Shown here piece by piece: positions 1 to 64,000 of a DNA stretch of 64,000 nt. The notes beneath the pieces were generated by a model. The model had not been told where the DNA came from, did no database searches, and was given only the letters and a program-made list of their open reading frames with translations. Origin of the DNA: a bacterium (GTDB lineage: Bacteria; Arandabacterota; Arandabacteria; Arandabacterales; Arandabacteraceae). Numbering within the stretch: position 1 is the stretch's first letter; the number at the start of each line of letters is the position of its first letter. The position numbers and the translations under genes were made by a program. The DNA lies in NCBI GenBank assembly GCA_029933125.1, contig JAOZOU010000001.1:456702-520701 (forward strand). The letters are read 5' to 3'.

Positions 1-421
1 AACAATCGAGCACTGGCTCACGATATTTCCACGCCCACATCCACACGGTGTTATAACCGAGGAAGTGCCCTGCGAGTCCAAGCCAGAGCAGATGCGAATG
101 AATGCGCTCAAGCTCTCCGACGAAAGTTCGGATATACTTGGCTCTCTCGGGAATATCGAATCCCCCTACGTCTTCAATCGCATTGACACATGCAAAAGGA
201 TGAGATGTGGAGCAGATTCCACAAACCCTCTCAACAAGAAAAGGTACCTGATCATATGTCAAGCCTTCGGCGAGCTTCTCTATCCCCCTGTGGTTATAGC
301 CTATTTCTATGTCGAGCTTTACGACCTTCTCACCTTCGACATGGAGCTTGAAAAACTCAGGCTCCTCCTGCAGCGGGTGATACGGGCCTATGGGAATGAT
401 CTGGGTCCTATTCGGTGTCAT
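1..421 (-). CDS. [NiFe] hydrogenase large subunit, group 4 (NuoD/EchE-like), N-terminal part
   Basis: The reverse strand is open from an ATG at 421 to the window edge, about 140 codons of an incomplete gene. It carries the L1 motif RVCGICSTSH with the CxxC pair that ligates the Ni-Fe site, followed by HPFACVNAIED. Complex I NuoD proteins lack these cysteines, so this is a true hydrogenase subunit and not a respiratory 49-kDa subunit. The distal CxxC that would complete the site lies beyond the window. The start overlaps the end of the NuoC-like gene by 14 nt, which suggests translational coupling. It is the last visible gene of a seven-gene operon. The group 4 assignment rests on the NuoH/B/C-type partners and is firm; the subgroup is not determinable here. 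Confidence 0.93.
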   Translation of the reverse strand, partial: MTPNRTQIIPIGPYHPLQEEPEFFKLHVEGEKVVKLDIEIGYNHRGIEKLAEGLTYDQVPFLVERVCGICSTSHPFACVNAIEDVGGFDIPERAKYIRTFVGELERIHSHLLWLGLAGHFLGYNTVWMWAWKYREPVLDC

Positions 422-872
422 GCTCCCCACCCCTCCATTCTTTCCAATCTCGCCGTAACGGGTAATTGCCCTCAAGCCAGTCATCGCTTAAGAGCAGGTG
501 TCTCATATCAGGATGATTCCTGAACTCTATACCCAGGAGCTCCCACATCTCTCGCTCTATCCACTCAGCTGCAGGCACCCGCTTCGCAATCGATTCTATC
601 GAAGGCTTCTCAGGATCGAGAATCACTCTGAGGTTGATGATTCTGTTAGCACGATCCATGGCGAAGTGATAAAGAATTTCAAATCCGTATTCCATGTGCA
701 TGCCTGAACAGATCTGAAACCGACAGGCAAGATCCTTATAGCAGTATTCGGCTATATCGGGCAATCGAGCTGGATCAACTGTGATGAAGGTGCGCCTGCT
801 ACTTTTCTCATATACATCCTTTATGGCATCCCCAAACTTCGCCTTTATCCCTTCAACAACCTCATCCGCCAT
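408..872 (-). CDS. NuoC/EchD-like hydrogenase subunit (30-kDa complex I family)
   Basis: The 154-residue protein has the complex I 30-kDa signature in its second half: the WIEREMWELLGIEFRNHPD stretch (compare ERExxDxxGIxFxxHPxLRR) followed by LLLSDDWLEGNYPLRRDW. It is shorter than respiratory NuoC and resembles the EchD or HycE N-domain subunits of energy-converting hydrogenases. It sits 17 nt after the small-subunit gene and overlaps the large-subunit gene. It is expected to be a cytoplasmic scaffold subunit of the membrane hydrogenase and has no cofactor of its own. Confidence 0.9.
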   Translation of the reverse strand: MADEVVEGIKAKFGDAIKDVYEKSSRRTFITVDPARLPDIAEYCYKDLACRFQICSGMHMEYGFEILYHFAMDRANRIINLRVILDPEKPSIESIAKRVPAAEWIEREMWELLGIEFRNHPDMRHLLLSDDWLEGNYPLRRDWKEWRGGEHDTE

Positions 873-889
873 CTCTCAGCCAATCCTCC

Positions 890-1321
890 TCATTTCTTGA
901 GTGCTGCAAGCTGTGCCTGTATCAAGGCGACAACGCCCTGAATCATAGCCTCTGGTTTCGGAGGACATCCGGCAATGTAAGCATGCACCTCTGAAACATT
1001 ATCAAGGCATTCCATCTGATTGTATGAGTTTGCGAACATCTCCATAGAGCAAGAGCAATTGCCAATGGCTATCACAAAGCAGGGTTTGGCCGCCTGAGCG
1101 ATAACACGCTTAAGCCTCTGCCTCGCTTTTCTATTCATCGAACCTGTCACCAGAATTGCATCTGCATGCCGCACACTGCCGACGAGTTGTATACCGAACC
1201 GCTCTACATCATATCTTGGTGTAAGCAGATCAAGGATTTCGATGTCACAATTGTTACAGGGGCTTGCTGCAAGATGAAATACCCAGATTGACTTTGTAAG
1301 TGCTTTGATCTTAAGACTCAT
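890..1321 (-). CDS. NuoB/EchC-like hydrogenase small subunit
   Basis: The 143-residue protein matches the complex I 20-kDa / group 4 hydrogenase small subunit. The four ligands of the proximal [4Fe-4S] cluster are visible: the PCNNCDIE pair near residue 20, the Cys in GNCSCSMEMF near residue 95, and the GCPPKPE motif near residue 125. It relays electrons between the Ni-Fe site of the large subunit and the ferredoxin-like subunits. The gene is 9 nt from the upstream NuoH-like gene and in the same operon. Its length is typical of the EchC family. Confidence 0.93.
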   Translation of the reverse strand: MSLKIKALTKSIWVFHLAASPCNNCDIEILDLLTPRYDVERFGIQLVGSVRHADAILVTGSMNRKARQRLKRVIAQAAKPCFVIAIGNCSCSMEMFANSYNQMECLDNVSEVHAYIAGCPPKPEAMIQGVVALIQAQLAALKK

Positions 1322-1330
1322 ACCTCACCC

Positions 1331-2266
1331 TCATAGACCCAGAAATGCCAGGATAACAGCAACTATAGCAATTGGCGTTATCTTAGCCCAGAAGAATTTC
1401 ATAATCTGATCTATCCTCAACCTTGGATTTGTGTTTCTGACCAGCGTTATGAAAAGCAATATGCCTATGTAAATGAGTGCCGCCCAAACTATATTTAGCC
1501 ATGACTGGCGCCAGTTTACAGCTCCAATGAAGAGCATCATGAGGAAAAATGGCACAACAAACATCATCATCCACTGGGTAAGCTTGAAAAGACCAAGTGC
1601 TGCACCGGAGTATTCAATGTAAGCACCGCCCATTATCTCGGTCTCAGCTTCTGGCACATCGAATGGCACCTTGGCAAGTTTAGCCTGCATACAGATAAGA
1701 CTGATTACGAAGGCGATCACTCCCGAGATCGAAGCAATGACGGCACCCTCGGTCGCCTGATGCTGAAGAATAACTCCTAACTTGATTGTCTCACCAGCCT
1801 TAATTACCGGCACGAGTATGGCAAGCACAAAAGGAAGCTCGTAAGAGAGGATGAGCTTCATTTCTCGTGATCCACCAAGAGACGCCAATGGGTTAGCAGA
1901 GGCAAATGCACCCAGAATAACAGCCTGAGAAGGAATGGTGAGAAGGTAGATGACAACGATAAGGTCTCCGAGAAAAGTCTGCTGGGGGAATATCACTGTT
2001 CTTATCAATAAGGCTGAAACAACAGACACTGCAGCAAGTCCGAAAAGCGGAGCCGAAAGGAAAAGAAATCTTGAAGCCCCCTCTGGAACTATGACTTCTT
2101 TAGCAAGGAGCTTGACGAGATCATAGACTGGCTGGAAGAATGGAGGGCCAACACGCCACTGAACCCTTGCCGTTATCTTCCTGTCAAACCAGTGGGCGAA
2201 CATCCCGATTATTGCTGCAGCAAGAAAACCAATTACAAGATATCCTATGCCCTGCACTATGCTCAT
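1331..2266 (-). CDS. NuoH/EchB-like membrane subunit of hydrogenase
   Basis: The 311-residue protein is strongly hydrophobic, with about eight transmembrane segments. It contains the complex I subunit 1 hallmarks GPPFFQPVYDLVKLLAKE near residue 40 and the loop KLAKVPFDVPEAETEIMGGAYIEYSG near residues 195-220, which carries the conserved acidic cluster next to the quinone or proton channel. In Ech/Mbh-type hydrogenases this subunit anchors the peripheral arm and takes part in ion translocation. No NuoL/EchA-type antiporter subunit is visible within the window; it may lie downstream beyond base 1. Confidence 0.93.
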   Translation of the reverse strand: MSIVQGIGYLVIGFLAAAIIGMFAHWFDRKITARVQWRVGPPFFQPVYDLVKLLAKEVIVPEGASRFLFLSAPLFGLAAVSVVSALLIRTVIFPQQTFLGDLIVVIYLLTIPSQAVILGAFASANPLASLGGSREMKLILSYELPFVLAILVPVIKAGETIKLGVILQHQATEGAVIASISGVIAFVISLICMQAKLAKVPFDVPEAETEIMGGAYIEYSGAALGLFKLTQWMMMFVVPFFLMMLFIGAVNWRQSWLNIVWAALIYIGILLFITLVRNTNPRLRIDQIMKFFWAKITPIAIVAVILAFLGL

Positions 2267-2275
2267 ATCAATCCG

Positions 2276-2821
2276 CTACCTTTTCCAGACACTTGATTTG
2301 ACAACAAGATGGTCAGCAACTTTATAAATCCCCCTCTCCTCGTCCTCCTCAATCTCTTTGTACTCAATCGCCCCTTCAGGACTTGTCTTGACACAAAGTG
2401 GCTCCTCACCCGGCTTAAGACGCTCTAGACAAAAGTCACACCTTGAACCCAGGTAAGGCACAAGCTCGGGATAGATGGTACCAAAGGGACAGGCTACGAC
2501 ACATGAGCGGCAACTTATGCACCTCAGATTATAGCGCCGCAAGATCCCTTCCTCGTCTTTCTCAAGTGCCTCTTTGGGACATGCATTGACGCAATTGGAA
2601 TTCTCACATCTGCGACACACGATAGCATAGATTGCAACTTCACGCAGCGATGCAATCCCATCATTGCTCCGACTGTCCTTAGGAAGATCTGCATCACCCT
2701 CACGCCTGAACCTGCGATCGAAGGGAGTGTAATCGTGATAAGGATAGCTGCATTGAATTTCGAGCTCGCCCCTATGCTCGAGTTCATCTAGCTTATCCAA
2801 ATCGATAAATACCTTCTTCAA
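2276..2821 (-). CDS. 4Fe-4S ferredoxin-like electron-transfer subunit of hydrogenase
   Basis: The 181-residue protein resembles HycB/CooF/DmsB-type multi-cluster ferredoxins. It has cysteine groups CRRCENSNCVNACP, CISCRSCVVACPFG and CDFC near residue 130 with a later Cys, enough for three to four [4Fe-4S] clusters. The first 70 residues are charged and lack cysteines. Its place between the flavoprotein module (HydB/HydG-like) and the membrane/Ni-Fe module suggests it wires NAD(P)H-side electrons to the hydrogenase small subunit. No twin-arginine signal is seen, so it is cytoplasmic. Confidence 0.88.
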   Translation of the reverse strand: MKKVFIDLDKLDELEHRGELEIQCSYPYHDYTPFDRRFRREGDADLPKDSRSNDGIASLREVAIYAIVCRRCENSNCVNACPKEALEKDEEGILRRYNLRCISCRSCVVACPFGTIYPELVPYLGSRCDFCLERLKPGEEPLCVKTSPEGAIEYKEIEEDEERGIYKVADHLVVKSSVWKR

Positions 2822-2840
2822 TTCAAATTCCCTCTCACCA

Positions 2841-3674
2841 TCAATCCCATATTCCGGGTTTATCCTTGATCAGGTCATATGTCAGAACTGGACCATCCTG
2901 GCAAACCATATATTCACCGAGCATGCAGTGTCCACACTTGCCTACACCACAACTCATATTCTTTTCCATCGAAAGGTATATTGAGCTCTCAGGATAGCCA
3001 AGCTCAAGCAGCTTGAAGGTTGCAAACTTCATCATTATAGGTGGCCCACAAACAACAGCAACACTACTCGCCAGATCCAATCCAAGATCTCTCACCACAG
3101 TTGTAACAACGCCAACATTGCCCTTCCAGGTTTCGTCACCCTCATCGACGGTGAGCCTTATCTCCACCTTCTTGGGATCTATCTTGGGCCACTCTTCCAT
3201 TATCTGCTTCTTATAGACTATATCCTTTGGAGTACGAGCACCATAGCAGTAAAGGATCTTCTTGAAATCATCGAGCCTTTCGGTAAGAGCAAGGAAAAGA
3301 GCTCTTAGCGGCGCGCCGCCTACTCCACCGCCAACTATACAAATCTCCTTGCCTTTCCAGGCATCGAGAGGATAGCCTTTGCCAAGGGGACCCCGCACAC
3401 CCACAGTGTCACCTTTGCGCATCCTGTGAATTGCTTCGGTGACCCTGCCGACCTTCATTATAGTGAAGTCGATAGTTTCCTTCACATTTGGAGACGAAGA
3501 AGGCGTAAAGGGAGCCTCGCCCACACCTGGCACTGTAACTTCCATGAACTCACCAGCTTGAAAGCCGATGGGCTGCCTCGGACGAACAACAAATGTCTTT
3601 ATCGTCGGGGTCTCGTCTATGACCTCTAATATATCAGCAGTTACGGGCTTATAAATGTTCTTCACGACTTGCAT
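2841..3674 (-). CDS. HydG/AsrB-like FAD/NAD(P)-binding subunit (hydrogenase gamma subunit)
   Basis: The 277-residue protein is a ferredoxin-NADP reductase-fold flavoprotein. An N-terminal FAD-binding barrel (residues about 10-100) is followed by a pyridine-nucleotide domain with CIVGGGVGGAPLRAL, and a C-terminal [2Fe-2S] loop CGVGKCGHCMLG...CQDGP as in sulfhydrogenase HydG, AsrB and dihydroorotate dehydrogenase PyrK. It should exchange electrons between NAD(P)H and iron-sulfur clusters. It overlaps the upstream HydB-like gene by 13 nt, so the two are probably co-translated as one module. Such a pair is typical of cytosolic group 3b enzymes; here it is joined to a membrane group 4 hydrogenase. 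Confidence 0.9.
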   Translation of the reverse strand: MQVVKNIYKPVTADILEVIDETPTIKTFVVRPRQPIGFQAGEFMEVTVPGVGEAPFTPSSSPNVKETIDFTIMKVGRVTEAIHRMRKGDTVGVRGPLGKGYPLDAWKGKEICIVGGGVGGAPLRALFLALTERLDDFKKILYCYGARTPKDIVYKKQIMEEWPKIDPKKVEIRLTVDEGDETWKGNVGVVTTVVRDLGLDLASSVAVVCGPPIMMKFATFKLLELGYPESSIYLSMEKNMSCGVGKCGHCMLGEYMVCQDGPVLTYDLIKDKPGIWD

Positions 3675-4681
3675 ACTTCCTTCAGAACCTTTCTCATGTC
3701 AATTTTGCCGGGACAGGCGACTATGCATCTCCCGCAACCAGTGCAGGCTTCAAAACCATAATTCTTAGGGAAATAATCAAGTTTGTGGTAATAACGATGC
3801 CTGAAACGCTCCACAAGATGCGGGCGTGGATTAGCACCACCAGCAACCTTAGCAAAGTTCTTGTAAGCGCATGCATCCCACATTCTTAAGCGCTTATATC
3901 TATCACCCGCTCTTTCATCATAGAGCAAGAAACATTGGCAGGTTGGGCAAATGAAAAGGCAGGCTGCACATTCAACACAGGTCTCAACATTACGTGCCCA
4001 GGCAGAATCATCAAAAGCCTTCGCCAAGATTTCGCGCCAAGCGCCCGATGGTTTAAACTCCTTACTTTGCTTCTCTACTGTGGCTTTGACAGAAGAACGA
4101 ATCGCATCCCTTTGGGAGAGATGATTCTCAGTTGCAGGCTTGAAGATCTCCTTGTTGGCTTCCACTACCTCCTTACCCTTCTCACTGCCAACCTCAACAA
4201 CATAGCCACCTTCAATCTTACTCAGATTGAGATCGAAATTCTTCTCGGGGTAAGGATTGTTGCCCATGATTACACAGAAGCATGTCTCAAGTGGCTCGGT
4301 GCAATCAAAGCCGATGATGAGACTCTTGCGACGGCGTTCCTCATAGAAGGGATCCTTGAACTGACCTTCAAGAAAGACGTGATCAAGAGCTTCTATTGCT
4401 CTTATATCACAGCTTGCAGCACCGAGTATGCTAAAAGGCTTTATCTCTCTAAGGGCTTCTTCTTCGGTTGGATACTCTGCAACTTCTTCAAGCAGGGAGA
4501 AGAAAAGGGGTTTAAGTGGCTGATATGCTCGAACGCCTGGGTAAGTGAACTCACCAACTTCGCCAAATGGTTTTATACTAACCTGGTCATCCTCACGACT
4601 GGCAACGTAGAGATCACCGCGGTTCTCAAGCCATGAAAGAAGTTTTATGAAGTCGGCTTCACTTACGTAGTGGGTTTCCAT
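3662..4681 (-). CDS. HydB/AsrA-like 4Fe-4S subunit (hydrogenase beta subunit)
   Basis: The 339-residue protein matches the sulfhydrogenase beta subunit / anaerobic sulfite reductase subunit A family. The N-terminal 220 residues form the family-specific domain, including GAASCDIRAIEALD near residue 90. Two [4Fe-4S] motifs follow: C235, C238, C241, C245 and C313, C316, C319, C323. It passes electrons between the HydG-like flavoprotein and other clusters. It is the first gene of the operon, with a strong AGGAAGGGGGAGG ribosome-binding site directly before ATG 4681 and a consensus promoter 75 nt upstream. Confidence 0.9.
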   Translation of the reverse strand: METHYVSEADFIKLLSWLENRGDLYVASREDDQVSIKPFGEVGEFTYPGVRAYQPLKPLFFSLLEEVAEYPTEEEALREIKPFSILGAASCDIRAIEALDHVFLEGQFKDPFYEERRRKSLIIGFDCTEPLETCFCVIMGNNPYPEKNFDLNLSKIEGGYVVEVGSEKGKEVVEANKEIFKPATENHLSQRDAIRSSVKATVEKQSKEFKPSGAWREILAKAFDDSAWARNVETCVECAACLFICPTCQCFLLYDERAGDRYKRLRMWDACAYKNFAKVAGGANPRPHLVERFRHRYYHKLDYFPKNYGFEACTGCGRCIVACPGKIDMRKVLKEVCKS

Positions 4682-4755
4682 CCTCCCCCTTCCTGGCTAC
4701 CATTTTCGCCTGAAAATGTTCAGAAGTAAACCCGGCACACCACTAAGACCGAGAC

Positions 4756-4783
4756 ATTATATTCAAGTGCCTCTCTTTGTCAA
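4756..4783 (-). promoter_or_regulatory. Consensus sigma70-type promoter of the hydrogenase operon
   Basis: On the reverse strand TTGACA (4783-4778) and TATAAT (4761-4756) are separated by 16 nt. Both hexamers are perfect. Transcription would begin near 4749, leaving a leader of about 65 nt before the HydB-like start. An AT-rich inverted repeat lies immediately upstream. Confidence 0.75.
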
Positions 4784-4784
4784 G

Positions 4785-4818
4785 CGAAAAAAATCGTGCA
4801 AACTAAAAATTTTTTTCG
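4785..4818. repeat. AT-rich perfect inverted repeat upstream of hydrogenase promoter
   Basis: CGAAAAAAAT (4785-4794) and ATTTTTTTCG (4809-4818) form a perfect 10-bp inverted repeat with a 14-nt spacer. It sits 1 nt from the -35 box and right after the stop of the PH-domain gene. It could serve as an A/T-tract UP element, an operator, or an AU-rich terminator for the PH-domain gene; the sequence does not decide between these. Confidence 0.6.
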
Positions 4819-4823
4819 GGATC

Positions 4824-5468
4824 CTAAGATTGCTTGCTTTTGCGCTCAAGTAGCTGCCTTATCGATCGAAGCTCACCAAGAATCGCGTCAAGTTTTTCGG
4901 TCTCAGATCCATCACGAACTTTCACTGATTCTCCCTCTAAAGATGAGGACACAGATTTAAGCATCATCGCTACCTTGGCGTGAACTCTTTCCCACTCAGC
5001 CAGTCCATTGAGACACGCCTCATAGCCTGTCTCGCCGCTCTTGCCAGCTGTCTGGATTTTTATACTTCCCAGATTCACAAGGTGTCTGTCTATGAGATCC
5101 CGGCTTTCAACCATGTTGGTTATGTTGCGATAGGGAATTGTTTTGACAACCTTCGTAAATACCCCCTTACGCACGATTACACCATCTCGGGTAAGTTCAT
5201 AGGATATCGATCGAAAGTAGGAAGGAATCAAGGCAACCACAATAACCCAGAAGGCAAGAGTTGTGATTCCGAAGACGAGATAGAAGGTCTTAGCTGTGGC
5301 TGACGTCAAACTTATTCCCCTGGCAACCATAGTAGCAACGAAAGGGATAAGGATAGCGAGTGCAGGTATTCCATATGCCAGAGCCGCGACTATGAAAAGC
5401 TTGCGCTGGTATCTCTCGTCGGGAAGTATTATCTCTGTTTGCATTCTTGTCTCAGAGATTGCCTCCAC
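4824..5468 (-). CDS. Membrane-anchored bacterial PH-domain protein (DUF304/YdbS-like)
   Basis: The 214-residue protein has two transmembrane helices (about residues 25-50 and 62-85) followed by a bacterial PH domain typified by YELTRDGVIVRKGVFTKVVKTIPYRNITNMVESRDLIDRHLVNLGSIKIQTAG. The last 50 residues are charged and probably a coiled coil (ETEKLDAILGELRSIRQLLERK). The reading starts with GTG at 5468; an internal ATG (MQTEII, 5444) is a possible alternative. Its function is unknown. It lies between the hydrogenase operon and the divergently oriented protease, so a role near the hydrogenase is only positional inference. Confidence 0.8.
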   Translation of the reverse strand: MEAISETRMQTEIILPDERYQRKLFIVAALAYGIPALAILIPFVATMVARGISLTSATAKTFYLVFGITTLAFWVIVVALIPSYFRSISYELTRDGVIVRKGVFTKVVKTIPYRNITNMVESRDLIDRHLVNLGSIKIQTAGKSGETGYEACLNGLAEWERVHAKVAMMLKSVSSSLEGESVKVRDGSETEKLDAILGELRSIRQLLERKSKQS

Positions 5469-5549
5469 CGCCTGGTATGTCCCCCTACATTGAAAACATA
5501 TCGAGGAGAAAGTATCTCACCTTGATTTTGGCAAGGTCAAGGACAATAA

Positions 5550-5578
5550 TTGAATCATCTCTTGAGTCTCGCTATAGT
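5550..5578 (+). promoter_or_regulatory. Promoter upstream of the hydrogenase protease gene
   Basis: TTGAAT (5550-5555) and TATAGT (5573-5578) are separated by 17 nt. The start of transcription would be near 5585, giving a leader of about 25 nt before the protease start. Confidence 0.5.
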
Positions 5579-5610
5579 TAGGTTTCGATGCAAACCAGAG
5601 GCGGTGGGTG

Positions 5611-6066
5611 ATGCGAGTAGCAGTTGTGGTCTTCACTCGAGATGACAATCATAGCCTTGGAAGTCGCATCTTCGAGACCATTGGTAACAAGCGCCTAGGT
5701 GACGAAGTCGAAATCGTGGATGCCGGCACGGATCCCCTTCATACGCTTGAATCCTTGAGCGATTTTGATGGGATAGTCATAGTCGATGGAGCCGAGATGG
5801 GGGAGCCCCAGGGTAGTGTGAAGGTTCTTGACTTCAACGAGCTCGCTTTCTTTGGTTCTCCAAGAGAGGTTCGCTTCAACAATCTTCGACAGAGTGATCA
5901 CCTTTTCTATGCTAGCAAGTATCTGAGTCTTCCTCCCGCCCTGATTGTTGCTTTTGAGTCAGCACTTAATGCGGACTTGCACCTTTCAGACGAGACGCTT
6001 GTAATCGCTAGATGCATCCAAGCAATAAGATCAGCAATTGCAAAGCTTACCAGTAGGGAGGTATGA
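5611..6066 (+). CDS. Hydrogenase maturation protease (HycI/HyaD family)
   Basis: About 151 residues with the size and fold pattern of the endopeptidases that cleave the C-terminus of [NiFe] large subunits after nickel insertion: an initial beta strand, a central IVIVDGAEMGEPQGSVKVL segment (equivalent to the VVDA..xGxxPG region with the second metal-binding Asp), and a later SDHLFYASKYL segment with the conserved His. The usual GNxLLxDDGxG at the N-terminus is degenerate (TRDDNHSLGSR), so the first Asp ligand seems replaced by His or Asn. ATG 5611 is preferred because GAGG lies 8 nt before it; GTG 5608 is also possible. The nearby hydrogenase operon is the obvious substrate source. Confidence 0.8.
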   Translation: MRVAVVVFTRDDNHSLGSRIFETIGNKRLGDEVEIVDAGTDPLHTLESLSDFDGIVIVDGAEMGEPQGSVKVLDFNELAFFGSPREVRFNNLRQSDHLFYASKYLSLPPALIVAFESALNADLHLSDETLVIARCIQAIRSAIAKLTSREV

Positions 6067-6088
6067 AATAACCGAAGCCAAGAAATCG

Positions 6089-6301
6089 TTATGTGCGTTC
6101 TGTGCGCTTGCGTACTTTGGCAGTTACAGGCTCTCCCGTAGGAAGCGTGTCAGCAGGCACAGCCTCCCCCGCCACAAGTCTCTTGTAAATCCCACAATCA
6201 TGGTAAATGGTTCGACAGAACGCCCAGGCAAGATGGGATTTGTCAGCCTCATCGGAAATGGAAGCATAGGCTGGACAAACCTTCATCAAGGGACAGCTCA
6301 T
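6089..6301 (-). CDS. Small Cys-rich protein, unknown function
   Basis: The 70-residue frame begins MSCPLMKVCPAY and continues with FCRTIYHDCGIYKRL. The CPx5CPxY...FCxxIYxxC spacing resembles a widespread group of short Cys-rich proteins that may bind metal or a cluster. The ribosome-binding site is weak. The frame runs antisense to the gap between two plus-strand genes, and no other gene competes for the space. It could be a chance frame; the ordered cysteines are the only support. Confidence 0.45.
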   Translation of the reverse strand: MSCPLMKVCPAYASISDEADKSHLAWAFCRTIYHDCGIYKRLVAGEAVPADTLPTGEPVTAKVRKRTERT

Positions 6302-6489
6302 AATCTCAACATACCTCTTCGCACCAACTGCCTCCCCTTTGTTTTTCGGCGTTTCGTGGCACTACCTTTAGAAGCATGCCATCAATTCTCTGCATCACCC
6401 TCCCATCCACAATGAAGTAATTGCATCAACCGAGCACCATAATTTACACTAATACAAGCTACGCTTGTCGGCAAGAGAGGAGCACAAAG

Positions 6490-9225
6490 ATGAAGCCTTC
6501 AAGATACCTAAAGATCACCATTCCGATTGCAATTGGGATTTTCTTTATCTTCGCATTCATCCAGTTCATACCAACTGGCTATGTCGGTGTTGATGAAAGT
6601 GGGCAAGTGATCTCCAGACGCGTATGCCTCCACAAACCTTTTAAGGCATTTGACATATATCCAGTCGAGGAATCAGAAATAGCGCTCAAGGCCCACGTGG
6701 TGACGCCACAGGGAGATATAGACTTTCGGGTGGCAGTCACCGTCTCCGTTGACCCTGATCATATTTTGAGATTGCACAATGCATATGCCGGTAACTACGT
6801 TGATCTCCTCATAGCTCCTCTCGTTGAGGATTTCCTGAGAAGAAAGTGGGCAGGGGAGGCAACCGAAGAGCTTGCCGGTTCAATGGCGAAGCAGCTTGCA
6901 CCCTCGCTTGCTGTCTATGGAGTCAATCTCTTCGGTGCAAGAATAGAATCTGTGAAGAGGCAAACAGGTGCTGAGGATGCTGCCATAGCAGCACGGGCAA
7001 GAAAGTACGGTGGCAAGGTCATCATTATCGGGAGCGATGCCTTTGACTGGGAGATATTTAGACAGGTCTCTTCCAAGCGCAAGCTTCCGAATATTGAGAA
7101 GATGATCAGGGAAGGAGCCTCGGGAACACTCCTCTCAGTAGAACCTCTCATATCACCAATGATCTGGACAACAATGGCGACCGGAGTTGAGCCCCAGGTC
7201 CACGGAATCGTCGATTTCGTAGTTCATGATAGAGCCACTGGCGAGGATATCCCGATAACAAGTGATATGCGCCGTGTGCCTGCTCTGTGGAACATAGCCA
7301 CAAGATTTGGACTTTCCTCAGGTTTTGTAGGGTGGCTCGGATCCTATCCAGCTGAACCCGTGACGGGCTTCGTGGTCTCAGACAGAATAGTTTATCATGT
7401 CTTCGATCCCCGCTGGCAGAAAGGTGAAGTGACAGATGAGACTCAGAACGCCGAGGGACTTGTCTATCCCCCGGAACTGCTCAATGATCTCAAGTCTTTA
7501 GTTAGAGGACCCGAGGATATCCTGTACGAGGAATTGGCAGCCTATGTCCACATAGCTCCATCCGAGGCAATAACTGAGGGCAAAACTTTCGATCGCCTTG
7601 ATCCGATTAGAAACCTGAAGCTGGTAATAGCTGCTAATACAACTTATGAAAGGATTGCCGTGGCAGCTTATGAGAAGTTTCATCCTCGAGTGATGGGTGT
7701 CTACCTGGACATGGTTGATACCATGTGCCATCTTTTCATAAAGCATATGCCACCCCATACACCAGATGTCTCGGAGGAAGAGGCTCGCAAGTTTGGTGAC
7801 GCTGTGGCTGCTGCCTATGCCCACACCGATAGCGTGATTGGGGAATGGCTCAAGATCATGGATGACTCAACCACACTTATTCTCATATCAGACCATGGTT
7901 TCAAAAGCGGTGCCATAAGACCCAAAGGTCCATCAGCAATTGGTGCAGGACAGCCTGTCAAATGGCACAGGCTCGCTGGCTCTATTGCACTCTATGGTTA
8001 TCACATAAAGCCTGGTGTAAAGCTAACAGATGCATCGGTTTTTGACGTCTGTCCAACTGTCCTTAGACTTTTAGGCTTACCACCAGCTGAGGACATGCCT
8101 GGCAGAGTGCTCGAAGAAGCAATGGATCAGGAGTGGCTCAAGGAGTCTTCCGAGATTGGTACAGTCAAATCCTATGGAACTCGAGGCTCACATGGCAAAG
8201 CGACCCGTCGCAAAGAGGAAGAAGAAGCCATACTTGATAGGCTCAAGGCACTTGGCTATGTCGGAAGAGGCTCAACAGGTCTTAAGCGCATAGCCAGCGG
8301 GCATTTTGCGAGAGGTGAATTCGATAAGGCGATTGAAGTGTGGAAAGAAGTGCTCAAGGAAGAGCCCGAGAATGTTGAAATCATGACAGCAATTGCAAAC
8401 GCGCTCATTCACAAGGGTGAGGCTGATGAGGCTATCCCATTGCTTAAGAAGGCAATTTCAACGAAACCTGACTTTCTTGATGCCCACAACATGCTTGCTA
8501 TCGCCTACATAAACCTCAATCGGCTCGATGACGCTGCAAAAGTTAGCGAAGGGGTGCTTGCTAGGGATCCCAGGAATGCCGAGGCGCACTTCAATCTGGG
8601 CGTCCTATATGACAAGCTGGGAAGATACGATCTTGCTCTTGGGTCGTTCAAACGCTCGGTCGAGCTGCGCCCTGACTATGATGAGTCACGAATCAACCTC
8701 GCCAACGAGTATCTCCGGCGTGGTAGCTACCTCAAGGCGAAGAAACAGCTTGAGGTTGCCGTAGAGCTCAACCCAGCAAGTGCACAAGCCCTTTATCTTT
8801 TGGGGAAGGCTGAGCTCGGACTTGGTGATGTCTCGGCTGCAAGAGAGCGCTTCGAAGAATGCCTGAGACAGAATCCCGGATTCAATGCTGCAAGGATAAG
8901 TATTTCCGTACTTAAGGCGAAGGAAGGTGATCTTGAGGGTGCTCTCGAGACGCTAAAGCGAGGGACCTCGTATCCATCTGATTTGCATATGGTCTATACA
9001 AACATAGGTGTTGTCGAATACAAACTAGGTAGGAAAGATGAAGCTGAAAGAAGTTACAAGAAAGCCATCGAGTCCGATCCATCTTACCTCGCTCCAAGAT
9101 TTCATCTTGCTCAACTTTATATCGAACAAAATAAGAAGGAACTAGCTTCAGAACAACTAGAGTCCATTCTTAAGATTGATCCAGCAAACGATCAGGCAAG
9201 AAAGATGCTTTCACGGCTGGAGTGA
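6490..9225 (+). CDS. Membrane-anchored phosphodiesterase (alkaline-phosphatase superfamily) with TPR tail
   Basis: The ATG at 6490 is chosen because AGAGAGGAG lies 7-8 nt before it; it gives a 911-residue protein. A single N-terminal transmembrane helix (about residues 8-28) leads to a short band-7/SPFH-like module (DFRVAVTVSVDP...YGVNLFGARIESV, to residue 165). A type I phosphodiesterase/nucleotide pyrophosphatase domain follows (about 172-535) with IIIGSDAFDW, the nucleophile region PMIWTTMATGVEPQVHGI, and SDHGF. From about residue 597 to the end there are eight or nine TPR repeats. The active site is probably extracytoplasmic. The substrate is unknown; related AP-superfamily proteins act on phospho- or sulfo-esters and phosphonates. 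Stand-alone transcription is likely. Confidence 0.88.
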   Translation: MKPSRYLKITIPIAIGIFFIFAFIQFIPTGYVGVDESGQVISRRVCLHKPFKAFDIYPVEESEIALKAHVVTPQGDIDFRVAVTVSVDPDHILRLHNAYAGNYVDLLIAPLVEDFLRRKWAGEATEELAGSMAKQLAPSLAVYGVNLFGARIESVKRQTGAEDAAIAARARKYGGKVIIIGSDAFDWEIFRQVSSKRKLPNIEKMIREGASGTLLSVEPLISPMIWTTMATGVEPQVHGIVDFVVHDRATGEDIPITSDMRRVPALWNIATRFGLSSGFVGWLGSYPAEPVTGFVVSDRIVYHVFDPRWQKGEVTDETQNAEGLVYPPELLNDLKSLVRGPEDILYEELAAYVHIAPSEAITEGKTFDRLDPIRNLKLVIAANTTYERIAVAAYEKFHPRVMGVYLDMVDTMCHLFIKHMPPHTPDVSEEEARKFGDAVAAAYAHTDSVIGEWLKIMDDSTTLILISDHGFKSGAIRPKGPSAIGAGQPVKWHRLAGSIALYGYHIKPGVKLTDASVFDVCPTVLRLLGLPPAEDMPGRVLEEAMDQEWLKESSEIGTVKSYGTRGSHGKATRRKEEEEAILDRLKALGYVGRGSTGLKRIASGHFARGEFDKAIEVWKEVLKEEPENVEIMTAIANALIHKGEADEAIPLLKKAISTKPDFLDAHNMLAIAYINLNRLDDAAKVSEGVLARDPRNAEAHFNLGVLYDKLGRYDLALGSFKRSVELRPDYDESRINLANEYLRRGSYLKAKKQLEVAVELNPASAQALYLLGKAELGLGDVSAARERFEECLRQNPGFNAARISISVLKAKEGDLEGALETLKRGTSYPSDLHMVYTNIGVVEYKLGRKDEAERSYKKAIESDPSYLAPRFHLAQLYIEQNKKELASEQLESILKIDPANDQARKMLSRLE

Positions 9226-9339
9226 CCGTCAGAGGTGCCGAGCGTATTATAGTTGACATCTCACCATTCAAACGTTAACTTAAAACGTTTTTCGGGACGC
9301 ATGTCAAGGTTGCACGTAGAAGACGAAAGGAGCAGCGAC

Positions 9340-10209
9340 ATGCCAGCAGAAAAAGCGAACTCTGAGATTGCCGAGCACATAAGGAGGTTCAAGGAGGATC
9401 TCATCAAACGTGATTACAGCTCAAGGACGGCAGAGGTCTATGCAACTGCAGTTGCATCGTTCCTCAGGACAGTACCGAATCCAACCTCACCTACTGCAGA
9501 GGATGCCGACGCCTACATAGGGAAAGTACTGGAGGGTTCCCCGGATGCCCAAGCCTCCCAATCTTCAGTCGGCATAGCAGCGAGTGCCATGAAACTCTAT
9601 TTCAAGCACATGCTTGGTAAACCTCTTAAGCTCTCAGTCGAGCTTAAACGAAGGGCAAGACCGATTCCGACAATCCTCAGCAAGGAAGAGATTCAGAAGA
9701 TAGTGAGTGTTACTCGCAACGTTAGTCACAGGCTGATATTCCAGCTCATGTATTCATCCGGACTCAAGCTCGATGAACTTCTCGGTCTGAGAGTGAAAGA
9801 TGTTGATATCGAGGGCAAAAGACTTGTAGTGAGGGGTAACTCTACAGGTGGCCGCAAAGCCAAGCGCAAGAGGGAGACAATTCTTTCTGAGAAGGTCGCC
9901 CCGATGCTCCATGCTTTTATCGTTGATAGGGATCCCGATGATTTTGTCTTCCCAGGCATAGACGGTGGACACATGACTCCGAGAGCTGTCCAGAAAGCTT
10001 TCAAACAAGCTCTTAAGAAGGCTGGTATAGCTAAGCGAGCAAGTTGTAATTCGTTGCGTCATTCATTCGCTGTCCATTTACTTCAGCACGGAATCGACAT
10101 AAAGCACGTGCGACGCCTTCTGGGTCATGCTCGCACTGAGACGACTTCAATCTATAAGAAGCTGGTAAGCGACGGAAATGTCAAAATAAAGAGCCCACTC
10201 GATATGTAA
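9340..10209 (+). CDS. Tyrosine recombinase (XerC/D family) with altered catalytic residues
   Basis: ATG 9340 is preferred because AAAGGAG lies 7 nt before it; it gives 289 residues. The N-terminal SAM-like domain (KEDLIKRDYSSRTAEVYATAVASFLR) and C-terminal catalytic domain are complete. The catalytic set is only partly kept: the first Arg in the GLRxxEL motif is Lys (SSGLKLDELLGL), and the His of HxLRH is Asn (CNSLRHSFAVHLL). The second Arg, the LLGHAR histidine and the nucleophile Tyr (TSIYKKL) are present. It may therefore be catalytically weak or need a partner. No att-like direct repeats were recognised beside it, so it looks like a chromosomal Xer paralogue rather than a phage integrase. 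Confidence 0.85.
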   Translation: MPAEKANSEIAEHIRRFKEDLIKRDYSSRTAEVYATAVASFLRTVPNPTSPTAEDADAYIGKVLEGSPDAQASQSSVGIAASAMKLYFKHMLGKPLKLSVELKRRARPIPTILSKEEIQKIVSVTRNVSHRLIFQLMYSSGLKLDELLGLRVKDVDIEGKRLVVRGNSTGGRKAKRKRETILSEKVAPMLHAFIVDRDPDDFVFPGIDGGHMTPRAVQKAFKQALKKAGIAKRASCNSLRHSFAVHLLQHGIDIKHVRRLLGHARTETTSIYKKLVSDGNVKIKSPLDM

Positions 10210-10227
10210 ACCCACACGAGCGGTTTT

Positions 10228-10251
10228 GGGGGGCAACACCTGTTGCTCCCC
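10228..10251 (+). terminator. Hairpin terminator after the recombinase gene
   Basis: GGGG.GCAACA pairs with TGTTGC.CCCC around a very short loop, 18 nt after the stop codon. The downstream tail is CTCGCTTCTT, only moderately T-rich. Confidence 0.45.
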
Positions 10252-10272
10252 TCGCTTCTTATGCTATTGCAG

Positions 10273-10301
10273 TTGACATCATCCTTCCAAGGCGATAGGC
10301 T
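10273..10301 (+). promoter_or_regulatory. Putative promoter of the oxygen-defence operon
   Basis: A perfect TTGACA (10273-10278) is separated by 17 nt from TAGGCT (10296-10301). The leader to the Hrb start would be about 158 nt. The same non-consensus -10 hexamer, TAGGCT, is seen before the molybdenum hydroxylase operon at 55940. Confidence 0.45.
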
Positions 10302-10465
10302 TTTTGAGCAATAGGAACGCTTCCGCTGGTAGCTTCCTGGCAATGGAATTGGAGACTGATCAATGTGAATCCGAGCTCACCCATTTCCTTGCCACCACAA
10401 AACCATGAAGCACTACACAACGAACTCGCATCAAAATAGAAGAAACCCTAAAGGGGGAGGGCAAA

Positions 10466-11173
10466 ATGAATCTTAAAGTGCTGCACAAGTGCACCTATGG
10501 GCTTTATATCGTCACATCTAAGAAAGGTGAAGCCTTCAACGGGCAAATTGTAAATACTGTATTTCAATTGACATCTGATCCGCCAACAGTCGCCGTCAGC
10601 ATAAACAAAGAAAATTACACCCATGAGTTCATAACAGCGAGCAATGTTTTCGTAGCAAGCATCTTATCAACAGAGGCTCCGATGACATTCATAGGCAAAT
10701 GGGGATTCAAGTCCGGCAGGGAAATTGACAAGCTCAAAGAAACAAACTTTAGAATTGGTAAAACAGGTGCACCAATCGTGCTCGACTATTGTGTCGGTTA
10801 CATTGAGGCACAAGTGATCAAAACTGCTGATGTGGGTACTCACACTCTTTTCATTGGGAAAGTCGTGGATTGTGATGTGATGGCTGAAGGCGAACCCATG
10901 ACCTATGCCTTTTATCATGAAGTCAAGAAGGGTAAGACGCCAAGGAGGGCAGCGACATATGTTGAGCAATCTCAGACGAACAACCAAGAGGAGAGGACGA
11001 TGGAAACTGGACAGAAAAGATACACATGCACAGTGTGTGGCTATATTTACGATCCAGCTAAGGGCGACCCTGAAAACGGTATAGCCCCGGGAACGCCATT
11101 TGAAGACTTACCTGACGATTGGGTCTGCCCTGTCTGCGGGGTCGGAAAGGATAAGTTCGAGCCAACTACTTAG
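10466..11173 (+). CDS. hrb: High-molecular-weight rubredoxin (flavin reductase-rubredoxin fusion)
   Basis: The 235-residue protein joins a flavin reductase-like FMN-binding domain (residues 1-160; [25 protein letters not shown] typical of the family) to a C-terminal rubredoxin (about 185-235) with [10 protein letters not shown] and [11 protein letters not shown], the four Fe ligands. This is the architecture of Hrb in Moorella, which passes NADH electrons to the flavodiiron protein FprA. FprA is the next gene, 60 nt downstream. It has a good GGGGGAGGG ribosome-binding site. It acts in the cytoplasm in reduction of O2 or NO. Confidence 0.92.
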
Positions 11174-11233
11174 GGTAACACCTGCGGGAAGCGTAGCTCA
11201 AGAAGTGAGGGCTAAGAAAGGAGAGTCACGAGC

Positions 11234-12418
11234 ATGGCAGTAGCAAAAATAGGCGACAATACGTTCTTCGTTGGGGCGATTGATTGGCATCGAAGGCTTT
11301 TTGATTCACTTATCCCCCTTCCTGAGGGCACAAGCTATAATTCCTATCTCATCAAGGGAAGCGAGAAAACCGCTCTAATCGATAGCGTCGATCCATCGAA
11401 ATATGAAGAGCTTCTGGGTAATCTTGACTCAATTGGTGTGAAAAAAATTGATTACATCATCTCCAACCATGCCGAGCAGGATCACTCCGGCTCCATACCG
11501 CAGCTCTTGGCAAGGTATCCGCATGCCAAGGTCGTGACCAATGCTAAATGCAAGGTTCTACTGGAAGAACATCTCGGCGTCGATCCGGAGCGCACAATAA
11601 CTGTTGCGGACGGTGAAAGCCTCACCCTTGGAGATAAGACTCTAAAGTTCATCCTGGCTCCATGGGTACATTGGCCTGAAACAATGTTTACCTACCTTGA
11701 AGAGAGGAAAATCCTTTTTACATGTGACTTCTTAGGTTCCCACCTTGCACCGAGCAAGCTGCTTGTCAATGATATCTCGGAGTTCTACGAAGGTGCCAAG
11801 CGCTATTATGCAGAGATAATGATGCCATTCAGGTCAAGTGTGCTATCACATCTCGAAAGACTAAAGAGCTACGAAATAGCTGTCATTGCCCCAAGTCACG
11901 GTCCCATTCATCTCAATCCTAAGCTCATAATGGATGCCTACCAGCAATGGGCATCTGATGCTGTCAAGAATCAGGTTGTGCTGCCATTTGTTTCAATGCA
12001 TGGTAGCACCCAGAAGATGGTTGAATTCCTGACTGAGAAACTTATCGAGCGAGGCATAGAAGTAAAGCCCTTTGATCTGGTAGTAACCGATGTCGGCAAG
12101 CTTGCAATGTCACTAGTAGATGCTGCCACCTTAGTCATTGGTGCTCCAACTGTTCTTGTTGGACCTCATCCTCTTGCCATTTACGCAACTTATCTTGCTA
12201 ATGCCTTGCGTCCCAAGACGCGCTACCTTGGAATCATAGGTTCATTCGGATGGGGTTCGAGGATGCTCGATGTGCTCAAAGGGATGATCACAAATCTAAA
12301 AGTTGAAATCCTATCACCTGTTATAGTAAAAGGATATCCAAAGGAAGATGATCTCAAAGCCATTGAGGAGCTGGCAGATGAGATCCTCTCCAAGCACAGA
12401 GAGGCAAAGATACTCTAA
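11234..12418 (+). CDS. fprA: A-type flavodiiron protein, O2/NO reductase
   Basis: The 394-residue protein has an N-terminal metallo-beta-lactamase-like domain (1-250) with diiron ligands H79, E81, D83, H84 in SNHAEQDHSG, a later His near 146, an Asp near 165 and H in APSHGPIHL. A C-terminal flavodoxin domain (about 252-394) has the FMN loops SMHGSTQKM and GSFGWGS. Length is typical of the two-domain class. The GGAG before ATG is clear. With Hrb upstream and rubrerythrin downstream it forms an oxygen-scavenging system for an anaerobe. Confidence 0.95.
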   Translation: MAVAKIGDNTFFVGAIDWHRRLFDSLIPLPEGTSYNSYLIKGSEKTALIDSVDPSKYEELLGNLDSIGVKKIDYIISNHAEQDHSGSIPQLLARYPHAKVVTNAKCKVLLEEHLGVDPERTITVADGESLTLGDKTLKFILAPWVHWPETMFTYLEERKILFTCDFLGSHLAPSKLLVNDISEFYEGAKRYYAEIMMPFRSSVLSHLERLKSYEIAVIAPSHGPIHLNPKLIMDAYQQWASDAVKNQVVLPFVSMHGSTQKMVEFLTEKLIERGIEVKPFDLVVTDVGKLAMSLVDAATLVIGAPTVLVGPHPLAIYATYLANALRPKTRYLGIIGSFGWGSRMLDVLKGMITNLKVEILSPVIVKGYPKEDDLKAIEELADEILSKHREAKIL

Positions 12419-12430
12419 AGGAGGAATGGG

Positions 12431-12898
12431 ATGGATACCTTCAGAGCGAATGAAGTTTTCGAGATCGCTATCAAGATTGAGGAAAATGGAGAAAAATTCT
12501 ATCGATATGCAGCGGATCTGGCTGAGGAAAGAAATTCCAAAGAGATGTTCACCTTCCTTGCTGGTGAGGAAGTCAAACACAAGAAGACGTTTGAAGCGAT
12601 GCTCTCTGGGGTGGAAGATTATCAACCATCCGAAAGCTATCCAGGTGAGTATTTTGCCTATCTTCGAGCCTACGCTGAGGGACTGATATTCACACCTGAG
12701 AAACTCCAAAGTGAGTTAGCAGAGGTAAAGACAGTGGAAGATGCAATCGACTTTGCAATTCAAAGAGAGATCGAGTCCATTCTTTATTACATCGAGGCAA
12801 AGAATCTTGTTCCAGGCAATCAGAAAGACAAGATTGATGAGATAATCAACGAGGAAAGGCGTCATTACCTGAAGCTCGTTGGTGCAAAGAAGAAGTAG
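12431..12898 (+). CDS. Rubrerythrin/ferritin-like diiron protein (no rubredoxin domain)
   Basis: The 155-residue four-helix protein shows paired diiron motifs: IKIEENGEKFY with FLAGEEVKH in the first half, and AIQREIESILYY with NEERRHYLK in the second. It lacks a C-terminal rubredoxin, so electrons would have to come from a separate donor such as Hrb. It begins 12 nt after fprA with a strong AAAGGAGG site, so it is in the same operon. A peroxide-reducing role is likely from family and context. Confidence 0.88.
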   Translation: MDTFRANEVFEIAIKIEENGEKFYRYAADLAEERNSKEMFTFLAGEEVKHKKTFEAMLSGVEDYQPSESYPGEYFAYLRAYAEGLIFTPEKLQSELAEVKTVEDAIDFAIQREIESILYYIEAKNLVPGNQKDKIDEIINEERRHYLKLVGAKKK

Positions 12899-12958
12899 TC
12901 CTCAGGGTGAATCACTATACACTGGCCGCGGAGAAGTTGCACGCAGAAGGATAGAGCA

Positions 12959-13870
12959 ATGCATGACCTAGTGATCATTGGGGCCGGACCAGCGGGGATT
13001 ACAGCCAGCATCTATGCTGCAAGAAAGAAGATGGATCTTGTCGTCGTCTCCGAGAATGTCGGGGGGCAGACAATCCTGAGCTCAGATATTGAGAACTACA
13101 CAGGTTATCAATTCATAACTGGGATTGAGCTGAGCCAGAAGTTTCGGGAACATCTTGAACAGTTTGAGATCAATGTCAAAGAGGGTGAGGTGGCAACAAG
13201 GGTGGAGCGTGTTGATGATAGGATTGAGATCGAAACGAATGCAAACAGGTATGAGGCAAGAACTGCAATCATCGCATCAGGTCGCATTCCACGCAAACTC
13301 AACGTTCCTGGCGAGGAGGAATTCAGGAATAGGGGTGTGACCTATTGCGCAACCTGTGACGGTCCCGTTTTTGCTGGTAAGGACGTTGCCATAATCGGTG
13401 GCGGAAATTCAGCTTTCGAAGCAGTGCTGCAGATGATGAAAATAGCTACACATGTTTATGTTTTTGAGGCCACTGATAGATTTCGAGCTGATCCGGTGAT
13501 GATGGAAAAAGCCGAGAAGAGTGAAAATGTGTCGATGTTCACCAAGAGCAAAGTTGTTCGGATAGTCGGCGATAGGCTCGTATCAGGCATCGATGTAGAA
13601 ATCAACGGGGAAGATAAGCACTTTGATGTTGGGGGTATCCTCATAGAAATCGGCTCAAGCCCTGCATCCGAATTCGTCAGAGGCGTCACCAAGAATGAAA
13701 CGGGTGAAATCGTCGTTGACTGCCGATGTGCAACCAACATCCCCGGCATCTTTGCTGCTGGTGATGTAACAGATGTCTATGCAAAACAGATAGTTGTGGC
13801 TTGTGGCGAGGGTGCGAAAGCTGCACTTGCTGCGTTCGAATACTTGAGCACCAGGCCTCAGGGAAAATGA
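12959..13870 (+). CDS. Thioredoxin reductase-like FAD/NAD(P) disulfide oxidoreductase
   Basis: The 303-residue protein has FAD motif IIGAGPAGITASIYAARK at the N-terminus, the redox pair in VTYCATCDGP, the NAD(P) motif AIIGGGNSAFEA, and the C-terminal GIFAAGDVTD. It is the length of bacterial TrxB. No thioredoxin gene lies beside it, so its partner may be elsewhere or a peroxidase; in this cluster it probably supplies reducing power against oxidative stress. Its stop overlaps the next start (ATGA). Confidence 0.9.
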   Translation: MHDLVIIGAGPAGITASIYAARKKMDLVVVSENVGGQTILSSDIENYTGYQFITGIELSQKFREHLEQFEINVKEGEVATRVERVDDRIEIETNANRYEARTAIIASGRIPRKLNVPGEEEFRNRGVTYCATCDGPVFAGKDVAIIGGGNSAFEAVLQMMKIATHVYVFEATDRFRADPVMMEKAEKSENVSMFTKSKVVRIVGDRLVSGIDVEINGEDKHFDVGGILIEIGSSPASEFVRGVTKNETGEIVVDCRCATNIPGIFAAGDVTDVYAKQIVVACGEGAKAALAAFEYLSTRPQGK

Positions 13871-15315
13871 TGCCAAAACCCACCAATGGCACTGAGGTGG
13901 ATCCAGGCAGAAGACAGGGATTTTGGGAACCTGCCTGGCTTATGTCCATCCTCTATGGAGCAGGCTTCCTTCATTGGCTACTCTTTTTCAAGTTCGGAAA
14001 TCTCACCTTCAGGGCTCACGATTGGGCTAAGGAATTCATTTACCTCTCACTTCTCAAGCAATGGACCCTTACCGGTAAGATCCCGTATCACGTTAACCTC
14101 GCCTTTCATGGTACCCATAGATTCCTGGCGATACCAGAGATCAATCTCTCCCCTCAGATACTGCTCCTGGCTTTCCTAGATGTCGGAAAGTTTATCTTAG
14201 TGAACACCCTCATTCTTTACTCACTTGGATTCCTTGGCTGCCTCCTTTTGAAGCAACGCTATGGCCTTAAGGCAACAGGCTTTACCTTTCTTTTTCTGAT
14301 TTTCAATTTCAATGGCCATCTCATAGCTCACATAGGTGTTGGGCACTCCATGTGGGTGGGCTATTTCCTGTTACCCTTCTATCTGGTTTTCCTCCTTGAA
14401 CTCTTAGACCGACCCTCTTCTAAGTCCTCACCCCTGAAGCTTGCTCTCATCATGCTTGTGATTTTGCTTCAGGGGGCATTTCATATTTTCATATGGTGCC
14501 TAACGTTCCTCATTCTCCTTTTGATTTTCAATTGGAATCTCTTTCGGCCCCTTATCAAGGCAATTGGCTTAAGCCTCGTTGCTGGGGCTTTCCGACTCGT
14601 CCCTGCTGGCTTCGCTCTGATAGGTAAGAAGGAGAAGTTCATATGGTCATATCCTACAGTCAGGGATCTACTTGACTCCTTGGTAACGATAAGGGAGCAA
14701 ACCCCTGAGAGGCTTAAACCCTGGGGGACAACTGGCTGGTGGGAATATGACGTCTATGTTGGCTTGATAGGGCTCGCCCTTATCGTCACCTTTGGAATTC
14801 TGATGCGCTTCTCGAAGAGGAAAGAGATCGAACGCTATCGCTACCCTGAGCTCGATCTGCCGAGCTTCGCCATGGCTGTCCTTTCAATCAGCTATATCCA
14901 TGCCTTCATCACGAGGATTCCCTTCCCGGTTCTCAAGTCGGAAAGGGTTGCAACTCGCTTCATCATAATACCTTTTCTTGTGGTCACAGCGCTTGCAGCT
15001 ATTCGTATGGACAAGTTGCTTGAACACTTGAAATCTAGCCTCAGGTTCAAGGTAATAGCTGCTGGACTTGTGGCCCTGATGGGGCTTTCCTTCGTGGATC
15101 ATTCTTATCTGTGGTCAGTGGCTCGGCTTGAACGAATATATGCAAAGCGAGTTGTTGATTTGAGAATTCCTGCTTTATTCAGCAAGGCAGATGTCACATA
15201 CAAGAGTATTCTCTGGATTTCTCTTGCAATTACAGTTGCCTGCGTAGCCTATCTTGTGAGAAATTTGGCCGCTCAGGCCAAAAAAGCGGGGGGAGCAAGG
15301 ACTAAGAAATCTTGA
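13867..15315 (+). CDS. Polytopic membrane protein, GT-C/YfhO-like
   Basis: The start at 13867 is chosen because it overlaps the upstream stop as ATGA; it gives about 482 residues. There are around ten hydrophobic segments. An early extracytoplasmic loop contains RAHDW and further on a long loop precedes EQTPERLKPWGTTGWWEYDVYVG, reminiscent of GT-C glycosyltransferases or YfhO-like proteins. No specific family was recognised with confidence. The coupling to the TrxR-like gene may be transcriptional only. Confidence 0.7.
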   Translation: MMPKPTNGTEVDPGRRQGFWEPAWLMSILYGAGFLHWLLFFKFGNLTFRAHDWAKEFIYLSLLKQWTLTGKIPYHVNLAFHGTHRFLAIPEINLSPQILLLAFLDVGKFILVNTLILYSLGFLGCLLLKQRYGLKATGFTFLFLIFNFNGHLIAHIGVGHSMWVGYFLLPFYLVFLLELLDRPSSKSSPLKLALIMLVILLQGAFHIFIWCLTFLILLLIFNWNLFRPLIKAIGLSLVAGAFRLVPAGFALIGKKEKFIWSYPTVRDLLDSLVTIREQTPERLKPWGTTGWWEYDVYVGLIGLALIVTFGILMRFSKRKEIERYRYPELDLPSFAMAVLSISYIHAFITRIPFPVLKSERVATRFIIIPFLVVTALAAIRMDKLLEHLKSSLRFKVIAAGLVALMGLSFVDHSYLWSVARLERIYAKRVVDLRIPALFSKADVTYKSILWISLAITVACVAYLVRNLAAQAKKAGGARTKKS

Positions 15316-15323
15316 TAATCGCT

Positions 15324-16025
15324 CTATTTGCCCTGTCCGATTCCAATCTCCTCAAGAGCGCTTGCTACCATTCCACTTGCCTTGTCAATATCAATTATGG
15401 TTGAGCCTTGAATGTACTCACGTGTTTCATACCTCGTTATAGACTGGAGCTTTCGCGTAACCCTTATCATACTCCTTACGGCATCGAGTATTCGTGAAAC
15501 CTGCTTATGGATTAGACTCCCAGGTGCAACCTCTCTCAGAATCAGTTCACAATAGCCCGAGATTACCTGCATGGGCTGATTGAATTCATGACACGTAGCA
15601 CCAGCCATCTCGAGCACCCCACGCAGTTTCTCGCGCTGGAGGAGTTCGGCTTGCATCTCGAGGATGCGCCTGCCCGCCCTAATACGAACCTTTAGCTCAT
15701 GAGGATTAAAGGGCTTAGTAACGTAGTCATCAGCTCCGGCTTCGATTCCCTCGACAATGTCTTTCTTGTGATCACGGGCTGTAAGCAATATTATGTAAAC
15801 GTAGTTTGATCGCGATTGTTTACGAAGCTCTCTGCAAACCTCAACACCATCCATCCCGGGCATCATCCAATTGAGTATCGCGAGGCTGGGCGAATCATCA
15901 CTGTGAAGCACCTGCCATGCCTCGGCTCCGTTGCTACAACTAACGACTTCGTAGCCCCACGATGTCAGCTTCCTCTCGAGTAGCTTTCTCGCTACGCGAT
16001 CATCCTCTGCAATTAGAACCTTCAT
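15324..16025 (-). CDS. Receiver-DHp protein with Asn at the phosphoacceptor site
   Basis: The 233-residue protein has a CheY-like receiver (1-120) with acidic pocket AEDD, Thr in LLTARD and Lys in VTKPFNPHE. The usual phosphoacceptor Asp is Asn (AILNWMMPGMDG). After a coiled linker (RRILEMQAELLQREKLRGVLEMAG) comes a HisKA/DHp-like segment with CHEFNQPMQVISGYCELIL, the His in its normal place, but no ATPase domain follows before the end. It overlaps the upstream hybrid kinase by 4 nt (ATGA), so the two are co-expressed. It could be a phosphotransfer protein or scaffold. This is not a standard response regulator and it has no DNA-binding output. Confidence 0.85.
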   Translation of the reverse strand: MKVLIAEDDRVARKLLERKLTSWGYEVVSCSNGAEAWQVLHSDDSPSLAILNWMMPGMDGVEVCRELRKQSRSNYVYIILLTARDHKKDIVEGIEAGADDYVTKPFNPHELKVRIRAGRRILEMQAELLQREKLRGVLEMAGATCHEFNQPMQVISGYCELILREVAPGSLIHKQVSRILDAVRSMIRVTRKLQSITRYETREYIQGSTIIDIDKASGMVASALEEIGIGQGK

Positions 16026-19000
16026 TTGGATTCCCTCCCGAGAGCAACAAGTGCAGGCTTGAGACGTTCCAATTCCTGCTCAAGCTCCTCATATGCTTGC
16101 TCGGCACGACTTAAATCAAACTTTCTACCAATATGCTCAAGTTTCTGTGCAGCTTCATAAGCCCTTCTTGCAGCGAAGTTGCTCACTGACCCCTTCAAGG
16201 TGTGAGCTGCTCGTTCAAGGGTATAGGCATCACCTTCAGCCATGGCTTTCTTCATACGAGCCATGAGTGTATCGCTCTGATCAAGGAAAACCTCAGCCAT
16301 CTCCTTGAGGAGTTCGACATCACCTTCAAGATGCTTGATGGCAGCTGACCAGTCCATTGTAGGCTCGCCGCCACTCGAATCAGCTGCCTCTAAGGCACTT
16401 TTGCGTCCTATCTTGACGACTGATTCAATGGTTTCGAAGAGCTCACCAGCCCTTATGGGCTTGGCTACGTAGGCATCCATGCCTGCCTGAAGACAACGTT
16501 CGCGATCACCCTTCATGGCATGGGCAGTCATGGCTATGATAGGTATGTGACGTCCTGTCGCACGTTCCTTGGTTCTAATCGCCTCCGTTGCTTCGAAACC
16601 ATCCATATCTGGCATCTGAACATCCATAAGGATCACATCAATTGGATAACGCTCGTAGGCAGTGAGAGCCTCATGGCCATTGGTTGCTTGAATGACAGTG
16701 TGACCGCGCTTCTCAAGCAGACGAACAACAAGCTTCATATTCACAGGACTATCTTCGGCAACAAGAATCTTAAGCCTTCGGCGGCTCTCCCTGAGTGAAT
16801 GCTGAGTTATCAGTGTAGTTGTCTTACCATCCTTGGGCTTGCTTCCAAGCGCAAGTTTTATTGCCTCCCAAAGATCGGCTTTCTTGATGGGTTTCATGAG
16901 ATAGCCTGATATGCCCAGCTCGCGACATCTCGCTCCGTCCCCGGATTTTCCAGCTGATGTGAGCATAATGGTTGTAGGCATGGGTATCTCAGACATGTTT
17001 CTCATGCGCTCAACGAGCCCAAAACCGTCCATACCAGGCATGCGCGAGTCAATGATTGCAAGCTTGTATGGGTTGCCTTCTTGAGCTGCGCGTGCAAGAG
17101 CTTCGAGCGCTTCATGGCCACTGCTGACAGAATCGGGCTCCATATTCCAGCTATTCGCCATCTCAACCAGCAATCTTCTTGTGGTTGGATTGTCATCAAC
17201 CACGAGTATACGCAGACCTTCAACATTCACCTCGGTTAAAGTCAGAGGATCTAACTTCCCGTGCTCGATCGGGAATTCTATTGTGAAGTGGAAGGTGCTA
17301 CCCTTACCCACTTCACTTTCAACACCAATTTCACCACCCATCATCTCAACAAAGCGCTTCACGATCGCAAGTCCGAGACCCGTTCCACCATAGCGCCGTG
17401 TTGTGGTGGCATCAACCTGAGTAAAGCGATCGAAAATGATGGAGAGACGATCCTTGGGAATTCCTATACCTGTATCTTTGACTTCAAATCTTATGGTCGC
17501 AGTGTTAGGTGTCTCCTTTACGAGCCGAGCTCTTACAATGACCTCCCCTTCCTCGGTAAACTTGACAGCATTGCTGGCAAGATTGAGGAGCATTTGACGT
17601 AGTCTTCCAGGATCACCCCTGAGCCGAGTTGGTACCTCTGGATCAACATAGCACATCAGTTCAAGGCCCTTCTCCGCTGCCTTTTGTCCAAGCACATCCC
17701 CTACGCTTTCAACAACGCTAACAAGGTCAAAATCAATCGATTCAAGTTCCATCTTGCCAGCTTCTATCTTTGAGAAATCGAGAATATCGTTGATTATCCC
17801 AAGAAGCGCTGTGCCACTGCTGTAGATGGTGCTAACGAAATCCCTTTGCTCTCCCTGAAGTGTTGGATCACCGAGAAGCAATTGCGAGAATCCTAAAATC
17901 CCATTGAGAGGAGTTCTTATCTCATGACTCATCATTGCGAGAAATTCACTTTTAGCTGCATTGGCTGCACGTGCCTGCGCCGCCATCTCCCTTGCAAAGA
18001 TGGTTGCCTCCTCGAGGTGTTTGTTTGTCTCACGCAAGCGCAGATTGGCTTGCTCTGCAGCCTCCTTCGCACTCTTAAGCTCCTGCTCAACCTTCTTGCG
18101 TTCGGTTATGTCACGGGCAACGCACACCAGCGCCAGGAACCTACCCTGCTCATCCCGCATTACCGAACTCGAGAAAAGGACAGGGATCTTGCTTCCATCC
18201 TTTGCCCTGTAGAACCTTTCAACATTCCTGACTACTCCCCGATTGATAAGATCATCGGACAGCGAGGAGTTCTCCGCAGCTCCATCTATGATGTTCTCGA
18301 AAGCTTTACCAACAAGCTCATCATCAGCATACCCGAGGAGATCGACAGCAGCCTCATTTACCATTCTTATTGTTCCATGCTCATCAACTATGATGAGGGC
18401 ATCATTCATCGATCTTATGATGTTGTCTACAAATGCCTTTGATACGGTTGTCTCGATGAGCCCGCGCGTCATCCGCTTAAACGAGGCAACCAGATCACCG
18501 ATCTCATCCCGACCTGGAACTGGAATGTTCACATCATAGTCAAGCTTACCTCTGGCGATCTCTGAGGCTGCGCGGGAAAGAGCCCTTATGGGTATGACAA
18601 TGCGTTCTGAGAAGAATGCGACAAGGAGAACGAGACCTACTAGACTTCCGAGACTTATTATGAAAGCCTTTAGCCATCGCTCTCGAGCAACGACACCAGC
18701 TTTTGAAAGAGCATCAGCAAGCATTCTTGACTGAAGAATTGCTATCTCGTTGAGACCAGCAAGAATCCGCTTTTCCGCCTGAGATAGCTCGGTTTCGATC
18801 TCTCTGCGGCGAGCCTCGAGATCGCTCCGCTTGCCAACTTCATTTGAATCAAGCGAAGCCCATTCAAGTGCAAGAGCATAGTAGTTGTCAAAGTCGAGAG
18901 GCAGATGTTGGACCTCAGGCGGTGCACTTTGAGGAAGGGATCGAACGAGGCGTTCCGATTGCGCCAGGAAAGGAACCTTCTCACGTTCTATTTCTCCGAT

Positions 19001-19240
19001 CTTACCTGGATCACCAACAAGAATGGCTTGATCCACACTGCGTGCAACCTCGCGAAATGATTCAATCAGTCGAAATGCCTGAGAGCGGCGCTCAAGTGCC
19101 ATGAATTCAATGTCTTGGAGATAACTACTCACACGCTCGGAAGCCATATAGGTCATGGCCATGGTCACGCCAATTCCTGCAACGAAGCATATGAGCAGCA
19201 ATCCGAACTTAAGCCTCAATGGACATCGCAGATGTTTCAT
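16022..19240 (-). CDS. Hybrid sensor histidine kinase (HAMP-PAS-HisKA-HATPase-REC-REC-HPt)
   Basis: The 1072-residue BarA-like kinase has two transmembrane helices (about 12-32 and 190-212) around a periplasmic helical region, HAMP (about 213-265), PAS with PAC (270-385), a coiled coil, HisKA with MSHEIRTPLNG (His near 437), HATPase with N, G1 (DTGIGIP) and G2 (GGTGLGLAI) boxes, two receivers with intact Asp (AIIDSRMPGMDG and ILMDVQMPDMDG), and a C-terminal HPt with AAHTLKGSV (His near 1011). All phosphorelay residues are present. The signal is unknown. It is the first gene of a two-gene operon with the REC-DHp protein. Confidence 0.95.
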   Translation of the reverse strand: MKHLRCPLRLKFGLLLICFVAGIGVTMAMTYMASERVSSYLQDIEFMALERRSQAFRLIESFREVARSVDQAILVGDPGKIGEIEREKVPFLAQSERLVRSLPQSAPPEVQHLPLDFDNYYALALEWASLDSNEVGKRSDLEARRREIETELSQAEKRILAGLNEIAILQSRMLADALSKAGVVARERWLKAFIISLGSLVGLVLLVAFFSERIVIPIRALSRAASEIARGKLDYDVNIPVPGRDEIGDLVASFKRMTRGLIETTVSKAFVDNIIRSMNDALIIVDEHGTIRMVNEAAVDLLGYADDELVGKAFENIIDGAAENSSLSDDLINRGVVRNVERFYRAKDGSKIPVLFSSSVMRDEQGRFLALVCVARDITERKKVEQELKSAKEAAEQANLRLRETNKHLEEATIFAREMAAQARAANAAKSEFLAMMSHEIRTPLNGILGFSQLLLGDPTLQGEQRDFVSTIYSSGTALLGIINDILDFSKIEAGKMELESIDFDLVSVVESVGDVLGQKAAEKGLELMCYVDPEVPTRLRGDPGRLRQMLLNLASNAVKFTEEGEVIVRARLVKETPNTATIRFEVKDTGIGIPKDRLSIIFDRFTQVDATTTRRYGGTGLGLAIVKRFVEMMGGEIGVESEVGKGSTFHFTIEFPIEHGKLDPLTLTEVNVEGLRILVVDDNPTTRRLLVEMANSWNMEPDSVSSGHEALEALARAAQEGNPYKLAIIDSRMPGMDGFGLVERMRNMSEIPMPTTIMLTSAGKSGDGARCRELGISGYLMKPIKKADLWEAIKLALGSKPKDGKTTTLITQHSLRESRRRLKILVAEDSPVNMKLVVRLLEKRGHTVIQATNGHEALTAYERYPIDVILMDVQMPDMDGFEATEAIRTKERATGRHIPIIAMTAHAMKGDRERCLQAGMDAYVAKPIRAGELFETIESVVKIGRKSALEAADSSGGEPTMDWSAAIKHLEGDVELLKEMAEVFLDQSDTLMARMKKAMAEGDAYTLERAAHTLKGSVSNFAARRAYEAAQKLEHIGRKFDLSRAEQAYEELEQELERLKPALVALGRESK

Positions 19241-19465
19241 AACGCGCCCCGCTTGCTTCTAGAACCAATCCAAGCGACGCCTCTCCCTAAGGACAGTCAC
19301 CTCATCCTGGAACAAGGGCTTACCGAAATCATCGGAAAGTGCTATTGACCCAATCCCCTGTCAGTCAATTTCTATCGGCACTTTAAGGATGGGAGCATAG
19401 CTTTTTTGATTAGCCATGCTCAAGGGTCGGGCTGTACAGAAAGGAGGGCTACTGAGGTAGGGGGA

Positions 19466-21823
19466 TTATTCATTCACAAGACCAGAATCAAGATCGTATA
19501 TCTTCCAGGCAAGGCTGTTAAGCTCATCAAGGAGATTACGTGAAATGGGGCATGTGGATTCCTCTATCCGTTTAACAAGCTCTTCCACCTGCCTTGCAAG
19601 TTTTGATCTTGAGGACTCTTGTGGATCAGGAATTGGTATCATCCTAAGTTTGGAAATCTTTATCTGCGGGAATGCCCTCTGGTTGATTTCGGGTGAGATT
19701 GCCGCAAGGAGGAGTCTGCAGACATCTGAGTTCAGTATCCCCAGGAGATATTCTATCGAATAACCATCTGGCACCTTTAGTCCCAGCAAGCTATTTCGGA
19801 AGTAGCACCTAAATCTGTGCCTGGCAGCAATAGGTCGAGAGGCTGTCTGACGCAAAAGGATATCAACTTCTTTGTAGGCCTCCGGTGAAGCTATTCGAAA
19901 GTATTCGCCTTTGCTCCGCTTATATCTCACGTTTAACCATTTGAGGGGTCGCTGGCAGCGGAAAAGCTTAACACGCTTGCCTTCAAGGAGCTCAACCCAA
20001 CCTGGTCTTGGCGCTGAATGCACAAGTTTGTGAGCCACGTTACCAGTGTGAACCCCAATGTCTTTGTAGCCATCTATGGGTTTATGCTTTGTAGAGGCAA
20101 TCTCGTAGAGCCGCCGCAGACGGGATGCGTACCAGGCTTCCCCATTTAGGGGAGAAAATCTCGAACTACTCTTGTGAAAAACACAGAGAGCGCTTTCTGC
20201 CTTCTCCCCCTTGCGCAAGCAAAACGTCATACTCGGCGTTATAGCTTTTGGGAAGACACCCTCGCCCCAGTAACGCACTTCAACCAAATTGCCAGCCCTA
20301 AGCATTCGCTGCCTTATGTCAGCATAGCCATCGAGATAGCCAACCTGATCAGGCACAACCATTGCAATGATTCCACCATCCTTGGCAAGCTCAACGCCCC
20401 TCAGCATGAAGATGGAATGGCTTGCTGGCCAGCCCTTGATTCCATATCTTGCTCTTAGCTTTTCATAATCTGTGCGGTGAGACTGCTGGTGCCTGCCTGA
20501 ATATGAAAGGTAGGGAGGATTGCCAATAACGACATCGAAACCTTCGTGCAATCTTGCTTGGCTGAAGGTGTATTCACTGCCACAAGAGGAAGATTGTGCT
20601 TCAAGATCACACAACACATTATGAGCCACAAGATTCCGTTTGAGGGCATCCACAAGTTCCCGACTCCATCCAACATGGAAAACTACAAGTAGCCTCGCGA
20701 TCTCAACAAAATCTGTTTCAACATCAATTCCATAAATACACTGGGTACCTATTGCTTTTCTAAAAGCCTCACTTTCACTTGAATCGTCCGAAGCACTAAG
20801 AGCCCAAGCCGTGTTCCTAAAGGTTGCTCCATAAAGCCAGTCAATTGCAGCAAGAAGAAAATGCCCAGCACCCATCGCAGGATCCAGAATCCTCATCTTG
20901 AGTATTCTTCGCGATGACAACTTCGATCTCCTCGAATTGGCAGAGAACAGATGCACGGTGAGAGCTCTATCAACGAGATAGTCTACAACGGCTGGGGGAG
21001 TGAAAAAGATGCCACGCCTCCGAACACTTTCTGACGAACAAGGCTCAAGAATGAAATTATGGGGTTCGCGAATGAAAATCTTCCCAGAGTCATCGTGGAA
21101 AAGATCGACTTGCTTGCCGACTGGTTGTGCCTTGGGTGGCTGAGGGCTTGCGAGTGAATCTGAATGAGTGATGTGGAAACGTTTGCGTCTCAGACTCACG
21201 CTCGTTACGACTCCCTGTGAAACCATCTTTGGCTCAAGCGTGATCAAAGTTTCGAAGACATAGCCGAGATCCGATGCGGTCAGATTTTCCATTTTGAGCT
21301 TCTTTCGCTCGATGCTACACTTAAGGGCTCTAAGCAAACTCATAAGAAAGGGTGGCGTAAGGCCTTCCAGGAACTTCTCATCTGGGAAAGCATCTGTAGC
21401 TTCGAGCAATCTCCTTATACGAAGATGAGTATCATGGGCGTGCTCGCCCATACCTTCCCTTGCAAGCCAGACGAGGCAGAAGCTCACAAGAAGACTCGAA
21501 TGATAAATCTTCCGAAGGCGCTCTTTGACCGAGGTGCCTTGAAACAATTTTGAATCTTGCCTCTCGCTATGCTCCGAGATCTTGCCTCCGACGAGCTCGC
21601 TAAGAGCAATGATCATTGAGGCAAGGCTTAGCCCATCTCGCAAGAGTTCCCCATCTGAGCCGACGAAGATCGATTCGTGAGTTGGTGAGAGACTCAAGCC
21701 CTCTCTTGTGCTATGAAGATCGATCTCACTCCTCATCTTTCTATCAGCCACATGGGCAATTTTGGGGGCACTCTCTGGGTCAGCTGCCATCTCTTCATTG
21801 GTTCCCGCATTCTGCGAACCCAA
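19466..21823 (-). CDS. N6-adenine DNA methyltransferase (Eco57I/TaqI-type)
   Basis: The 785-residue protein has an N-terminal helical region, motif I LDPAMGAGHFLLAA near residue 316 and the catalytic NPPYLSYSG near 434, both diagnostic of gamma-class adenine methylases. A TaqI-like target recognition domain follows (about 560-740; SRPIAARHRFRCYFRNSL, LLGILNSDV). No PD-(D/E)xK nuclease was recognised, so it may be an orphan methylase or the M/S part of a Type IIG-like enzyme whose nuclease has diverged. It starts 25 nt after the selenoprotein-like gene on the same strand, although no functional tie is evident. Confidence 0.85.
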   Translation of the reverse strand: MGSQNAGTNEEMAADPESAPKIAHVADRKMRSEIDLHSTREGLSLSPTHESIFVGSDGELLRDGLSLASMIIALSELVGGKISEHSERQDSKLFQGTSVKERLRKIYHSSLLVSFCLVWLAREGMGEHAHDTHLRIRRLLEATDAFPDEKFLEGLTPPFLMSLLRALKCSIERKKLKMENLTASDLGYVFETLITLEPKMVSQGVVTSVSLRRKRFHITHSDSLASPQPPKAQPVGKQVDLFHDDSGKIFIREPHNFILEPCSSESVRRRGIFFTPPAVVDYLVDRALTVHLFSANSRRSKLSSRRILKMRILDPAMGAGHFLLAAIDWLYGATFRNTAWALSASDDSSESEAFRKAIGTQCIYGIDVETDFVEIARLLVVFHVGWSRELVDALKRNLVAHNVLCDLEAQSSSCGSEYTFSQARLHEGFDVVIGNPPYLSYSGRHQQSHRTDYEKLRARYGIKGWPASHSIFMLRGVELAKDGGIIAMVVPDQVGYLDGYADIRQRMLRAGNLVEVRYWGEGVFPKAITPSMTFCLRKGEKAESALCVFHKSSSRFSPLNGEAWYASRLRRLYEIASTKHKPIDGYKDIGVHTGNVAHKLVHSAPRPGWVELLEGKRVKLFRCQRPLKWLNVRYKRSKGEYFRIASPEAYKEVDILLRQTASRPIAARHRFRCYFRNSLLGLKVPDGYSIEYLLGILNSDVCRLLLAAISPEINQRAFPQIKISKLRMIPIPDPQESSRSKLARQVEELVKRIEESTCPISRNLLDELNSLAWKIYDLDSGLVNE

Positions 21824-21848
21824 GAGACCACATGAGTCCCAAAGCTAC

Positions 21849-23201
21849 TCACACCACCTTGAGAAGTTGGCGAGCGGCGATATGAATGGGATCCCACGTT
21901 GGCGAAAAAGGTGGTGAATAGCCAAGATCAAGGTTGACAAGATCTTCAACTGCCAGCCCTGCCTGCAGAGCTGTGGCAAGGATATCAATGCGCTTGGCAG
22001 AGCCCAGGCCTCCAACTATCTGTCCTCCCAAGAGCCTTCCTGTCTTTTTCTCAGCGAGGAGCTTCACCGTGATAGGTTGCGTTCCAGGAAAGTATCTTGC
22101 CAAAGTGTGACCTGTTATCTTGGCTGATACAAAGTCGATACCGAGTCCCTCTAGCTCATGTTCACTAAGGCCTGTACGAGCAAACTCAGTTTCGACGAAA
22201 CGCGAGATCGCAGTTCCAACAACTCCTGGGAAGTTTACGTCATTACCTGCAACATTTAGTCCTGCAACTCTGCCCTGCTTGTTGGCAACAGTCCCGAGTG
22301 CAATCCAGGTTGGCTTGCCGCTTACGAGATGATGAGATTGAGCACAATCACCAGCTGCCCAAACGCCATCTACCTGTGTCTTGCAGCGGCTATCGACAAC
22401 AATGGCATCCTTGATGCCGAGCGGGATTCCCGCAGATTTCGCCAAAGCGGTATTCGGGCGTATTCCAATACCGAGTATGGCAATGTCCGCTGGAATCTCT
22501 CGCTTATCGGTTACAACTGCATTTAACTGCTTACCAGTTGTATCAAAACCTGTAAGTTTCTCACCGAGATAGAGACTTACACCTTCTTTGGCAATTGCGT
22601 CGGCAAGCAGCTTGGCCATATCCGGATCAAGCGTCCCCATTACTTGGGGAAGCATATCAATCAATACAATTTCGAGATCCCATCGCAGTAAGGCCTCCGC
22701 CATCTCGATTCCGATATAGCTTCCTCCGATGATGGCTGCTCTCTTTGCCTTTCTTTCCTCGAGCACCTTTCTCAAGGCAATCGCATCTTCGAGTGTCGTC
22801 ACTTCATAGATACCTTCAGCACCTATGCCTGGAACATTTGGTCGAATCGGAATTGCTCCAGTTGCAATCACAAGATAGTCCCAGGCTTGGGTAATCCTCT
22901 TCCCACCGTTTGGACGTTCAATCACAATCTGCCGCCCCGTGAGATCAATCTCGACAACCTGGCTACCTGTACGAACGTCAATCCCCTGTTTCTCTTTGAA
23001 TTCCTCAGGGGTTCTGACGATGAGCTTTTCAATCGTGTCGACAAACCTGCCGACGAAATACGGGATACCTCAGGCAGCATAGGAGACGTATCTTCCGGCT
23101 TCAAAAACGATAACTTCGAGGTCAGCTCGCTGGCGTTTCGCTTGAGAAGCTGCTGACATGCCAGCTGCACTTCCACCTATTACGACAAGTCTTGATTTCA
23201 T
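21849..23201 (-). CDS. Probable selenoprotein: CoA-disulfide reductase/NADH oxidase-like, Sec at residue 44
   Basis: Reading the reverse strand from ATG 23201 gives one continuous 450-residue frame interrupted only by TGA at 23072-23070. The family motif SYAACGIPY appears as SYAA-TGA-GIPY, so the stop falls exactly on the redox-active cysteine (Cys42-43 in NADH oxidase and CoA-disulfide reductase). Frame and homology continue on both sides without an indel: FAD motif VVIGGSAAGMSAAS at the start, VIATGAIP, NAD motif AIIGGSYIGIEMAEAL, VWAAGDCAQS, and the C-terminal dimer domain. A SECIS-like hairpin follows the TGA. The ribosome-binding site GGTGGGAG precedes ATG 23201. The fallback reading is a pseudogene, or a shorter protein from an internal start near 22925. 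The reaction would be NAD(P)H-dependent reduction of a disulfide, persulfide, or O2. Confidence 0.82.
23033..23056 (-). promoter_or_regulatory. Candidate bacterial SECIS element after the in-frame TGA
   Basis: Downstream of the TGA (ends 23070) the mRNA can form TCGT / ACGA and CGGC / GTCG stems (one G-U pair) with a 2-nt bulge on the 3' side and an apical loop AGGUUU. The first loop G pair lies about 22 nt after the UGA. E. coli fdhF SECIS has an AGGUCU loop about 18 nt after its UGA, so loop and distance fit bacterial SelB recognition. Stem strength was judged by eye only. Confidence 0.6.
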
Positions 23202-23271
23202 AGGCTCCCACCTTCCTCTGCACTGCCTCTCGTTCCTCTACATTTTTGTATTTTCCTCTATATTGCGCTCA

Positions 23272-23300
23272 AGGCTAACATTTCTTGTAGCAATCGTCAA
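23272..23300 (-). promoter_or_regulatory. Putative promoter of the selenoprotein-like gene
   Basis: On the reverse strand TTGACG (23300-23295) and TAGCCT (23277-23272) are separated by 17 nt, about 70 nt before ATG 23201. The -10 is weak. Confidence 0.35.
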
Positions 23301-23377
23301 CGCTTGCACTTGACAGAAATCGTTGACAAAGGTTGATTCGGGGTGCTAAGTAAAGCTTCCCAAAAGGAGGAAGGCTT

Positions 23378-23596
23378 ATGGAGAAAACTACAAAGGCTAA
23401 GATGATAGTCGGTATAGTCGTTGGAGTCCTTGGTGCGATCATTGCACTTCAGAATCTCGAACCGGTTCAAACTATGGTTTTGCTATGGCGCTTCACCATG
23501 CCTCAGGTTTTGCTTCTTGCGATAATGCTCGGCGCGGGTTTTGTCCTGGGGATAACAATTGCTATCATGCTCGGAACAAGATACCTCAGCGAATAG
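23378..23596 (+). CDS. LapA-domain (DUF1049) small membrane protein
   Basis: The 72-residue protein has two transmembrane helices with the LapA-family signature: an asparagine followed by EPVQTMVLLWRFTMPQVLLLAIMLGAGFVLG. A strong AAAAGGAGGAAGG ribosome-binding site precedes the ATG. Two TTGACA hexamers lie 55-70 nt upstream. In E. coli the homologue LapA acts with LapB in lipopolysaccharide assembly; that role here is inference. It is transcribed divergently from the selenoprotein-like gene. Confidence 0.85.
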   Translation: MEKTTKAKMIVGIVVGVLGAIIALQNLEPVQTMVLLWRFTMPQVLLLAIMLGAGFVLGITIAIMLGTRYLSE

Positions 23597-24291
23597 CTCA
23601 TAGATGAAAACTGATGGTTCGTGAGTGATCGCTTGACTCCGGATGAATTGAGAAATTATCAAAATAGTATTTCTTGAGCTCCCACCTAAGCCTTGTTGGG
23701 CAACAATAACTCTTAGACAGCGAGCCCGCCCTTCTTGGGTTATCTTGTGCATCGCTATCCCCAAGGGGTTTTCCTTGGTATCTTCGGCTGCTACGATCCC
23801 TGAACACCCTCACCCTCAAGCTCACAAAAAACCGAGACAAATTCGACGAATTGTGGTATAATGCACGAGCGGGGACAGCGGGGGCTGGGTGGATTTTTGT
23901 ATTTGGAGGCATATGTTACTAAGACCGAAGACAACTTGCTCGCACGGGATATTCCTTTGCTCGATCGAGGCCCCTCCCCATTTGAGCGATGTGGATCACT
24001 CTGAGACGCCTCCGGCAGTGAGATTACGCAAGGTGCGGCGGAATCGTGAGGATGGCAGGCGTTGGTCAGTATTGAGGATGGCCTGGACTGAAAGCCTTTG
24101 GTAGTATTGGGCGAAGGATATTCGGGGGCTTCCGATACGAGTGCGCAGGTGTAAGATATTAGTGAATTCACAGCCCGAGCCTGTGCACAAGATTCAATGC
24201 CCATGAAAATATCCGGGTGCTGAAGATACATTAACCGCATCCAGGCACCTAAACGAACGGAAGAGATTTCGAGCAAAAAGGAGGGAAACCG
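23597..24291 (+). other. Non-coding stretch with a strong promoter and a possible small gene
   Basis: About 700 nt without a convincing gene. A good promoter lies inside: GAGACA (23834-23839), 17 nt, perfect TATAAT (23857-23862). About 50 nt later a GGAGG precedes ATG 23911, opening a 64-codon frame to 24104 with no recognisable features. The transcript could be the long leader of the metalloprotease gene, a small RNA, or encode this peptide. No known RNA family was recognised. Reverse-strand frames here look random. Confidence 0.4.
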
Positions 24292-27200
24292 ATGCTACGC
24301 CTGGTTTGGGTACTAATTCTTACTACGATTTTCGTTCTGGCGGCTGTTAGCTTCGCCTTTGTTCCTCCTCAGCAAGGTTCTCAGGCTGAGTGGCACAAGG
24401 TTCCTGTGTTTGAGAAAGCACCTCCGACTCCAGAAGCTCAGGCCTCGTGGGCCAGTTTCACAGCAAGGCAGGGGCAAGCGTGGCAGGCACTATGGAATCC
24501 ACTTACAGCGACACCGCATCGCATAATAGGAAAAGGAATTCGTCTTGCACAGGTTGTAACCCCTGCCAATGTGAGGAATCTAACAGATAGCTTCTTAAAT
24601 TCCGAGAGCGACCTTCTTGGAGTCGATCCCCAAGATCTTCGGCTGCTGAGTCAGGAGAAACATGGGGCAAGATGGTACACCGACTATCAGCAGACCTATC
24701 ATGGGCTTGATGTCATTGGCGGCAAAGTCCATATAAGACTGCGTGAGGATGGTAAGGTAACTGTTTTCGGTTCTGACTTCTACAATGGAATCGATATTTC
24801 AACCTCCCCGACACTCGACAGTGAACAGGCTCTGAGGCTTGCCAAGCAGGATGTGAATTACAACGAGAAGACCGACGAAGTGCGTTCATCAAGACTTGTA
24901 ATTCTACCGGTTGTGGAGATGAAGACCGTCTCGTTCCATCTTGCCTATGAGCTAAGGCTCTTTGTGAAGCAGACTCCGGCTCTTTGGCGCATCTATGTTG
25001 ATGCTCATGATGGATCGATCCTCAGGAAAGTTAACGAAATCCACTACGATATGATCGACGGTAGTGTCAGTGGTTACATCAAGCCAATGTACATATCTGA
25101 TCCCGATGCGGAGGAGGCTTTCATAGACCAATTCGTAACCGTAACTGGGTATGGTACTGACACAACCGACGCATCCGGATACTACGCAATTGAGGCTGGA
25201 AGCGGTGGGACACGCGAACTCAAGGCAGCACTCTCAGGCAGATGGGCCATCGTTACAAACAACAATGGACCAGAGGCATCTTTCCTAGATTCGATTTCCC
25301 CTGGCAACACAGTCTCAATTGTTTGGAACGATTCAATCTCGCGAGCAGATGAACGCAATGCTTACTACCATACAAACATGGCTCATGCCAGGATAAAGGC
25401 CATAGACCCATCCTTCACAGGGATGGATCGTCAGACACCCATAAGAGTAAATCAGCCCGACTACTGTAATGCATACTGGGACGGCAACGGAATTACCCTT
25501 GGGGCTGGTTCGGGAAGTTGCCAGAATCTTGCTATGTTCTGTGATGTTATCTATCACGAATATGGACATGGCATAACGGATTTCATCTATCGTCCACTTG
25601 CACCATCGGGTGCAATGCATGAAGCTTTCTCAGACTACTTCGCGTGCACCATAACCAATGAACCTTTGATCGGTGAATACGTTATCGGCTCTGGCTACTT
25701 TCGCAACCTCGATAACAACCTCAAGTATCCTGACGATCTTACGGGTGAAGTTCACGACGACGGACGGATTCTTGCCGGATCACTCTGGGATATGAGGCAA
25801 GCTCTTTTGCCCGATGTTCACCTTGCTGATTCCCTCTTCCATTATGCGCGCTATGGCAAGGCAGACAATTTCTTTGATTATTACTATGACGTCCTTGAGA
25901 CAGATGACGATGATGGTGATCTGACGAATGGTACACCACATTATTACGAGATTGTTGAAGCCTTTGGCAAGCACGGGATTGGACCTGGTCTTTACATCAA
26001 GATAGCCCATGAACCTGTCAAGGATACAGAGGATTCAACCCAGAGTTTTGTTGTTGTTGCTACAATAACTTCAAATGTGACTCTCAATCCCGATTCCCTG
26101 ATGGTCTTCTACTCTGTCGGGGCTGGATATAGCACACTCCTGATGAACCCAACTGGCAATCCAGATGAGTATTCTGCGACAATTCCAGCTCAGAGCTATG
26201 GAACAACAGTGAACTATTACATTTATGCTCAGGGGTTCGACATAGGCTTGATTGCGACAGATCCTGACAGTGCTCCCACCTATGTTCACAGTTTCTCAAT
26301 CGGGACAGACACAGAGCCTCCGACAATCGTACATATGCCGCTTGAAGACCAGCCCGATGCGGCATGGCCCGTAACAGTCTCGGCTGAGGTCACAGATAAC
26401 CTTGGTCTTGCATCGGTAGTACTTGAGTACAGCAAGAATGGTGTTCCTCAGACATCTATTCCCATGAGCAATGTGAGCGGGAACACGTATGAGGCTACCT
26501 TCGCTGTGGCTGCCTCTGTGGGAGACCAGATCGCCTATCGAATTGTTGCAATGGACGCCTCTGCTGCGGCACATGTTACCTATGAACCTCCAACAGGTTA
26601 CCACGATTTTGGTATAGCTCATGCCTATTATTACACATTTGAGTCAGGTGACGAGGGGTGGACACATCGTGCTGGCACAGGCTGGAATGATGAGTGGCAC
26701 TTGAGCACCGAACGCAATCATACGGACGGTGGAAATACAAGCTGGAAGTGTGGATCTTCAACTGGAGGAGAATATGGCGCAAACCTCAAGGCCTTCCTTG
26801 AGTCGCCCGTGATTACTCTGGGCCCAGGTGCAAAGCTTGTCTTCTGGCATTGGATTGATGCCGAGACCTATGAACCTGTTCAGGGATCGGGCCTTGCCTG
26901 GGATGGAGCCGCACTAAGTCTTATTGATTCCGCTGGAAAGGCAACACCGATCGATCCAGTCGATGGTTATCCCTATCGCATCCTCGAGCAATCAAGTGCA
27001 CCTTTTACTGCCAACAAGCCTGTCTATTCAGGACACAGCGATTGGCAGGTAGCCATTTTCGATCTCTCATTCTATGAAGGACCTTGCCAGTTTAGACTCA
27101 AGTTTGGCTCGGATGGCTATGTTGGGGGTGAAGGCTGGTACATCGATGATGTGATGATTTGGAGCCAGGATGCTCTGGCAGGCCTCCCTGCTTGCGATGA

Positions 27201-27510
27201 CAATTGCGATCAGGATCTCGGTGTTCCCCTTGAGTTTGGTCTGGGCCCAGCAATTCCCAACCCCACACGGGGTTCAGTTAAAATCGCCTATGCCGTGCCT
27301 TCAGCCAGTGACCGCATAGTCATCAAGATCTACGACATCCAGGGCAGGCTTGCAGCAAAACTCCTCGATGGAGCAAAGACTCCAGGCTGGTATTCAGTAA
27401 CCTGGGATGGCAGCAATGCCAGCGGAACACGGGTAGCACCAGGTATCTACTTTGTTAGAATGGAAGCTAAGGACTTCACAAGATCAATGAAGGTTATGCT
27501 TCTTAAATAG
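24292..27510 (+). CDS. Secreted M4/M36-type zinc metalloprotease with FlgD-type C-terminal domain
   Basis: The 1072-residue protein starts with a Sec signal peptide (MLRLVWVLILTTIFVLAAVSFA). An FTP-type propeptide region follows (about 100-260). The catalytic motif YHEYGHGITDF is near residue 422 and the third zinc ligand region GAMHEAFSDYFA about 20 residues later, as in fungalysin/thermolysin families. After the protease there are beta-sandwich modules, a MAM/jelly-roll-like segment (FESGDEGWTHRAGTGWNDEWH, about 780-960), and a C-terminal FlgD-type Ig domain (NPTRGSVKIAY, IKIYDIQGRLAAKLL, SVTWDGSNASGTRVAPGIYFVRM). The last domain is typical of surface or type IX-like cargo in FCB bacteria. 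AAAGGAGGG precedes the ATG. It likely degrades extracellular protein. Confidence 0.92.
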   Translation: MLRLVWVLILTTIFVLAAVSFAFVPPQQGSQAEWHKVPVFEKAPPTPEAQASWASFTARQGQAWQALWNPLTATPHRIIGKGIRLAQVVTPANVRNLTDSFLNSESDLLGVDPQDLRLLSQEKHGARWYTDYQQTYHGLDVIGGKVHIRLREDGKVTVFGSDFYNGIDISTSPTLDSEQALRLAKQDVNYNEKTDEVRSSRLVILPVVEMKTVSFHLAYELRLFVKQTPALWRIYVDAHDGSILRKVNEIHYDMIDGSVSGYIKPMYISDPDAEEAFIDQFVTVTGYGTDTTDASGYYAIEAGSGGTRELKAALSGRWAIVTNNNGPEASFLDSISPGNTVSIVWNDSISRADERNAYYHTNMAHARIKAIDPSFTGMDRQTPIRVNQPDYCNAYWDGNGITLGAGSGSCQNLAMFCDVIYHEYGHGITDFIYRPLAPSGAMHEAFSDYFACTITNEPLIGEYVIGSGYFRNLDNNLKYPDDLTGEVHDDGRILAGSLWDMRQALLPDVHLADSLFHYARYGKADNFFDYYYDVLETDDDDGDLTNGTPHYYEIVEAFGKHGIGPGLYIKIAHEPVKDTEDSTQSFVVVATITSNVTLNPDSLMVFYSVGAGYSTLLMNPTGNPDEYSATIPAQSYGTTVNYYIYAQGFDIGLIATDPDSAPTYVHSFSIGTDTEPPTIVHMPLEDQPDAAWPVTVSAEVTDNLGLASVVLEYSKNGVPQTSIPMSNVSGNTYEATFAVAASVGDQIAYRIVAMDASAAAHVTYEPPTGYHDFGIAHAYYYTFESGDEGWTHRAGTGWNDEWHLSTERNHTDGGNTSWKCGSSTGGEYGANLKAFLESPVITLGPGAKLVFWHWIDAETYEPVQGSGLAWDGAALSLIDSAGKATPIDPVDGYPYRILEQSSAPFTANKPVYSGHSDWQVAIFDLSFYEGPCQFRLKFGSDGYVGGEGWYIDDVMIWSQDALAGLPACDDNCDQDLGVPLEFGLGPAIPNPTRGSVKIAYAVPSASDRIVIKIYDIQGRLAAKLLDGAKTPGWYSVTWDGSNASGTRVAPGIYFVRMEAKDFTRSMKVMLLK

Positions 27511-27537
27511 GTAAGTTGACATCTGCAGAGTCCACGT

Positions 27538-27563
27538 GAGGGAAGCGCTAAGGAGCTTCCCTC
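27538..27563 (+). terminator. Hairpin terminator of the metalloprotease gene
   Basis: GAGGGAAGC pairs perfectly with GCTTCCCTC around an 8-nt loop, 27 nt after the stop. The tail is CTTGCTTCTT, almost the same as the tail of the hairpin at 10228. Confidence 0.6.
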
Positions 27564-27706
27564 CTTGCTTCTTGGTTTGCTTGCTTCGCCTCTAGTTTGG
27601 AATTTCGACTCTATTTCTCCAAGAACGCTTTTCCGCGGTGTAGTTTCCCAAAGACTTTGATCCCCCGCCCGCACCCTCTCCAAAATGGTCTACGCATCGA
27701 AGTGAG

Positions 27707-28573
27707 CTATACAAGTGTTTCCCCACGATAAAAAGGTGAGGCTGGATCATCTTCCGCCGGAGAAGTCTCTTCAGCGGGTATAGCCAACAGCTCCCCATAG
27801 AATTCAGGTCGCCTGTCCTTGAGAACATGATTACGCTGGGTTATCATCTTGTTGTTGGCAAGGTCCGGTTCAATTTCAATGACTCGCAAGCCCTCTTCGG
27901 TATCATCAGCGCGCACCAGCACCTCACCACGCGGACCAACAATCTGGCTCATTCCGATGAACCTAAGTTCCAGCCCAGCCCTTGCCTCCGTTCCTACTCG
28001 ATTGACTGTGACCGCAAAGACTCCATTCTCAATGCACCTTGTAATCATTGCTCTTGGACAATAGGGGAGAACAAGATTTGATGGATGGCAAATAATCTGT
28101 GCCCCCTTGAGGGCAAGGATACGTGTGACCTCGGGGAATATCCAGTCGAAGCAAATCATGAGCCCGACTTTAGCACCCCTCACTGAAACCACATCAAGAG
28201 ATAGGTTGCCAGGTGTGAAAAGTTCCTTTTCACGATCAAAGAGATGAAGCTTGCGATACTTGGCTCTTATGTCTCCATCTTCGATAAGATAGCAGGAGTT
28301 ATAGCATTCCCCATCAGCCCTTTCCGCAATCCCAGCCACGATTGCCATATTGAGCTTCAGTGAGAGTTGCTTAAGGAAGGTGAAAGTTTCACCTGCCTCG
28401 TCCTCTGCTAGCTCAAGGAGCTCGTCTTTAGATTCGAAGATGTATCCTGTTGAAAAGAGCTCCGGCAAGACTACAAGATCTGCCTTGGCTCCTTCGAGAA
28501 ATTGCTCAACACGCTCAAGGTTAGCTTTCTTATCTCCGAAAGCAGGCGCAAACTGCAGAAAACCAATTCTCAT
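27707..28573 (-). CDS. Carbon-nitrogen hydrolase (nitrilase superfamily amidase)
   Basis: The 288-residue protein has the Glu-Lys-Cys triad: E38 in VVLPELFSTGY, K108 in KYRKLHLFDREKELFTPG, and C141 in MICFDWIFPEV. Length fits omega-amidase, N-carbamoylputrescine or beta-ureidopropionase-type branches; the substrate cannot be read from sequence. It is cytoplasmic and appears monocistronic, convergent with the metalloprotease gene. Confidence 0.9.
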   Translation of the reverse strand: MRIGFLQFAPAFGDKKANLERVEQFLEGAKADLVVLPELFSTGYIFESKDELLELAEDEAGETFTFLKQLSLKLNMAIVAGIAERADGECYNSCYLIEDGDIRAKYRKLHLFDREKELFTPGNLSLDVVSVRGAKVGLMICFDWIFPEVTRILALKGAQIICHPSNLVLPYCPRAMITRCIENGVFAVTVNRVGTEARAGLELRFIGMSQIVGPRGEVLVRADDTEEGLRVIEIEPDLANNKMITQRNHVLKDRRPEFYGELLAIPAEETSPAEDDPASPFYRGETLV

Positions 28574-28867
28574 TTTCCCCTCCCAGGTTATCTCCCGTTC
28601 AGTTCCACATGAATCTTAGCCCATTCTCCTCACAGAGATGAGTGTATCAATTAGACTTGGGGCTTTTGACCCATCATCTGGTTCATCTCACCCAGACTCA
28701 CTAGTCTGAGAAGTCCTCCCACCACAACCAACTCGCTACCCAATGTAGCATATCTCCTTACGCATAAACAAGTTCCTCGAAATCTTTCAATGGCAATAAT
28801 TGCATCTTCGTCTGGCACGGTCTGTGCTACAGCAACACAGTGGGTCGCGCACTCCTTTTAAGGAGAA

Positions 28868-28948
28868 GATGAGCGGCTCGGGGGTTCGCAATAAGCCCCG
28901 CACATCAAGGTGCTCCCGCAACCATCAAGCGAACCCCCAGCCCTCATC
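28868..28948 (+). ncRNA. Structured leader or small RNA candidate
   Basis: Three nested helices close an 81-nt element: GATGAG (28868) with CTCATC (28943), GGCT (28875) with AGCC (28939), and a perfect 10-bp GGGGGTTCGC (28880) with GCGAACCCCC (28929). The inner loop holds GCAC/GTGC (28900-28913). GGGG 28881-28884 could instead pair locally with CCCC 28896-28899, giving an alternative fold. It ends 17 nt before the next start codon and includes no known riboswitch core that I recognise. A cis-regulatory leader of the following gene is the simplest reading. Confidence 0.5.
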
Positions 28949-28965
28949 CAAATTGGAAGGGAAAG

Positions 28966-29721
28966 ATGGAAGGCAAAGAGTTCTATTTCGATCTTAAAGA
29001 TAAGCACACCGAACCCACTTTCTTCTTTATGCTCAACTGTGTACTCATGACTCGCGCTCAGAATGAAGTTGAAGATGGAGGCAGATTCGAAGAGGAAATC
29101 AATGTGTATTTGGCAAATCTTCTATCGGCTTTCGCAAACCCATCCTACATTGAGCATCTTAAACCTTATCTTTCTGATCATGACATTGAAGTATTCAAGC
29201 GGCTTGAGAAATCCAATGATGCCAGGCTCAAATATACGATCTACAAGGCAAATGCTGATTTCTTGCTCTTCTCAATTGGCATCTTCGATGCTGAGGGTGA
29301 GAAAGCCCTTCCCTTGGGGCCTGAGTTCAGACACGGTCATCAGGGACAGATGGGAAAGGGGCAGACCTACTACCACTTTGCCTTCTCTTACAGTCAGCGC
29401 CTTCCGGGACTGGGTGATACCATACCGCATGTCCTTGAGCAGCTCAGCAAGGGCTTCGAAAAGTATGTCACAATTCTTTCTTACCTGAGAGGGGAATACT
29501 TCGACATTGTGCGACGCCTCTCTGACGGCGAGATCTATCATCTCATGCGTTCAGTTCAAGCCTCTGGCAGGAAGATGCAACTCGAGCAAAAGCAAAATGA
29601 ATTCCTCGATGCCTACCTTGATTGGAAAAACCTAGGTACGGAAGAGGCGAGGCAACGGGTGCTGGCTCTTGCTGAGGAGCTAAGAATCCTTGATCCCACC
29701 TTCTCGTATAAGCTTGAATAA
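28966..29721 (+). CDS. Conserved-looking protein of unknown function
   Basis: The 251-residue soluble protein is preceded by GGAAGGGAAAG and by the structured element ending at 28948. It is rich in helices, with a central segment GPEFRHGHQGQMGKGQTYYHFAFSYSQRLPG and a charged C-terminus. No transmembrane segment or catalytic motif was recognised. Composition and codon use look like the genuine genes nearby, and no frame on the other strand competes. Function unknown. Confidence 0.75.
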   Translation: MEGKEFYFDLKDKHTEPTFFFMLNCVLMTRAQNEVEDGGRFEEEINVYLANLLSAFANPSYIEHLKPYLSDHDIEVFKRLEKSNDARLKYTIYKANADFLLFSIGIFDAEGEKALPLGPEFRHGHQGQMGKGQTYYHFAFSYSQRLPGLGDTIPHVLEQLSKGFEKYVTILSYLRGEYFDIVRRLSDGEIYHLMRSVQASGRKMQLEQKQNEFLDAYLDWKNLGTEEARQRVLALAEELRILDPTFSYKLE

Positions 29722-30322
29722 GGGATCTTGATTTGGGGGCTGGGAACTCAGGGCTTCCGGGATTTCGGCATTTCGGGATCTCGGGTTTTTGCCGTCTTCG
29801 TATCTGGGGGATTGAGGATATCGGCTTGTGGCTTTCGGCTTAAGGCTCCTATCGAAGATTTCTGTTACGGCCTTGCGACCCAGAAACTTTCACTCAGCGA
29901 TTCAGAGTTTCGGGTTTTCGCCCCGACCATCCACGGCTGAACGATTTCTGCTCGGTATTTCGCTTGAGGACGTGCGTTTGGGAATTCCCCGTCAGGGTCT
30001 TCGCCAGCACGCGAGCAAATAGCAAAATCCCCGCCGGGTGCCGCGTGTTCAGGTTATTCCTGACCCGGATTCATCCAGGTGGGTGCCCGCACTCACGCTT
30101 CATGTCTTCTGACCCGAAGCCAGACCCGCAATCCACGTGAGGATTTAAGGCTCCCTTATGTTGCGCTGTTGGCTCAGAATACACTGGCAACATCGCGTGC
30201 AACGGCAGGGATTTTGTTTCTATTCAATTCTCACATCCGCGACCCTTCCGCGACCCTTTATGAGTATACCAATCCCCAACCCCAAAGTCAACCACGCGAT
30301 CTTCGTGGTAGTGTACGATAGA
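29722..30322. other. Non-coding spacer before the IS256 element
   Basis: About 600 nt with only short overlapping frames. It is locally repetitive (GGGATTTCGGCATTTCGGGATCTCGGG near 29757 in pieces). No promoter, RNA gene or gene remnant was recognised. It marks the beginning of the decayed accessory region. Confidence 0.5.
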
Positions 30323-30355
30323 GTTCGCAGATTTGGCTTTGAAGGAGAAACAAGA

Positions 30356-30403
30356 GGGGTGTAACCTCCGGGAAAAACCCTAAACGAAAGGAGGCGACAC
30401 CCC
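30356..30403 (+). promoter_or_regulatory. Hairpin that sequesters the transposase ribosome-binding site
   Basis: GGGGTGT (30356) pairs with ACACCCC (30397-30403) and CCTCC (30365) with the Shine-Dalgarno GGAGG (30390-30394), directly before ATG 30404. The outer stem is conserved in the fragment at 35933 (GGGGTGT ... ACACCCC), where the inner part has diverged. This would limit translation of the transposase. Confidence 0.65.
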
Positions 30404-30551
30404 ATGAAAGAACTCTATCTGGATGATAGAGATATCAATGAGGTTTGGCAAGAGTTTAATCAGCTGGGGTGGCAGCAGACAGAGCAGGACATGTCAAGGC
30501 TATTGAAGGAGATGTTGGAGCACTTCAGTCATGAGGAGTTAGTTAGGCAGA

Positions 30552-30578
30552 CCTGCCTGTGCATTGCACGCAGACAGG
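30552..30578 (+). repeat. 27-bp palindromic repeat, copy A (inside transposase frame)
   Basis: CCTGCCTGTGCA then TTGCACGCAGACAGG. It is an imperfect palindrome, 27 bp = 9 codons, read here as CLCIARRQ between RQT and VGAGWYE, where IS256 relatives run on directly. Confidence 0.75.
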
Positions 30579-31155
30579 TAGGGGCTGGCTGGTATGAGCA
30601 TAGTGACATGAGGCGAGGTTACAGGAGTGGGAGGAGGCTGAGGCGTGTTGTGACCAGATGGGGGACAGTGGAGTTAGAGATCCCGAAGGTTCGCAAGGGA
30701 GGGTTTGTGCCAAGTGTTTTGCGTAGGTATGAGCAATACCGGGAGGATGTGGAGAAGTTGGTGAGGGAGATGTTTTTAAGTGGAGTCTCCACCAGGCAGA
30801 TAGGACCCATAGTATGGCGTCTTACCGGCAGTGGGATGAGTGCAAGTACAGTTAGCAGGATAGTTAGAGAGTTGGACGGTATGGTGCGGGAGTATAAGAG
30901 TCGGGAGTTGAGAGATGAGTATGTGTATTTACTGTTGGATGGAGTGAGTCAGAGGGTGCGGACCTCGGTTGGAGTTAAGCGGCGAGTGGTGTTGTGTGCG
31001 ATAGGGATAAGAGCGGATGGTACCAAGGAGGTAGTCTCATATAGGGAGGCTCAAGCGAGATAGTGTCTCTGGGTGGGAAGCATTTTTGAGGGATATGAGC
31101 GATAGGGGCTTACGGGGCAAGGGCTTGAGGTTGATAGTGAGTGATAATGCGCCTG

Positions 31156-31182
31156 CCTGCCTGTGCGTTGCACGCAGACAGG
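31156..31182 (+). repeat. 27-bp palindromic repeat, copy B (inside transposase frame)
   Basis: CCTGCCTGTGCG then TTGCACGCAGACAGG, read as CLCVARRQ between the SDNA catalytic motif and GLMRALEMVYP. The insertion keeps the frame. Confidence 0.75.
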
Positions 31183-31656
31183 GGCTGATGCGCGCCCTTG
31201 AGATGGTGTATCCGTGGGTGGCACATCAGTTGTGTTGGGTGCACAAGATGTGGAATGTTTTGGGGAAGGTTCGTAAGGTGGATCATGAAGGCCTTAAGCG
31301 GGGACTCAGGGCGATATATGAAGCCCGGAGCCGCAAGGCTGCCTTGGAAGCCTATCTTAGGTGGGCGAGGAGGTGGAGACCGAAGTATCCCCGAGCTGTA
31401 AGGAGTGTGGAGAGGCATCTTGAGGAGTTGCTCAACCTGTTTCTGTGCCCTGCCCATCACAGGCGCTATATAAGGAGTGTGAACCTGATTGAGCGGTCAT
31501 TCAGGGAGGTCAGGAGAAGAACAAGGCCCATAACTACATTTACCAATCCTGACAGTTGTGACCGTATCATCTTTGGAGTGATATCTAAGTTGAATATGCA
31601 ATGGAGGAGATCACCCCTCAAAGAATTTGCGAACAAACCTTGACCCCACCTCTACT

Positions 31657-32360
31657 TCGACTTTAAATACATTTATTGATGCCTTAAACTTTTTCGGATC
31701 GAAAGATCCCCAAAAATCCTATCGATGGCATCAAGCGTCCCAAAAGGATAGGAAACTGCCGGTAGTGTTAAGTGGGGAGGAGATTGCAAAGATCTTACCA
31801 TCTGTGGATAATGTAAGACAGAAGGCGCCTCTTGTCTTGGCTTATTGAGCAGGGTTGAGAGTCAGTAAAGTAGTAAAATTAAAGCCAGAGGATATAGATG
31901 CAAATAGAAAACCAAGTGTTGTAAAAGGAAGTAGGAGCAGAAAAGAAAGATATACTGTGCTTTCCAACACAGCGATCGATGTTTTGAGAAACTACTAGAT
32001 AAACATATAGAAAAGACAAATGCTTATTTGAAGAGGAAAAAAGGAATGCATCTTTCAACAAGGAGAGCAGATAAGATATTCACAAGTGCTTGTAAGAAGA
32101 CGGCAATCAACACGGGAGTCTCATTCCGCAGATTGAGGCATGGTTTTGCCACTTGCCTGCCTGTGCGGGCGAGCCGCACGCACATGGGTCTTTTAGAATC
32201 TGGTAAGGATCTAACATATATCCAAGAATTGTTAGGGCATGGTCATAGCAAAACGATCGAGATTCATGCCCATGTCAGCAGAAAGAATCGGGAAGGCACT
32301 GTTAGTCCAATCGATACCACAGGCCTTCCTAATGGAGGCGCTAGGCGACAGTGTTTCTAA
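31657..32360 (+). pseudogene. Tyrosine recombinase/integrase remnant
   Basis: The segment encodes pieces of an integrase in several frames: LPVVLSGEEIAKILPSV, then LVLAY-TGA-AGLRVSKVVKLKPEDID, and after further shifts FRRLRHGFAT and LLESGKDLTYIQELLGHGHSKT. The TGA replaces a Ser codon in the YSAGLR motif, so this is decay and not selenocysteine. The base composition is AT-richer than neighbours. A diverged copy of the palindromic repeat splits RHGFAT from LLESGKD. It abuts the right end of IS256 copy 1. Confidence 0.75.
32156..32187 (+). repeat. Diverged palindromic repeat, copy F (inside integrase remnant)
   Basis: CCTGCCTGTGCGGGC then GAGCCGCACGCACATGG. It shares the left arm with the 27-bp repeats but has a longer centre and a different right arm. 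It lies in frame between FATC and LLESGKD of the integrase remnant. Confidence 0.55.
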
Positions 32361-32493
32361 AATCAAAGCATTCTGTTTGTTCCTGCAGAGGAAGTATATC
32401 TGTGCTAGGTGCGGATATGAGCACCTTGGGCGTAATTCGGCACACGCTGATAAAGCAAGAATCTTGTCAATCTGCTTGTTCTCACGCTAGCCT

Positions 32494-33261
32494 ATGATTG
32501 TTGTCCATAAGATAAGAACTGGATTCAAAGCTTTGCGGATAATAGAAAATTGGTTTACATTTGCGCTCGACTATTTTGGACTAATTGATCGTCCATACGT
32601 GATATTTAAACTCAGAACCGGGATTCAATACAAAGCGAGAGCAAGAACCCGGGAAAGACATATGATAACGGATATTTGGATACATCAAGTCTACACCAAA
32701 GAATTCGATATAGAGAAGAATGATATTGTCGTAGATATTGGTGCAAACATTGGTGTCTTTTCAGTCTTTGCATCCTATTTCGCCAAGAACGGCACAGTCT
32801 ACGCATTTGAACCAGAGCCAGAAAGTTTCGAATTGTTAAGAGAAAATGCAGAAAGTAACAATATGAGTAATATTCGCTTGATTAACAAAGCAGTTTCTGC
32901 TCGATCCGGAAAAAGAGATTTCTATGTAGGTCGTCCTGGATCCGGAGGTCATACTTTTTGCCGAATAAAAGGCAGAAAAATTACAGTTCAGACCATCTCA
33001 TTAGAAGATTTCTTCAAACGATATGAATTGCCAAAATTAGATTTTTTGAAGATGGATTGTGAAGGGGCAGAATACGAAATTCTATTCAATTGTCCCAGAA
33101 CTACATTAGCCAAGATCAAAAAGATATCTATGGAATACCATGATATTGATAGAGACAAAAATGGAAATTCATTGAAGAAATTCTTAGAGAATAACGGATT
33201 TACAGTAAAAAAAACCGGAAGAACTGGTGAGAAAATAGGTTATCTTTATGCCAAGAGGTAA
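32494..33261 (+). CDS. FkbM-family methyltransferase
   Basis: The 255-residue protein has SAM motif I VVDIGANIGVFSVFAS, motif II VYAFEPEPESFELLREN, and the FkbM-type LDFLKMDCEGAEYEIL. Such enzymes O-methylate sugars or glycan ends, often in polysaccharide clusters. Codon use is clearly more AT-rich than the flanking genes, and it sits between IS copies, so recent transfer is likely. No other polysaccharide gene adjoins it except the GT87-like protein at 34387. Confidence 0.88.
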   Translation: MIVVHKIRTGFKALRIIENWFTFALDYFGLIDRPYVIFKLRTGIQYKARARTRERHMITDIWIHQVYTKEFDIEKNDIVVDIGANIGVFSVFASYFAKNGTVYAFEPEPESFELLRENAESNNMSNIRLINKAVSARSGKRDFYVGRPGSGGHTFCRIKGRKITVQTISLEDFFKRYELPKLDFLKMDCEGAEYEILFNCPRTTLAKIKKISMEYHDIDRDKNGNSLKKFLENNGFTVKKTGRTGEKIGYLYAKR

Positions 33262-33545
33262 ATAAGGATCGCTCTCTCGGAACCCTCGGCTCACATTCCT
33301 TCACTGCGGTCCTAACGAACAGGCCCAACAGCAAATACACTGGGAATGTGTGCTCTGTTTGATTTCACCAAATCGCCTCCGGCGACTTGGCATATTTGCA
33401 ATGCAGCATCGGAAATTGCTGCTGAATACGATGGGGTTGTCAACAATGATTTCCAAGCATCAAGAAGATCATCTTGGAAAAAATCTTCCTAACGGATCCT
33501 GACATCATAGAGCATTTGTTGGTCCTGCTGGGAAATATGACCTTG
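33262..33545. other. Non-coding junction between FkbM gene and IS256 copy 2
   Basis: About 280 nt with no recognisable gene or signal. It probably consists of rearranged remnants. Confidence 0.4.
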
Positions 33546-33569
33546 TTAGTGCAACGGTCATAGAGACAC

Positions 33570-34363
33570 GGACGGGGTTTGGCAAGAGTTTTATCGGCTG
33601 TGGTGGCAGCAGTATGAGTGCATCTACGGTTTGCAGGATAGTTAGAGGGTTGGATGGTATGGGAGTATAAGAGTCGGCAGTTGAGAGATGAGTATTTACC
33701 GTTGGATGGAGTGAGCGAGGGCCAGTTGGAGTTAAGCGGCGAGTGGTGTTGTGTGCGATAGGGATAAGAGCGGATGGTACCAAGGAGGTAATCTCCTATA
33801 GGGAGGCTCAAGCGAGATAGTGTCTCTGGGTGGGAAGCATTTTTGAGGGACATGAGCGATAGGGGCTTACGGGGCAAGGGCTTGAGGTTGATAGTGAGTG
33901 ATGATGCGCCTGCCTGCCTGTGCGTCGCACGCAGACAGGGGCTGATGCGCGCCCTTGAGATGGTGTATCCGTGGGTGGCACATCAGTTGTGCTGGGTGCA
34001 CAAGATGTGGAATGTTTTGGGTAAGGTTCGTAAGGTGGATCATGAAGGCCTTAAGCGTGGACTCAGGGCGATATATGAAGCCCGGAGCCGCAAGGCTGCT
34101 TTGGAAGCCTATCTTAGGTGGGCGAGGAGGTGGAGAGGCATCTTGAGGAGTTGCTCAACCTGTTTCCGTGTCCTGCCCATCACAGGCGCTATATAAGGAG
34201 TGTGAACCTGATTGAGCGGTCATTCAGGGAGGTCCGGAGAAGGACAAGACCCATGAGTACATTTACTCCTGACAGTTGTGACCGGATCATCTTCGGAGTG
34301 ATATCTAAGATGAACATGCAACGTAGGAGATCAGCCCCAAAAGAATCTGCGAACAAACCTTGA
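33570..34363 (+). pseudogene. IS256-family transposase, copy 2, internally deleted
   Basis: A stub matching the transposase N-terminus (TTTGGCAAGAGTTT near 33580) is fused by deletion to the middle part (AGTGCATCTACGGTTTGC near 33618). The C-terminal frame 33843-34196 and 34118-34363 follows with another small deletion. The right end GCGAAC finishes at 34354. The same frameshift as in copy 1 lies near 33820, and palindromic repeat copy C is present. It cannot encode active transposase. Confidence 0.85.
33913..33939 (+). repeat. 27-bp palindromic repeat, copy C
   Basis: CCTGCCTGTGCG then TCGCACGCAGACAGG, at the same site in IS256 copy 2 as copy B in copy 1, so this pair descends from one insertion. 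Confidence 0.75.
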
Positions 34364-34386
34364 TGCTACCGGAAGACCGCACATTC

Positions 34387-35736
34387 TTAAGTTACAGCGG
34401 GGACGTCCGACGGCGCACGCCACATTGTATAGAGCATCGCACCACACAGTAGGAACAGAGCATATAGGCTCCCGCCGGTAACAACCGGTCCTAATGGCCA
34501 CTTGAGAAGCATTGCCCAGAGGTGATTGAGGCGTGAAAGTCCGACCAGCGAATAAGCAACAACGGTTATGGTCCGATAGTTTATGCCTCGCTTCCAAAGC
34601 CATGCCATCGCTGGCATTAGAAGGACGTGGTTGTACCTCTCCATGTGAGGGAAGCAGACCAGAACAAGCATGGCAAACAGGTACAGCAGTGGTTCTGGAT
34701 CAGCACCAGGCTTCCTGAACACCAATGCAAAGAAAAGACCCAGTAGGAAGAGGACGATGAGTCCACTAATTATCGACACTTGGGTGCTGGATAACTCCCA
34801 GGCAGGCTTCCAGATTACCCTCACGCGCTTCTCCGGATCCAATGCTGGTATCGAATACTCTCTTGACTGGGATAGTCTGGCTATGAAGCTGCGGAGTCCC
34901 TGATCATCAATATAGACATTCTGAGTTAGTTTCTCGGTTCTCGCCGGCAGAAATCTGGTCCAGTACACCTTCGACATCGAATACCTGTGAACAGTTGTAG
35001 CACCGAAGGCAACTGCTACCAGGGCTAGTGATAACACAACAAACTTCCGTCGGCGCAAGATGAGCAAAGGAACAATCCACATAAGAGGGAACACTTTTGC
35101 TGCGGAGGCAAACATATATCCGAGTGCGCCTCCAGCGGAGAAAAGCTTGTCCGAAGCGAGGGTGCGACCAATCAATAGCACTGCTGGAAGCAACACGATT
35201 GAGTTTTGTCCAAGGGTAAGCGACAGCATGCACGGACCGAATGAGATGACACATGGGCTCAGGATAGCAACGGCAGTTATCTGCCTAGACCGTCGCTTTG
35301 AAGCAAAGGATGGGTTCGATATCCTCAGGAGGATATATGCAGAGTATATGAGCATCACAAGTAGCAGGATCAACCAGAGTTTTGCCGCTATCGGGAACCG
35401 GAGCTTCGTGAATGGATAGTTAAGAGCCGCCCAGGTGGGAGTACTATGATATGTAGGAACATCCAGGTAGAGCCCTTCGTTGGTTGTCAATGAAGCTATA
35501 AGATCTGGCTCAAACGGGTAAGGCAGGCTATCGAGTCTGTACGCCCATGCTGCAACGTAATAAGAGGCAAAGTCAACCAGTTTTGGCTTCGGAACGAGAC
35601 GATCCAATCTCAGGACGGCGGTCCCGAAGTTAGTTATTACCCCGATCAATGCCAATATCAGAAGGAGTAGCCACTGGTTTCCAAGGCTTTCCTTCAAGCG
35701 AGTGACCAAAGCGGGCAAAGAGGAATCCCCCAGCAA
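34387..35736 (-). CDS. GT87-like (DUF2029) membrane mannosyltransferase-type protein
   Basis: The 449-residue protein has around ten transmembrane helices. The early luminal motif VDFASYYVAAWAYRL is typical of GT87 polyprenol-phosphate-mannose-dependent transferases, which use a conserved Asp in this loop. The annotated start is TTG with a weak ribosome-binding site, so the N-terminus may be misplaced by a few codons. It lies between two IS256 fragments and may belong to a former glycan cluster with the FkbM gene. Confidence 0.75.
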   Translation of the reverse strand: MLGDSSLPALVTRLKESLGNQWLLLLILALIGVITNFGTAVLRLDRLVPKPKLVDFASYYVAAWAYRLDSLPYPFEPDLIASLTTNEGLYLDVPTYHSTPTWAALNYPFTKLRFPIAAKLWLILLLVMLIYSAYILLRISNPSFASKRRSRQITAVAILSPCVISFGPCMLSLTLGQNSIVLLPAVLLIGRTLASDKLFSAGGALGYMFASAAKVFPLMWIVPLLILRRRKFVVLSLALVAVAFGATTVHRYSMSKVYWTRFLPARTEKLTQNVYIDDQGLRSFIARLSQSREYSIPALDPEKRVRVIWKPAWELSSTQVSIISGLIVLFLLGLFFALVFRKPGADPEPLLYLFAMLVLVCFPHMERYNHVLLMPAMAWLWKRGINYRTITVVAYSLVGLSRLNHLWAMLLKWPLGPVVTGGSLYALFLLCGAMLYTMWRAPSDVPAVT

Positions 35737-35932
35737 GAATGCCTATTTATGGAATCTCCCTCTCGAATCTATACACTGTAATGAATAGTGTTGTCAATGC
35801 AGAGCCTTGAAAGAGGTAAATCGGGCTCACATTTAGTGCAGTTGTTCTTCCCTCAAATAGACGATATTGCATCTTAATTGTTGAAGTGGCACAGGATTGG
35901 TTAAGTTTGACCATTGGGTAGTTTACGCCAAT

Positions 35933-36139
35933 GTTCGCAGATTTGGGTTTGAAGGGGAGGGAAGTGGGGTGTCCGCCCGAGAGAAAACCCTTTGGGAGAA
36001 GGAAGACACCCCATGAAATAACTTTACTTAGGTCATAGAGACGTCAATGAGGTTTGGTAAGACTTTAATCGGCTGTGGCAGCAGCAGGCAGACAGTGATA
36101 TGCGTATTTTGCTGAAGCGGATGCTTGAGCGATTCAGTG
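35933..36139 (+). mobile_element. IS256 fragment, copy 3 (left end only)
   Basis: GTTCGCAGATTTGGGTTTGA opens a 207-nt fragment that includes the leader hairpin (GGGGTGT ... ACACCCC) and the first codons of the transposase, here with a stop after the second codon pair (ATGAAATAA). It is truncated by the following pseudogene. Confidence 0.8.
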
Positions 36140-36148
36140 TGGTCCATC

Positions 36149-37598
36149 CTACTCCCTGGATCTCACCGATTCCCGAATGAACAGCGTGTATATGTCTCCT
36201 TCAGCTGAGAAGGCGATCTGCGTTCCATCAGGCGACCATGCAGGCCACCGCTCGATAAGATCAGGTGTATCTGTAAGCCGGACTCTGCCTGTTCCGTCAT
36301 AAGCTACAATGTAGAGATCCGATGCCACGATGGTCACTCCATCATCCCTTGTAACCTCGTAAACAAGTCTATGCGCGTCAGGTGACCAGCTGGGATTGCT
36401 TCCGTATTCCAGGTTGACTCTCTGCGTGCCATCAACTCTGGCTACACCTATGCTACCGCCATGTTCCAAGCAGCCATGGCAGACCCTGTGGCTATCCGGA
36501 GACAAAATGGGATTGAAGCAACGCTCATCAGGTCCAGAGACGGCAATTCTGTCGCCCCCGTCAGGTCGGGAGACAAAGATCTGGAGATTCAGTAGAAGTG
36601 CTGGCGACCATGGCAACGGGTTCCCTCCGGATCAGCGAGACCGCCAGATCGGCGCCATGAGCCTGTCCGAGGGTACCGTTTCGATCCGCTTGAAACGCAA
36701 TGGTCCCGTCCTCAGAAATCCACTGAGGGGCTCTTAGGAACCCTTCAAAATCAGTTATCTGCCGGACCTCCTTATCTTCCGTATCTATCACCTTGATAGC
36801 GAAATACCGCTCGCCCTCGACCGTCTTTTCCGCCAAGTAGGCAATGTAGCGACTATCTGGTGACCAGGCGAACCCGTGGGTGGGAGTCCGATCGGACGTC
36901 AACCGCTCAAGCCCTGTTCCATCCGAGCAGATCTTCCAGATACCCATCCCGTTACCTTGAATCATGGCAATAGACCGTCCATCCGGAGGCCAAGTTGGAC
37001 AGATGAATCCACGGCGCTTCCATTCGCCGGAATATCGCGTCAGTCGCAACAGACGAAGAGGCTCAGCTACCGGGGGTGGATCACCGTTTATGCCACCACC
37101 GTAGGCTCTGATGGCGTCAATCTGCTTGTGTGACCTATCGAGAAGCAGAATCCTCTCCACACCGTCGATCTCCACTGGTCTAAGCCTGATATAACCCAGT
37201 GATGCCCTACCTTCCCTGAGCCACAAGTTCCAGTAGCCTACACTCACTGGCACCTTAGCAGCTCGACCAGAAATCTCAGGAAATTCCTCATCAGAACCAA
37301 GCAACTCCCAGCCACGGGAGGGATGAAAACCTCCAACCATCACAACTAAACTATCCTCTGAAACCAACTCATAGCCCAATTGATAACCACTCACCAAACA
37401 ACCAGGGATGCTCTCTATCACAACATGGGCACGTATGATACCTGACCCATGGTAGGCATCCACAATCTCTGTAAGGTCAGGCTGAAGTGAGTTGCTGAAG
37501 TGGATTCTTACAACACCACCCTGATCTGCCATCGCTGTTGGGCAAACCAAGGCAACGAGCAATCCGAACGCTGTAATTGCTGCCAGGCAGCTCCTCAT
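36149..37598 (-). pseudogene. Secreted TolB/WD40-like beta-propeller protein, frameshifted
   Basis: The N-terminal frame (37598-36561) starts with a signal peptide, a cohesin-like domain (VVRIHFSNS, VGGFHPSRGWELLG), then propeller blades (TWPPDGRSIAMIQ, FAWSPDSRYIAYLAEK). The frame breaks near 36600 and continues in another frame (36616-36149) with IFVSRPDGGDRIAV, PSWSPDAHRLVYEV and PAWSPDGTQIAFSAEGDIYTLF. One indel explains both parts. The gene has a good GGAGGGG ribosome-binding site and was probably a surface protein. The two halves could also be read as separate products, but the blade interrupted at the junction argues against it. Confidence 0.75.
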
Positions 37599-37847
37599 GC
37601 AGCCCCTCCAATCAATTCAGTTACACGATACCGAATCAGACACCACCGTCAAGCAAGAACGCATTCCCGTTTGCGCGCCGAATCGCTGAGGTGGTGAGGA
37701 GATGATGACTCACATGGGTTAAGCGGGGTCCCCTCAAATCTCCATCTGGAGTGAAAGAAGGATTGTATTCGAATGAGGCATGCGAAGGGTATTTCTATTC
37801 TTACTTAGAGAGTCACATGATCTGCCAGATTCTTCGGAGATGATAGT

Positions 37848-38578
37848 ATGCTTCCAGACATTCCGTCTGTGGTAGGAATTATCACAAGCCGCAACCTTGT
37901 GATATCGACTGCCATAGTGGTTGTGTCCGGGGTTGCAGCAAGGATACTCACAGCAATACTTGTCCGGCTGCGGGCTTCGCTGAGCAATGTCAGCAACCCG
38001 ATCTGTGTTCTCGTCTTCACAATCTCGATCTTCATCGGCTCAAGAGGACTCAAGGTGAGTGAGAACATCGCCCAAGTGAAGACGCAGTTGCGTATGTTGC
38101 AATTGTGCTTGCCTCCGCCTACCTCGTGACAAAGATATCCCAGGTGTTCTTGCTCTGGTATTCGTCCAATGTTGCCTCGCGCACTGAAACAAGGATTGAT
38201 GATGAGTTTCTACCCCTGTTTCAACTTCTCATCAACACAAGTGTGTAAACACTTGCCCTTGTCATGATACTCGCTCACCTTGGGCAGAACATATGGGCAA
38301 TAATCACAGCTCTCGGTGTAAGCTCGTTGGCCATTGCACTGGCTTCCAAGGAGATACTATAGAACACCTTTGCCGGCTTCATAATCCTGATTGATCGACC
38401 CTTCACAATCGGTGACAGAATCAAACTCGCCCGTGGGGAGATAGGCATCATCAAGTACATTGGTCTCTGGAATACAAAGATCCGAATGGAAACCGATGAC
38501 AGGCAGCTCCTGATCGTTCCCAACCTCGAGATAATGCGCACCCGAATCCAAAACTTCACCGAAGAAAAATTCCAATAG
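37848..38578 (+). pseudogene. MscS-family mechanosensitive channel, decayed
   Basis: Conceptual translation gives hydrophobic helices and then ALGVSSLAIALASKEIL-stop-NTFAGFIILIDRPFTIGDRI, the TM3 and beta-domain signature of MscS-like channels, continuing to VPNLEIMRTRIQNF. Lesions are a frameshift near 38090, TAA near 38246 and TAG near 38360. The C-terminus is missing or ends at 38578. Confidence 0.8.
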
Positions 38579-39004
38579 TGGGTCTGAGTAAGAAACTGCG
38601 GAGACAATTAGCCGTAGAACCCCCGAGGATATCTAAGCATGCCCAGGTTCCGACGTTCCGGGCAGTGCGCACCCTCTATTCGCTTCATAAAGAATGCGCA
38701 ACCACCCCAAAGGACAGAACTATTTGGACCAAATAGAGGAGGCACGTGACCACGGGTAGCCGCTTGAGCGATGATGGGCTATCACCCCAGGCAAACCTCC
38801 ACAAGAGATTGTGGTGTCCCCTAGCGGGAACCAATGTAAACCTACCTGACACGAGTGTCAAAAATGATTACACCGGCGTGGTACGCACTGCTACACTCAC
38901 CCGGCTCACAGCTCTGCGAATTAGACTACCCACATTCGTCTACGAATTCCCGACAATTGATGGCCTTTGAACAGTCGGAAACACTGAACCCTGGTTCCCC
39001 ATAG
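38579..39004. other. Non-coding stretch
   Basis: About 425 nt. One 74-codon plus-strand frame (38746-38970) has no ribosome-binding site or recognisable feature. Nothing else was seen. Confidence 0.4.
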
Positions 39005-39304
39005 CTATCCTCGGTCATGCTTCCTGAGCAGCTTCCGCCACTCCCACAGCAGCACTATAAGCACCCAGGTCGGACCGGCAGGAGCCAGCAAACGAAGCCA
39101 AGAGGGTCCTAGATCACGATTGACCAGCACCACCGAGATGGTTACAAGTACAGTGGTTACAGACACAAGCAGAAGAAGTGCCTGCAAAAGTTTTTCTCTC
39201 GTCCAGCCGTAGTGTAAAGCAGCCAGGTGAATAATCGTTACAGCTATGCCAGCACCGGCCCCTGTCAAACTAGCCATCCAGGCTCCAACTGGAATTTCCT
39301 CCAT
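39005..39304 (-). CDS. Small membrane protein, unknown function
   Basis: The 99-residue protein has three hydrophobic segments (about 8-30, 42-60 and 68-88) and a basic C-terminus (WEWRKLLRKHDRG). GGAGGGG precedes the ATG. No family recognised. Confidence 0.65.
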   Translation of the reverse strand: MEEIPVGAWMASLTGAGAGIAVTIIHLAALHYGWTREKLLQALLLLVSVTTVLVTISVVLVNRDLGPSWLRLLAPAGPTWVLIVLLWEWRKLLRKHDRG

Positions 39305-39374
39305 GACACACCCCTCCAGCTAAAGCTACCTATCCATCCAACAATGTCCCTAAGGCCTGAAGGCCCTACAGGTA

Positions 39375-39809
39375 CTATGATTCAGGACATACTGGGCAAA
39401 CTGTGGCACTTCCAGGCAACGTAGGATCAACCACCATCGGCGGAGTGTTGTCTCCGCATTCTCTTAGACACAACGTCTTAGGTACACATCCCGAGATGAC
39501 GCAGCCGCTCATCAAGCACGCACTCCCCAGACAGGTACTCCCTGAGCAACCCGAGCCAAGACAGATGCTACCAAAACAACCGCTCCCAATGCAAACGCTT
39601 CCAAGACAGATACTCCAGGGCGGCACCACGCTCGGAGCCAGGTCATCCCCCTGGGGAGCCTCTTCCCGGGCATCATCATAGGTCTTCTCCCAGCTCGTAA
39701 GAGTTGCCTCAAGCTGGGCAGCAAAGAGTGGTGAGTAGTCGCCTGTCCGAGCAACGGGAGCGACTAAGCCAATCACTAACAGAAAGACTAACAGCTTAAG
39801 CCGACACAT
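39375..39809 (-). CDS. Secreted protein with tandem Cys pentapeptide repeats
   Basis: ATG 39809 is chosen because GGGAGGTGAAAG lies just before it and it opens a signal peptide (MCRLKLLVFLLVIGLVAPVA); the product is 144 residues. After an acidic linker the C-terminal half is a run of pentapeptides starting with Cys: CLGSV, CIGSG, CFGSI, CLGSG, CSGST, CLGSA, CLMSG, CVISG, CVPKT, followed by four more Cys. The regular five-residue step suggests a compact beta-helix or a heavily cross-linked or modified peptide. No maturation enzyme gene lies next to it. Function unknown. Confidence 0.7.
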   Translation of the reverse strand: MCRLKLLVFLLVIGLVAPVARTGDYSPLFAAQLEATLTSWEKTYDDAREEAPQGDDLAPSVVPPWSICLGSVCIGSGCFGSICLGSGCSGSTCLGSACLMSGCVISGCVPKTLCLRECGDNTPPMVVDPTLPGSATVCPVCPES

Positions 39810-40214
39810 CACTTTCACCTCCCACTGTGTTCCCAAGAGGGTCTTAACCTCGCTTGCAGACTGAGCAAGAATCGTGCCAGCATTCCACATGCCCACTGGG
39901 TGGAGTGAGGAGGCTACATTCACGAGATCAATGGATAGCGTACCGATCAAGGGTGTTCTCCTCACGCTGTTTCCCATCCCTCGCTAATGTGGCTACGGTA
40001 CGGATTCCCACTCCGGAAGATTGGCGACTGGCATTCATTGAAAAAGCAGATGTGGATATCCCGATTTGCCAGGTGGAGATGCTTGCATTGTAAACACTGG
40101 GGCATCGGTACCGTCGTCATATCGCCATCCCGATGCTATACCCATCCTCTGTGAGCCCGCCTGCCTTCGAAACCATACATCGTGCTGAAGAAAGCCTTGC
40201 TGTCGCGCCTTGCT
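39810..40214. other. Non-coding stretch between the Cys-repeat gene and the restriction enzyme gene
   Basis: About 400 nt. The reverse frame of the Cys-repeat gene extends upstream to 39977 without a start signal. Nothing else was recognised. Confidence 0.4.
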
Positions 40215-43200
40215 CTACTGCGATGTTTCTGGCGATAACCTGATGACATTCTCCTCCACCGACGGATACAGAGCGTCAATATCCTTCTCGATCTCAAGGG
40301 TCAGCTTCAGTGCTGTTACTATACGACAGTAGGTACGAATCTCTTCGATGGTAAGCCTACGATCATTACGGTCCCTACGATCCTTGAGCCACTTTTCACA
40401 GACCTGATAGCCGCCAATCTGATACTCCCATACGTCTTGGGGAACCGGGGCGAAGTATTGAGTAGCGCTGATATAGACACGCTGCGCCCGCGGATCGTAG
40501 CGCAAGCCTTTCCTGCCTTTGCCAATGTTGCTATCGCCATCACCTTCGAAGCGGCAAGATGGCGGATCGAGCTCCGGCGACTTGAGAAGATGCATTGCAA
40601 CCAACCTTCCGCCGAGCACCGCCATCTGCTCAAAGATGGAAGCATCGGAGGTGAAGGGTACACGCGGAAAGTCTCTCCTCAGGAATTCAGCGTACTTGGT
40701 CCGGTACGTTGGAGCATACAAGACTGCGTAAACGTAGTGCAGGATCTGCTCAGGGCTGGGCGCTTTGCCGAGTACCTTGCCGAGTGCTGAAACAAGCGAG
40801 GACTTCAGGTTCGGAGCGCGATCGGCGCAGATGTGAGGCTGTTCGCCCGTTGGATAGGTGTAAGCGGGACAACTGAGGCTGCCGCCTCGATAGAAAAGGT
40901 TGAAATCGATAATAAACTCTGAACAGAATGCTAGGTTCCACCCTTGAAGCCCAATAACCTGCCCTTGGCGGCCAACGCTAAGCGCCAAATTCTCACCAGC
41001 AATCATGTGTTGCATAACTTCTGGTCGGGGCATACAGATGAAGCCTCGCGAGTGACCCGTATAGTAGGTGTAGCGAATGTCGAATGGGCGGTAAAGAATA
41101 GGCACAATCCGATCCCGAGTCGGACCGGACGCAAGCAGATCCTTTTGAGCGAGGGTGACTCTCCAGTCGCGGACATCTTTCCCCAAGCCATATGCCTTGC
41201 GAGCCAGTTCAGGATCCATTCTGCAGAAAGATCGAACCCTGTTCCACATCTCATCTGCGGTCCAGGCGATCGCCAGCTTGTCGCGCGCTGTGACTATCCC
41301 GACACTGTTGATCGGGAAGACCTCAGGTATTGGAACATAACTATTGTATCGCGCCTCAAGTGACACGTCATAAGGCACGAAAAGATAGAGCGGTGAGGAT
41401 GGCTTCAGCTCTCTCCATTCGGTCTGCGCTACATCGTGCTGATCAAGCCAGGCGTACTTTGCGTGACGTGTACCCCAGAGATCGGCATGGTACACTACAG
41501 CTTCATCCCGCGTTCCGCCATCACGCTTGACAAAGAAAGCGATAGCCACACCCTGCCTGATATCGAATACATTTTCGTCAGGGCTGCCGTCCGGGCACGT
41601 TTCCTTCTTCAGCGAGTTCCCGTGAAGATCGAGGATGTAGATTTCATCGAATGTGCGCATGAGGCTCTGCCTCATACCTCGGAACGTAGGATTGTCAAGA
41701 TATGAATGATTCGTAATCATGCCGACAACGCCTCGACCGGCTTGCTCGATCTTCCACTGGGCGAACCGTAAGAACTTGACATAATCATCCTGAAGCCACT
41801 TAGGATTCTTTTCCCCAAGCGGACGTTCATCGACAAAGTAGTAATCTCTGATGAGGCGTCCTATGAATGTCGGCTGCTTCCTCATGCCCAGGTCACGCCT
41901 GGCGACACGAGTAACTGGCTCAGCACCACCTCCCCGCTTCGGTTTCCAGCCGACGATGTACTGAGTGCCCCCGTTGATTTCGACAGGCTTTTCACTAGGG
42001 TTGCTAGAATGTCCAGAGTACGGAGGGTTTCCAAGAATAACGAGAATAGGTATCTCCTTCTTCACCTCACCAGCCAGATGGGATTCCTCAGCCAGAGAAC
42101 GGTAGAATGGCATTTCTGCCTGAGGGGACTCCTCCACTTCAAGAGCATTGGTAAGATAGAACGGCATGCGTTCATCCTCGCCAAGGCGGTGCCCAAGTTC
42201 TTCAAGGAAAAAGCCCATCTTGAGATGCCCAACAGCGTAGGGAGCCATCATGAGCTCGAAGGCGTAGAAGTTCTTCAGAATGTGGTCCTTCACGAAATCT
42301 CCCTTTCCTCCGCTTCCATAATTCTTCTCGAATTCAGCAACTGCCTCCTGAGCAGCCTTAGCAACAAAGGTCATGGTGCCAGCCGCAGGATCGAGGAGTG
42401 TGACCCCTCGAGAAGCTAGCCCGTCGCACTTTTCGAACTTCTCCTTAAGAAGGTCATGCAGTGATCGGACGATGAAGTTAACAACTGGCTCTGGAGTGTA
42501 GTAAACCCCACGCCTCTCACGCTCCTCCGGATCATATTGTGCCAGGAAAGTCTCATAGAAATGGACAATCGGATCACTGCCCCTACCCTCACGGTAGTAT
42601 CGGCTAAGGATACCCCTCACGTCAGCAATCGCCAGCACTTCGGTTATGTCATCCACACACCAGGCAAGCTCGTTCGGGAGATCCTCGAGTGAGATGAAAC
42701 GGAAAAGGTCGCGCAATACACCTATAGTGCGAGGGATGTTATCAAATGCAGACCTACGGGTGAACCCCTCATCTGTGCGCGTGCGAGCAGCGAAAAGCCC
42801 ATAGGTAATAGTCTGAGCAAAAAGATCGGCAAAGTCTTGCTCTGCTAGCGTGGCAATGAGATAGGTTCGAAAAGCCTTCATGAAACCCGAAAGGCGGGCC
42901 CCCTTTTGCCTCTCGTCTGCCTTCAGCCTTTCCTTCTCAAGCTCCTGCAAGATGACATCTCGCAGGAAGCGTGTGCGTTTAGCGAGTTCGACTGCTAGCG
43001 ATTCAGCAGTAGGAGGGCTGGGGAGTGAGAAGCCCAGAAAGTGGTCGAGAAGAGACCATAGTTCGTCAGGCTTCTGTACAGGAGGAGTTGCGCGCACTTT
43101 GTTTAGGATCTTAGGGATCCCCGCCTTTACCTCTAGCACTGGCTCACTATTTCGGTACAACCTGAATTCAAGGAAGTTCGTGAGGACAAGATTGGGGAAT

Positions 43201-43517
43201 GTTGAGCGGTATCGCTCCACCTGGTCGGAATGCTCTACATTATCCAGCTTCGCCGTTGGAGGCTTTGCCTCGATGTAGCCGATGATGCGGTCCCTGCCAT
43301 TCCATATGCGAAAATCGGGATTCCCTGCATCTGTCGGTTTGGGAAGTACCGTAATGTGCACCTCTGTCCTTCCCAGAGCCTTGGCAACCTTCTCCAACAT
43401 TTCCTTAAGCACGTGGTAGAAACTCTCCTCTCGAGCGTCGCCTTGCACGGCAACGGCCGACAGCCCTCTGAGGTATTTCTCAAAGATCTCTTTGGGACGT
43501 AGGTAATTTCTTTTCAT
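40215..43517 (-). CDS. Type ISP-like single-chain restriction-modification enzyme (helicase-less)
   Basis: The 1100-residue protein has an N-terminal PD-(D/E)xK-type nuclease region, NPDFRIWNGRDRIIGYIEAK at residues 66-86. A helical spacer follows, then an N6-adenine methylase with motif I LLDPAAGTMTF near 374 and NPPYSGHS near 497. The C-terminal 500 residues resemble the Type ISP specificity domain (RPFDIRYTYYTGHSRGF; SATQYFAPVPQDVWEYQIGGYQVCEKWLKDRR). It lacks the helicase of classical LlaGI-type enzymes, so it is closer to a large Type IIG form. It is monocistronic and intact within a decayed region, which suggests recent acquisition or active selection. Confidence 0.88.
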   Translation of the reverse strand: MKRNYLRPKEIFEKYLRGLSAVAVQGDAREESFYHVLKEMLEKVAKALGRTEVHITVLPKPTDAGNPDFRIWNGRDRIIGYIEAKPPTAKLDNVEHSDQVERYRSTFPNLVLTNFLEFRLYRNSEPVLEVKAGIPKILNKVRATPPVQKPDELWSLLDHFLGFSLPSPPTAESLAVELAKRTRFLRDVILQELEKERLKADERQKGARLSGFMKAFRTYLIATLAEQDFADLFAQTITYGLFAARTRTDEGFTRRSAFDNIPRTIGVLRDLFRFISLEDLPNELAWCVDDITEVLAIADVRGILSRYYREGRGSDPIVHFYETFLAQYDPEERERRGVYYTPEPVVNFIVRSLHDLLKEKFEKCDGLASRGVTLLDPAAGTMTFVAKAAQEAVAEFEKNYGSGGKGDFVKDHILKNFYAFELMMAPYAVGHLKMGFFLEELGHRLGEDERMPFYLTNALEVEESPQAEMPFYRSLAEESHLAGEVKKEIPILVILGNPPYSGHSSNPSEKPVEINGGTQYIVGWKPKRGGGAEPVTRVARRDLGMRKQPTFIGRLIRDYYFVDERPLGEKNPKWLQDDYVKFLRFAQWKIEQAGRGVVGMITNHSYLDNPTFRGMRQSLMRTFDEIYILDLHGNSLKKETCPDGSPDENVFDIRQGVAIAFFVKRDGGTRDEAVVYHADLWGTRHAKYAWLDQHDVAQTEWRELKPSSPLYLFVPYDVSLEARYNSYVPIPEVFPINSVGIVTARDKLAIAWTADEMWNRVRSFCRMDPELARKAYGLGKDVRDWRVTLAQKDLLASGPTRDRIVPILYRPFDIRYTYYTGHSRGFICMPRPEVMQHMIAGENLALSVGRQGQVIGLQGWNLAFCSEFIIDFNLFYRGGSLSCPAYTYPTGEQPHICADRAPNLKSSLVSALGKVLGKAPSPEQILHYVYAVLYAPTYRTKYAEFLRRDFPRVPFTSDASIFEQMAVLGGRLVAMHLLKSPELDPPSCRFEGDGDSNIGKGRKGLRYDPRAQRVYISATQYFAPVPQDVWEYQIGGYQVCEKWLKDRRDRNDRRLTIEEIRTYCRIVTALKLTLEIEKDIDALYPSVEENVIRLSPETSQ

Positions 43518-43647
43518 CTGTATTCTAGCGTTTCGACCTAACTGCTAAGGCATCTCTGCTGAGCAATTCCTTGCCAATTAGCAACCCGAAGGCGTCTGAC
43601 GTACCTTTCGCACTCGCCAGGCTACCCGTGGGCTCCCTCCAGTCAAC

Positions 43648-44091
43648 TCAACGGTCATAGAGTGCCTTGAGCCGTCCCCAGGTGTTGCCTTCGCAGGCTG
43701 TGCCACACTCAACTGTAGCAACGAGTGTATCGGCAAAGACAGTGGGACCTCCCAATGAATCTGCAACTGTCATCACATACGGATAGATCGCGTCTGCAAC
43801 GAACTGTCCGGAATTGTCTCTGCCGTCCCAGCAAACCATGTGGAACCCAGCTGCCAGGTACCCCTTGACGAGACTTCTCAACACCGCAGTTGTGTCAGGA
43901 GTCCAGACTTCGAGTGTCACATACGCGGCCCGTGACATTTCAAACAGAATGCATGTGGTCGTATCCACCTGGGCGCAAAAAGGATTTGGTTCGTTCTGAT
44001 GAAGTACGAAGGATTGTTGCATTGGGAACTGAGCCAAGACAGCAGTTGAAATGGCAAGAATCAGAAAACCAGCCATTAGAATGAGACGCAT
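43648..44091 (-). CDS. Small secreted FlgD-like beta-sandwich protein with C-terminal KALY motif
   Basis: The 147-residue protein begins with a signal peptide (MRLILMAGFLILAISTAVLAQ). The mature part is a single FlgD-type domain: NEPNPF, YVTLEVWTPDTTAVL, FHMVCWDGRDNSGQFVADAIYPY. The last residues, NTWGRLKALYDR, match the end of another secreted protein in the window (49821-50312, STWSAIKALYH). GAGGAGGTGA precedes the ATG. Confidence 0.8.
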   Translation of the reverse strand: MRLILMAGFLILAISTAVLAQFPMQQSFVLHQNEPNPFCAQVDTTTCILFEMSRAAYVTLEVWTPDTTAVLRSLVKGYLAAGFHMVCWDGRDNSGQFVADAIYPYVMTVADSLGGPTVFADTLVATVECGTACEGNTWGRLKALYDR

Positions 44092-44640
44092 CGGTCACCT
44101 CCTCATCAAACAGTTCAACACCGGCACCGCTATTGCAACCCATGGGCTTGCTAAGGTGTCGTCACGGAAACCGGAACCAAGCGGCTTCAACCTTCCACTC
44201 GCATCCGCCTCTTCGCGCACAGGGTGAGTGCAGCAGACTCACCCCATAGTACCATAGCCGGGATCCACAATCAAGCTCCCTCCAAAGTGGGGGGAATGGG
44301 TGGGGACATGGTGGATGGGGACATGGTGACCCACCTGGGGTGGTGAGAATTGGGTGCCTTGGGGATGTGAGTTGGAAGGCGGTTCAAGGGGTAGCTCAAG
44401 GTGCTAGACCGGTGGCTGCAGATGCCGAGGTGGTGGCTATGGAACTCGAGGAGGAAGTTACCATTGAGATCGACCCTCTGAAAGACTGGAACCACTATCA
44501 GTCACCAGAAGACATCAACATCATCGATGCGAGGGAATCTGGCTGGGACCTGCTGGCTGATGAAGATACCATCTGGCATGAACCATCAAGACAGACCCTG
44601 GCAATCTTGAGGAGACTTCTTAAGGGGTGATCCAATAAAA
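44092..44640 (+). other. Mostly non-coding stretch with one weak frame
   Basis: A G-rich, locally repetitive part (GGGTGGGGACATGGTG near 44297) precedes a 96-codon plus-strand frame (44340-44630). Its second half is acidic and hydrophilic (MELEEEVTIEIDPLKDWNHY from ATG 44441) and could be a short antitoxin-like or remnant protein, but it lacks a good ribosome-binding site. Otherwise no feature was seen. Confidence 0.3.
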
Positions 44641-44691
44641 TGAGGGGCACAATAAACAATATAGGGTTTCTCCCCCAGAAAGGAGATCAAC

Positions 44692-45039
44692 ATGTGCCCC
44701 GTAAGTTATTATACCATGATGAGAGCAAAAGACAAGATGTTTGATCTGAGATTGGCTATGGTCAAGCCTGCCTGTGCGATGCACGCAGACAGGCCTGCCT
44801 GTGCGTCGCACGCAGACAGGTATGCCAGAGCCCACGGCATAAGGCCTGCCGCAAGAGCCTTCTCAACCACAGAAACATGGTATGAAAGCTTGCGGGTGGT
44901 GATGGCTCTCTCCAGGTATCCAGAGCCAAGAAAGGCCAAAATCCGGATGGAAACACCCCAAATGCACCTCTTCATCACTCGCAATCACAAAGCAATTCTT
45001 AGCAAAACAGACCTATTCGTCGGGAAACAATTCTTATAA
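44692..45039 (+). pseudogene. Transposase remnant with helix-turn-helix start, carrying two palindromic repeats
   Basis: The frame begins after AGAAAGGAGA and reads RLAMVK, then an 18-residue insert, then YARAHGIRPAARAFSTT, a transposase-type helix-turn-helix (compare YAxxHGxxxAARxFxxS). The rest is scrambled by shifts; another frame retains RAKKGQNPDGNTPN. GGGGCAC (44643) and GTGCCCC (44694) form an inverted repeat around the leader. No catalytic domain remains. Confidence 0.55.
44767..44820 (+). repeat. 27-bp palindromic repeat, copies D and E in direct tandem
   Basis: D is CCTGCCTGTGCG then ATGCACGCAGACAGG (44767-44793); E is CCTGCCTGTGCG then TCGCACGCAGACAGG (44794-44820). Together 54 nt = 18 codons are read as PACAMHADR PACASHADR, a different frame of the repeat from copies A-C, and the host frame stays open. 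Confidence 0.8.
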
Positions 45040-45414
45040 TAGCTGAGAATGTTTGTTCTATAGTACAAAGGCAGAGAAAGAAAAGCTAAAGTCTCCATAA
45101 ATGCACAGCGATACATTAAATAGGGTTAAGGACTGTGGGGATTGTGCATTATGTGCATCAATAGCCAAACATTGCCCTCTATCTCCAAGAGTTGCATCGC
45201 GCAAATATGTTCAGAGAGAAACAATCTGCATCCTACCCATCCGGGTCTTGAAGCATATTGCAGAAGCCCTGCCAGGACGAATTTTCACGGAAACTGCATG
45301 TGTCAAGGGATAATCGTGGCTGGATTCGAGGAGGGTATGGCAAGTGAGCCTTAGAGCGATGGGAAAACCTAGCAAGAGTAGGTTCCTTGTATCCCAGGTT
45401 CGTGGTGATCATCA
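45040..45414. other. Non-coding stretch
   Basis: About 375 nt. Frames of 60-70 codons are present but have no ribosome-binding site or recognisable sequence. Confidence 0.4.
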
Positions 45415-45888
45415 ATGAAAGCCATCGTATGCGTCCTGATCTTGCTTCTTGCCGAAGCCAACCCCATCATAGCAGGTGACATAGTTGCCACTGGCGGTTG
45501 GACTGAAGCCATAGATGGCAGCGACCTTGCATCCGGTGCTGGCAGCGACTTGCAAAGTACCTACGAGAGCGCCACCGATGCAACCGTCCTCGACGTTAAC
45601 CCATCATCTGAGTTCTACAGAGTTGATGTCCATAGATCTGATATCAATTGGCCTAGCAGCCTTACGCTTTACATAAAGCGTACGAGTGATGGTACAGGAG
45701 GGGGATCGATCTCCTTCGGCAAGACTTACAGGGAAGTGACACCAACAGATGCCTCCTTCTTCAATGGATATCTAAGCCGATCTGGCATTAACGTTCAGTA
45801 CAAAGTGACAGGGATGTCAATAGATATCCCGCCCGAGACATATTCCACGACAGTTGTTTTCACAATTGTAGATACCGGTGGTCCCTAG
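45415..45888 (+). CDS. Secreted protein of unknown function
   Basis: The 157-residue protein opens with a signal peptide (MKAIVCVLILLLAEANPIIAG). The mature part is beta-rich and polar (GGWTEAIDGSDLASGAGSD, SSLTLYIKRTSDGTGGGSISF). It has no cysteine after the signal and no known domain. The ribosome-binding site is weak. A structural surface or fibre protein is possible. Confidence 0.65.
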   Translation: MKAIVCVLILLLAEANPIIAGDIVATGGWTEAIDGSDLASGAGSDLQSTYESATDATVLDVNPSSEFYRVDVHRSDINWPSSLTLYIKRTSDGTGGGSISFGKTYREVTPTDASFFNGYLSRSGINVQYKVTGMSIDIPPETYSTTVVFTIVDTGGP

Positions 45889-46144
45889 TGAAGTAGACTC
45901 CAATTGGACCAAGATATACAAAAGCACATGATCGAATTCATAAAAGAGGAAATTGGTCTCCAGTGCATTGGAGGCCTGTTATTCTCCTTCAAGAATCTCA
46001 TTCATGCTCATTATTATCGGGATGGATCTGCGTCCAAAATTGGCTCCAACTATCCTGCGCTCTGTCGATATGTTGCAACCTTGACAATGAAATGACTATG
46101 ACGGGAGCCGATCCCTTAACATCCTGAAGGAGAATCTTAAAGAC

Positions 46145-46924
46145 CTAGTCAAGATATACTACTCGCGTCTGTTCTGGTATCATCACCTCAGCATTGATGT
46201 AAGCACGATGCCATCCTTCGAGTCTAATTGTGGCATGGTCAGCATGACGCACATAGCCTCGAACATATACGTCCGGATTCATCACCATGCGTCTGGCATA
46301 TTTTGCGAGAAAGATGTCTTCCTTGCTCAACCGTGCATACTCTTCGGGCGTATATGTCCGATCGCGGAAAACGTAGACAAGCTCGCCACCGAGCCTCACA
46401 AGCTCTTCACAAATGTGAGGTTTGCTGCGGGGTGTGCGCTGCAAGGGTTCATCCTTGAGGATGACTGTCTTATTGAACTGCTTGTCGGTTGGCACGAAGA
46501 ACCACTCACCCTGTCGCTTGAATACTTCATTACGCCGTTTGTTGATGATGTCACGTCGGGCCTTCCTAATCTTTTCCTCAAGTGCAGAGGGAAGCAGCGA
46601 TTCCTTGGCAGCCCTGACTGTGCTAACACGATCCCCAATGGCAGCAACAAACCAGTGCCGCTCATCATGTCCACAAAGGAACCTTCTACCATCCCTTGCG
46701 TAAAGAAGCAGATGGCGCTCCTTGGGAACAGTCTGCAGAACTTCAAACTCAGGAGCCTTGTCCGCCAGGGCGAGCTCAAAATACTCCCCTCGGCGGTCAG
46801 TCTTGATGTCGATGCGGTACTCGTCGGAGTCATGCACAGGGCGTCCCATCAGATCCGTGAATTCAACGAACTTTACCCTGGCACCTATCGCTTCAAAGTG
46901 CTTAACTAGGACGTCGAAGCGCAT
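46145..46924 (-). CDS. Conserved-looking protein of unknown function
   Basis: The 259-residue soluble, basic protein has FLCGHDERHWFVAAIGD near residue 85, a helical basic segment LEEKIRKARRDIINKRRNEVFKRQGEWFF, and a C-terminal VYVRGYVRHADHATIRLEGWHRAYINAE. GAGGGGTG precedes the ATG. Proteins of this appearance occur on mobile or accessory DNA, but I cannot name the family. The basic character is compatible with nucleic-acid binding. Confidence 0.7.
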   Translation of the reverse strand: MRFDVLVKHFEAIGARVKFVEFTDLMGRPVHDSDEYRIDIKTDRRGEYFELALADKAPEFEVLQTVPKERHLLLYARDGRRFLCGHDERHWFVAAIGDRVSTVRAAKESLLPSALEEKIRKARRDIINKRRNEVFKRQGEWFFVPTDKQFNKTVILKDEPLQRTPRSKPHICEELVRLGGELVYVFRDRTYTPEEYARLSKEDIFLAKYARRMVMNPDVYVRGYVRHADHATIRLEGWHRAYINAEVMIPEQTRVVYLD

Positions 46925-47544
46925 CTTCTACACCCCTCTCTGGCTAAAAGTTGAGCAACTAGGAGTCGCACCAAGGAGATGCAACCAGACAGGAATCTCG
47001 AAGAGCCGTCGTTCAGTGTGCGAACTGATTCGAAAAGGACCTCTCGCAACCTGCATTCTTAACTTAAGCGATTATGCCTCAGATGTCAATAACTTTTTTC
47101 GAGCTGTCATTGCAACTCAAGAATGTCATCTTGCTTGCAAAGTAGAAGTGTCACCCTTTGTGAGATCTCTTTCCCCAGCTCCTAACCACCAGTCTTCCTT
47201 ACCTCCAGGGGCAACCTTGTAGAACTTAGGTGGGAAGATGCAGTAGATAAAGAGGGAGACACAATAGATACAGTGAGCGGTGCTTGCCGCAGAACGGGAA
47301 GGAGATAGAAATCGTCATCGGATAGTTAGCAGGTCATGATCCAATGGGGCTGCCAATCCTCATTCGAGAATGATTGTCTCCACTGATTCCTCGTGCGGAG
47401 CATCACTGTTAAAGAGCCATAAGATGGCAAAGGTAAGCCCCGCTAGCCACTGGACACCGTATCTGGCTGTAGAGCAAGCGGAGATGGGTGCGGGCCATCT
47501 AATCCAAGCCACGCATGCTACCAATTGACTCAGTCTAAGTGGCT
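46925..47544. other. Non-coding stretch
   Basis: About 620 nt with no convincing gene. A 62-codon reverse frame at 47360-47548 would need a TTG start and has no ribosome-binding site. Confidence 0.4.
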
Positions 47545-47769
47545 TCAAGGCATGGATCTGCCCTTGCGGATTTCTTGCTGGATCGCTTTTATTTCATCAG
47601 CGTATCGCTCAGGCGCTTCAACGTGGCCCCACCCTTTTTGCGCCTGGAAAATGCCATCGTAGGCTGAATCATGGTAGCTACGGATCAAGTGTGGAATGCC
47701 CCGCTCCTTAAGAATCGTCTCCACGAGTTTGGCTTCAAACTCATTCTCAAAAACGACTATCTTTTTCAT
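47545..47769 (-). CDS. DUF2007-like putative signal-transducing protein
   Basis: The 74-residue protein matches the short DUF2007 pattern: MKKIVVFENEFEAKLVETILKERGIPHLIRSYHDSAYDGIFQAQKGWGHVEAPERYADEIKAI in its beta-alpha-beta order (N-terminal strand, EAxxxxxxLxxxGIP, VxVxxxxxxxA). The ribosome-binding site is weak. Family function is unknown. Confidence 0.7.
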   Translation of the reverse strand: MKKIVVFENEFEAKLVETILKERGIPHLIRSYHDSAYDGIFQAQKGWGHVEAPERYADEIKAIQQEIRKGRSMP

Positions 47770-48017
47770 ACGATCCGATCTACAAAGTGCACGCCTTTTT
47801 CGCCTGCCGCCCGCAAGCCATACTCTGATCCGCCTAGCTTCACTGATCTCTCGAGATTGGCAGAACCATCACCTAGTATCACAAGTATATCCAAAAGCCG
47901 GCGAAAATCAAATGCCACTTCGAAACAACACCGTAGATTGACATTACAGATGGGAGCCAGCAGGCTCTCTCGACAGCCATCAGCCAAAGGCTAATGAGGC
48001 TCATTTGCGCACGATCG

Positions 48018-48118
48018 GATTTGGCGATTTTTAGCTCCGACCCCAAAATGGGCGATTTGGCGATTTTTAGCTCCGACCCCAAAATGGGCGATTTGGTGAT
48101 TTTTAGCTCCGACCCCGG
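48018..48118. repeat. 36-bp tandem direct repeat, 2.8 copies
   Basis: Units start at 48018, 48054 and 48090 with GATTTGGCGATTTTTAGCTC and continue CGACCCCAAAATGGGC; the third has one change and ends at 48118. The last unit covers the final codons and stop of the 48103-49653 gene, so the array probably grew from the gene's 3' end. There are no spacers, so it is not a CRISPR array. Confidence 0.85.
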
Positions 48119-49653
48119 AGGATGTGCATGGTGTAGGTTAGGCCTGTGAAGGGATCGTCGTAGGCAAAGCCGGACTCCAGGGTAAAATCAATATCAGGGG
48201 GGAGTCCAAGCGCCTTGCGAAAATCATCTCCGCCAACCGCATCCGAAGACACGAATACTCTGTTACCACTTTTGAGAGCCTCAATTGCAGCTTGCCTTGC
48301 CTCGAGATTCATACGCAGAAAGGGCTCCCGCTTACCCCGCCCACCTCTTACGACAGCATAGACTCTGAGACCGTGACCATAATAGTCGAGCAGCCTGTAG
48401 ATCCTGCTGTCGTGTACGATGACGACATCAGGGGGCTGAGCTCTTGCAAACAATTCCATCAATACCACAGCCCTATCATCATAGCTGTGGTGACGCACGA
48501 GAATGCCACCAAAGAGGTTCCCGAAGATGAGACAAGGGACAAGAGCGACGCCAACAATTGTGCCCAGGCTTCTCATCTTAGCCCGTTGCGCTATCCACTC
48601 ATAGCCCCTCCCAACAAGAACAAGCAGTGAGACGATTACGGGTGTCCAGAAGGTGCGATTATGTGCTCCCCACCATATCCCAACTGCGCCAAAAACAACT
48701 ATGAAGGCAGCAAGCAATCGATCTTCATACTTCCAGCTCCTGAGGCCACATCCCCTAAGAGCTCCAGCAAGTCCCAGCAAGAGATAGGCACCAAGCAAGA
48801 AAAAGGGTAGGGCGGCAAGATAAAAGCCAGCATCCTTGGCCTTTCCCCAGAGAAGATAGGGCTTGAGATTCATTCCACCCAAAAAGGCTCCACCCAGGCC
48901 TCGCCCAATTAGACTGAGCCTCAAATTACTGAGAGTGCCATATTGGGTGCCGCGAAACAGATGAAGATAATCAGTCATCCATCTCACCAATCCACCAGTC
49001 GTTCCTGCACGCATCAGGTATTTCCCCGCAAGAAGATAGGGCAGGGCAACAAGTGCCCCGAACAAAACCAGATAGGTCGCAATCAATTGAGATCTTCGAG
49101 GCTTAAGGCACAATGCGAAAATCACAAAAGGTGCGACGAGAGCAAGCTCTTGATGGAAGAGCACACCCACACCACTTACAAGAGCAAGAAGACACGCGTC
49201 TTTAAGGCGTGGCTCTTTCGCCATGACATCAATCAAGACGAGAAGAGAAAGCACTGTGAAAAGCACAAAGAATGGAACAGGCTCACCTTGTGTCGAAAAG
49301 CTCCAGACAAGATATGCAAATGCGAAGGATACGAGCGTGATCACATAGGCGAAAGTAGCTTTGATCAGCCTTCTTGCGAGCACCGAGAAGGCAAAAACAG
49401 CAAGGCATGAGACCATGAGGCTCAGCACCTTAAGAGCATAAGCTGAACGTCCATCATATCCCAACTCCTGCCAGAGTCGATACCACACTCTCTGGAGAGG
49501 GAGGAAAGCAAGATGATGGGGGTGAAGAAGATCAAACCTGTTTCCCATCTCGATGTCTTTGTAATATGAAAGTGAATCATAGGTGCTCGAATGTGAAAAA
49601 CTCACTGCATATATCAATGCCACAAGACAGACGAAGAGGAGCCCTACCTTCAC
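48103..49653 (-). CDS. Polytopic GT-C-like membrane glycosyltransferase-type protein
   Basis: The 516-residue protein begins with GTG after AAAGGTGG. It has ten or more transmembrane helices. The first loop contains SSTYDSLSYYKDIEMGNRFDLLHPHHLAF, in the position where PMT/ArnT/GT39-type enzymes keep their catalytic acidic residue. The soluble C-terminus has PPDVVIVHDSRIYRLLDYYGHGLRVYAV. Family GT39 or DUF2723 is plausible; the donor and acceptor are unknown. Confidence 0.75.
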   Translation of the reverse strand: MKVGLLFVCLVALIYAVSFSHSSTYDSLSYYKDIEMGNRFDLLHPHHLAFLPLQRVWYRLWQELGYDGRSAYALKVLSLMVSCLAVFAFSVLARRLIKATFAYVITLVSFAFAYLVWSFSTQGEPVPFFVLFTVLSLLVLIDVMAKEPRLKDACLLALVSGVGVLFHQELALVAPFVIFALCLKPRRSQLIATYLVLFGALVALPYLLAGKYLMRAGTTGGLVRWMTDYLHLFRGTQYGTLSNLRLSLIGRGLGGAFLGGMNLKPYLLWGKAKDAGFYLAALPFFLLGAYLLLGLAGALRGCGLRSWKYEDRLLAAFIVVFGAVGIWWGAHNRTFWTPVIVSLLVLVGRGYEWIAQRAKMRSLGTIVGVALVPCLIFGNLFGGILVRHHSYDDRAVVLMELFARAQPPDVVIVHDSRIYRLLDYYGHGLRVYAVVRGGRGKREPFLRMNLEARQAAIEALKSGNRVFVSSDAVGGDDFRKALGLPPDIDFTLESGFAYDDPFTGLTYTMHILRGRS

Positions 49654-49820
49654 TTCAAACCACCTTTAGCTGTAAGAAGGCTTAGTTTATGGTGTGAGTA
49701 TAAACGCTTGGTGAAGGGACTAGCAATAGTTTAGAGTTTCAAGAAAGGGGCAAGATAGGCAAATGCACCTACCCTTCTTAAGCAAGCACAACATTTTGGG
49801 GTTCTAAGCTCACGCCCCGG

Positions 49821-50312
49821 CTAGTGATAAAGAGCTTTGATTGCACTCCAGGTGCTCTCCTGTGTGTCGGTATAGATGCATGTCCAATCTTCAAAACCTG
49901 CAGCCACACCAACACCGCCAAAGGTGAGAACCCACTCAATTGTTATCGAGCAGAATCCAGGTGGAACGATGAAGTCAAAGCAGCATAGAGCCTCCCCAGG
50001 TGCAATTGCCTGTCCGTCGGTCCAGTAATCGACGCAACTTGAACCAGGTTCAAAATGCCCGTTCCAGCACTCAGGATGGCTGATTGCAACAATCTCAACT
50101 GGCTGTCCCTGTCTATCAACAACGCACATGTGTACGTCATTGATTGAATCTGGACCAGCCTGAACCAAGAAGGTATACATGACATGGTCCTGCCAGGGGG
50201 TTCCTGAGTCAAGCACTGAGCATCCGTCAAAGAAGACTCCAGCACCTCCGGCGCTCACACCCGTAGCAGCCGAAAGAATCAACACGAGGCCCACGAATAG
50301 CCGCTTTGCCAT
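49821..50312 (-). CDS. Secreted protein with C-terminal KALY motif
   Basis: The 163-residue protein has a signal peptide (MAKRLFVGLVLILSAATGVSAG) and a beta-rich mature part with four or five cysteines (FFDGCSVLD, HPECWNGHF, GEALCCFDFIVPPGFC, DWTCIYTD), probably disulfide-bonded. It ends in STWSAIKALYH, close to the end of the protein at 43648-44091. AAGGAGGTGAGG precedes the ATG, and a consensus promoter lies about 130 nt upstream. Function unknown. Confidence 0.75.
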   Translation of the reverse strand: MAKRLFVGLVLILSAATGVSAGGAGVFFDGCSVLDSGTPWQDHVMYTFLVQAGPDSINDVHMCVVDRQGQPVEIVAISHPECWNGHFEPGSSCVDYWTDGQAIAPGEALCCFDFIVPPGFCSITIEWVLTFGGVGVAAGFEDWTCIYTDTQESTWSAIKALYH

Positions 50313-50440
50313 AAGCCCTCACCTCCTTGTAGGTTTGTCTGGACTGTAGGCAAAACATGGAGTGTGCCGTACCCTATGATATATCGCAGGCTCCAACCTG
50401 AATCGCCCCGCAGAAAAGTAACCTCTGCTGTCGTAAAGCG

Positions 50441-50469
50441 ATTATACAACAGGTTATCTCCAAAGTCAA
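50441..50469 (-). promoter_or_regulatory. Promoter of the secreted KALY protein gene
   Basis: Reverse-strand TTGACT (50469-50464) and perfect TATAAT (50446-50441) are separated by 17 nt. The leader would be about 120 nt. Confidence 0.6.
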
Positions 50470-50605
50470 CCTCCCGATCTTCCTCAGAAATAATCTATTC
50501 GAAGGAGGGGTGTTTACTCAAAATAAGGTTGGTCAAACTTGGGGCATGTGATATAGAGGACCACCATGGGCTATCCATCGATCCCAACAGAAAGGAGAAC
50601 AACCC

Positions 50606-50906
50606 ATGGTGGCAACGTTTCCAAAGGGAGTATACAAGATGACCGAGCGTATGTCCATCATTTCTGCCAACAGCAGGCGATATCGCAAGGCTGGAAGGAA
50701 ACTGAAGGGCAAGATACTTGATGAACTCACCCTTATTGAATAGGATGCTGACATCCAGTATGATAACCAAGACAACAAAGAAAGCTCTTCACGCCACAAG
50801 AGACTCTATTGACCTACTCAAACTCCTATCCCAGATTGAGACCCTGCAGAAGCAACTTGACCGTGCATACAGGCTCAAGCACACAGGAACAGGAGTAGCA
50901 AGATGA
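50606..50906 (+). pseudogene. Transposase remnant (start and end only)
   Basis: AAAGGAG precedes ATG 50606, which opens a 45-residue frame with MTERMSIISANSRRYRKAGRK and LKGKILDELT, typical of the N-terminus of DDE transposases that begin with a short helical domain. It stops at 50743. A second frame to 50906 ends LLSQIETLQKQLDRAYRLK, like the C-terminal helix of the same type of transposase. The catalytic core is deleted. Confidence 0.6.
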
Positions 50907-51052
50907 TGCTCCAGAGCATACCTCAACCTATACCTATTTCACGCAGCTCTATTTTTGAGGAAAGACGGTAAGCGCTCTGATCGTTTAGGGAAGATCGGGC
51001 AAGGAAGTTTCGAGCAACGGACAGACATGAACTGGTCGTGGGATAGGGTCAA

Positions 51053-53521
51053 CTATCTTCTCAGCACAAATTTCGCCGAGGCCGTCCTGTCACTTACCCG
51101 AAGAACAGCAAAATAGATACCAGGTGCGATGCGGCCCTCTCCACCCGCTTCTGCCAACCACGTGACAGAGTGGCTTCCGGCTCGGAGAATCCCATGGCAA
51201 GCTGTGTCGACAAGTCTACCACCCACATCAAAGATCTTGATATCCACCGTTGTCTTCCAAGGCAGAAGCAGGTCAAACCGGACAGGGGTTCCGATTCTGA
51301 CCGGATTGGGCCTCACTCGCATTGCGATATGACCCTGGATACCCTTTTCACGATCAGGTTTGATGCCCACACAGCTCAACATACTCTTGATGACTGACAT
51401 AGTGCATGACTCATTGCTCGCAGCCAACAGATCCACATCCGTGTCTCCGTCAATGTCTGTCACAACAATTGAATAGGGCGCACCTCCGCAACCATAGAAC
51501 TGCTCTATAGTGAAAGTTCCGTACCCTATGTTCACCAGGACTGCCACAACATTCCCAGTCGGATCTGAAACCACGAGATCAGTATCTGAATCACCATCGA
51601 TGTCTACTGTCGCAACCCATCGCGGCGTCCCACCCACATTGTATGTAGAAACCAGGTTCGACGGAAAATAGCCATTCCCGTTGTTCTGCATTACCTTGAC
51701 CTCGCTTCCAACTGCGATTGCGAGATCTATATCACCGTCATTGTCAATATCAGCACCAGTAATATAGCACGGATCCTGACCCACACCCGCACTGGTGTAC
51801 GGACTAAAAGTACCATCACCATTGTTTCGTAGCACCTCTACGTCGTTATATAATTGACTTACGACAGCGATATCGACGTAGCTGTCCCAGTCCAAAGGAG
51901 CAGCAAAGATTGATACGGGCAAGGAGCCTACCCCATAGGAAGACGGCGTACCAAATGTTCCATCGCCATTGTTCAAGAATACGGAAACGTTACTACCCCA
52001 CTTGTTCACCGTCGCGATATCCTCAAAGCCATCGGCATTGAAATCTCCATGACAGATTGCCTGAGGCAGATTGCCTGTGGCGTATTGTGACGGCGTAGCG
52101 AGTGTGCCATCACCATTGTTCAGAAGAATCCAGACCTTATCATCGCTGACAGTGCACGCAGCTACATCAGGACATCCATCAGTGTCAAGGTCGGTGCAGA
52201 TTACTGACGAAGGCTGATCCCCTATGGCACACTGTGAATATTTTTCAAAGCTGCCATCACATGTTCCAAACCAGATGGACAGATTATCAGTCGAACTGTT
52301 TGCAACGATCGCATCCATGCATCCATCCAAATCAAGGTCTCCACCACATATACAAACGGGATTCAACCCAACCGAGTATTCGTCAGGGTTAGCAAAGGTA
52401 CCATCACCAAGATTGTAAAGAACAGAAACGTTGTCACCACCATAATTGGCAATGACTATATCATTGGCTGCATCACTGTCAACGCGCCCTATGCCAACCC
52501 ATCTTGGCGAATTGCCTATACGGCATGAGAAGCCGGCCCCATACGAACCTGTCCCTGAGTTCACAAGCACGCTTAGTACATCGTTCGAGTAACTGACGAC
52601 AGCTATGTCGATGTAAGCATCACTATCCAGATCCGCGACATCCAATGAAACAGGGGAAGGGGGCGCCCCATACTGGACTTGCGGTGCGAAGGTTCCATCT
52701 CCACGATTCTTGAGTACTGAAAGGGTACTCGCACCATAGTTTGCAACTATGGCGTCGGCATCACCATCGAGGTCAACATCGCCTGAGACAACACAATGTG
52801 GCCCGTTGCCTGTCACGTATGTTCCTCCCTGGTGGAAGGTTCCGTCTCCGTTATTGATCATTACAGTGATGTTGTCGGAGCCATAATTGGCAATAATAAT
52901 GTCGGGAAATCCGTCGCCGTCAACATAGGTGACGGAGACTGATCGGGGTGAGTCACCTGTGGCGTAGACACTATCTATTGTGAAGGTTGCGTCACCATTG
53001 TTGAGGAGCACATAAAGACTGTCGTCAGCTTCACACACGACCACAAGATCGATTGATGAGTCATTATTGAGGTCAGCAGCATCAAGCGCGTAGGGCTCGT
53101 CACCCATTGCATGTGACTCCTTAAGACTGAAACCACCGAGACCGTCGTTCACGAATATATAGAGTGCATCTGATGCGGCGGACCCGCGTTCAGCGACAGC
53201 AATGTCAGGGAAGCCGTCCCCATTGAGGTCACCACTGATGATGGATCCGAGTTTGATGTCAGAGTAATCAACTCGCTGAGAAAATGTGCCATCACCGTCA
53301 TTAAAAAGGACTGAGAAGCTCGATCCTGTATGGTTGGCTGTGGCAAGATCGAGGAAACCGTCACCATCGAAGTCTTCGAGACAGCCAGATATGGGTTCAT
53401 CGTCGGTTCGGAATGCAAGCCATGTGTCGTAGGTGGACATGTAGGCTCGCGCCCCTATCGCAGCAGCCAAAAGGACTGATGCAGCCACCAGGAAAATCCG
53501 AAGTATCCTCATGAGAGCCAC
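51053..53521 (-). CDS. Secreted FG-GAP/VCBS beta-propeller protein with FlgD-type C-terminus
   Basis: The 822-residue protein has a signal peptide or anchor (LMRILRIFLVAASVLLAAAIGA) and about fourteen repeats of roughly 45-50 residues, each with a calcium-binding-like DLDGDG/DxDSDxxxD loop and NNGDGTF, forming integrin-type propellers. The C-terminal 80 residues are a FlgD-type domain (RPNPVRIGTPVRFDL, VDIKIFDVGGRLVDT, GIYFAVLRVSD). It is probably exported to the cell surface. TAGGAGGTGG precedes the ATG and a perfect promoter lies upstream. Confidence 0.92.
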   Translation of the reverse strand: MALMRILRIFLVAASVLLAAAIGARAYMSTYDTWLAFRTDDEPISGCLEDFDGDGFLDLATANHTGSSFSVLFNDGDGTFSQRVDYSDIKLGSIISGDLNGDGFPDIAVAERGSAASDALYIFVNDGLGGFSLKESHAMGDEPYALDAADLNNDSSIDLVVVCEADDSLYVLLNNGDATFTIDSVYATGDSPRSVSVTYVDGDGFPDIIIANYGSDNITVMINNGDGTFHQGGTYVTGNGPHCVVSGDVDLDGDADAIVANYGASTLSVLKNRGDGTFAPQVQYGAPPSPVSLDVADLDSDAYIDIAVVSYSNDVLSVLVNSGTGSYGAGFSCRIGNSPRWVGIGRVDSDAANDIVIANYGGDNVSVLYNLGDGTFANPDEYSVGLNPVCICGGDLDLDGCMDAIVANSSTDNLSIWFGTCDGSFEKYSQCAIGDQPSSVICTDLDTDGCPDVAACTVSDDKVWILLNNGDGTLATPSQYATGNLPQAICHGDFNADGFEDIATVNKWGSNVSVFLNNGDGTFGTPSSYGVGSLPVSIFAAPLDWDSYVDIAVVSQLYNDVEVLRNNGDGTFSPYTSAGVGQDPCYITGADIDNDGDIDLAIAVGSEVKVMQNNGNGYFPSNLVSTYNVGGTPRWVATVDIDGDSDTDLVVSDPTGNVVAVLVNIGYGTFTIEQFYGCGGAPYSIVVTDIDGDTDVDLLAASNESCTMSVIKSMLSCVGIKPDREKGIQGHIAMRVRPNPVRIGTPVRFDLLLPWKTTVDIKIFDVGGRLVDTACHGILRAGSHSVTWLAEAGGEGRIAPGIYFAVLRVSDRTASAKFVLRR

Positions 53522-53574
53522 CTCCTAAGATATGACATTGAGCAATATGTCGGATTATATCGCAGCAAGCTCTT

Positions 53575-53603
53575 ATTATACGACCTTCACCCCGGGGTGT
53601 CAA
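53575..53603 (-). promoter_or_regulatory. Consensus promoter of the FG-GAP protein gene
   Basis: Reverse-strand TTGACA (53603-53598) and TATAAT (53580-53575) are both perfect and separated by 17 nt. The spacer contains the palindrome CCCCGGGG. The start codon is about 54 nt downstream. Confidence 0.75.
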
Positions 53604-53638
53604 CAGAAACGTGGAGATGATTGGGGAATGGGTGGGAA

Positions 53639-53983
53639 CTAGGCGCCTGCAGCTTCTTTGAAGCAAAGGCCTTGAATAGGGATGCCATTTTCCATCTTGA
53701 CTACTCCAGTTACCACTTCAAGCTCCATCCCAACTTTCGGTTCATCCACAAGGAGTTTACCAAGAGCCCGAAGACCATCCTCAAATTCACCAATCCCCAG
53801 AGTTATGAAACGCTCATGGAAGGCAAGTGAAAGCATGTAGATACGGGTGAACGTGAGAAGTCTTACCCTACCCCCAAGATCAAAACTCTCAAAATCCTCT
53901 CCGCCACAAGTCGGACATCTCCTGTGACGGGGATACGTCCTTGTCTTACATGATCTACAAATGAAGCCTTCAACTTTGTTCAT
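53639..53983 (-). CDS. DUF35 OB-fold protein with zinc ribbon (thiolase partner)
   Basis: The 114-residue protein begins with a rubredoxin-like zinc ribbon, FICRSCKTRTYPRHRRCPTCGGEDFE, followed by an OB-fold (GRVRLLTFTRIYM, FEDGLRALGKLLV). DUF35 proteins bind thiolases and help channel or bind acyl-CoA substrates. It starts 3 nt after the thiolase gene ends, so the two are co-expressed. Confidence 0.9.
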   Translation of the reverse strand: MNKVEGFICRSCKTRTYPRHRRCPTCGGEDFESFDLGGRVRLLTFTRIYMLSLAFHERFITLGIGEFEDGLRALGKLLVDEPKVGMELEVVTGVVKMENGIPIQGLCFKEAAGA

Positions 53984-53986
53984 CTC

Positions 53987-55165
53987 TTATTTCTCCCCAG
54001 CCAGTACAAAGCATAAGACATTGTTGCCAAAACCACCAAAGTTACATGAAAACCCTATTTGGGCACCATCTACCTGCCTCGGACCAGCCTCATGCCTGAG
54101 TTGCCATGTGAGTTCAACCACCTGAGCGACACCCGTCGCACCGACAGGGTGACCTCTTGCCTTCAATCCGCCTGATGGATTTATGGGCATCCTCCCATGG
54201 AGTGATGTTTCTCCCTTCTCAAGGGCGACATGGCCCTTTCCTTTCTCAAAGAAGCCAGCCTCTTCGCTTTCAGCGATCTCGAGAATTGTAAAGGCATCGT
54301 GAAGCTCAGCCACATCCACATCTTCGGGTTTCACGCCTGCCATATTGAAAGCCTTCTGTGAGGCAAGTCTCACTGCTTTAAGCTCGGTTGGATCCTTGCG
54401 CTCATGAACAGCATGGGTATCAGTTGCCTGCCCAATGCCCGCAATACGCACGCAAGGCTTTTTCGCTTTACTGGCGATGCGCTCTGAGGCAAGCACGACT
54501 GCAGCAGCTCCATCACTCACCGGGCAGCAATCATAAAGCCTTAAAGGTTCAGCGACTGGCGGATTGTTCATTATGGCCTCAGGCCGGTGGAGGATGCCCT
54601 CCATTGTTATGCGCTGCTGAACATGCGCATAGGGATTAAGAAGAGCATTCTCATGGTTTTTTATGGCAACCATTGCAAGATGTTCATGCTTTACACCGTA
54701 TTTTTCCATGTAAAGCCTCGCAAACATTGCAGCGAATGCCGGGAGGGTAGCACCATAGATGTATTCAGCCTGAGGATGGGTGAGGGTTGCTACAAAGTCG
54801 GTTGCCTCCCAACCTGTTACATCCCTCATTTTCTCTCCACCAACAACAAGTGCCAGGTCAACAAGACCTGAAGCGATGGCATAGTAAGCCACTTTTACAG
54901 CTGAACCACCAGAGGCTGGACCATTTTCAATTGTCTCCGCAGCGGCAGGGTAAAGGCTGAGTCTATCGACAAGAGCAGAACCAACGCCGCTTAGATGATT
55001 GAGAATACCCGCTCCCATGTTGGCAACAAAAACACCTTCAACAGGCTCGTCTATGTCTGCATCATTCATCGCACCCGTGGCGGCTTCTTCAAGCAGATCA
55101 AGCAGACCTCCCTCCATTCTTCCGAAGCGAGTCATTGCACATCCGACTATGAATACGTCACGCAA
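53987..55165 (-). CDS. Thiolase-family (SCP2-type) protein lacking the nucleophilic Cys
   Basis: The 392-residue protein has thiolase hallmarks: N-terminal VGCAMTRFGRMEG, VAELHDAFTILEI, GGLKARGHPVGATGVAQ, and a C-terminal glycine loop CNFGGFGNN. At the usual CASG nucleophile it has ENGPASGGSAV, so Cys is replaced by Pro; the DNA reads CCA. It may therefore not catalyse ordinary Claisen chemistry through an acyl-Cys. The start is TTG with GGAGG 7 nt before it. It sits between a GNAT-like protein and DUF35, like the archaeal thiolase-DUF35 gene pair. The reaction is unknown. Confidence 0.85.
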   Translation of the reverse strand: MRDVFIVGCAMTRFGRMEGGLLDLLEEAATGAMNDADIDEPVEGVFVANMGAGILNHLSGVGSALVDRLSLYPAAAETIENGPASGGSAVKVAYYAIASGLVDLALVVGGEKMRDVTGWEATDFVATLTHPQAEYIYGATLPAFAAMFARLYMEKYGVKHEHLAMVAIKNHENALLNPYAHVQQRITMEGILHRPEAIMNNPPVAEPLRLYDCCPVSDGAAAVVLASERIASKAKKPCVRIAGIGQATDTHAVHERKDPTELKAVRLASQKAFNMAGVKPEDVDVAELHDAFTILEIAESEEAGFFEKGKGHVALEKGETSLHGRMPINPSGGLKARGHPVGATGVAQVVELTWQLRHEAGPRQVDGAQIGFSCNFGGFGNNVLCFVLAGEK

Positions 55166-55177
55166 GATAAATCCTCC

Positions 55178-55855
55178 TTATGCTGGTTTACCTGTCACCT
55201 GGCCAAGGAGCACTGCCTCCTCCACCACAGTTATCGTCTTTGCAGTTTCAAGTACATCCTCTGCCACAGGCCGCTCCCCTACAACAAGCCTCGGTTTTGC
55301 ATCAAAGTAGAGTTGTCTCGTAAGCGCCCAAGACATAACACCACCGAGTTCATGATGAACCTGGGGACGCTTCTCCAGTCCATATTCGATCATCCACCTT
55401 CGAAATCCTATGGGGCTCTCAGCAACGATGTAGACTTCCTGCTGACCAAGATATTCGATGTGATATTCCATCTTGGATGCAAAAAGATGCGCTCCAATTC
55501 GAAGCCCTCTGCGCATCGCAATCGTGTGATAGCTTATGCCAATCTTCCTGCTAAGACATCTACCATTGACAAGCCCAACGAGCACACCATCGATGAGGCC
55601 AACTAGACAGTATTCATCGCGAACACGGTAACGCAGCCACCCTAAGAGCTCAGCATAGGTTCTTGCAGCCACAATGTCGTAGAAATCTCTTTCGACCTGT
55701 ATCAAAGGGGCAACAGCCTTAAGAAGCGTCGGGACCTCCTCACGCTTTGCCTCCCTCACGACCATTTTCTCACCACTTGCAAGTACGATAACCTTGGGTG
55801 GATATGGCGGAAGTTGCCTTTCAGGTGGTCTCAAAATTGCTTCAAGATTGTTCAT
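55178..55855 (-). CDS. GNAT-like acetyltransferase-fold protein
   Basis: The 225-residue protein has a GNAT-like core: VVREAKREEVPTLLKAV, CLVGLIDGVLVGLVNGRCLSRKIGISYHTIAMRRGLRIGAHLFASKMEYHIEYLG and an acceptor-side strand EVYIVAESPIGFRRWMIEYGLEKR. The acetyl-CoA P-loop is weakly conserved. AGGAGA precedes the ATG. It is the first gene of the three-gene operon with thiolase and DUF35, which suggests action on an acyl-CoA-related substrate. Confidence 0.7.
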   Translation of the reverse strand: MNNLEAILRPPERQLPPYPPKVIVLASGEKMVVREAKREEVPTLLKAVAPLIQVERDFYDIVAARTYAELLGWLRYRVRDEYCLVGLIDGVLVGLVNGRCLSRKIGISYHTIAMRRGLRIGAHLFASKMEYHIEYLGQQEVYIVAESPIGFRRWMIEYGLEKRPQVHHELGGVMSWALTRQLYFDAKPRLVVGERPVAEDVLETAKTITVVEEAVLLGQVTGKPA

Positions 55856-55916
55856 CTTGGAATCTCCTTAGCTCTCCTTTTGTTCTGATCTCTTCCCCGT
55901 CACACTTTCAAATACC

Positions 55917-55945
55917 TTGACTATCGAAAGTACATAGTCTAGGCT
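55917..55945 (+). promoter_or_regulatory. Promoter with embedded inverted repeat before the molybdenum hydroxylase operon
   Basis: TTGACT (55917-55922), 17 nt, TAGGCT (55940-55945). Inside, GACTAT (55919-55924) and ATAGTC (55934-55939) form a perfect 6-bp inverted repeat spaced by 9 nt, covering the region between the two boxes like a repressor site. Confidence 0.45.
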
Positions 55946-56007
55946 ATTTTAAGAGGGTTTGCAATATGGCGACTCATTTTTTTTCTACACCTTTTCTTTA
56001 GACCATC

Positions 56008-56838
56008 ATGGCTACATTCAAATATCTGAGATGCCACTCACTTGACGAAGCGATCGACTTACTTGCCACCCATGCGCGACAAGCACGAATTCTCGCAGGT
56101 GGAACCGATCTTCTCGTAAGCATTAGGGATGGGCTTGAATCCCCTCGTTACTTGATCGACATCAAGCCCATAGCTGAGCTTCACACATTAGCTCTCGAGG
56201 ATGGACTGCTCCGCATTGGGGCATCTGTAACTGTCAATCAGCTAATCGACTTTGAGCATCTCCCAGCTGGCATGGATGCAATCACTGAAGCTGCTTCATG
56301 CCTGGCTTCCTACCAAATAAGAAATCGAGCCACAGTTGGTGGCAACATTTGCAATGCTTCACCTGCATGTGATCTTGGACCACCGCTTCTGGTACTGGGA
56401 GCAAAAGTGGAAACCATATCAAAACGCGGCAGGCGAACAATACCCATCGAGGACTTCTTCGAAGATGTCAAGGTAACACGCTTAGAGCCTGACGAGATCG
56501 TGACAGCGATTCTCATCCCATCTCCTCGAGGTGGGGTTTCAACCTTCCTCAAGCGCTCACGAATTAAAGGGCATGATCTGGCTGTTGTGAACGCCGCAGG
56601 TGCAGTCACCAAAGATGGAAATCTCCGGATGGCTTTTGGAGCAGTTGCACCAACACCCATTCTCGTCGATGACTTCAATGGGGCTAGACTCGACGATACT
56701 GCCCGAATTGTAGATGTTCTCATGAATGCGATTTCACCTATTGATGATGTGAGGGCTTCAGCGGTCTATCGAAAATACATGGTTGAGGCTCTTGCCAAGA
56801 AGATACTTGAAACTCTCATGAATCGCCTCCAAGGATAA
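56008..56838 (+). CDS. Molybdenum hydroxylase, FAD-binding subunit (XdhB/CoxM-like)
   Basis: The 276-residue protein shows the FAD-binding motifs ARILAGGTDLLVSIRDG (about 32-47) and RNRATVGGNICNASPACDLGPPLL (about 108-130). It is the medium subunit of a xanthine dehydrogenase/CO dehydrogenase-type enzyme and passes electrons from the [2Fe-2S] subunit to NAD or another acceptor. It is first in a tightly packed operon, 6 nt before the iron-sulfur subunit gene. The ribosome-binding site is weak. Confidence 0.93.
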   Translation: MATFKYLRCHSLDEAIDLLATHARQARILAGGTDLLVSIRDGLESPRYLIDIKPIAELHTLALEDGLLRIGASVTVNQLIDFEHLPAGMDAITEAASCLASYQIRNRATVGGNICNASPACDLGPPLLVLGAKVETISKRGRRTIPIEDFFEDVKVTRLEPDEIVTAILIPSPRGGVSTFLKRSRIKGHDLAVVNAAGAVTKDGNLRMAFGAVAPTPILVDDFNGARLDDTARIVDVLMNAISPIDDVRASAVYRKYMVEALAKKILETLMNRLQG

Positions 56839-56843
56839 ATGTT

Positions 56844-57320
56844 GTGAAAAGCATAAGCATAAAGATCAATGGAGAACCTCTTGCTCTCGATGTGGAAGAG
56901 CACTGGACACTTCTTTACCTGCTGAGAGAGCACCTTGCTCTTACAGGAACCAAGGAAGGCTGTGGCAGGGGCGAATGCGGAGCCTGCACCGTTATCGTAG
57001 ATGGCAAACCTATAAACTCCTGTCTCGTGCTTGCTCCCGAGGTTGATGGATGTGAAATCACCACAATCGAGGGGGAGATGAGAAATGGTAGGCTGAGCCC
57101 CCTACAAGAAGCCTTCATCGAGATGGGAGCGATTCAGTGTGGATTCTGTACGCCAGGCATGGTGATGTCAGCTCGTGCTCTTCTCATGCGCAATCCTGAT
57201 CCGAGTGAGGATGAAATCGTGGAAGCGATATGTGGCAATCTCTGCCGATGCACAGGCTATGAGCCTATCATAAGAGCAATTAGAGAGGCTGCCAAGAGGG
57301 AAAGAAACCATGAAAGATGA
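56844..57320 (+). CDS. Molybdenum hydroxylase, [2Fe-2S] subunit (XdhC/CoxS-like)
   Basis: The 158-residue protein begins with GTG after AAGGAT. The plant-type cluster motif GCGRGECGACTVIVDGKPINSC is near residues 40-60, and the second cluster motif CGFCTPGMVM ... CGNLCRCTGYEPI near 100-145. Both clusters are intact. It overlaps the large subunit gene by 11 nt. Confidence 0.95.
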   Translation: MKSISIKINGEPLALDVEEHWTLLYLLREHLALTGTKEGCGRGECGACTVIVDGKPINSCLVLAPEVDGCEITTIEGEMRNGRLSPLQEAFIEMGAIQCGFCTPGMVMSARALLMRNPDPSEDEIVEAICGNLCRCTGYEPIIRAIREAAKRERNHER

Positions 57321-59646
57321 TCTTATTGGGGCTTCGGTAGCGAGAATAGATGGCATCGAAAAGGTGACGGGAAGTGCCACATATACCGCTGATATGAAAC
57401 TGCCGGGTATGCTTTATGCCAGGATGCTCCTCAGTCCCCATGCCCATGCAAGAATCCTTAGGATAGACATCGAGAAGGCAAAGCAAGTGCCCGGTGTGAA
57501 GGCAATTCTTGTTGGTGCTGATCTTCCCTACCGCATCGGCCTCTATATGGTCGATAAACCTATTCTTGCCCAGGGGAAGGTGCGCTATGAAGGTGAACCC
57601 GTGGCAGCAGTTGCTGCATTGAGTGGCGAGGCAGCGGCTGAGGCAGTGAATCTCATCGAAGTTGATTATGAACCCCTTGGGCCAGTTATGGATGCTCGTG
57701 AGGCTTTGAAAGCAGATTCCCCACTTGTACATGAGGACCTTCACACCTATAAGTATGTTGAAGGTGTCTTCTTTCCAGTTCCTCACACCAACATCGCAAA
57801 TCACTTCAGGCTGAGGAAAGGCGATGTAGCAAAGGGCTTTGAGGAGAGCTACAAGATTGTCGAGAACGAATTCTATGCTCCTCAGGTTCAGCATGTTCCA
57901 CTCGAAACCCATGCAACCATCGCTCACTGGAAGCCCAATGGGAGGATAGAGATATGGACTTCGGCTCAATCGCCATTTGCGGTTAGAAATCTCCTCAGCG
58001 TAGCCCTAGGCATTTCACACTCGAGAATCAGGGTTGTTGTTCCATATGTGGGAGGGGCATTCGGAGGTAAGGCTGGTATTCACCTTGAACCTCTGGTTTC
58101 TCTGCTTTCAAAGCATGCAGGCTTTAGACCTGTAAAGCTCGTTGCAACAAGAACAGAGGAATTCAAAACCCTTCCTTGCAGACAAGGACTTGATGCACGG
58201 GTGAAGACAGGTGTTACCAGATCAGGTCGCATAATTGCTGAGGAAATTGAATTCGTCTGGGATGCCGGTGCTTATGCTGATTATGGCGTAAACATCGGAC
58301 GTGCTTCAGGCTACTCGGGAGCAGGTCCCTACGAGATCGAGAATGTTAAGATCGACTCCTACACTGTCTATACAAACAAGCCATTTGGTACTGCCTATCG
58401 AGGCTTTGGCCATGTCGAGCTTTTCTGGGCAATTGAATCGCAAATGGATGCTGTAGCGGCAAGTCTCGGCATGGATCCGGTTGAGTTTAGAAAGAAGAAT
58501 CTACTTAGGCCCGGCTCAATAACGATAACGGGGGAGAAAATCGTCGAGCATACTGGGAATGTAAGAAAGTGTCTCGAGCAGGTTGCTCAGGAGATTGGGT
58601 GGGGCAAGGAGGAGGAAGCAAAATCCGGCAAGAAAAAACTTAGAGGCAAGGGTATTGCAGTGCTCCACAAGGCACCAGCCATGCCACCCAACACAGCTTC
58701 AAGTGCAATAATAAAGTTCAATGAGGATGCAACAGCGGATGTCATTGTAAGCGGCGTTGACTATGGACAGGGAACTGCAACCTCTCTAAGTCAGATTGCT
58801 GCCCATGCCTTGAGATTGCCACTTGAGAAAATCCACTTCGTATGGGGAAAAGATACCGAACAGTGCCCATATGATTGGCAGACGGTGGCAAGCAGACTTA
58901 CGGTTATGGCTGGCATATGCATCCTGCGAGCTGCCGAGGATGCTCTCAATCAGATTAGGTCAATAGCAGCTCAGGCACTTGGTGTTAGCAAAGACGATCT
59001 TGACCTTGACGATGGTAAGATCTTCGTAAGAGGCGATCGCTCCCGGATGCTCGAGTACAAGCAAGTTGTCATGGGCTATATGTTCCCCAATGGCAACTCC
59101 ATTGGTGGTCCCGTGATTGGAAGGGGAAGCTACGTTGCTGAAGGGCTCACAAATCTTGATCCTGAAACAGGACAGGGATTGCCTGCACTCAATTGGACAT
59201 ATGGAGCTCATGGTGTTGAGATCGAGGTCGATGTGGAGACAGGCGATATTGAAATCGTCAAGATAGTGTCTGCCTTCGATGTTGGAAAAGTGATAAATGA
59301 GGATCTTTGCCGTGGACAGGTAAGAGGAGGCGTTGTTCAGGGGCTTGGGACAACGCTGATCGAACAATACATATATGATTGCAAAGGACATCTGCTTAAT
59401 GCATCACTTACCGATTATAAGATACCAACCGCGAAAGACATACCTCGCCAGATGGTTCAAATCCTCATTGAAACTCCTCACGATAAGGGCCCATTCGGTG
59501 CTCGAGGAATAGCTGAGCATCCAATGATTTCAGTTCCCTCAGCCGTTGCAAATGCTCTATTTAATGCAACATGTGTGAGGATAAAGCAATTACCGCTTAG
59601 CCCCGAAAGGGTTTGCCTGGCACTCAAGCAACAATCACAGGGATAG
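57310..59646 (+). CDS. Molybdenum hydroxylase, molybdopterin-binding large subunit (XdhA/CoxL-like)
   Basis: The 778-residue protein has the family motifs GSATYTADMKLPGMLYAR at the N-terminus, PYVGGAFGGKAG near 250, GTAYRGFGHVE near 358, a QGTATSLSQIAAHAL segment near 490, and the active-site region GPFGARGIAEHP near 727 with the catalytic Glu. The CO dehydrogenase-specific Cys loop (VAYRCSFR) is absent; the GTAYRGFG form fits purine, nicotinate or aldehyde-type hydroxylases. The neighbours suggest purine-related catabolism. The next gene starts directly after its stop. Confidence 0.95.
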   Translation: MKDDLIGASVARIDGIEKVTGSATYTADMKLPGMLYARMLLSPHAHARILRIDIEKAKQVPGVKAILVGADLPYRIGLYMVDKPILAQGKVRYEGEPVAAVAALSGEAAAEAVNLIEVDYEPLGPVMDAREALKADSPLVHEDLHTYKYVEGVFFPVPHTNIANHFRLRKGDVAKGFEESYKIVENEFYAPQVQHVPLETHATIAHWKPNGRIEIWTSAQSPFAVRNLLSVALGISHSRIRVVVPYVGGAFGGKAGIHLEPLVSLLSKHAGFRPVKLVATRTEEFKTLPCRQGLDARVKTGVTRSGRIIAEEIEFVWDAGAYADYGVNIGRASGYSGAGPYEIENVKIDSYTVYTNKPFGTAYRGFGHVELFWAIESQMDAVAASLGMDPVEFRKKNLLRPGSITITGEKIVEHTGNVRKCLEQVAQEIGWGKEEEAKSGKKKLRGKGIAVLHKAPAMPPNTASSAIIKFNEDATADVIVSGVDYGQGTATSLSQIAAHALRLPLEKIHFVWGKDTEQCPYDWQTVASRLTVMAGICILRAAEDALNQIRSIAAQALGVSKDDLDLDDGKIFVRGDRSRMLEYKQVVMGYMFPNGNSIGGPVIGRGSYVAEGLTNLDPETGQGLPALNWTYGAHGVEIEVDVETGDIEIVKIVSAFDVGKVINEDLCRGQVRGGVVQGLGTTLIEQYIYDCKGHLLNASLTDYKIPTAKDIPRQMVQILIETPHDKGPFGARGIAEHPMISVPSAVANALFNATCVRIKQLPLSPERVCLALKQQSQG

Positions 59647-60555
59647 ATGAGACTCAATGCCGTAGCAAAAAGTAATGCTATCTCCGAGACGCTTCCGTCT
59701 CTGCAAACCATTGGTCACGTGCATTCAGCCTATTCGCAGGTTATCAATATTGCTTACGAAGGGGGCTGGCTTAGCCTTCATTCCCAAACTGTGCCACGTA
59801 GTCCTTATTCCGTGATTGTTGAAGCTTGGCGAGATCTTGCGCTCTCACAAAGCTTCCTCCGAAGCCATCGCGGCGAGCAAGTTACCCTCAGCAGGTCATC
59901 TATTACGCTTGGAAGAGGAATTGAAATAGATCTTACCAATGCCAGTCGCTTTAGCTGCCGTCTTAAGCCCCTTGGAGATCTTTCCCCGAATGAGATTGAG
60001 ACTTGGCTTGGGATGCTCCTTGATAGCGTTGAGCCTCAAAGCCAAAGCCCTTTCCTCACGAGTCTTTTGCTTCGCTTGGGACACCTTGGCAACTGCCTTG
60101 ATGAAAGCAATCCATTCTATCTGCAGAGCTCCAGGCTCATTGAAGGGATTGAAGCAGCATATGGTTCAGGCTACGACTCTTTCTGTGAGCAAATCTCTTA
60201 CACTTTAGGCTTCGGAGCTGGTCTTACTCCATCGGGAGATGATCTCATCACAGGAATGCTTGCAACTTCCCATTTTCTCGCAAGCGACAGCAAGCTTGCA
60301 AAGTATCTCAAAGTTGCGGTCACGGAGAACTACACCTCAACAACCCTACCATCTTACTTCATGCTAAGGGCTGCTTGCAGTGGCCTTTACCCCGAGCTCC
60401 TATGTGAGACGCTCAGAAGTCTTCCCCTGAGTAATGAGAATCTTCACGAAGCGCTCAATACTTTAAGAAGTTTTGGAGCTACATCTGGTGATGATATGCT
60501 TGCAGGTGTAATACTTGCTATGAAGCTCCTCCAAAGCCACTGGGGAAGATCATGA
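59647..60555 (+). CDS. DUF2877 protein (AllH/YlbF-like)
   Basis: The 302-residue protein has the DUF2877 hallmark GFGAGLTPSGDDLITGMLA near residue 193 and a second GATSGDDMLAGVILA near the C-terminus. In E. coli the homologue is in the fdrA-ylbE-ylbF allantoin-associated cluster, which has been linked to oxamate carbamoyltransferase (AllFGH). Its ATG follows the upstream stop without a gap, and its end overlaps the FdrA-like gene by 4 nt, so the products are probably made together. Confidence 0.85.
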   Translation: MRLNAVAKSNAISETLPSLQTIGHVHSAYSQVINIAYEGGWLSLHSQTVPRSPYSVIVEAWRDLALSQSFLRSHRGEQVTLSRSSITLGRGIEIDLTNASRFSCRLKPLGDLSPNEIETWLGMLLDSVEPQSQSPFLTSLLLRLGHLGNCLDESNPFYLQSSRLIEGIEAAYGSGYDSFCEQISYTLGFGAGLTPSGDDLITGMLATSHFLASDSKLAKYLKVAVTENYTSTTLPSYFMLRAACSGLYPELLCETLRSLPLSNENLHEALNTLRSFGATSGDDMLAGVILAMKLLQSHWGRS

Positions 60556-62102
60556 GGGATATTGTCGTTAAGAGGTCAACATATCTTGATTCAGTCACTC
60601 TCATGCGGGTATCGAAGGAGGCGAGTGAGCTGGATGGAATAGCGGGTGTGATAGTTGCCATGGCAACGGATACCAATCTCTTGATGATAAAAGAGGCAGG
60701 TTTCGACGTCGAAAGCCTCGGCGAACTCACTCCATCCGATCTCGTAATAGCTATTGAAGCACAAAACAATGAGGCCTTAGCCAGAGCCCACGATTTCATA
60801 AGGGCAGAGACAGAGGCAAGGTTTAAGTCGCATGGTGAGGCAGAACTTCGGCCAGCAAGCCTAGATACAGCTCTTGCAAGCTTTCCTGAGATCAATATGG
60901 TGCTTATTTCAGTGCCTGGGCAGTTCGCTGCCAACGAAGCCTATAAAGCGCTTCGCAATCGAAGGCACGTCATGATATTCAGCGATAACGTCTCCGAAGA
61001 AGATGAAAAGAATCTCAAGGCACTTGCCCAAAGCAGGAGACTGCTTTTGATGGGACCCGACTGTGGAACTGCAATCATAAACAACCTCGGCCTTGGCTTC
61101 GCAAACAAGGTTCCTCGGGGAGAAATCGGTATAGTTGCTGCCTCGGGTACAGGCGCCCAAGAGGTCTCGTCAATCCTTGCAAGGCTTGGCCTGGGGATTT
61201 CTCAACTCATTGGGACAGGAGGAAGGGATCTCTCAGGCCAGATAGGCGGCATAACGACTCGTATGGCACTTGAAGCCCTTATCGAAGATAGTTCAACTAA
61301 GGTCATAGTGCTCATCTCCAAACTTCCTGATGAGAAAGTTGCCTCCGATATCCTTAACTTACTCGGAGGCACCAAGAAACCCGTCATCATCTATTTCGCC
61401 GGGCATCTCGAGAGCAAAACTCAAGCCAATCTCACCTTTACCCCAACCCTTACTGAGACTGCTCTTGAGGCAGCACGTGCAGCAACTGGCAAGAGCTTTA
61501 AATCCGCAATTTCGCTTAGCAAGCAAGATGAGAAGAAAGTGATGCAACTCAGGCAAGGGCAGCCATCTTCACGCAAGTACCTGCGGGGTCTATTCACAGG
61601 TGGGACACTTGCCCAGGAAGCCCTTTTCATTCTTGGCAGCACAATTGGGCCGATTAGCACAAACACGCATATTACAGATTTCCCAGCCCTCGAGGATCCA
61701 ACCCAAAGCATTGAACATACGATAGTTGATCTTGGTGACGACGCCTTTACAAGGGGTAGAGCCCATCCAATGATCGATCAAACCTATAGACTGAGAAGAC
61801 TTGCCAGAGAGCTCAGCGACGCTACCGTTTCAGTCATCCTTCTTGATGTTGTGCTTGGATATGGTTGCAATGATGACCCTGCAGGTGAGATTGTCCAAAC
61901 CATAAAAGCAACCATCGCAAGGGATAAGCTCGGTGAAGGCGATGCCATGGTTATTGCGAGCATATGCGGAACGCATGGTGATCCTCAAAACTATCTTGCT
62001 CAAAAGGAAAAACTCACATCCTGTGGTGTAATTGTAGCCCAAACCAATGCGCTTGCCGCGAAGCTTGCCCAAAGAGCGATCGTGGGGAATAAGAATGCAT
62101 GA
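60552..62102 (+). CDS. FdrA-like protein (AllF-like, CoA-ligase fold)
   Basis: The 516-residue protein matches FdrA. It starts with VVKRSTYLDSVTLMRVSKEASELDGIAGVIVAMATDTNL, has succinyl-CoA synthetase-like Rossmann modules (LLLMGPDCGTAIINNLGLGFAN, GIVAASGTGAQEVSSILARLGLGISQLIGTGGRDLS), and LKGLFTGGTL-type KYLRGLFTGGTLAQEA near 350. It is expected to act with the DUF2877 and DUF1116 proteins as a carbamoyl-transferring complex on oxamate or a ureido compound. It overlaps both neighbours by 4-8 nt. Confidence 0.88.
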   Translation: MRDIVVKRSTYLDSVTLMRVSKEASELDGIAGVIVAMATDTNLLMIKEAGFDVESLGELTPSDLVIAIEAQNNEALARAHDFIRAETEARFKSHGEAELRPASLDTALASFPEINMVLISVPGQFAANEAYKALRNRRHVMIFSDNVSEEDEKNLKALAQSRRLLLMGPDCGTAIINNLGLGFANKVPRGEIGIVAASGTGAQEVSSILARLGLGISQLIGTGGRDLSGQIGGITTRMALEALIEDSSTKVIVLISKLPDEKVASDILNLLGGTKKPVIIYFAGHLESKTQANLTFTPTLTETALEAARAATGKSFKSAISLSKQDEKKVMQLRQGQPSSRKYLRGLFTGGTLAQEALFILGSTIGPISTNTHITDFPALEDPTQSIEHTIVDLGDDAFTRGRAHPMIDQTYRLRRLARELSDATVSVILLDVVLGYGCNDDPAGEIVQTIKATIARDKLGEGDAMVIASICGTHGDPQNYLAQKEKLTSCGVIVAQTNALAAKLAQRAIVGNKNA

Positions 62103-63558
62103 AATAGCGAAGCTTTTTGAGTCCCGACTCAACATTGCCAATGTGGGAAGTGAAATTTTCGCACGCTCTTTGGAATTTCAAGGCGCGCAAGTAGTCCAGG
62201 TAGATTGGAAGATTCCGTGTGGCGGGAAAGATGAGCTCATAAGCATTCTAACCAAACTAAGAACAAGGGAAACCCGAGTTGCTACGAAGGGACAAACCCT
62301 TCAGGATCTAATCGATGAGGCTAACTCCAGGGCGCTCGAGATAGTGAATGCCTCGCATCCAACGGTTGTTGGAATAGGTAGGGCGCTCGATGTTATCCCT
62401 GGCATGGAGACAAATCTCATCCTTCACGCTGGGCCTCCTGTCGATTGGGAGAACATGTGTGGGCCAATGAAAGGTGCTGTCATGGGAGCTCTCATTTATG
62501 AGGGCATGGCTTCTGATGAGAAGGAAGCAGCAAGCCTTGCAGCATCTGGCAAAATCAGGTTTGAACCATGCCATCACCACAGTGCTGTTGGACCCATGGC
62601 CGGTATCATCTCGCCTTCGATGCCTGTCTGGATTGTTGAGAACAAACATTCAGGCAACAAGGCATATTGCACTCTCAACGAAGGATTGGGGAAGGTTCTT
62701 CGCTACGGTGCCTATAGCGATGAAGTAATCAAGAAGCTTAAGTGGATGGAGGAGGTACTTGCCCCTGTTCTTGGTGAAGCAATACAGATCCATGGCGATA
62801 TAGATCTTCGAACACTCATTGCTCAGGCTCTGCAGATGGGGGACGAAGGTCACAACCGCAACAAAGCGGGCACTTCACTGCTCATAAGGGAGCTTGCACC
62901 TGCAATCGCTCTTGTTAAGGCAGATGAACGTACCAAAAGTGAGGTCCTCAATTTCATGCACTCCAATGATCACTTCTTCCTGAATCTAACGATGCCTGCT
63001 GGCAAGAGTTCATTGGATCCTATAAGCGACCTAAGGCACTGCAGCCTCGTGACTGCGATGGCTCGCAATGGTACTGAGTTTGGAATAAGAGTTAGTGGGC
63101 TCGGTGATAGATGGTTCACTGCTCCTGCACCGCGTGTGAAGGGACTCTACTTCCCCGGTTTCTCTGATGAGGACGCCAACCCCGATATTGGTGACAGCAC
63201 GATTTGTGAAACTTATGGGATCGGTGGATTCGCTATGGCAGGTGCTCCTGCAATTGTTGAGTTTGTTGGTGGCAAACCGTCTGATGCTATCGCCTTCACG
63301 CTTTCAATGTATGAGATAACGGTCGGTGAGAGCTCAATCTACAGAATTCCCTTACTCGGTTTCAGAGGAACACCAACAGGCATAGACATAATCAAGGTTG
63401 TTGAGAAAGGCATAGTCCCCGCTATCAACACTGGTATTGCACATAAGGATGCAGGAATAGGGCAGATCGGTGCGGGGCTCGTCGAGCCCCCATTAAAATG
63501 CTTTGAAGATGCCTTCAAAGCTTTCTACACTCGACTTACAAAAGAGATGAATCTTTAA
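62095..63558 (+). CDS. DUF1116 protein (AllG/YlbE-like)
   Basis: ATG 62095 is chosen because it overlaps the FdrA stop by 8 nt with GGGG upstream; it gives 487 residues. It includes MKGAVMGALIYEGMASDEKEA, FEPCHHHSAVGPMAGIISPSMPVWIVENK, QMGDEGHNRNKAG and GIAHKDAGIGQIGAGLV, all typical of DUF1116 (YlbE/YahG). It is the third component of the FdrA-associated set. Confidence 0.88.
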   Translation: MHEIAKLFESRLNIANVGSEIFARSLEFQGAQVVQVDWKIPCGGKDELISILTKLRTRETRVATKGQTLQDLIDEANSRALEIVNASHPTVVGIGRALDVIPGMETNLILHAGPPVDWENMCGPMKGAVMGALIYEGMASDEKEAASLAASGKIRFEPCHHHSAVGPMAGIISPSMPVWIVENKHSGNKAYCTLNEGLGKVLRYGAYSDEVIKKLKWMEEVLAPVLGEAIQIHGDIDLRTLIAQALQMGDEGHNRNKAGTSLLIRELAPAIALVKADERTKSEVLNFMHSNDHFFLNLTMPAGKSSLDPISDLRHCSLVTAMARNGTEFGIRVSGLGDRWFTAPAPRVKGLYFPGFSDEDANPDIGDSTICETYGIGGFAMAGAPAIVEFVGGKPSDAIAFTLSMYEITVGESSIYRIPLLGFRGTPTGIDIIKVVEKGIVPAINTGIAHKDAGIGQIGAGLVEPPLKCFEDAFKAFYTRLTKEMNL

Positions 63559-63585
63559 TAGAAGCCACAGAATGGAGGGACAACC

Positions 63586-64000
63586 ATGAAAACACTTGAG
63601 TTTGGAATAGTTGATCTCACTCAACCCTTAAGCGTACTAACACCACCCTGGCCCACATATGAACCTTTGCAGCTAAAGTTCTTCAAACGGCTGGCTCCCA
63701 ATGGAGCCAACGGGCAACTCATAACAACAAGCAATCATGTCGGAACCCATCTTGATGGCCCGCTTCACTTTTGTACTCATGGAGGCGACATAGCAAGTCT
63801 TCCTCTAAATGGCTATCTTTGCGGCAAGGGAGTGGTAGTTGATCTCAGTGATGTAAGTGAAGACTATGGCATCTATACTTCAAAAGATGTCGAAGCAAGG
63901 GTTGAGGTTGAGGAAGGAGATATCCTTATAATTAACACCGGCTATCACCGTTATGCCTGGGATCAGCCTGAAGCAGACGAGGTACGCTATATGGTTCGTC
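63586..64000 (+). CDS. Cyclase-family hydrolase (kynurenine formamidase-like), N-terminal part
   Basis: ATG 63586 follows GGAGGG. The first 138 residues visible include IVDLTQPLSVLTPPWP, the metal-binding NHVGTHLDGPLHF (HxGTHxDxPxHF), VVVDLSDV and GDILIINTGYHRY. The family includes arylformamidase, isatin hydrolase and other amide or lactam hydrolases. Position at the end of the hydroxylase-FdrA operon suggests opening of a ring or amide in the same pathway. The C-terminus is beyond the window. Confidence 0.88.
   Translation, partial: MKTLEFGIVDLTQPLSVLTPPWPTYEPLQLKFFKRLAPNGANGQLITTSNHVGTHLDGPLHFCTHGGDIASLPLNGYLCGKGVVVDLSDVSEDYGIYTSKDVEARVEVEEGDILIINTGYHRYAWDQPEADEVRYMVR

Follow-up and report, generated by a model that had tools for sequence, protein, structure and literature searches.

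A CoA-disulfide reductase-like flavoenzyme gene with an in-frame TGA almost certainly read as selenocysteine

How should a single TGA be read when the frame around it is otherwise open from end to end? The question is posed by a minus-strand frame (23201-21849) in the 64,000-nucleotide stretch of bacterial DNA analysed here, which we call the window. Sequence and translation give 450 codons, and the sole in-frame interruption is TGA 23072-23070. The initial annotation described the frame as open across this codon, and so it is: from the start at ATG 23201-23199 there is no stop other than codon 44, within SYAA-U-GIPYFV, until the TGA at 21851-21849 (Table 1). Mechanical ORF calling yields only 21849-22925, a 358-residue protein with a GTG start. 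That truncation had been foreseen correctly, together with loss of the FAD-binding part, which goes too far: the first 92 residues are lost, and with them the active site and the N-terminus that binds FAD. Annotation pipelines reduce the protein to 358 residues without an active site; the correct reading gives back a redox enzyme.

We propose, with high confidence and on the evidence of sequence comparison, that this is a selenoprotein gene and that its product belongs to the known CoA-disulfide reductase (UGxP) family. Sec44 would be inserted under direction of a hairpin and would take part in a flavin redox cycle acting on a sulfur substrate. That TGA 23072-23070 specifies selenocysteine is almost certain.

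Table 1. Features of the flavoenzyme locus (positions in the window)
Feature	Position	Strand	Basis
Predicted Sec-containing CoA-disulfide reductase-like flavoenzyme gene, 450 codons + TGA stop	21849..23201	(-)	Translation with TGA=U; Pyr_redox_2, Pyr_redox_dim, TIGR03385
In-frame UGA, codon 44, almost certainly read as selenocysteine; aligned with active-site Cys	23070..23072	(-)	Translation; homologue alignments
Putative ribosome-binding site GAGGAAGG, 9 nt 5' of ATG	23211..23218	(-)	Read from sequence
Predicted bacterial SECIS hairpin GUCGGCA-GGUU-UGUCGAC, apical loop 23044-23047	23037..23054	(-)	Folding; pairing and covariation among Sec genes
Terminal TGA of flavoenzyme gene, genuine stop	21849..21851	(-)	Translation; same end residue in orthologues, e.g. 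L040 ...ARQTLKLI*

With Cys written for U, a domain search finds Pyr_redox_2 and Pyr_redox_dim matches that span the whole length of the protein. The best NCBIfam model is TIGR03385, CoA-disulfide reductase, matched over the full length at 457 bits by a query carrying C at residue 44, and the motif UGIP fits UGxP. The curated equivalog cut-off of that model (578.8) is not reached; therefore, the substrate name is not assured, and we call the protein 'CoA-disulfide reductase-like'. The model for H2O-forming NADH oxidases follows well behind, at 255 bits. Among solved structures the best relative is 6ruz, the NADH oxidase of Thermus thermophilus; Coenzyme A disulfide reductases, including the Pyrococcus type, come next, and the TGA codon aligns with the active-site Cys of these enzymes. 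There is one FAD-facing Cys position (codon 44, the predicted Sec here); GYSPPF (the Tyr427-428 region) and ARYFPG are retained. The domain search reveals no C-terminal rhodanese domain: the dimerisation domain is the last, and the protein stops at residue 450.

Homologues show what the TGA replaces. The initial annotation had named the active-site Cys of SYAACGIPY, and indeed all non-TGA relatives compared have Cys, as TGC or TGT, at the homologous residue. Codon 44 in the homologue set is TGC in 65 rows, TGT in 26 and TGA in 14 (five of the 14 being repeats of the same contigs). Within the bacterium's own phylum the gene is present in four of eight genomes, related assemblies being bacterium Meg22_46_Bin_89 and Candidatus Eisenbacteria bacterium CSMAG_463, and every copy reaching codon 44 has TGA, a total of four genes from three genomes. 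Two partial copies, G001:C67 and G003:C327, whose contigs end before that codon, are uninformative on Sec. TGA occupies codon 44 also in three Thermomicrobiaceae, in bin HR32 and in Desulfofustis glycolicus, and a 395-genome sample of the phylum of Desulfofustis (Desulfobacterota) supplied further TGA genes, 16 at 52-57% identity and nine at 38-42%.

Might the gene in fact encode Cys, with the TGA due to a lone nonsense mutation or to a mistake in sequencing or assembly? That would require little, as TGA is just one base from TGC or TGT. Yet the same codon is TGA in independent assemblies, from three genomes of the phylum and from several other groups; the genome has Sec machinery, dN is low before and after the TGA, and the hairpin is specific to Sec genes (all below). 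We consider such an accident very improbable here, and for the group it is already refuted; the earlier judgement that a random nonsense mutation is unlikely is upheld by the recurrence of the TGA and the low dN on both sides.

Some motifs depart from the published one. Several of the genes at 38-42% identity (L174-L182), which likewise have TGA at codon 44, carry USEP, UPTP, ULMP or UETP, and their hairpins differ, for example UAUUACAUC-GGG-GAUGUAAUA. Even close Sec relatives (L145, L148, L151 and L155) have UAMP, UAVP or USIP instead of UGxP; the published motif is therefore too narrow. A 29%-identical homologue (L044, G002:C72:757-2076) contains one TGA and one TAG in frame.

The source genome (3.2 Mb, 96.7% complete, a fragmented assembly) contains SelA (580 bits), SelB (398 bits), tRNA-Sec (76.6 bits) and two SelD genes, one of which (361.7 bits) has a single in-frame TGA of its own, in CAG-U-ASK. 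The TGA-containing selD (L045/L056, C171:209908-211036) lies directly before the tRNA-Sec gene; the second SelD match (L055, C76:20148-21071) has no TGA and falls inside a 741-codon open frame, possibly that of a fusion protein. Among the genomes sampled, SelA was found in seven of eight with the Sec form of the enzyme versus four of 17 with the Cys form; the Sec-form genome without it is HR32, a 2.1-Mb bin. Other bacteria use codes in which UGA stands for an ordinary amino acid, and Trp or Gly recoding might be imagined for this gene too. However, TGA terminates genes of the window and the flavoenzyme gene itself, and the complete Sec machinery and the Cys of the non-TGA relatives also speak against it; recoding is hardly credible.

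Selection provides a further line of evidence. When the orthologues of G002 and G003 were compared, dS was 0.66 and dN 0.033 on the 5' side of the TGA, and 0.73 and 0.086 on the 3' side. Purifying selection acts on both sides. Constraint is therefore as strict 5' of the stop as 3' of it, a pattern not expected of a pseudogene or a truncated gene. The ORF for a genuine 358-residue protein, starting at GTG 22925 3' of the TGA, is certainly present, but its product would have neither the active site nor the FAD-binding motif GGSAAG, while the N-terminal part is conserved at the codon level in orthologues; we give next to no weight to either a pseudogene or a short protein.

If UGA is read as selenocysteine, a signal should direct the insertion. 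A hairpin at 23054-23037 has a 7-bp stem and the loop GGUU, which lies 22 nt after the UGA; it folds at -8.0 kcal/mol (z -4.6; 0 of 200 shuffles as good). Published rules for bacterial SECIS elements (bSECIS) call for a loop of 3-9 nt with G in the first two positions, a stem of 4-16 bp, a distance of 16-37 nt from the UGA and an MFE of at most -7.5 kcal/mol (PMC13188914, section 5); the hairpin agrees with all four. The seven stem pairs are paired in 93% of cells among 24 distinct Sec sequences versus 53% among 86 Cys sequences, and the hairpin is mostly missing from Cys homologues. In the 20 closest Sec sequences 97.9% of cells are paired, with compensatory changes at two stem pairs (one with G-C/A-U exchange in seven sequences, the top one with A-U, C-G and G-C), and the covariation score of the helix exceeds that of every slid version and of all 500 shuffles, which leave relatedness in place. 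Sec and Cys genes could not be told apart by folding the 51 nt after the TGA against plain shuffles; the signal resides in the specific helix. An Rfam scan of the UGA region gave nothing beyond a chance match. The hairpins of Thermomicrobiaceae and Desulfofustis satisfy the rules only with a bulged U, and more distant Sec genes have different hairpins with GGN-type loops, at least five of them, by simple count, just above -7.5 kcal/mol. Strong support now stands behind the initial proposal of selenocysteine in place of the active-site Cys in a flavoenzyme of the CoA-disulfide reductase/NADH oxidase type; the searches it had called for, for Sec machinery, for U/C pairs at codon 44 and for a predicted SECIS element, all gave positive results.

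How the residue came to be distributed in this way is less certain. A tree of 85 proteins requires no fewer than three changes of the Sec label, counted in either direction; a wider, quick tree of 96 proteins has six, again in either direction, five of them forced by strongly supported branches. One Cys gene (L161) is nested in a Sec clade with moderate support. These patterns are evidence for repeated Cys/Sec exchange within the family. Hairpin types among the Sec genes include GUCGGCA-GGNU-UGUCGAC, the bulged GUCGCC-GGUCU, AUC-GGN-GAU and AGAUCCC-GGUC-GGGAUCU. Whether Sec arose repeatedly, every gain being accompanied by a SECIS hairpin of its own, we regard as an evenly balanced matter; if it was, the family offers a compact natural series on the origin of SECIS elements inside constrained active-site coding sequence, and on why Sec is repeatedly preferred in this enzyme.

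What would the enzyme do? Ribosomes would insert selenocysteine at UGA 23072-23070 by means of SelB and tRNA-Sec, directed by the hairpin just downstream. The product would be a homodimeric flavoprotein. In CoA-disulfide and persulfide reductases, the si-face residue receives electrons from FAD, which NAD(P)H has reduced (PMC7969121), and by analogy electrons may pass here from NAD(P)H to FAD to the active-site residue; the selenolate of Sec44 would attack the sulfur substrate (CoA disulfide, CoA persulfide or polysulfide) to yield an Se-S adduct, from which the flavin would regenerate the selenolate. The lack of a rhodanese domain suggests delivery of sulfur by a small carrier such as CoA; the substrate may be CoA disulfide, a persulfide or another compound.

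Alternatively, the Sec enzyme might be mainly an NADH oxidase or peroxidase, with O2 or H2O2 as acceptor. The name 'NADH oxidase' is borne by the best solved relative and was the one under which the family entered the lists (PMC1794560); oxidase activity is possible in CoA-type enzymes (PMC7969121). But CoA-disulfide reductase models score 457 and 426 bits, far above the 255 of the H2O-forming oxidase model. Moreover, NADH peroxidase/oxidase enzymes have His near residue 10, where this protein has the segment VIGGSAAGMSA. An oxidase is accordingly the unlikelier role, if a serious contender; a thiol or persulfide reductase is preferred.

Gene neighbours fit thiol chemistry in two relatives, where the enzyme gene has divergent neighbours encoding a thioredoxin and a SLAC1-type channel; the window does not share this arrangement. 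Directly downstream in the window is an Eco57I/TaqI-type DNA methyltransferase gene (19466-21823, minus strand), and a similar gene follows the enzyme in a same-genus genome (L042). Genes for an M4-type peptidase and a carbon-nitrogen hydrolase (24292-28573) lie near the enzyme, as they do near a paralogue in G003 (L039). No other convincing selenoprotein emerged when the window was scanned mechanically for further frames interrupted by TGA; the scan filtered frames by their TGA count and, for that reason, missed the flavoenzyme gene as well.

The initial annotation had suggested a probable new selenoprotein. In this it was mistaken: the family was listed in 2006 as 'NADH oxidase', from one species, Geobacter metallireducens (PMC1794560); one GOS sequence was added in 2008 (PMC2398784); and a 2026 inventory has 'FAD-dependent oxidoreductase (CoA-disulfide reductase), TIGR03385, UGxP', predicted with high confidence (PMC13188914). 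As both family and motif have been listed, the gene is a new member, not a new family. New, as far as the literature searched goes, are members in a Candidatus Eisenbacteria-type lineage (no paper joining Eisenbacteria and selenoproteins was found there) and in Thermomicrobiaceae, and the evidence for Cys/Sec exchange. A sparsely documented selenoprotein family is thereby extended to several phyla, and Sec/Cys pairs become available to test what advantage selenium confers on a flavin disulfide or persulfide reductase.

Three known systems frame the comparison. The listed family (WP_011365774.1; PMC1794560, PMC9312934 and PMC13188914) shares the enzyme family, the single Sec and the U-G-x-P motif; its G. 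metallireducens member, compared by family and motif description, belongs to a different lineage. Cys-containing CoA-disulfide reductases and the T. thermophilus enzyme (6ruz) align over the full length (E 8e-111), but have Cys where the flavoenzyme described here would have Sec. The NADH-dependent persulfide reductase (Npsr) of Archaeoglobus fulgidus (6pfz; PMC7969121) matches in its FAD and NAD domains and in the active-site position, and differs in carrying the C-terminal rhodanese domain that our enzyme lacks.
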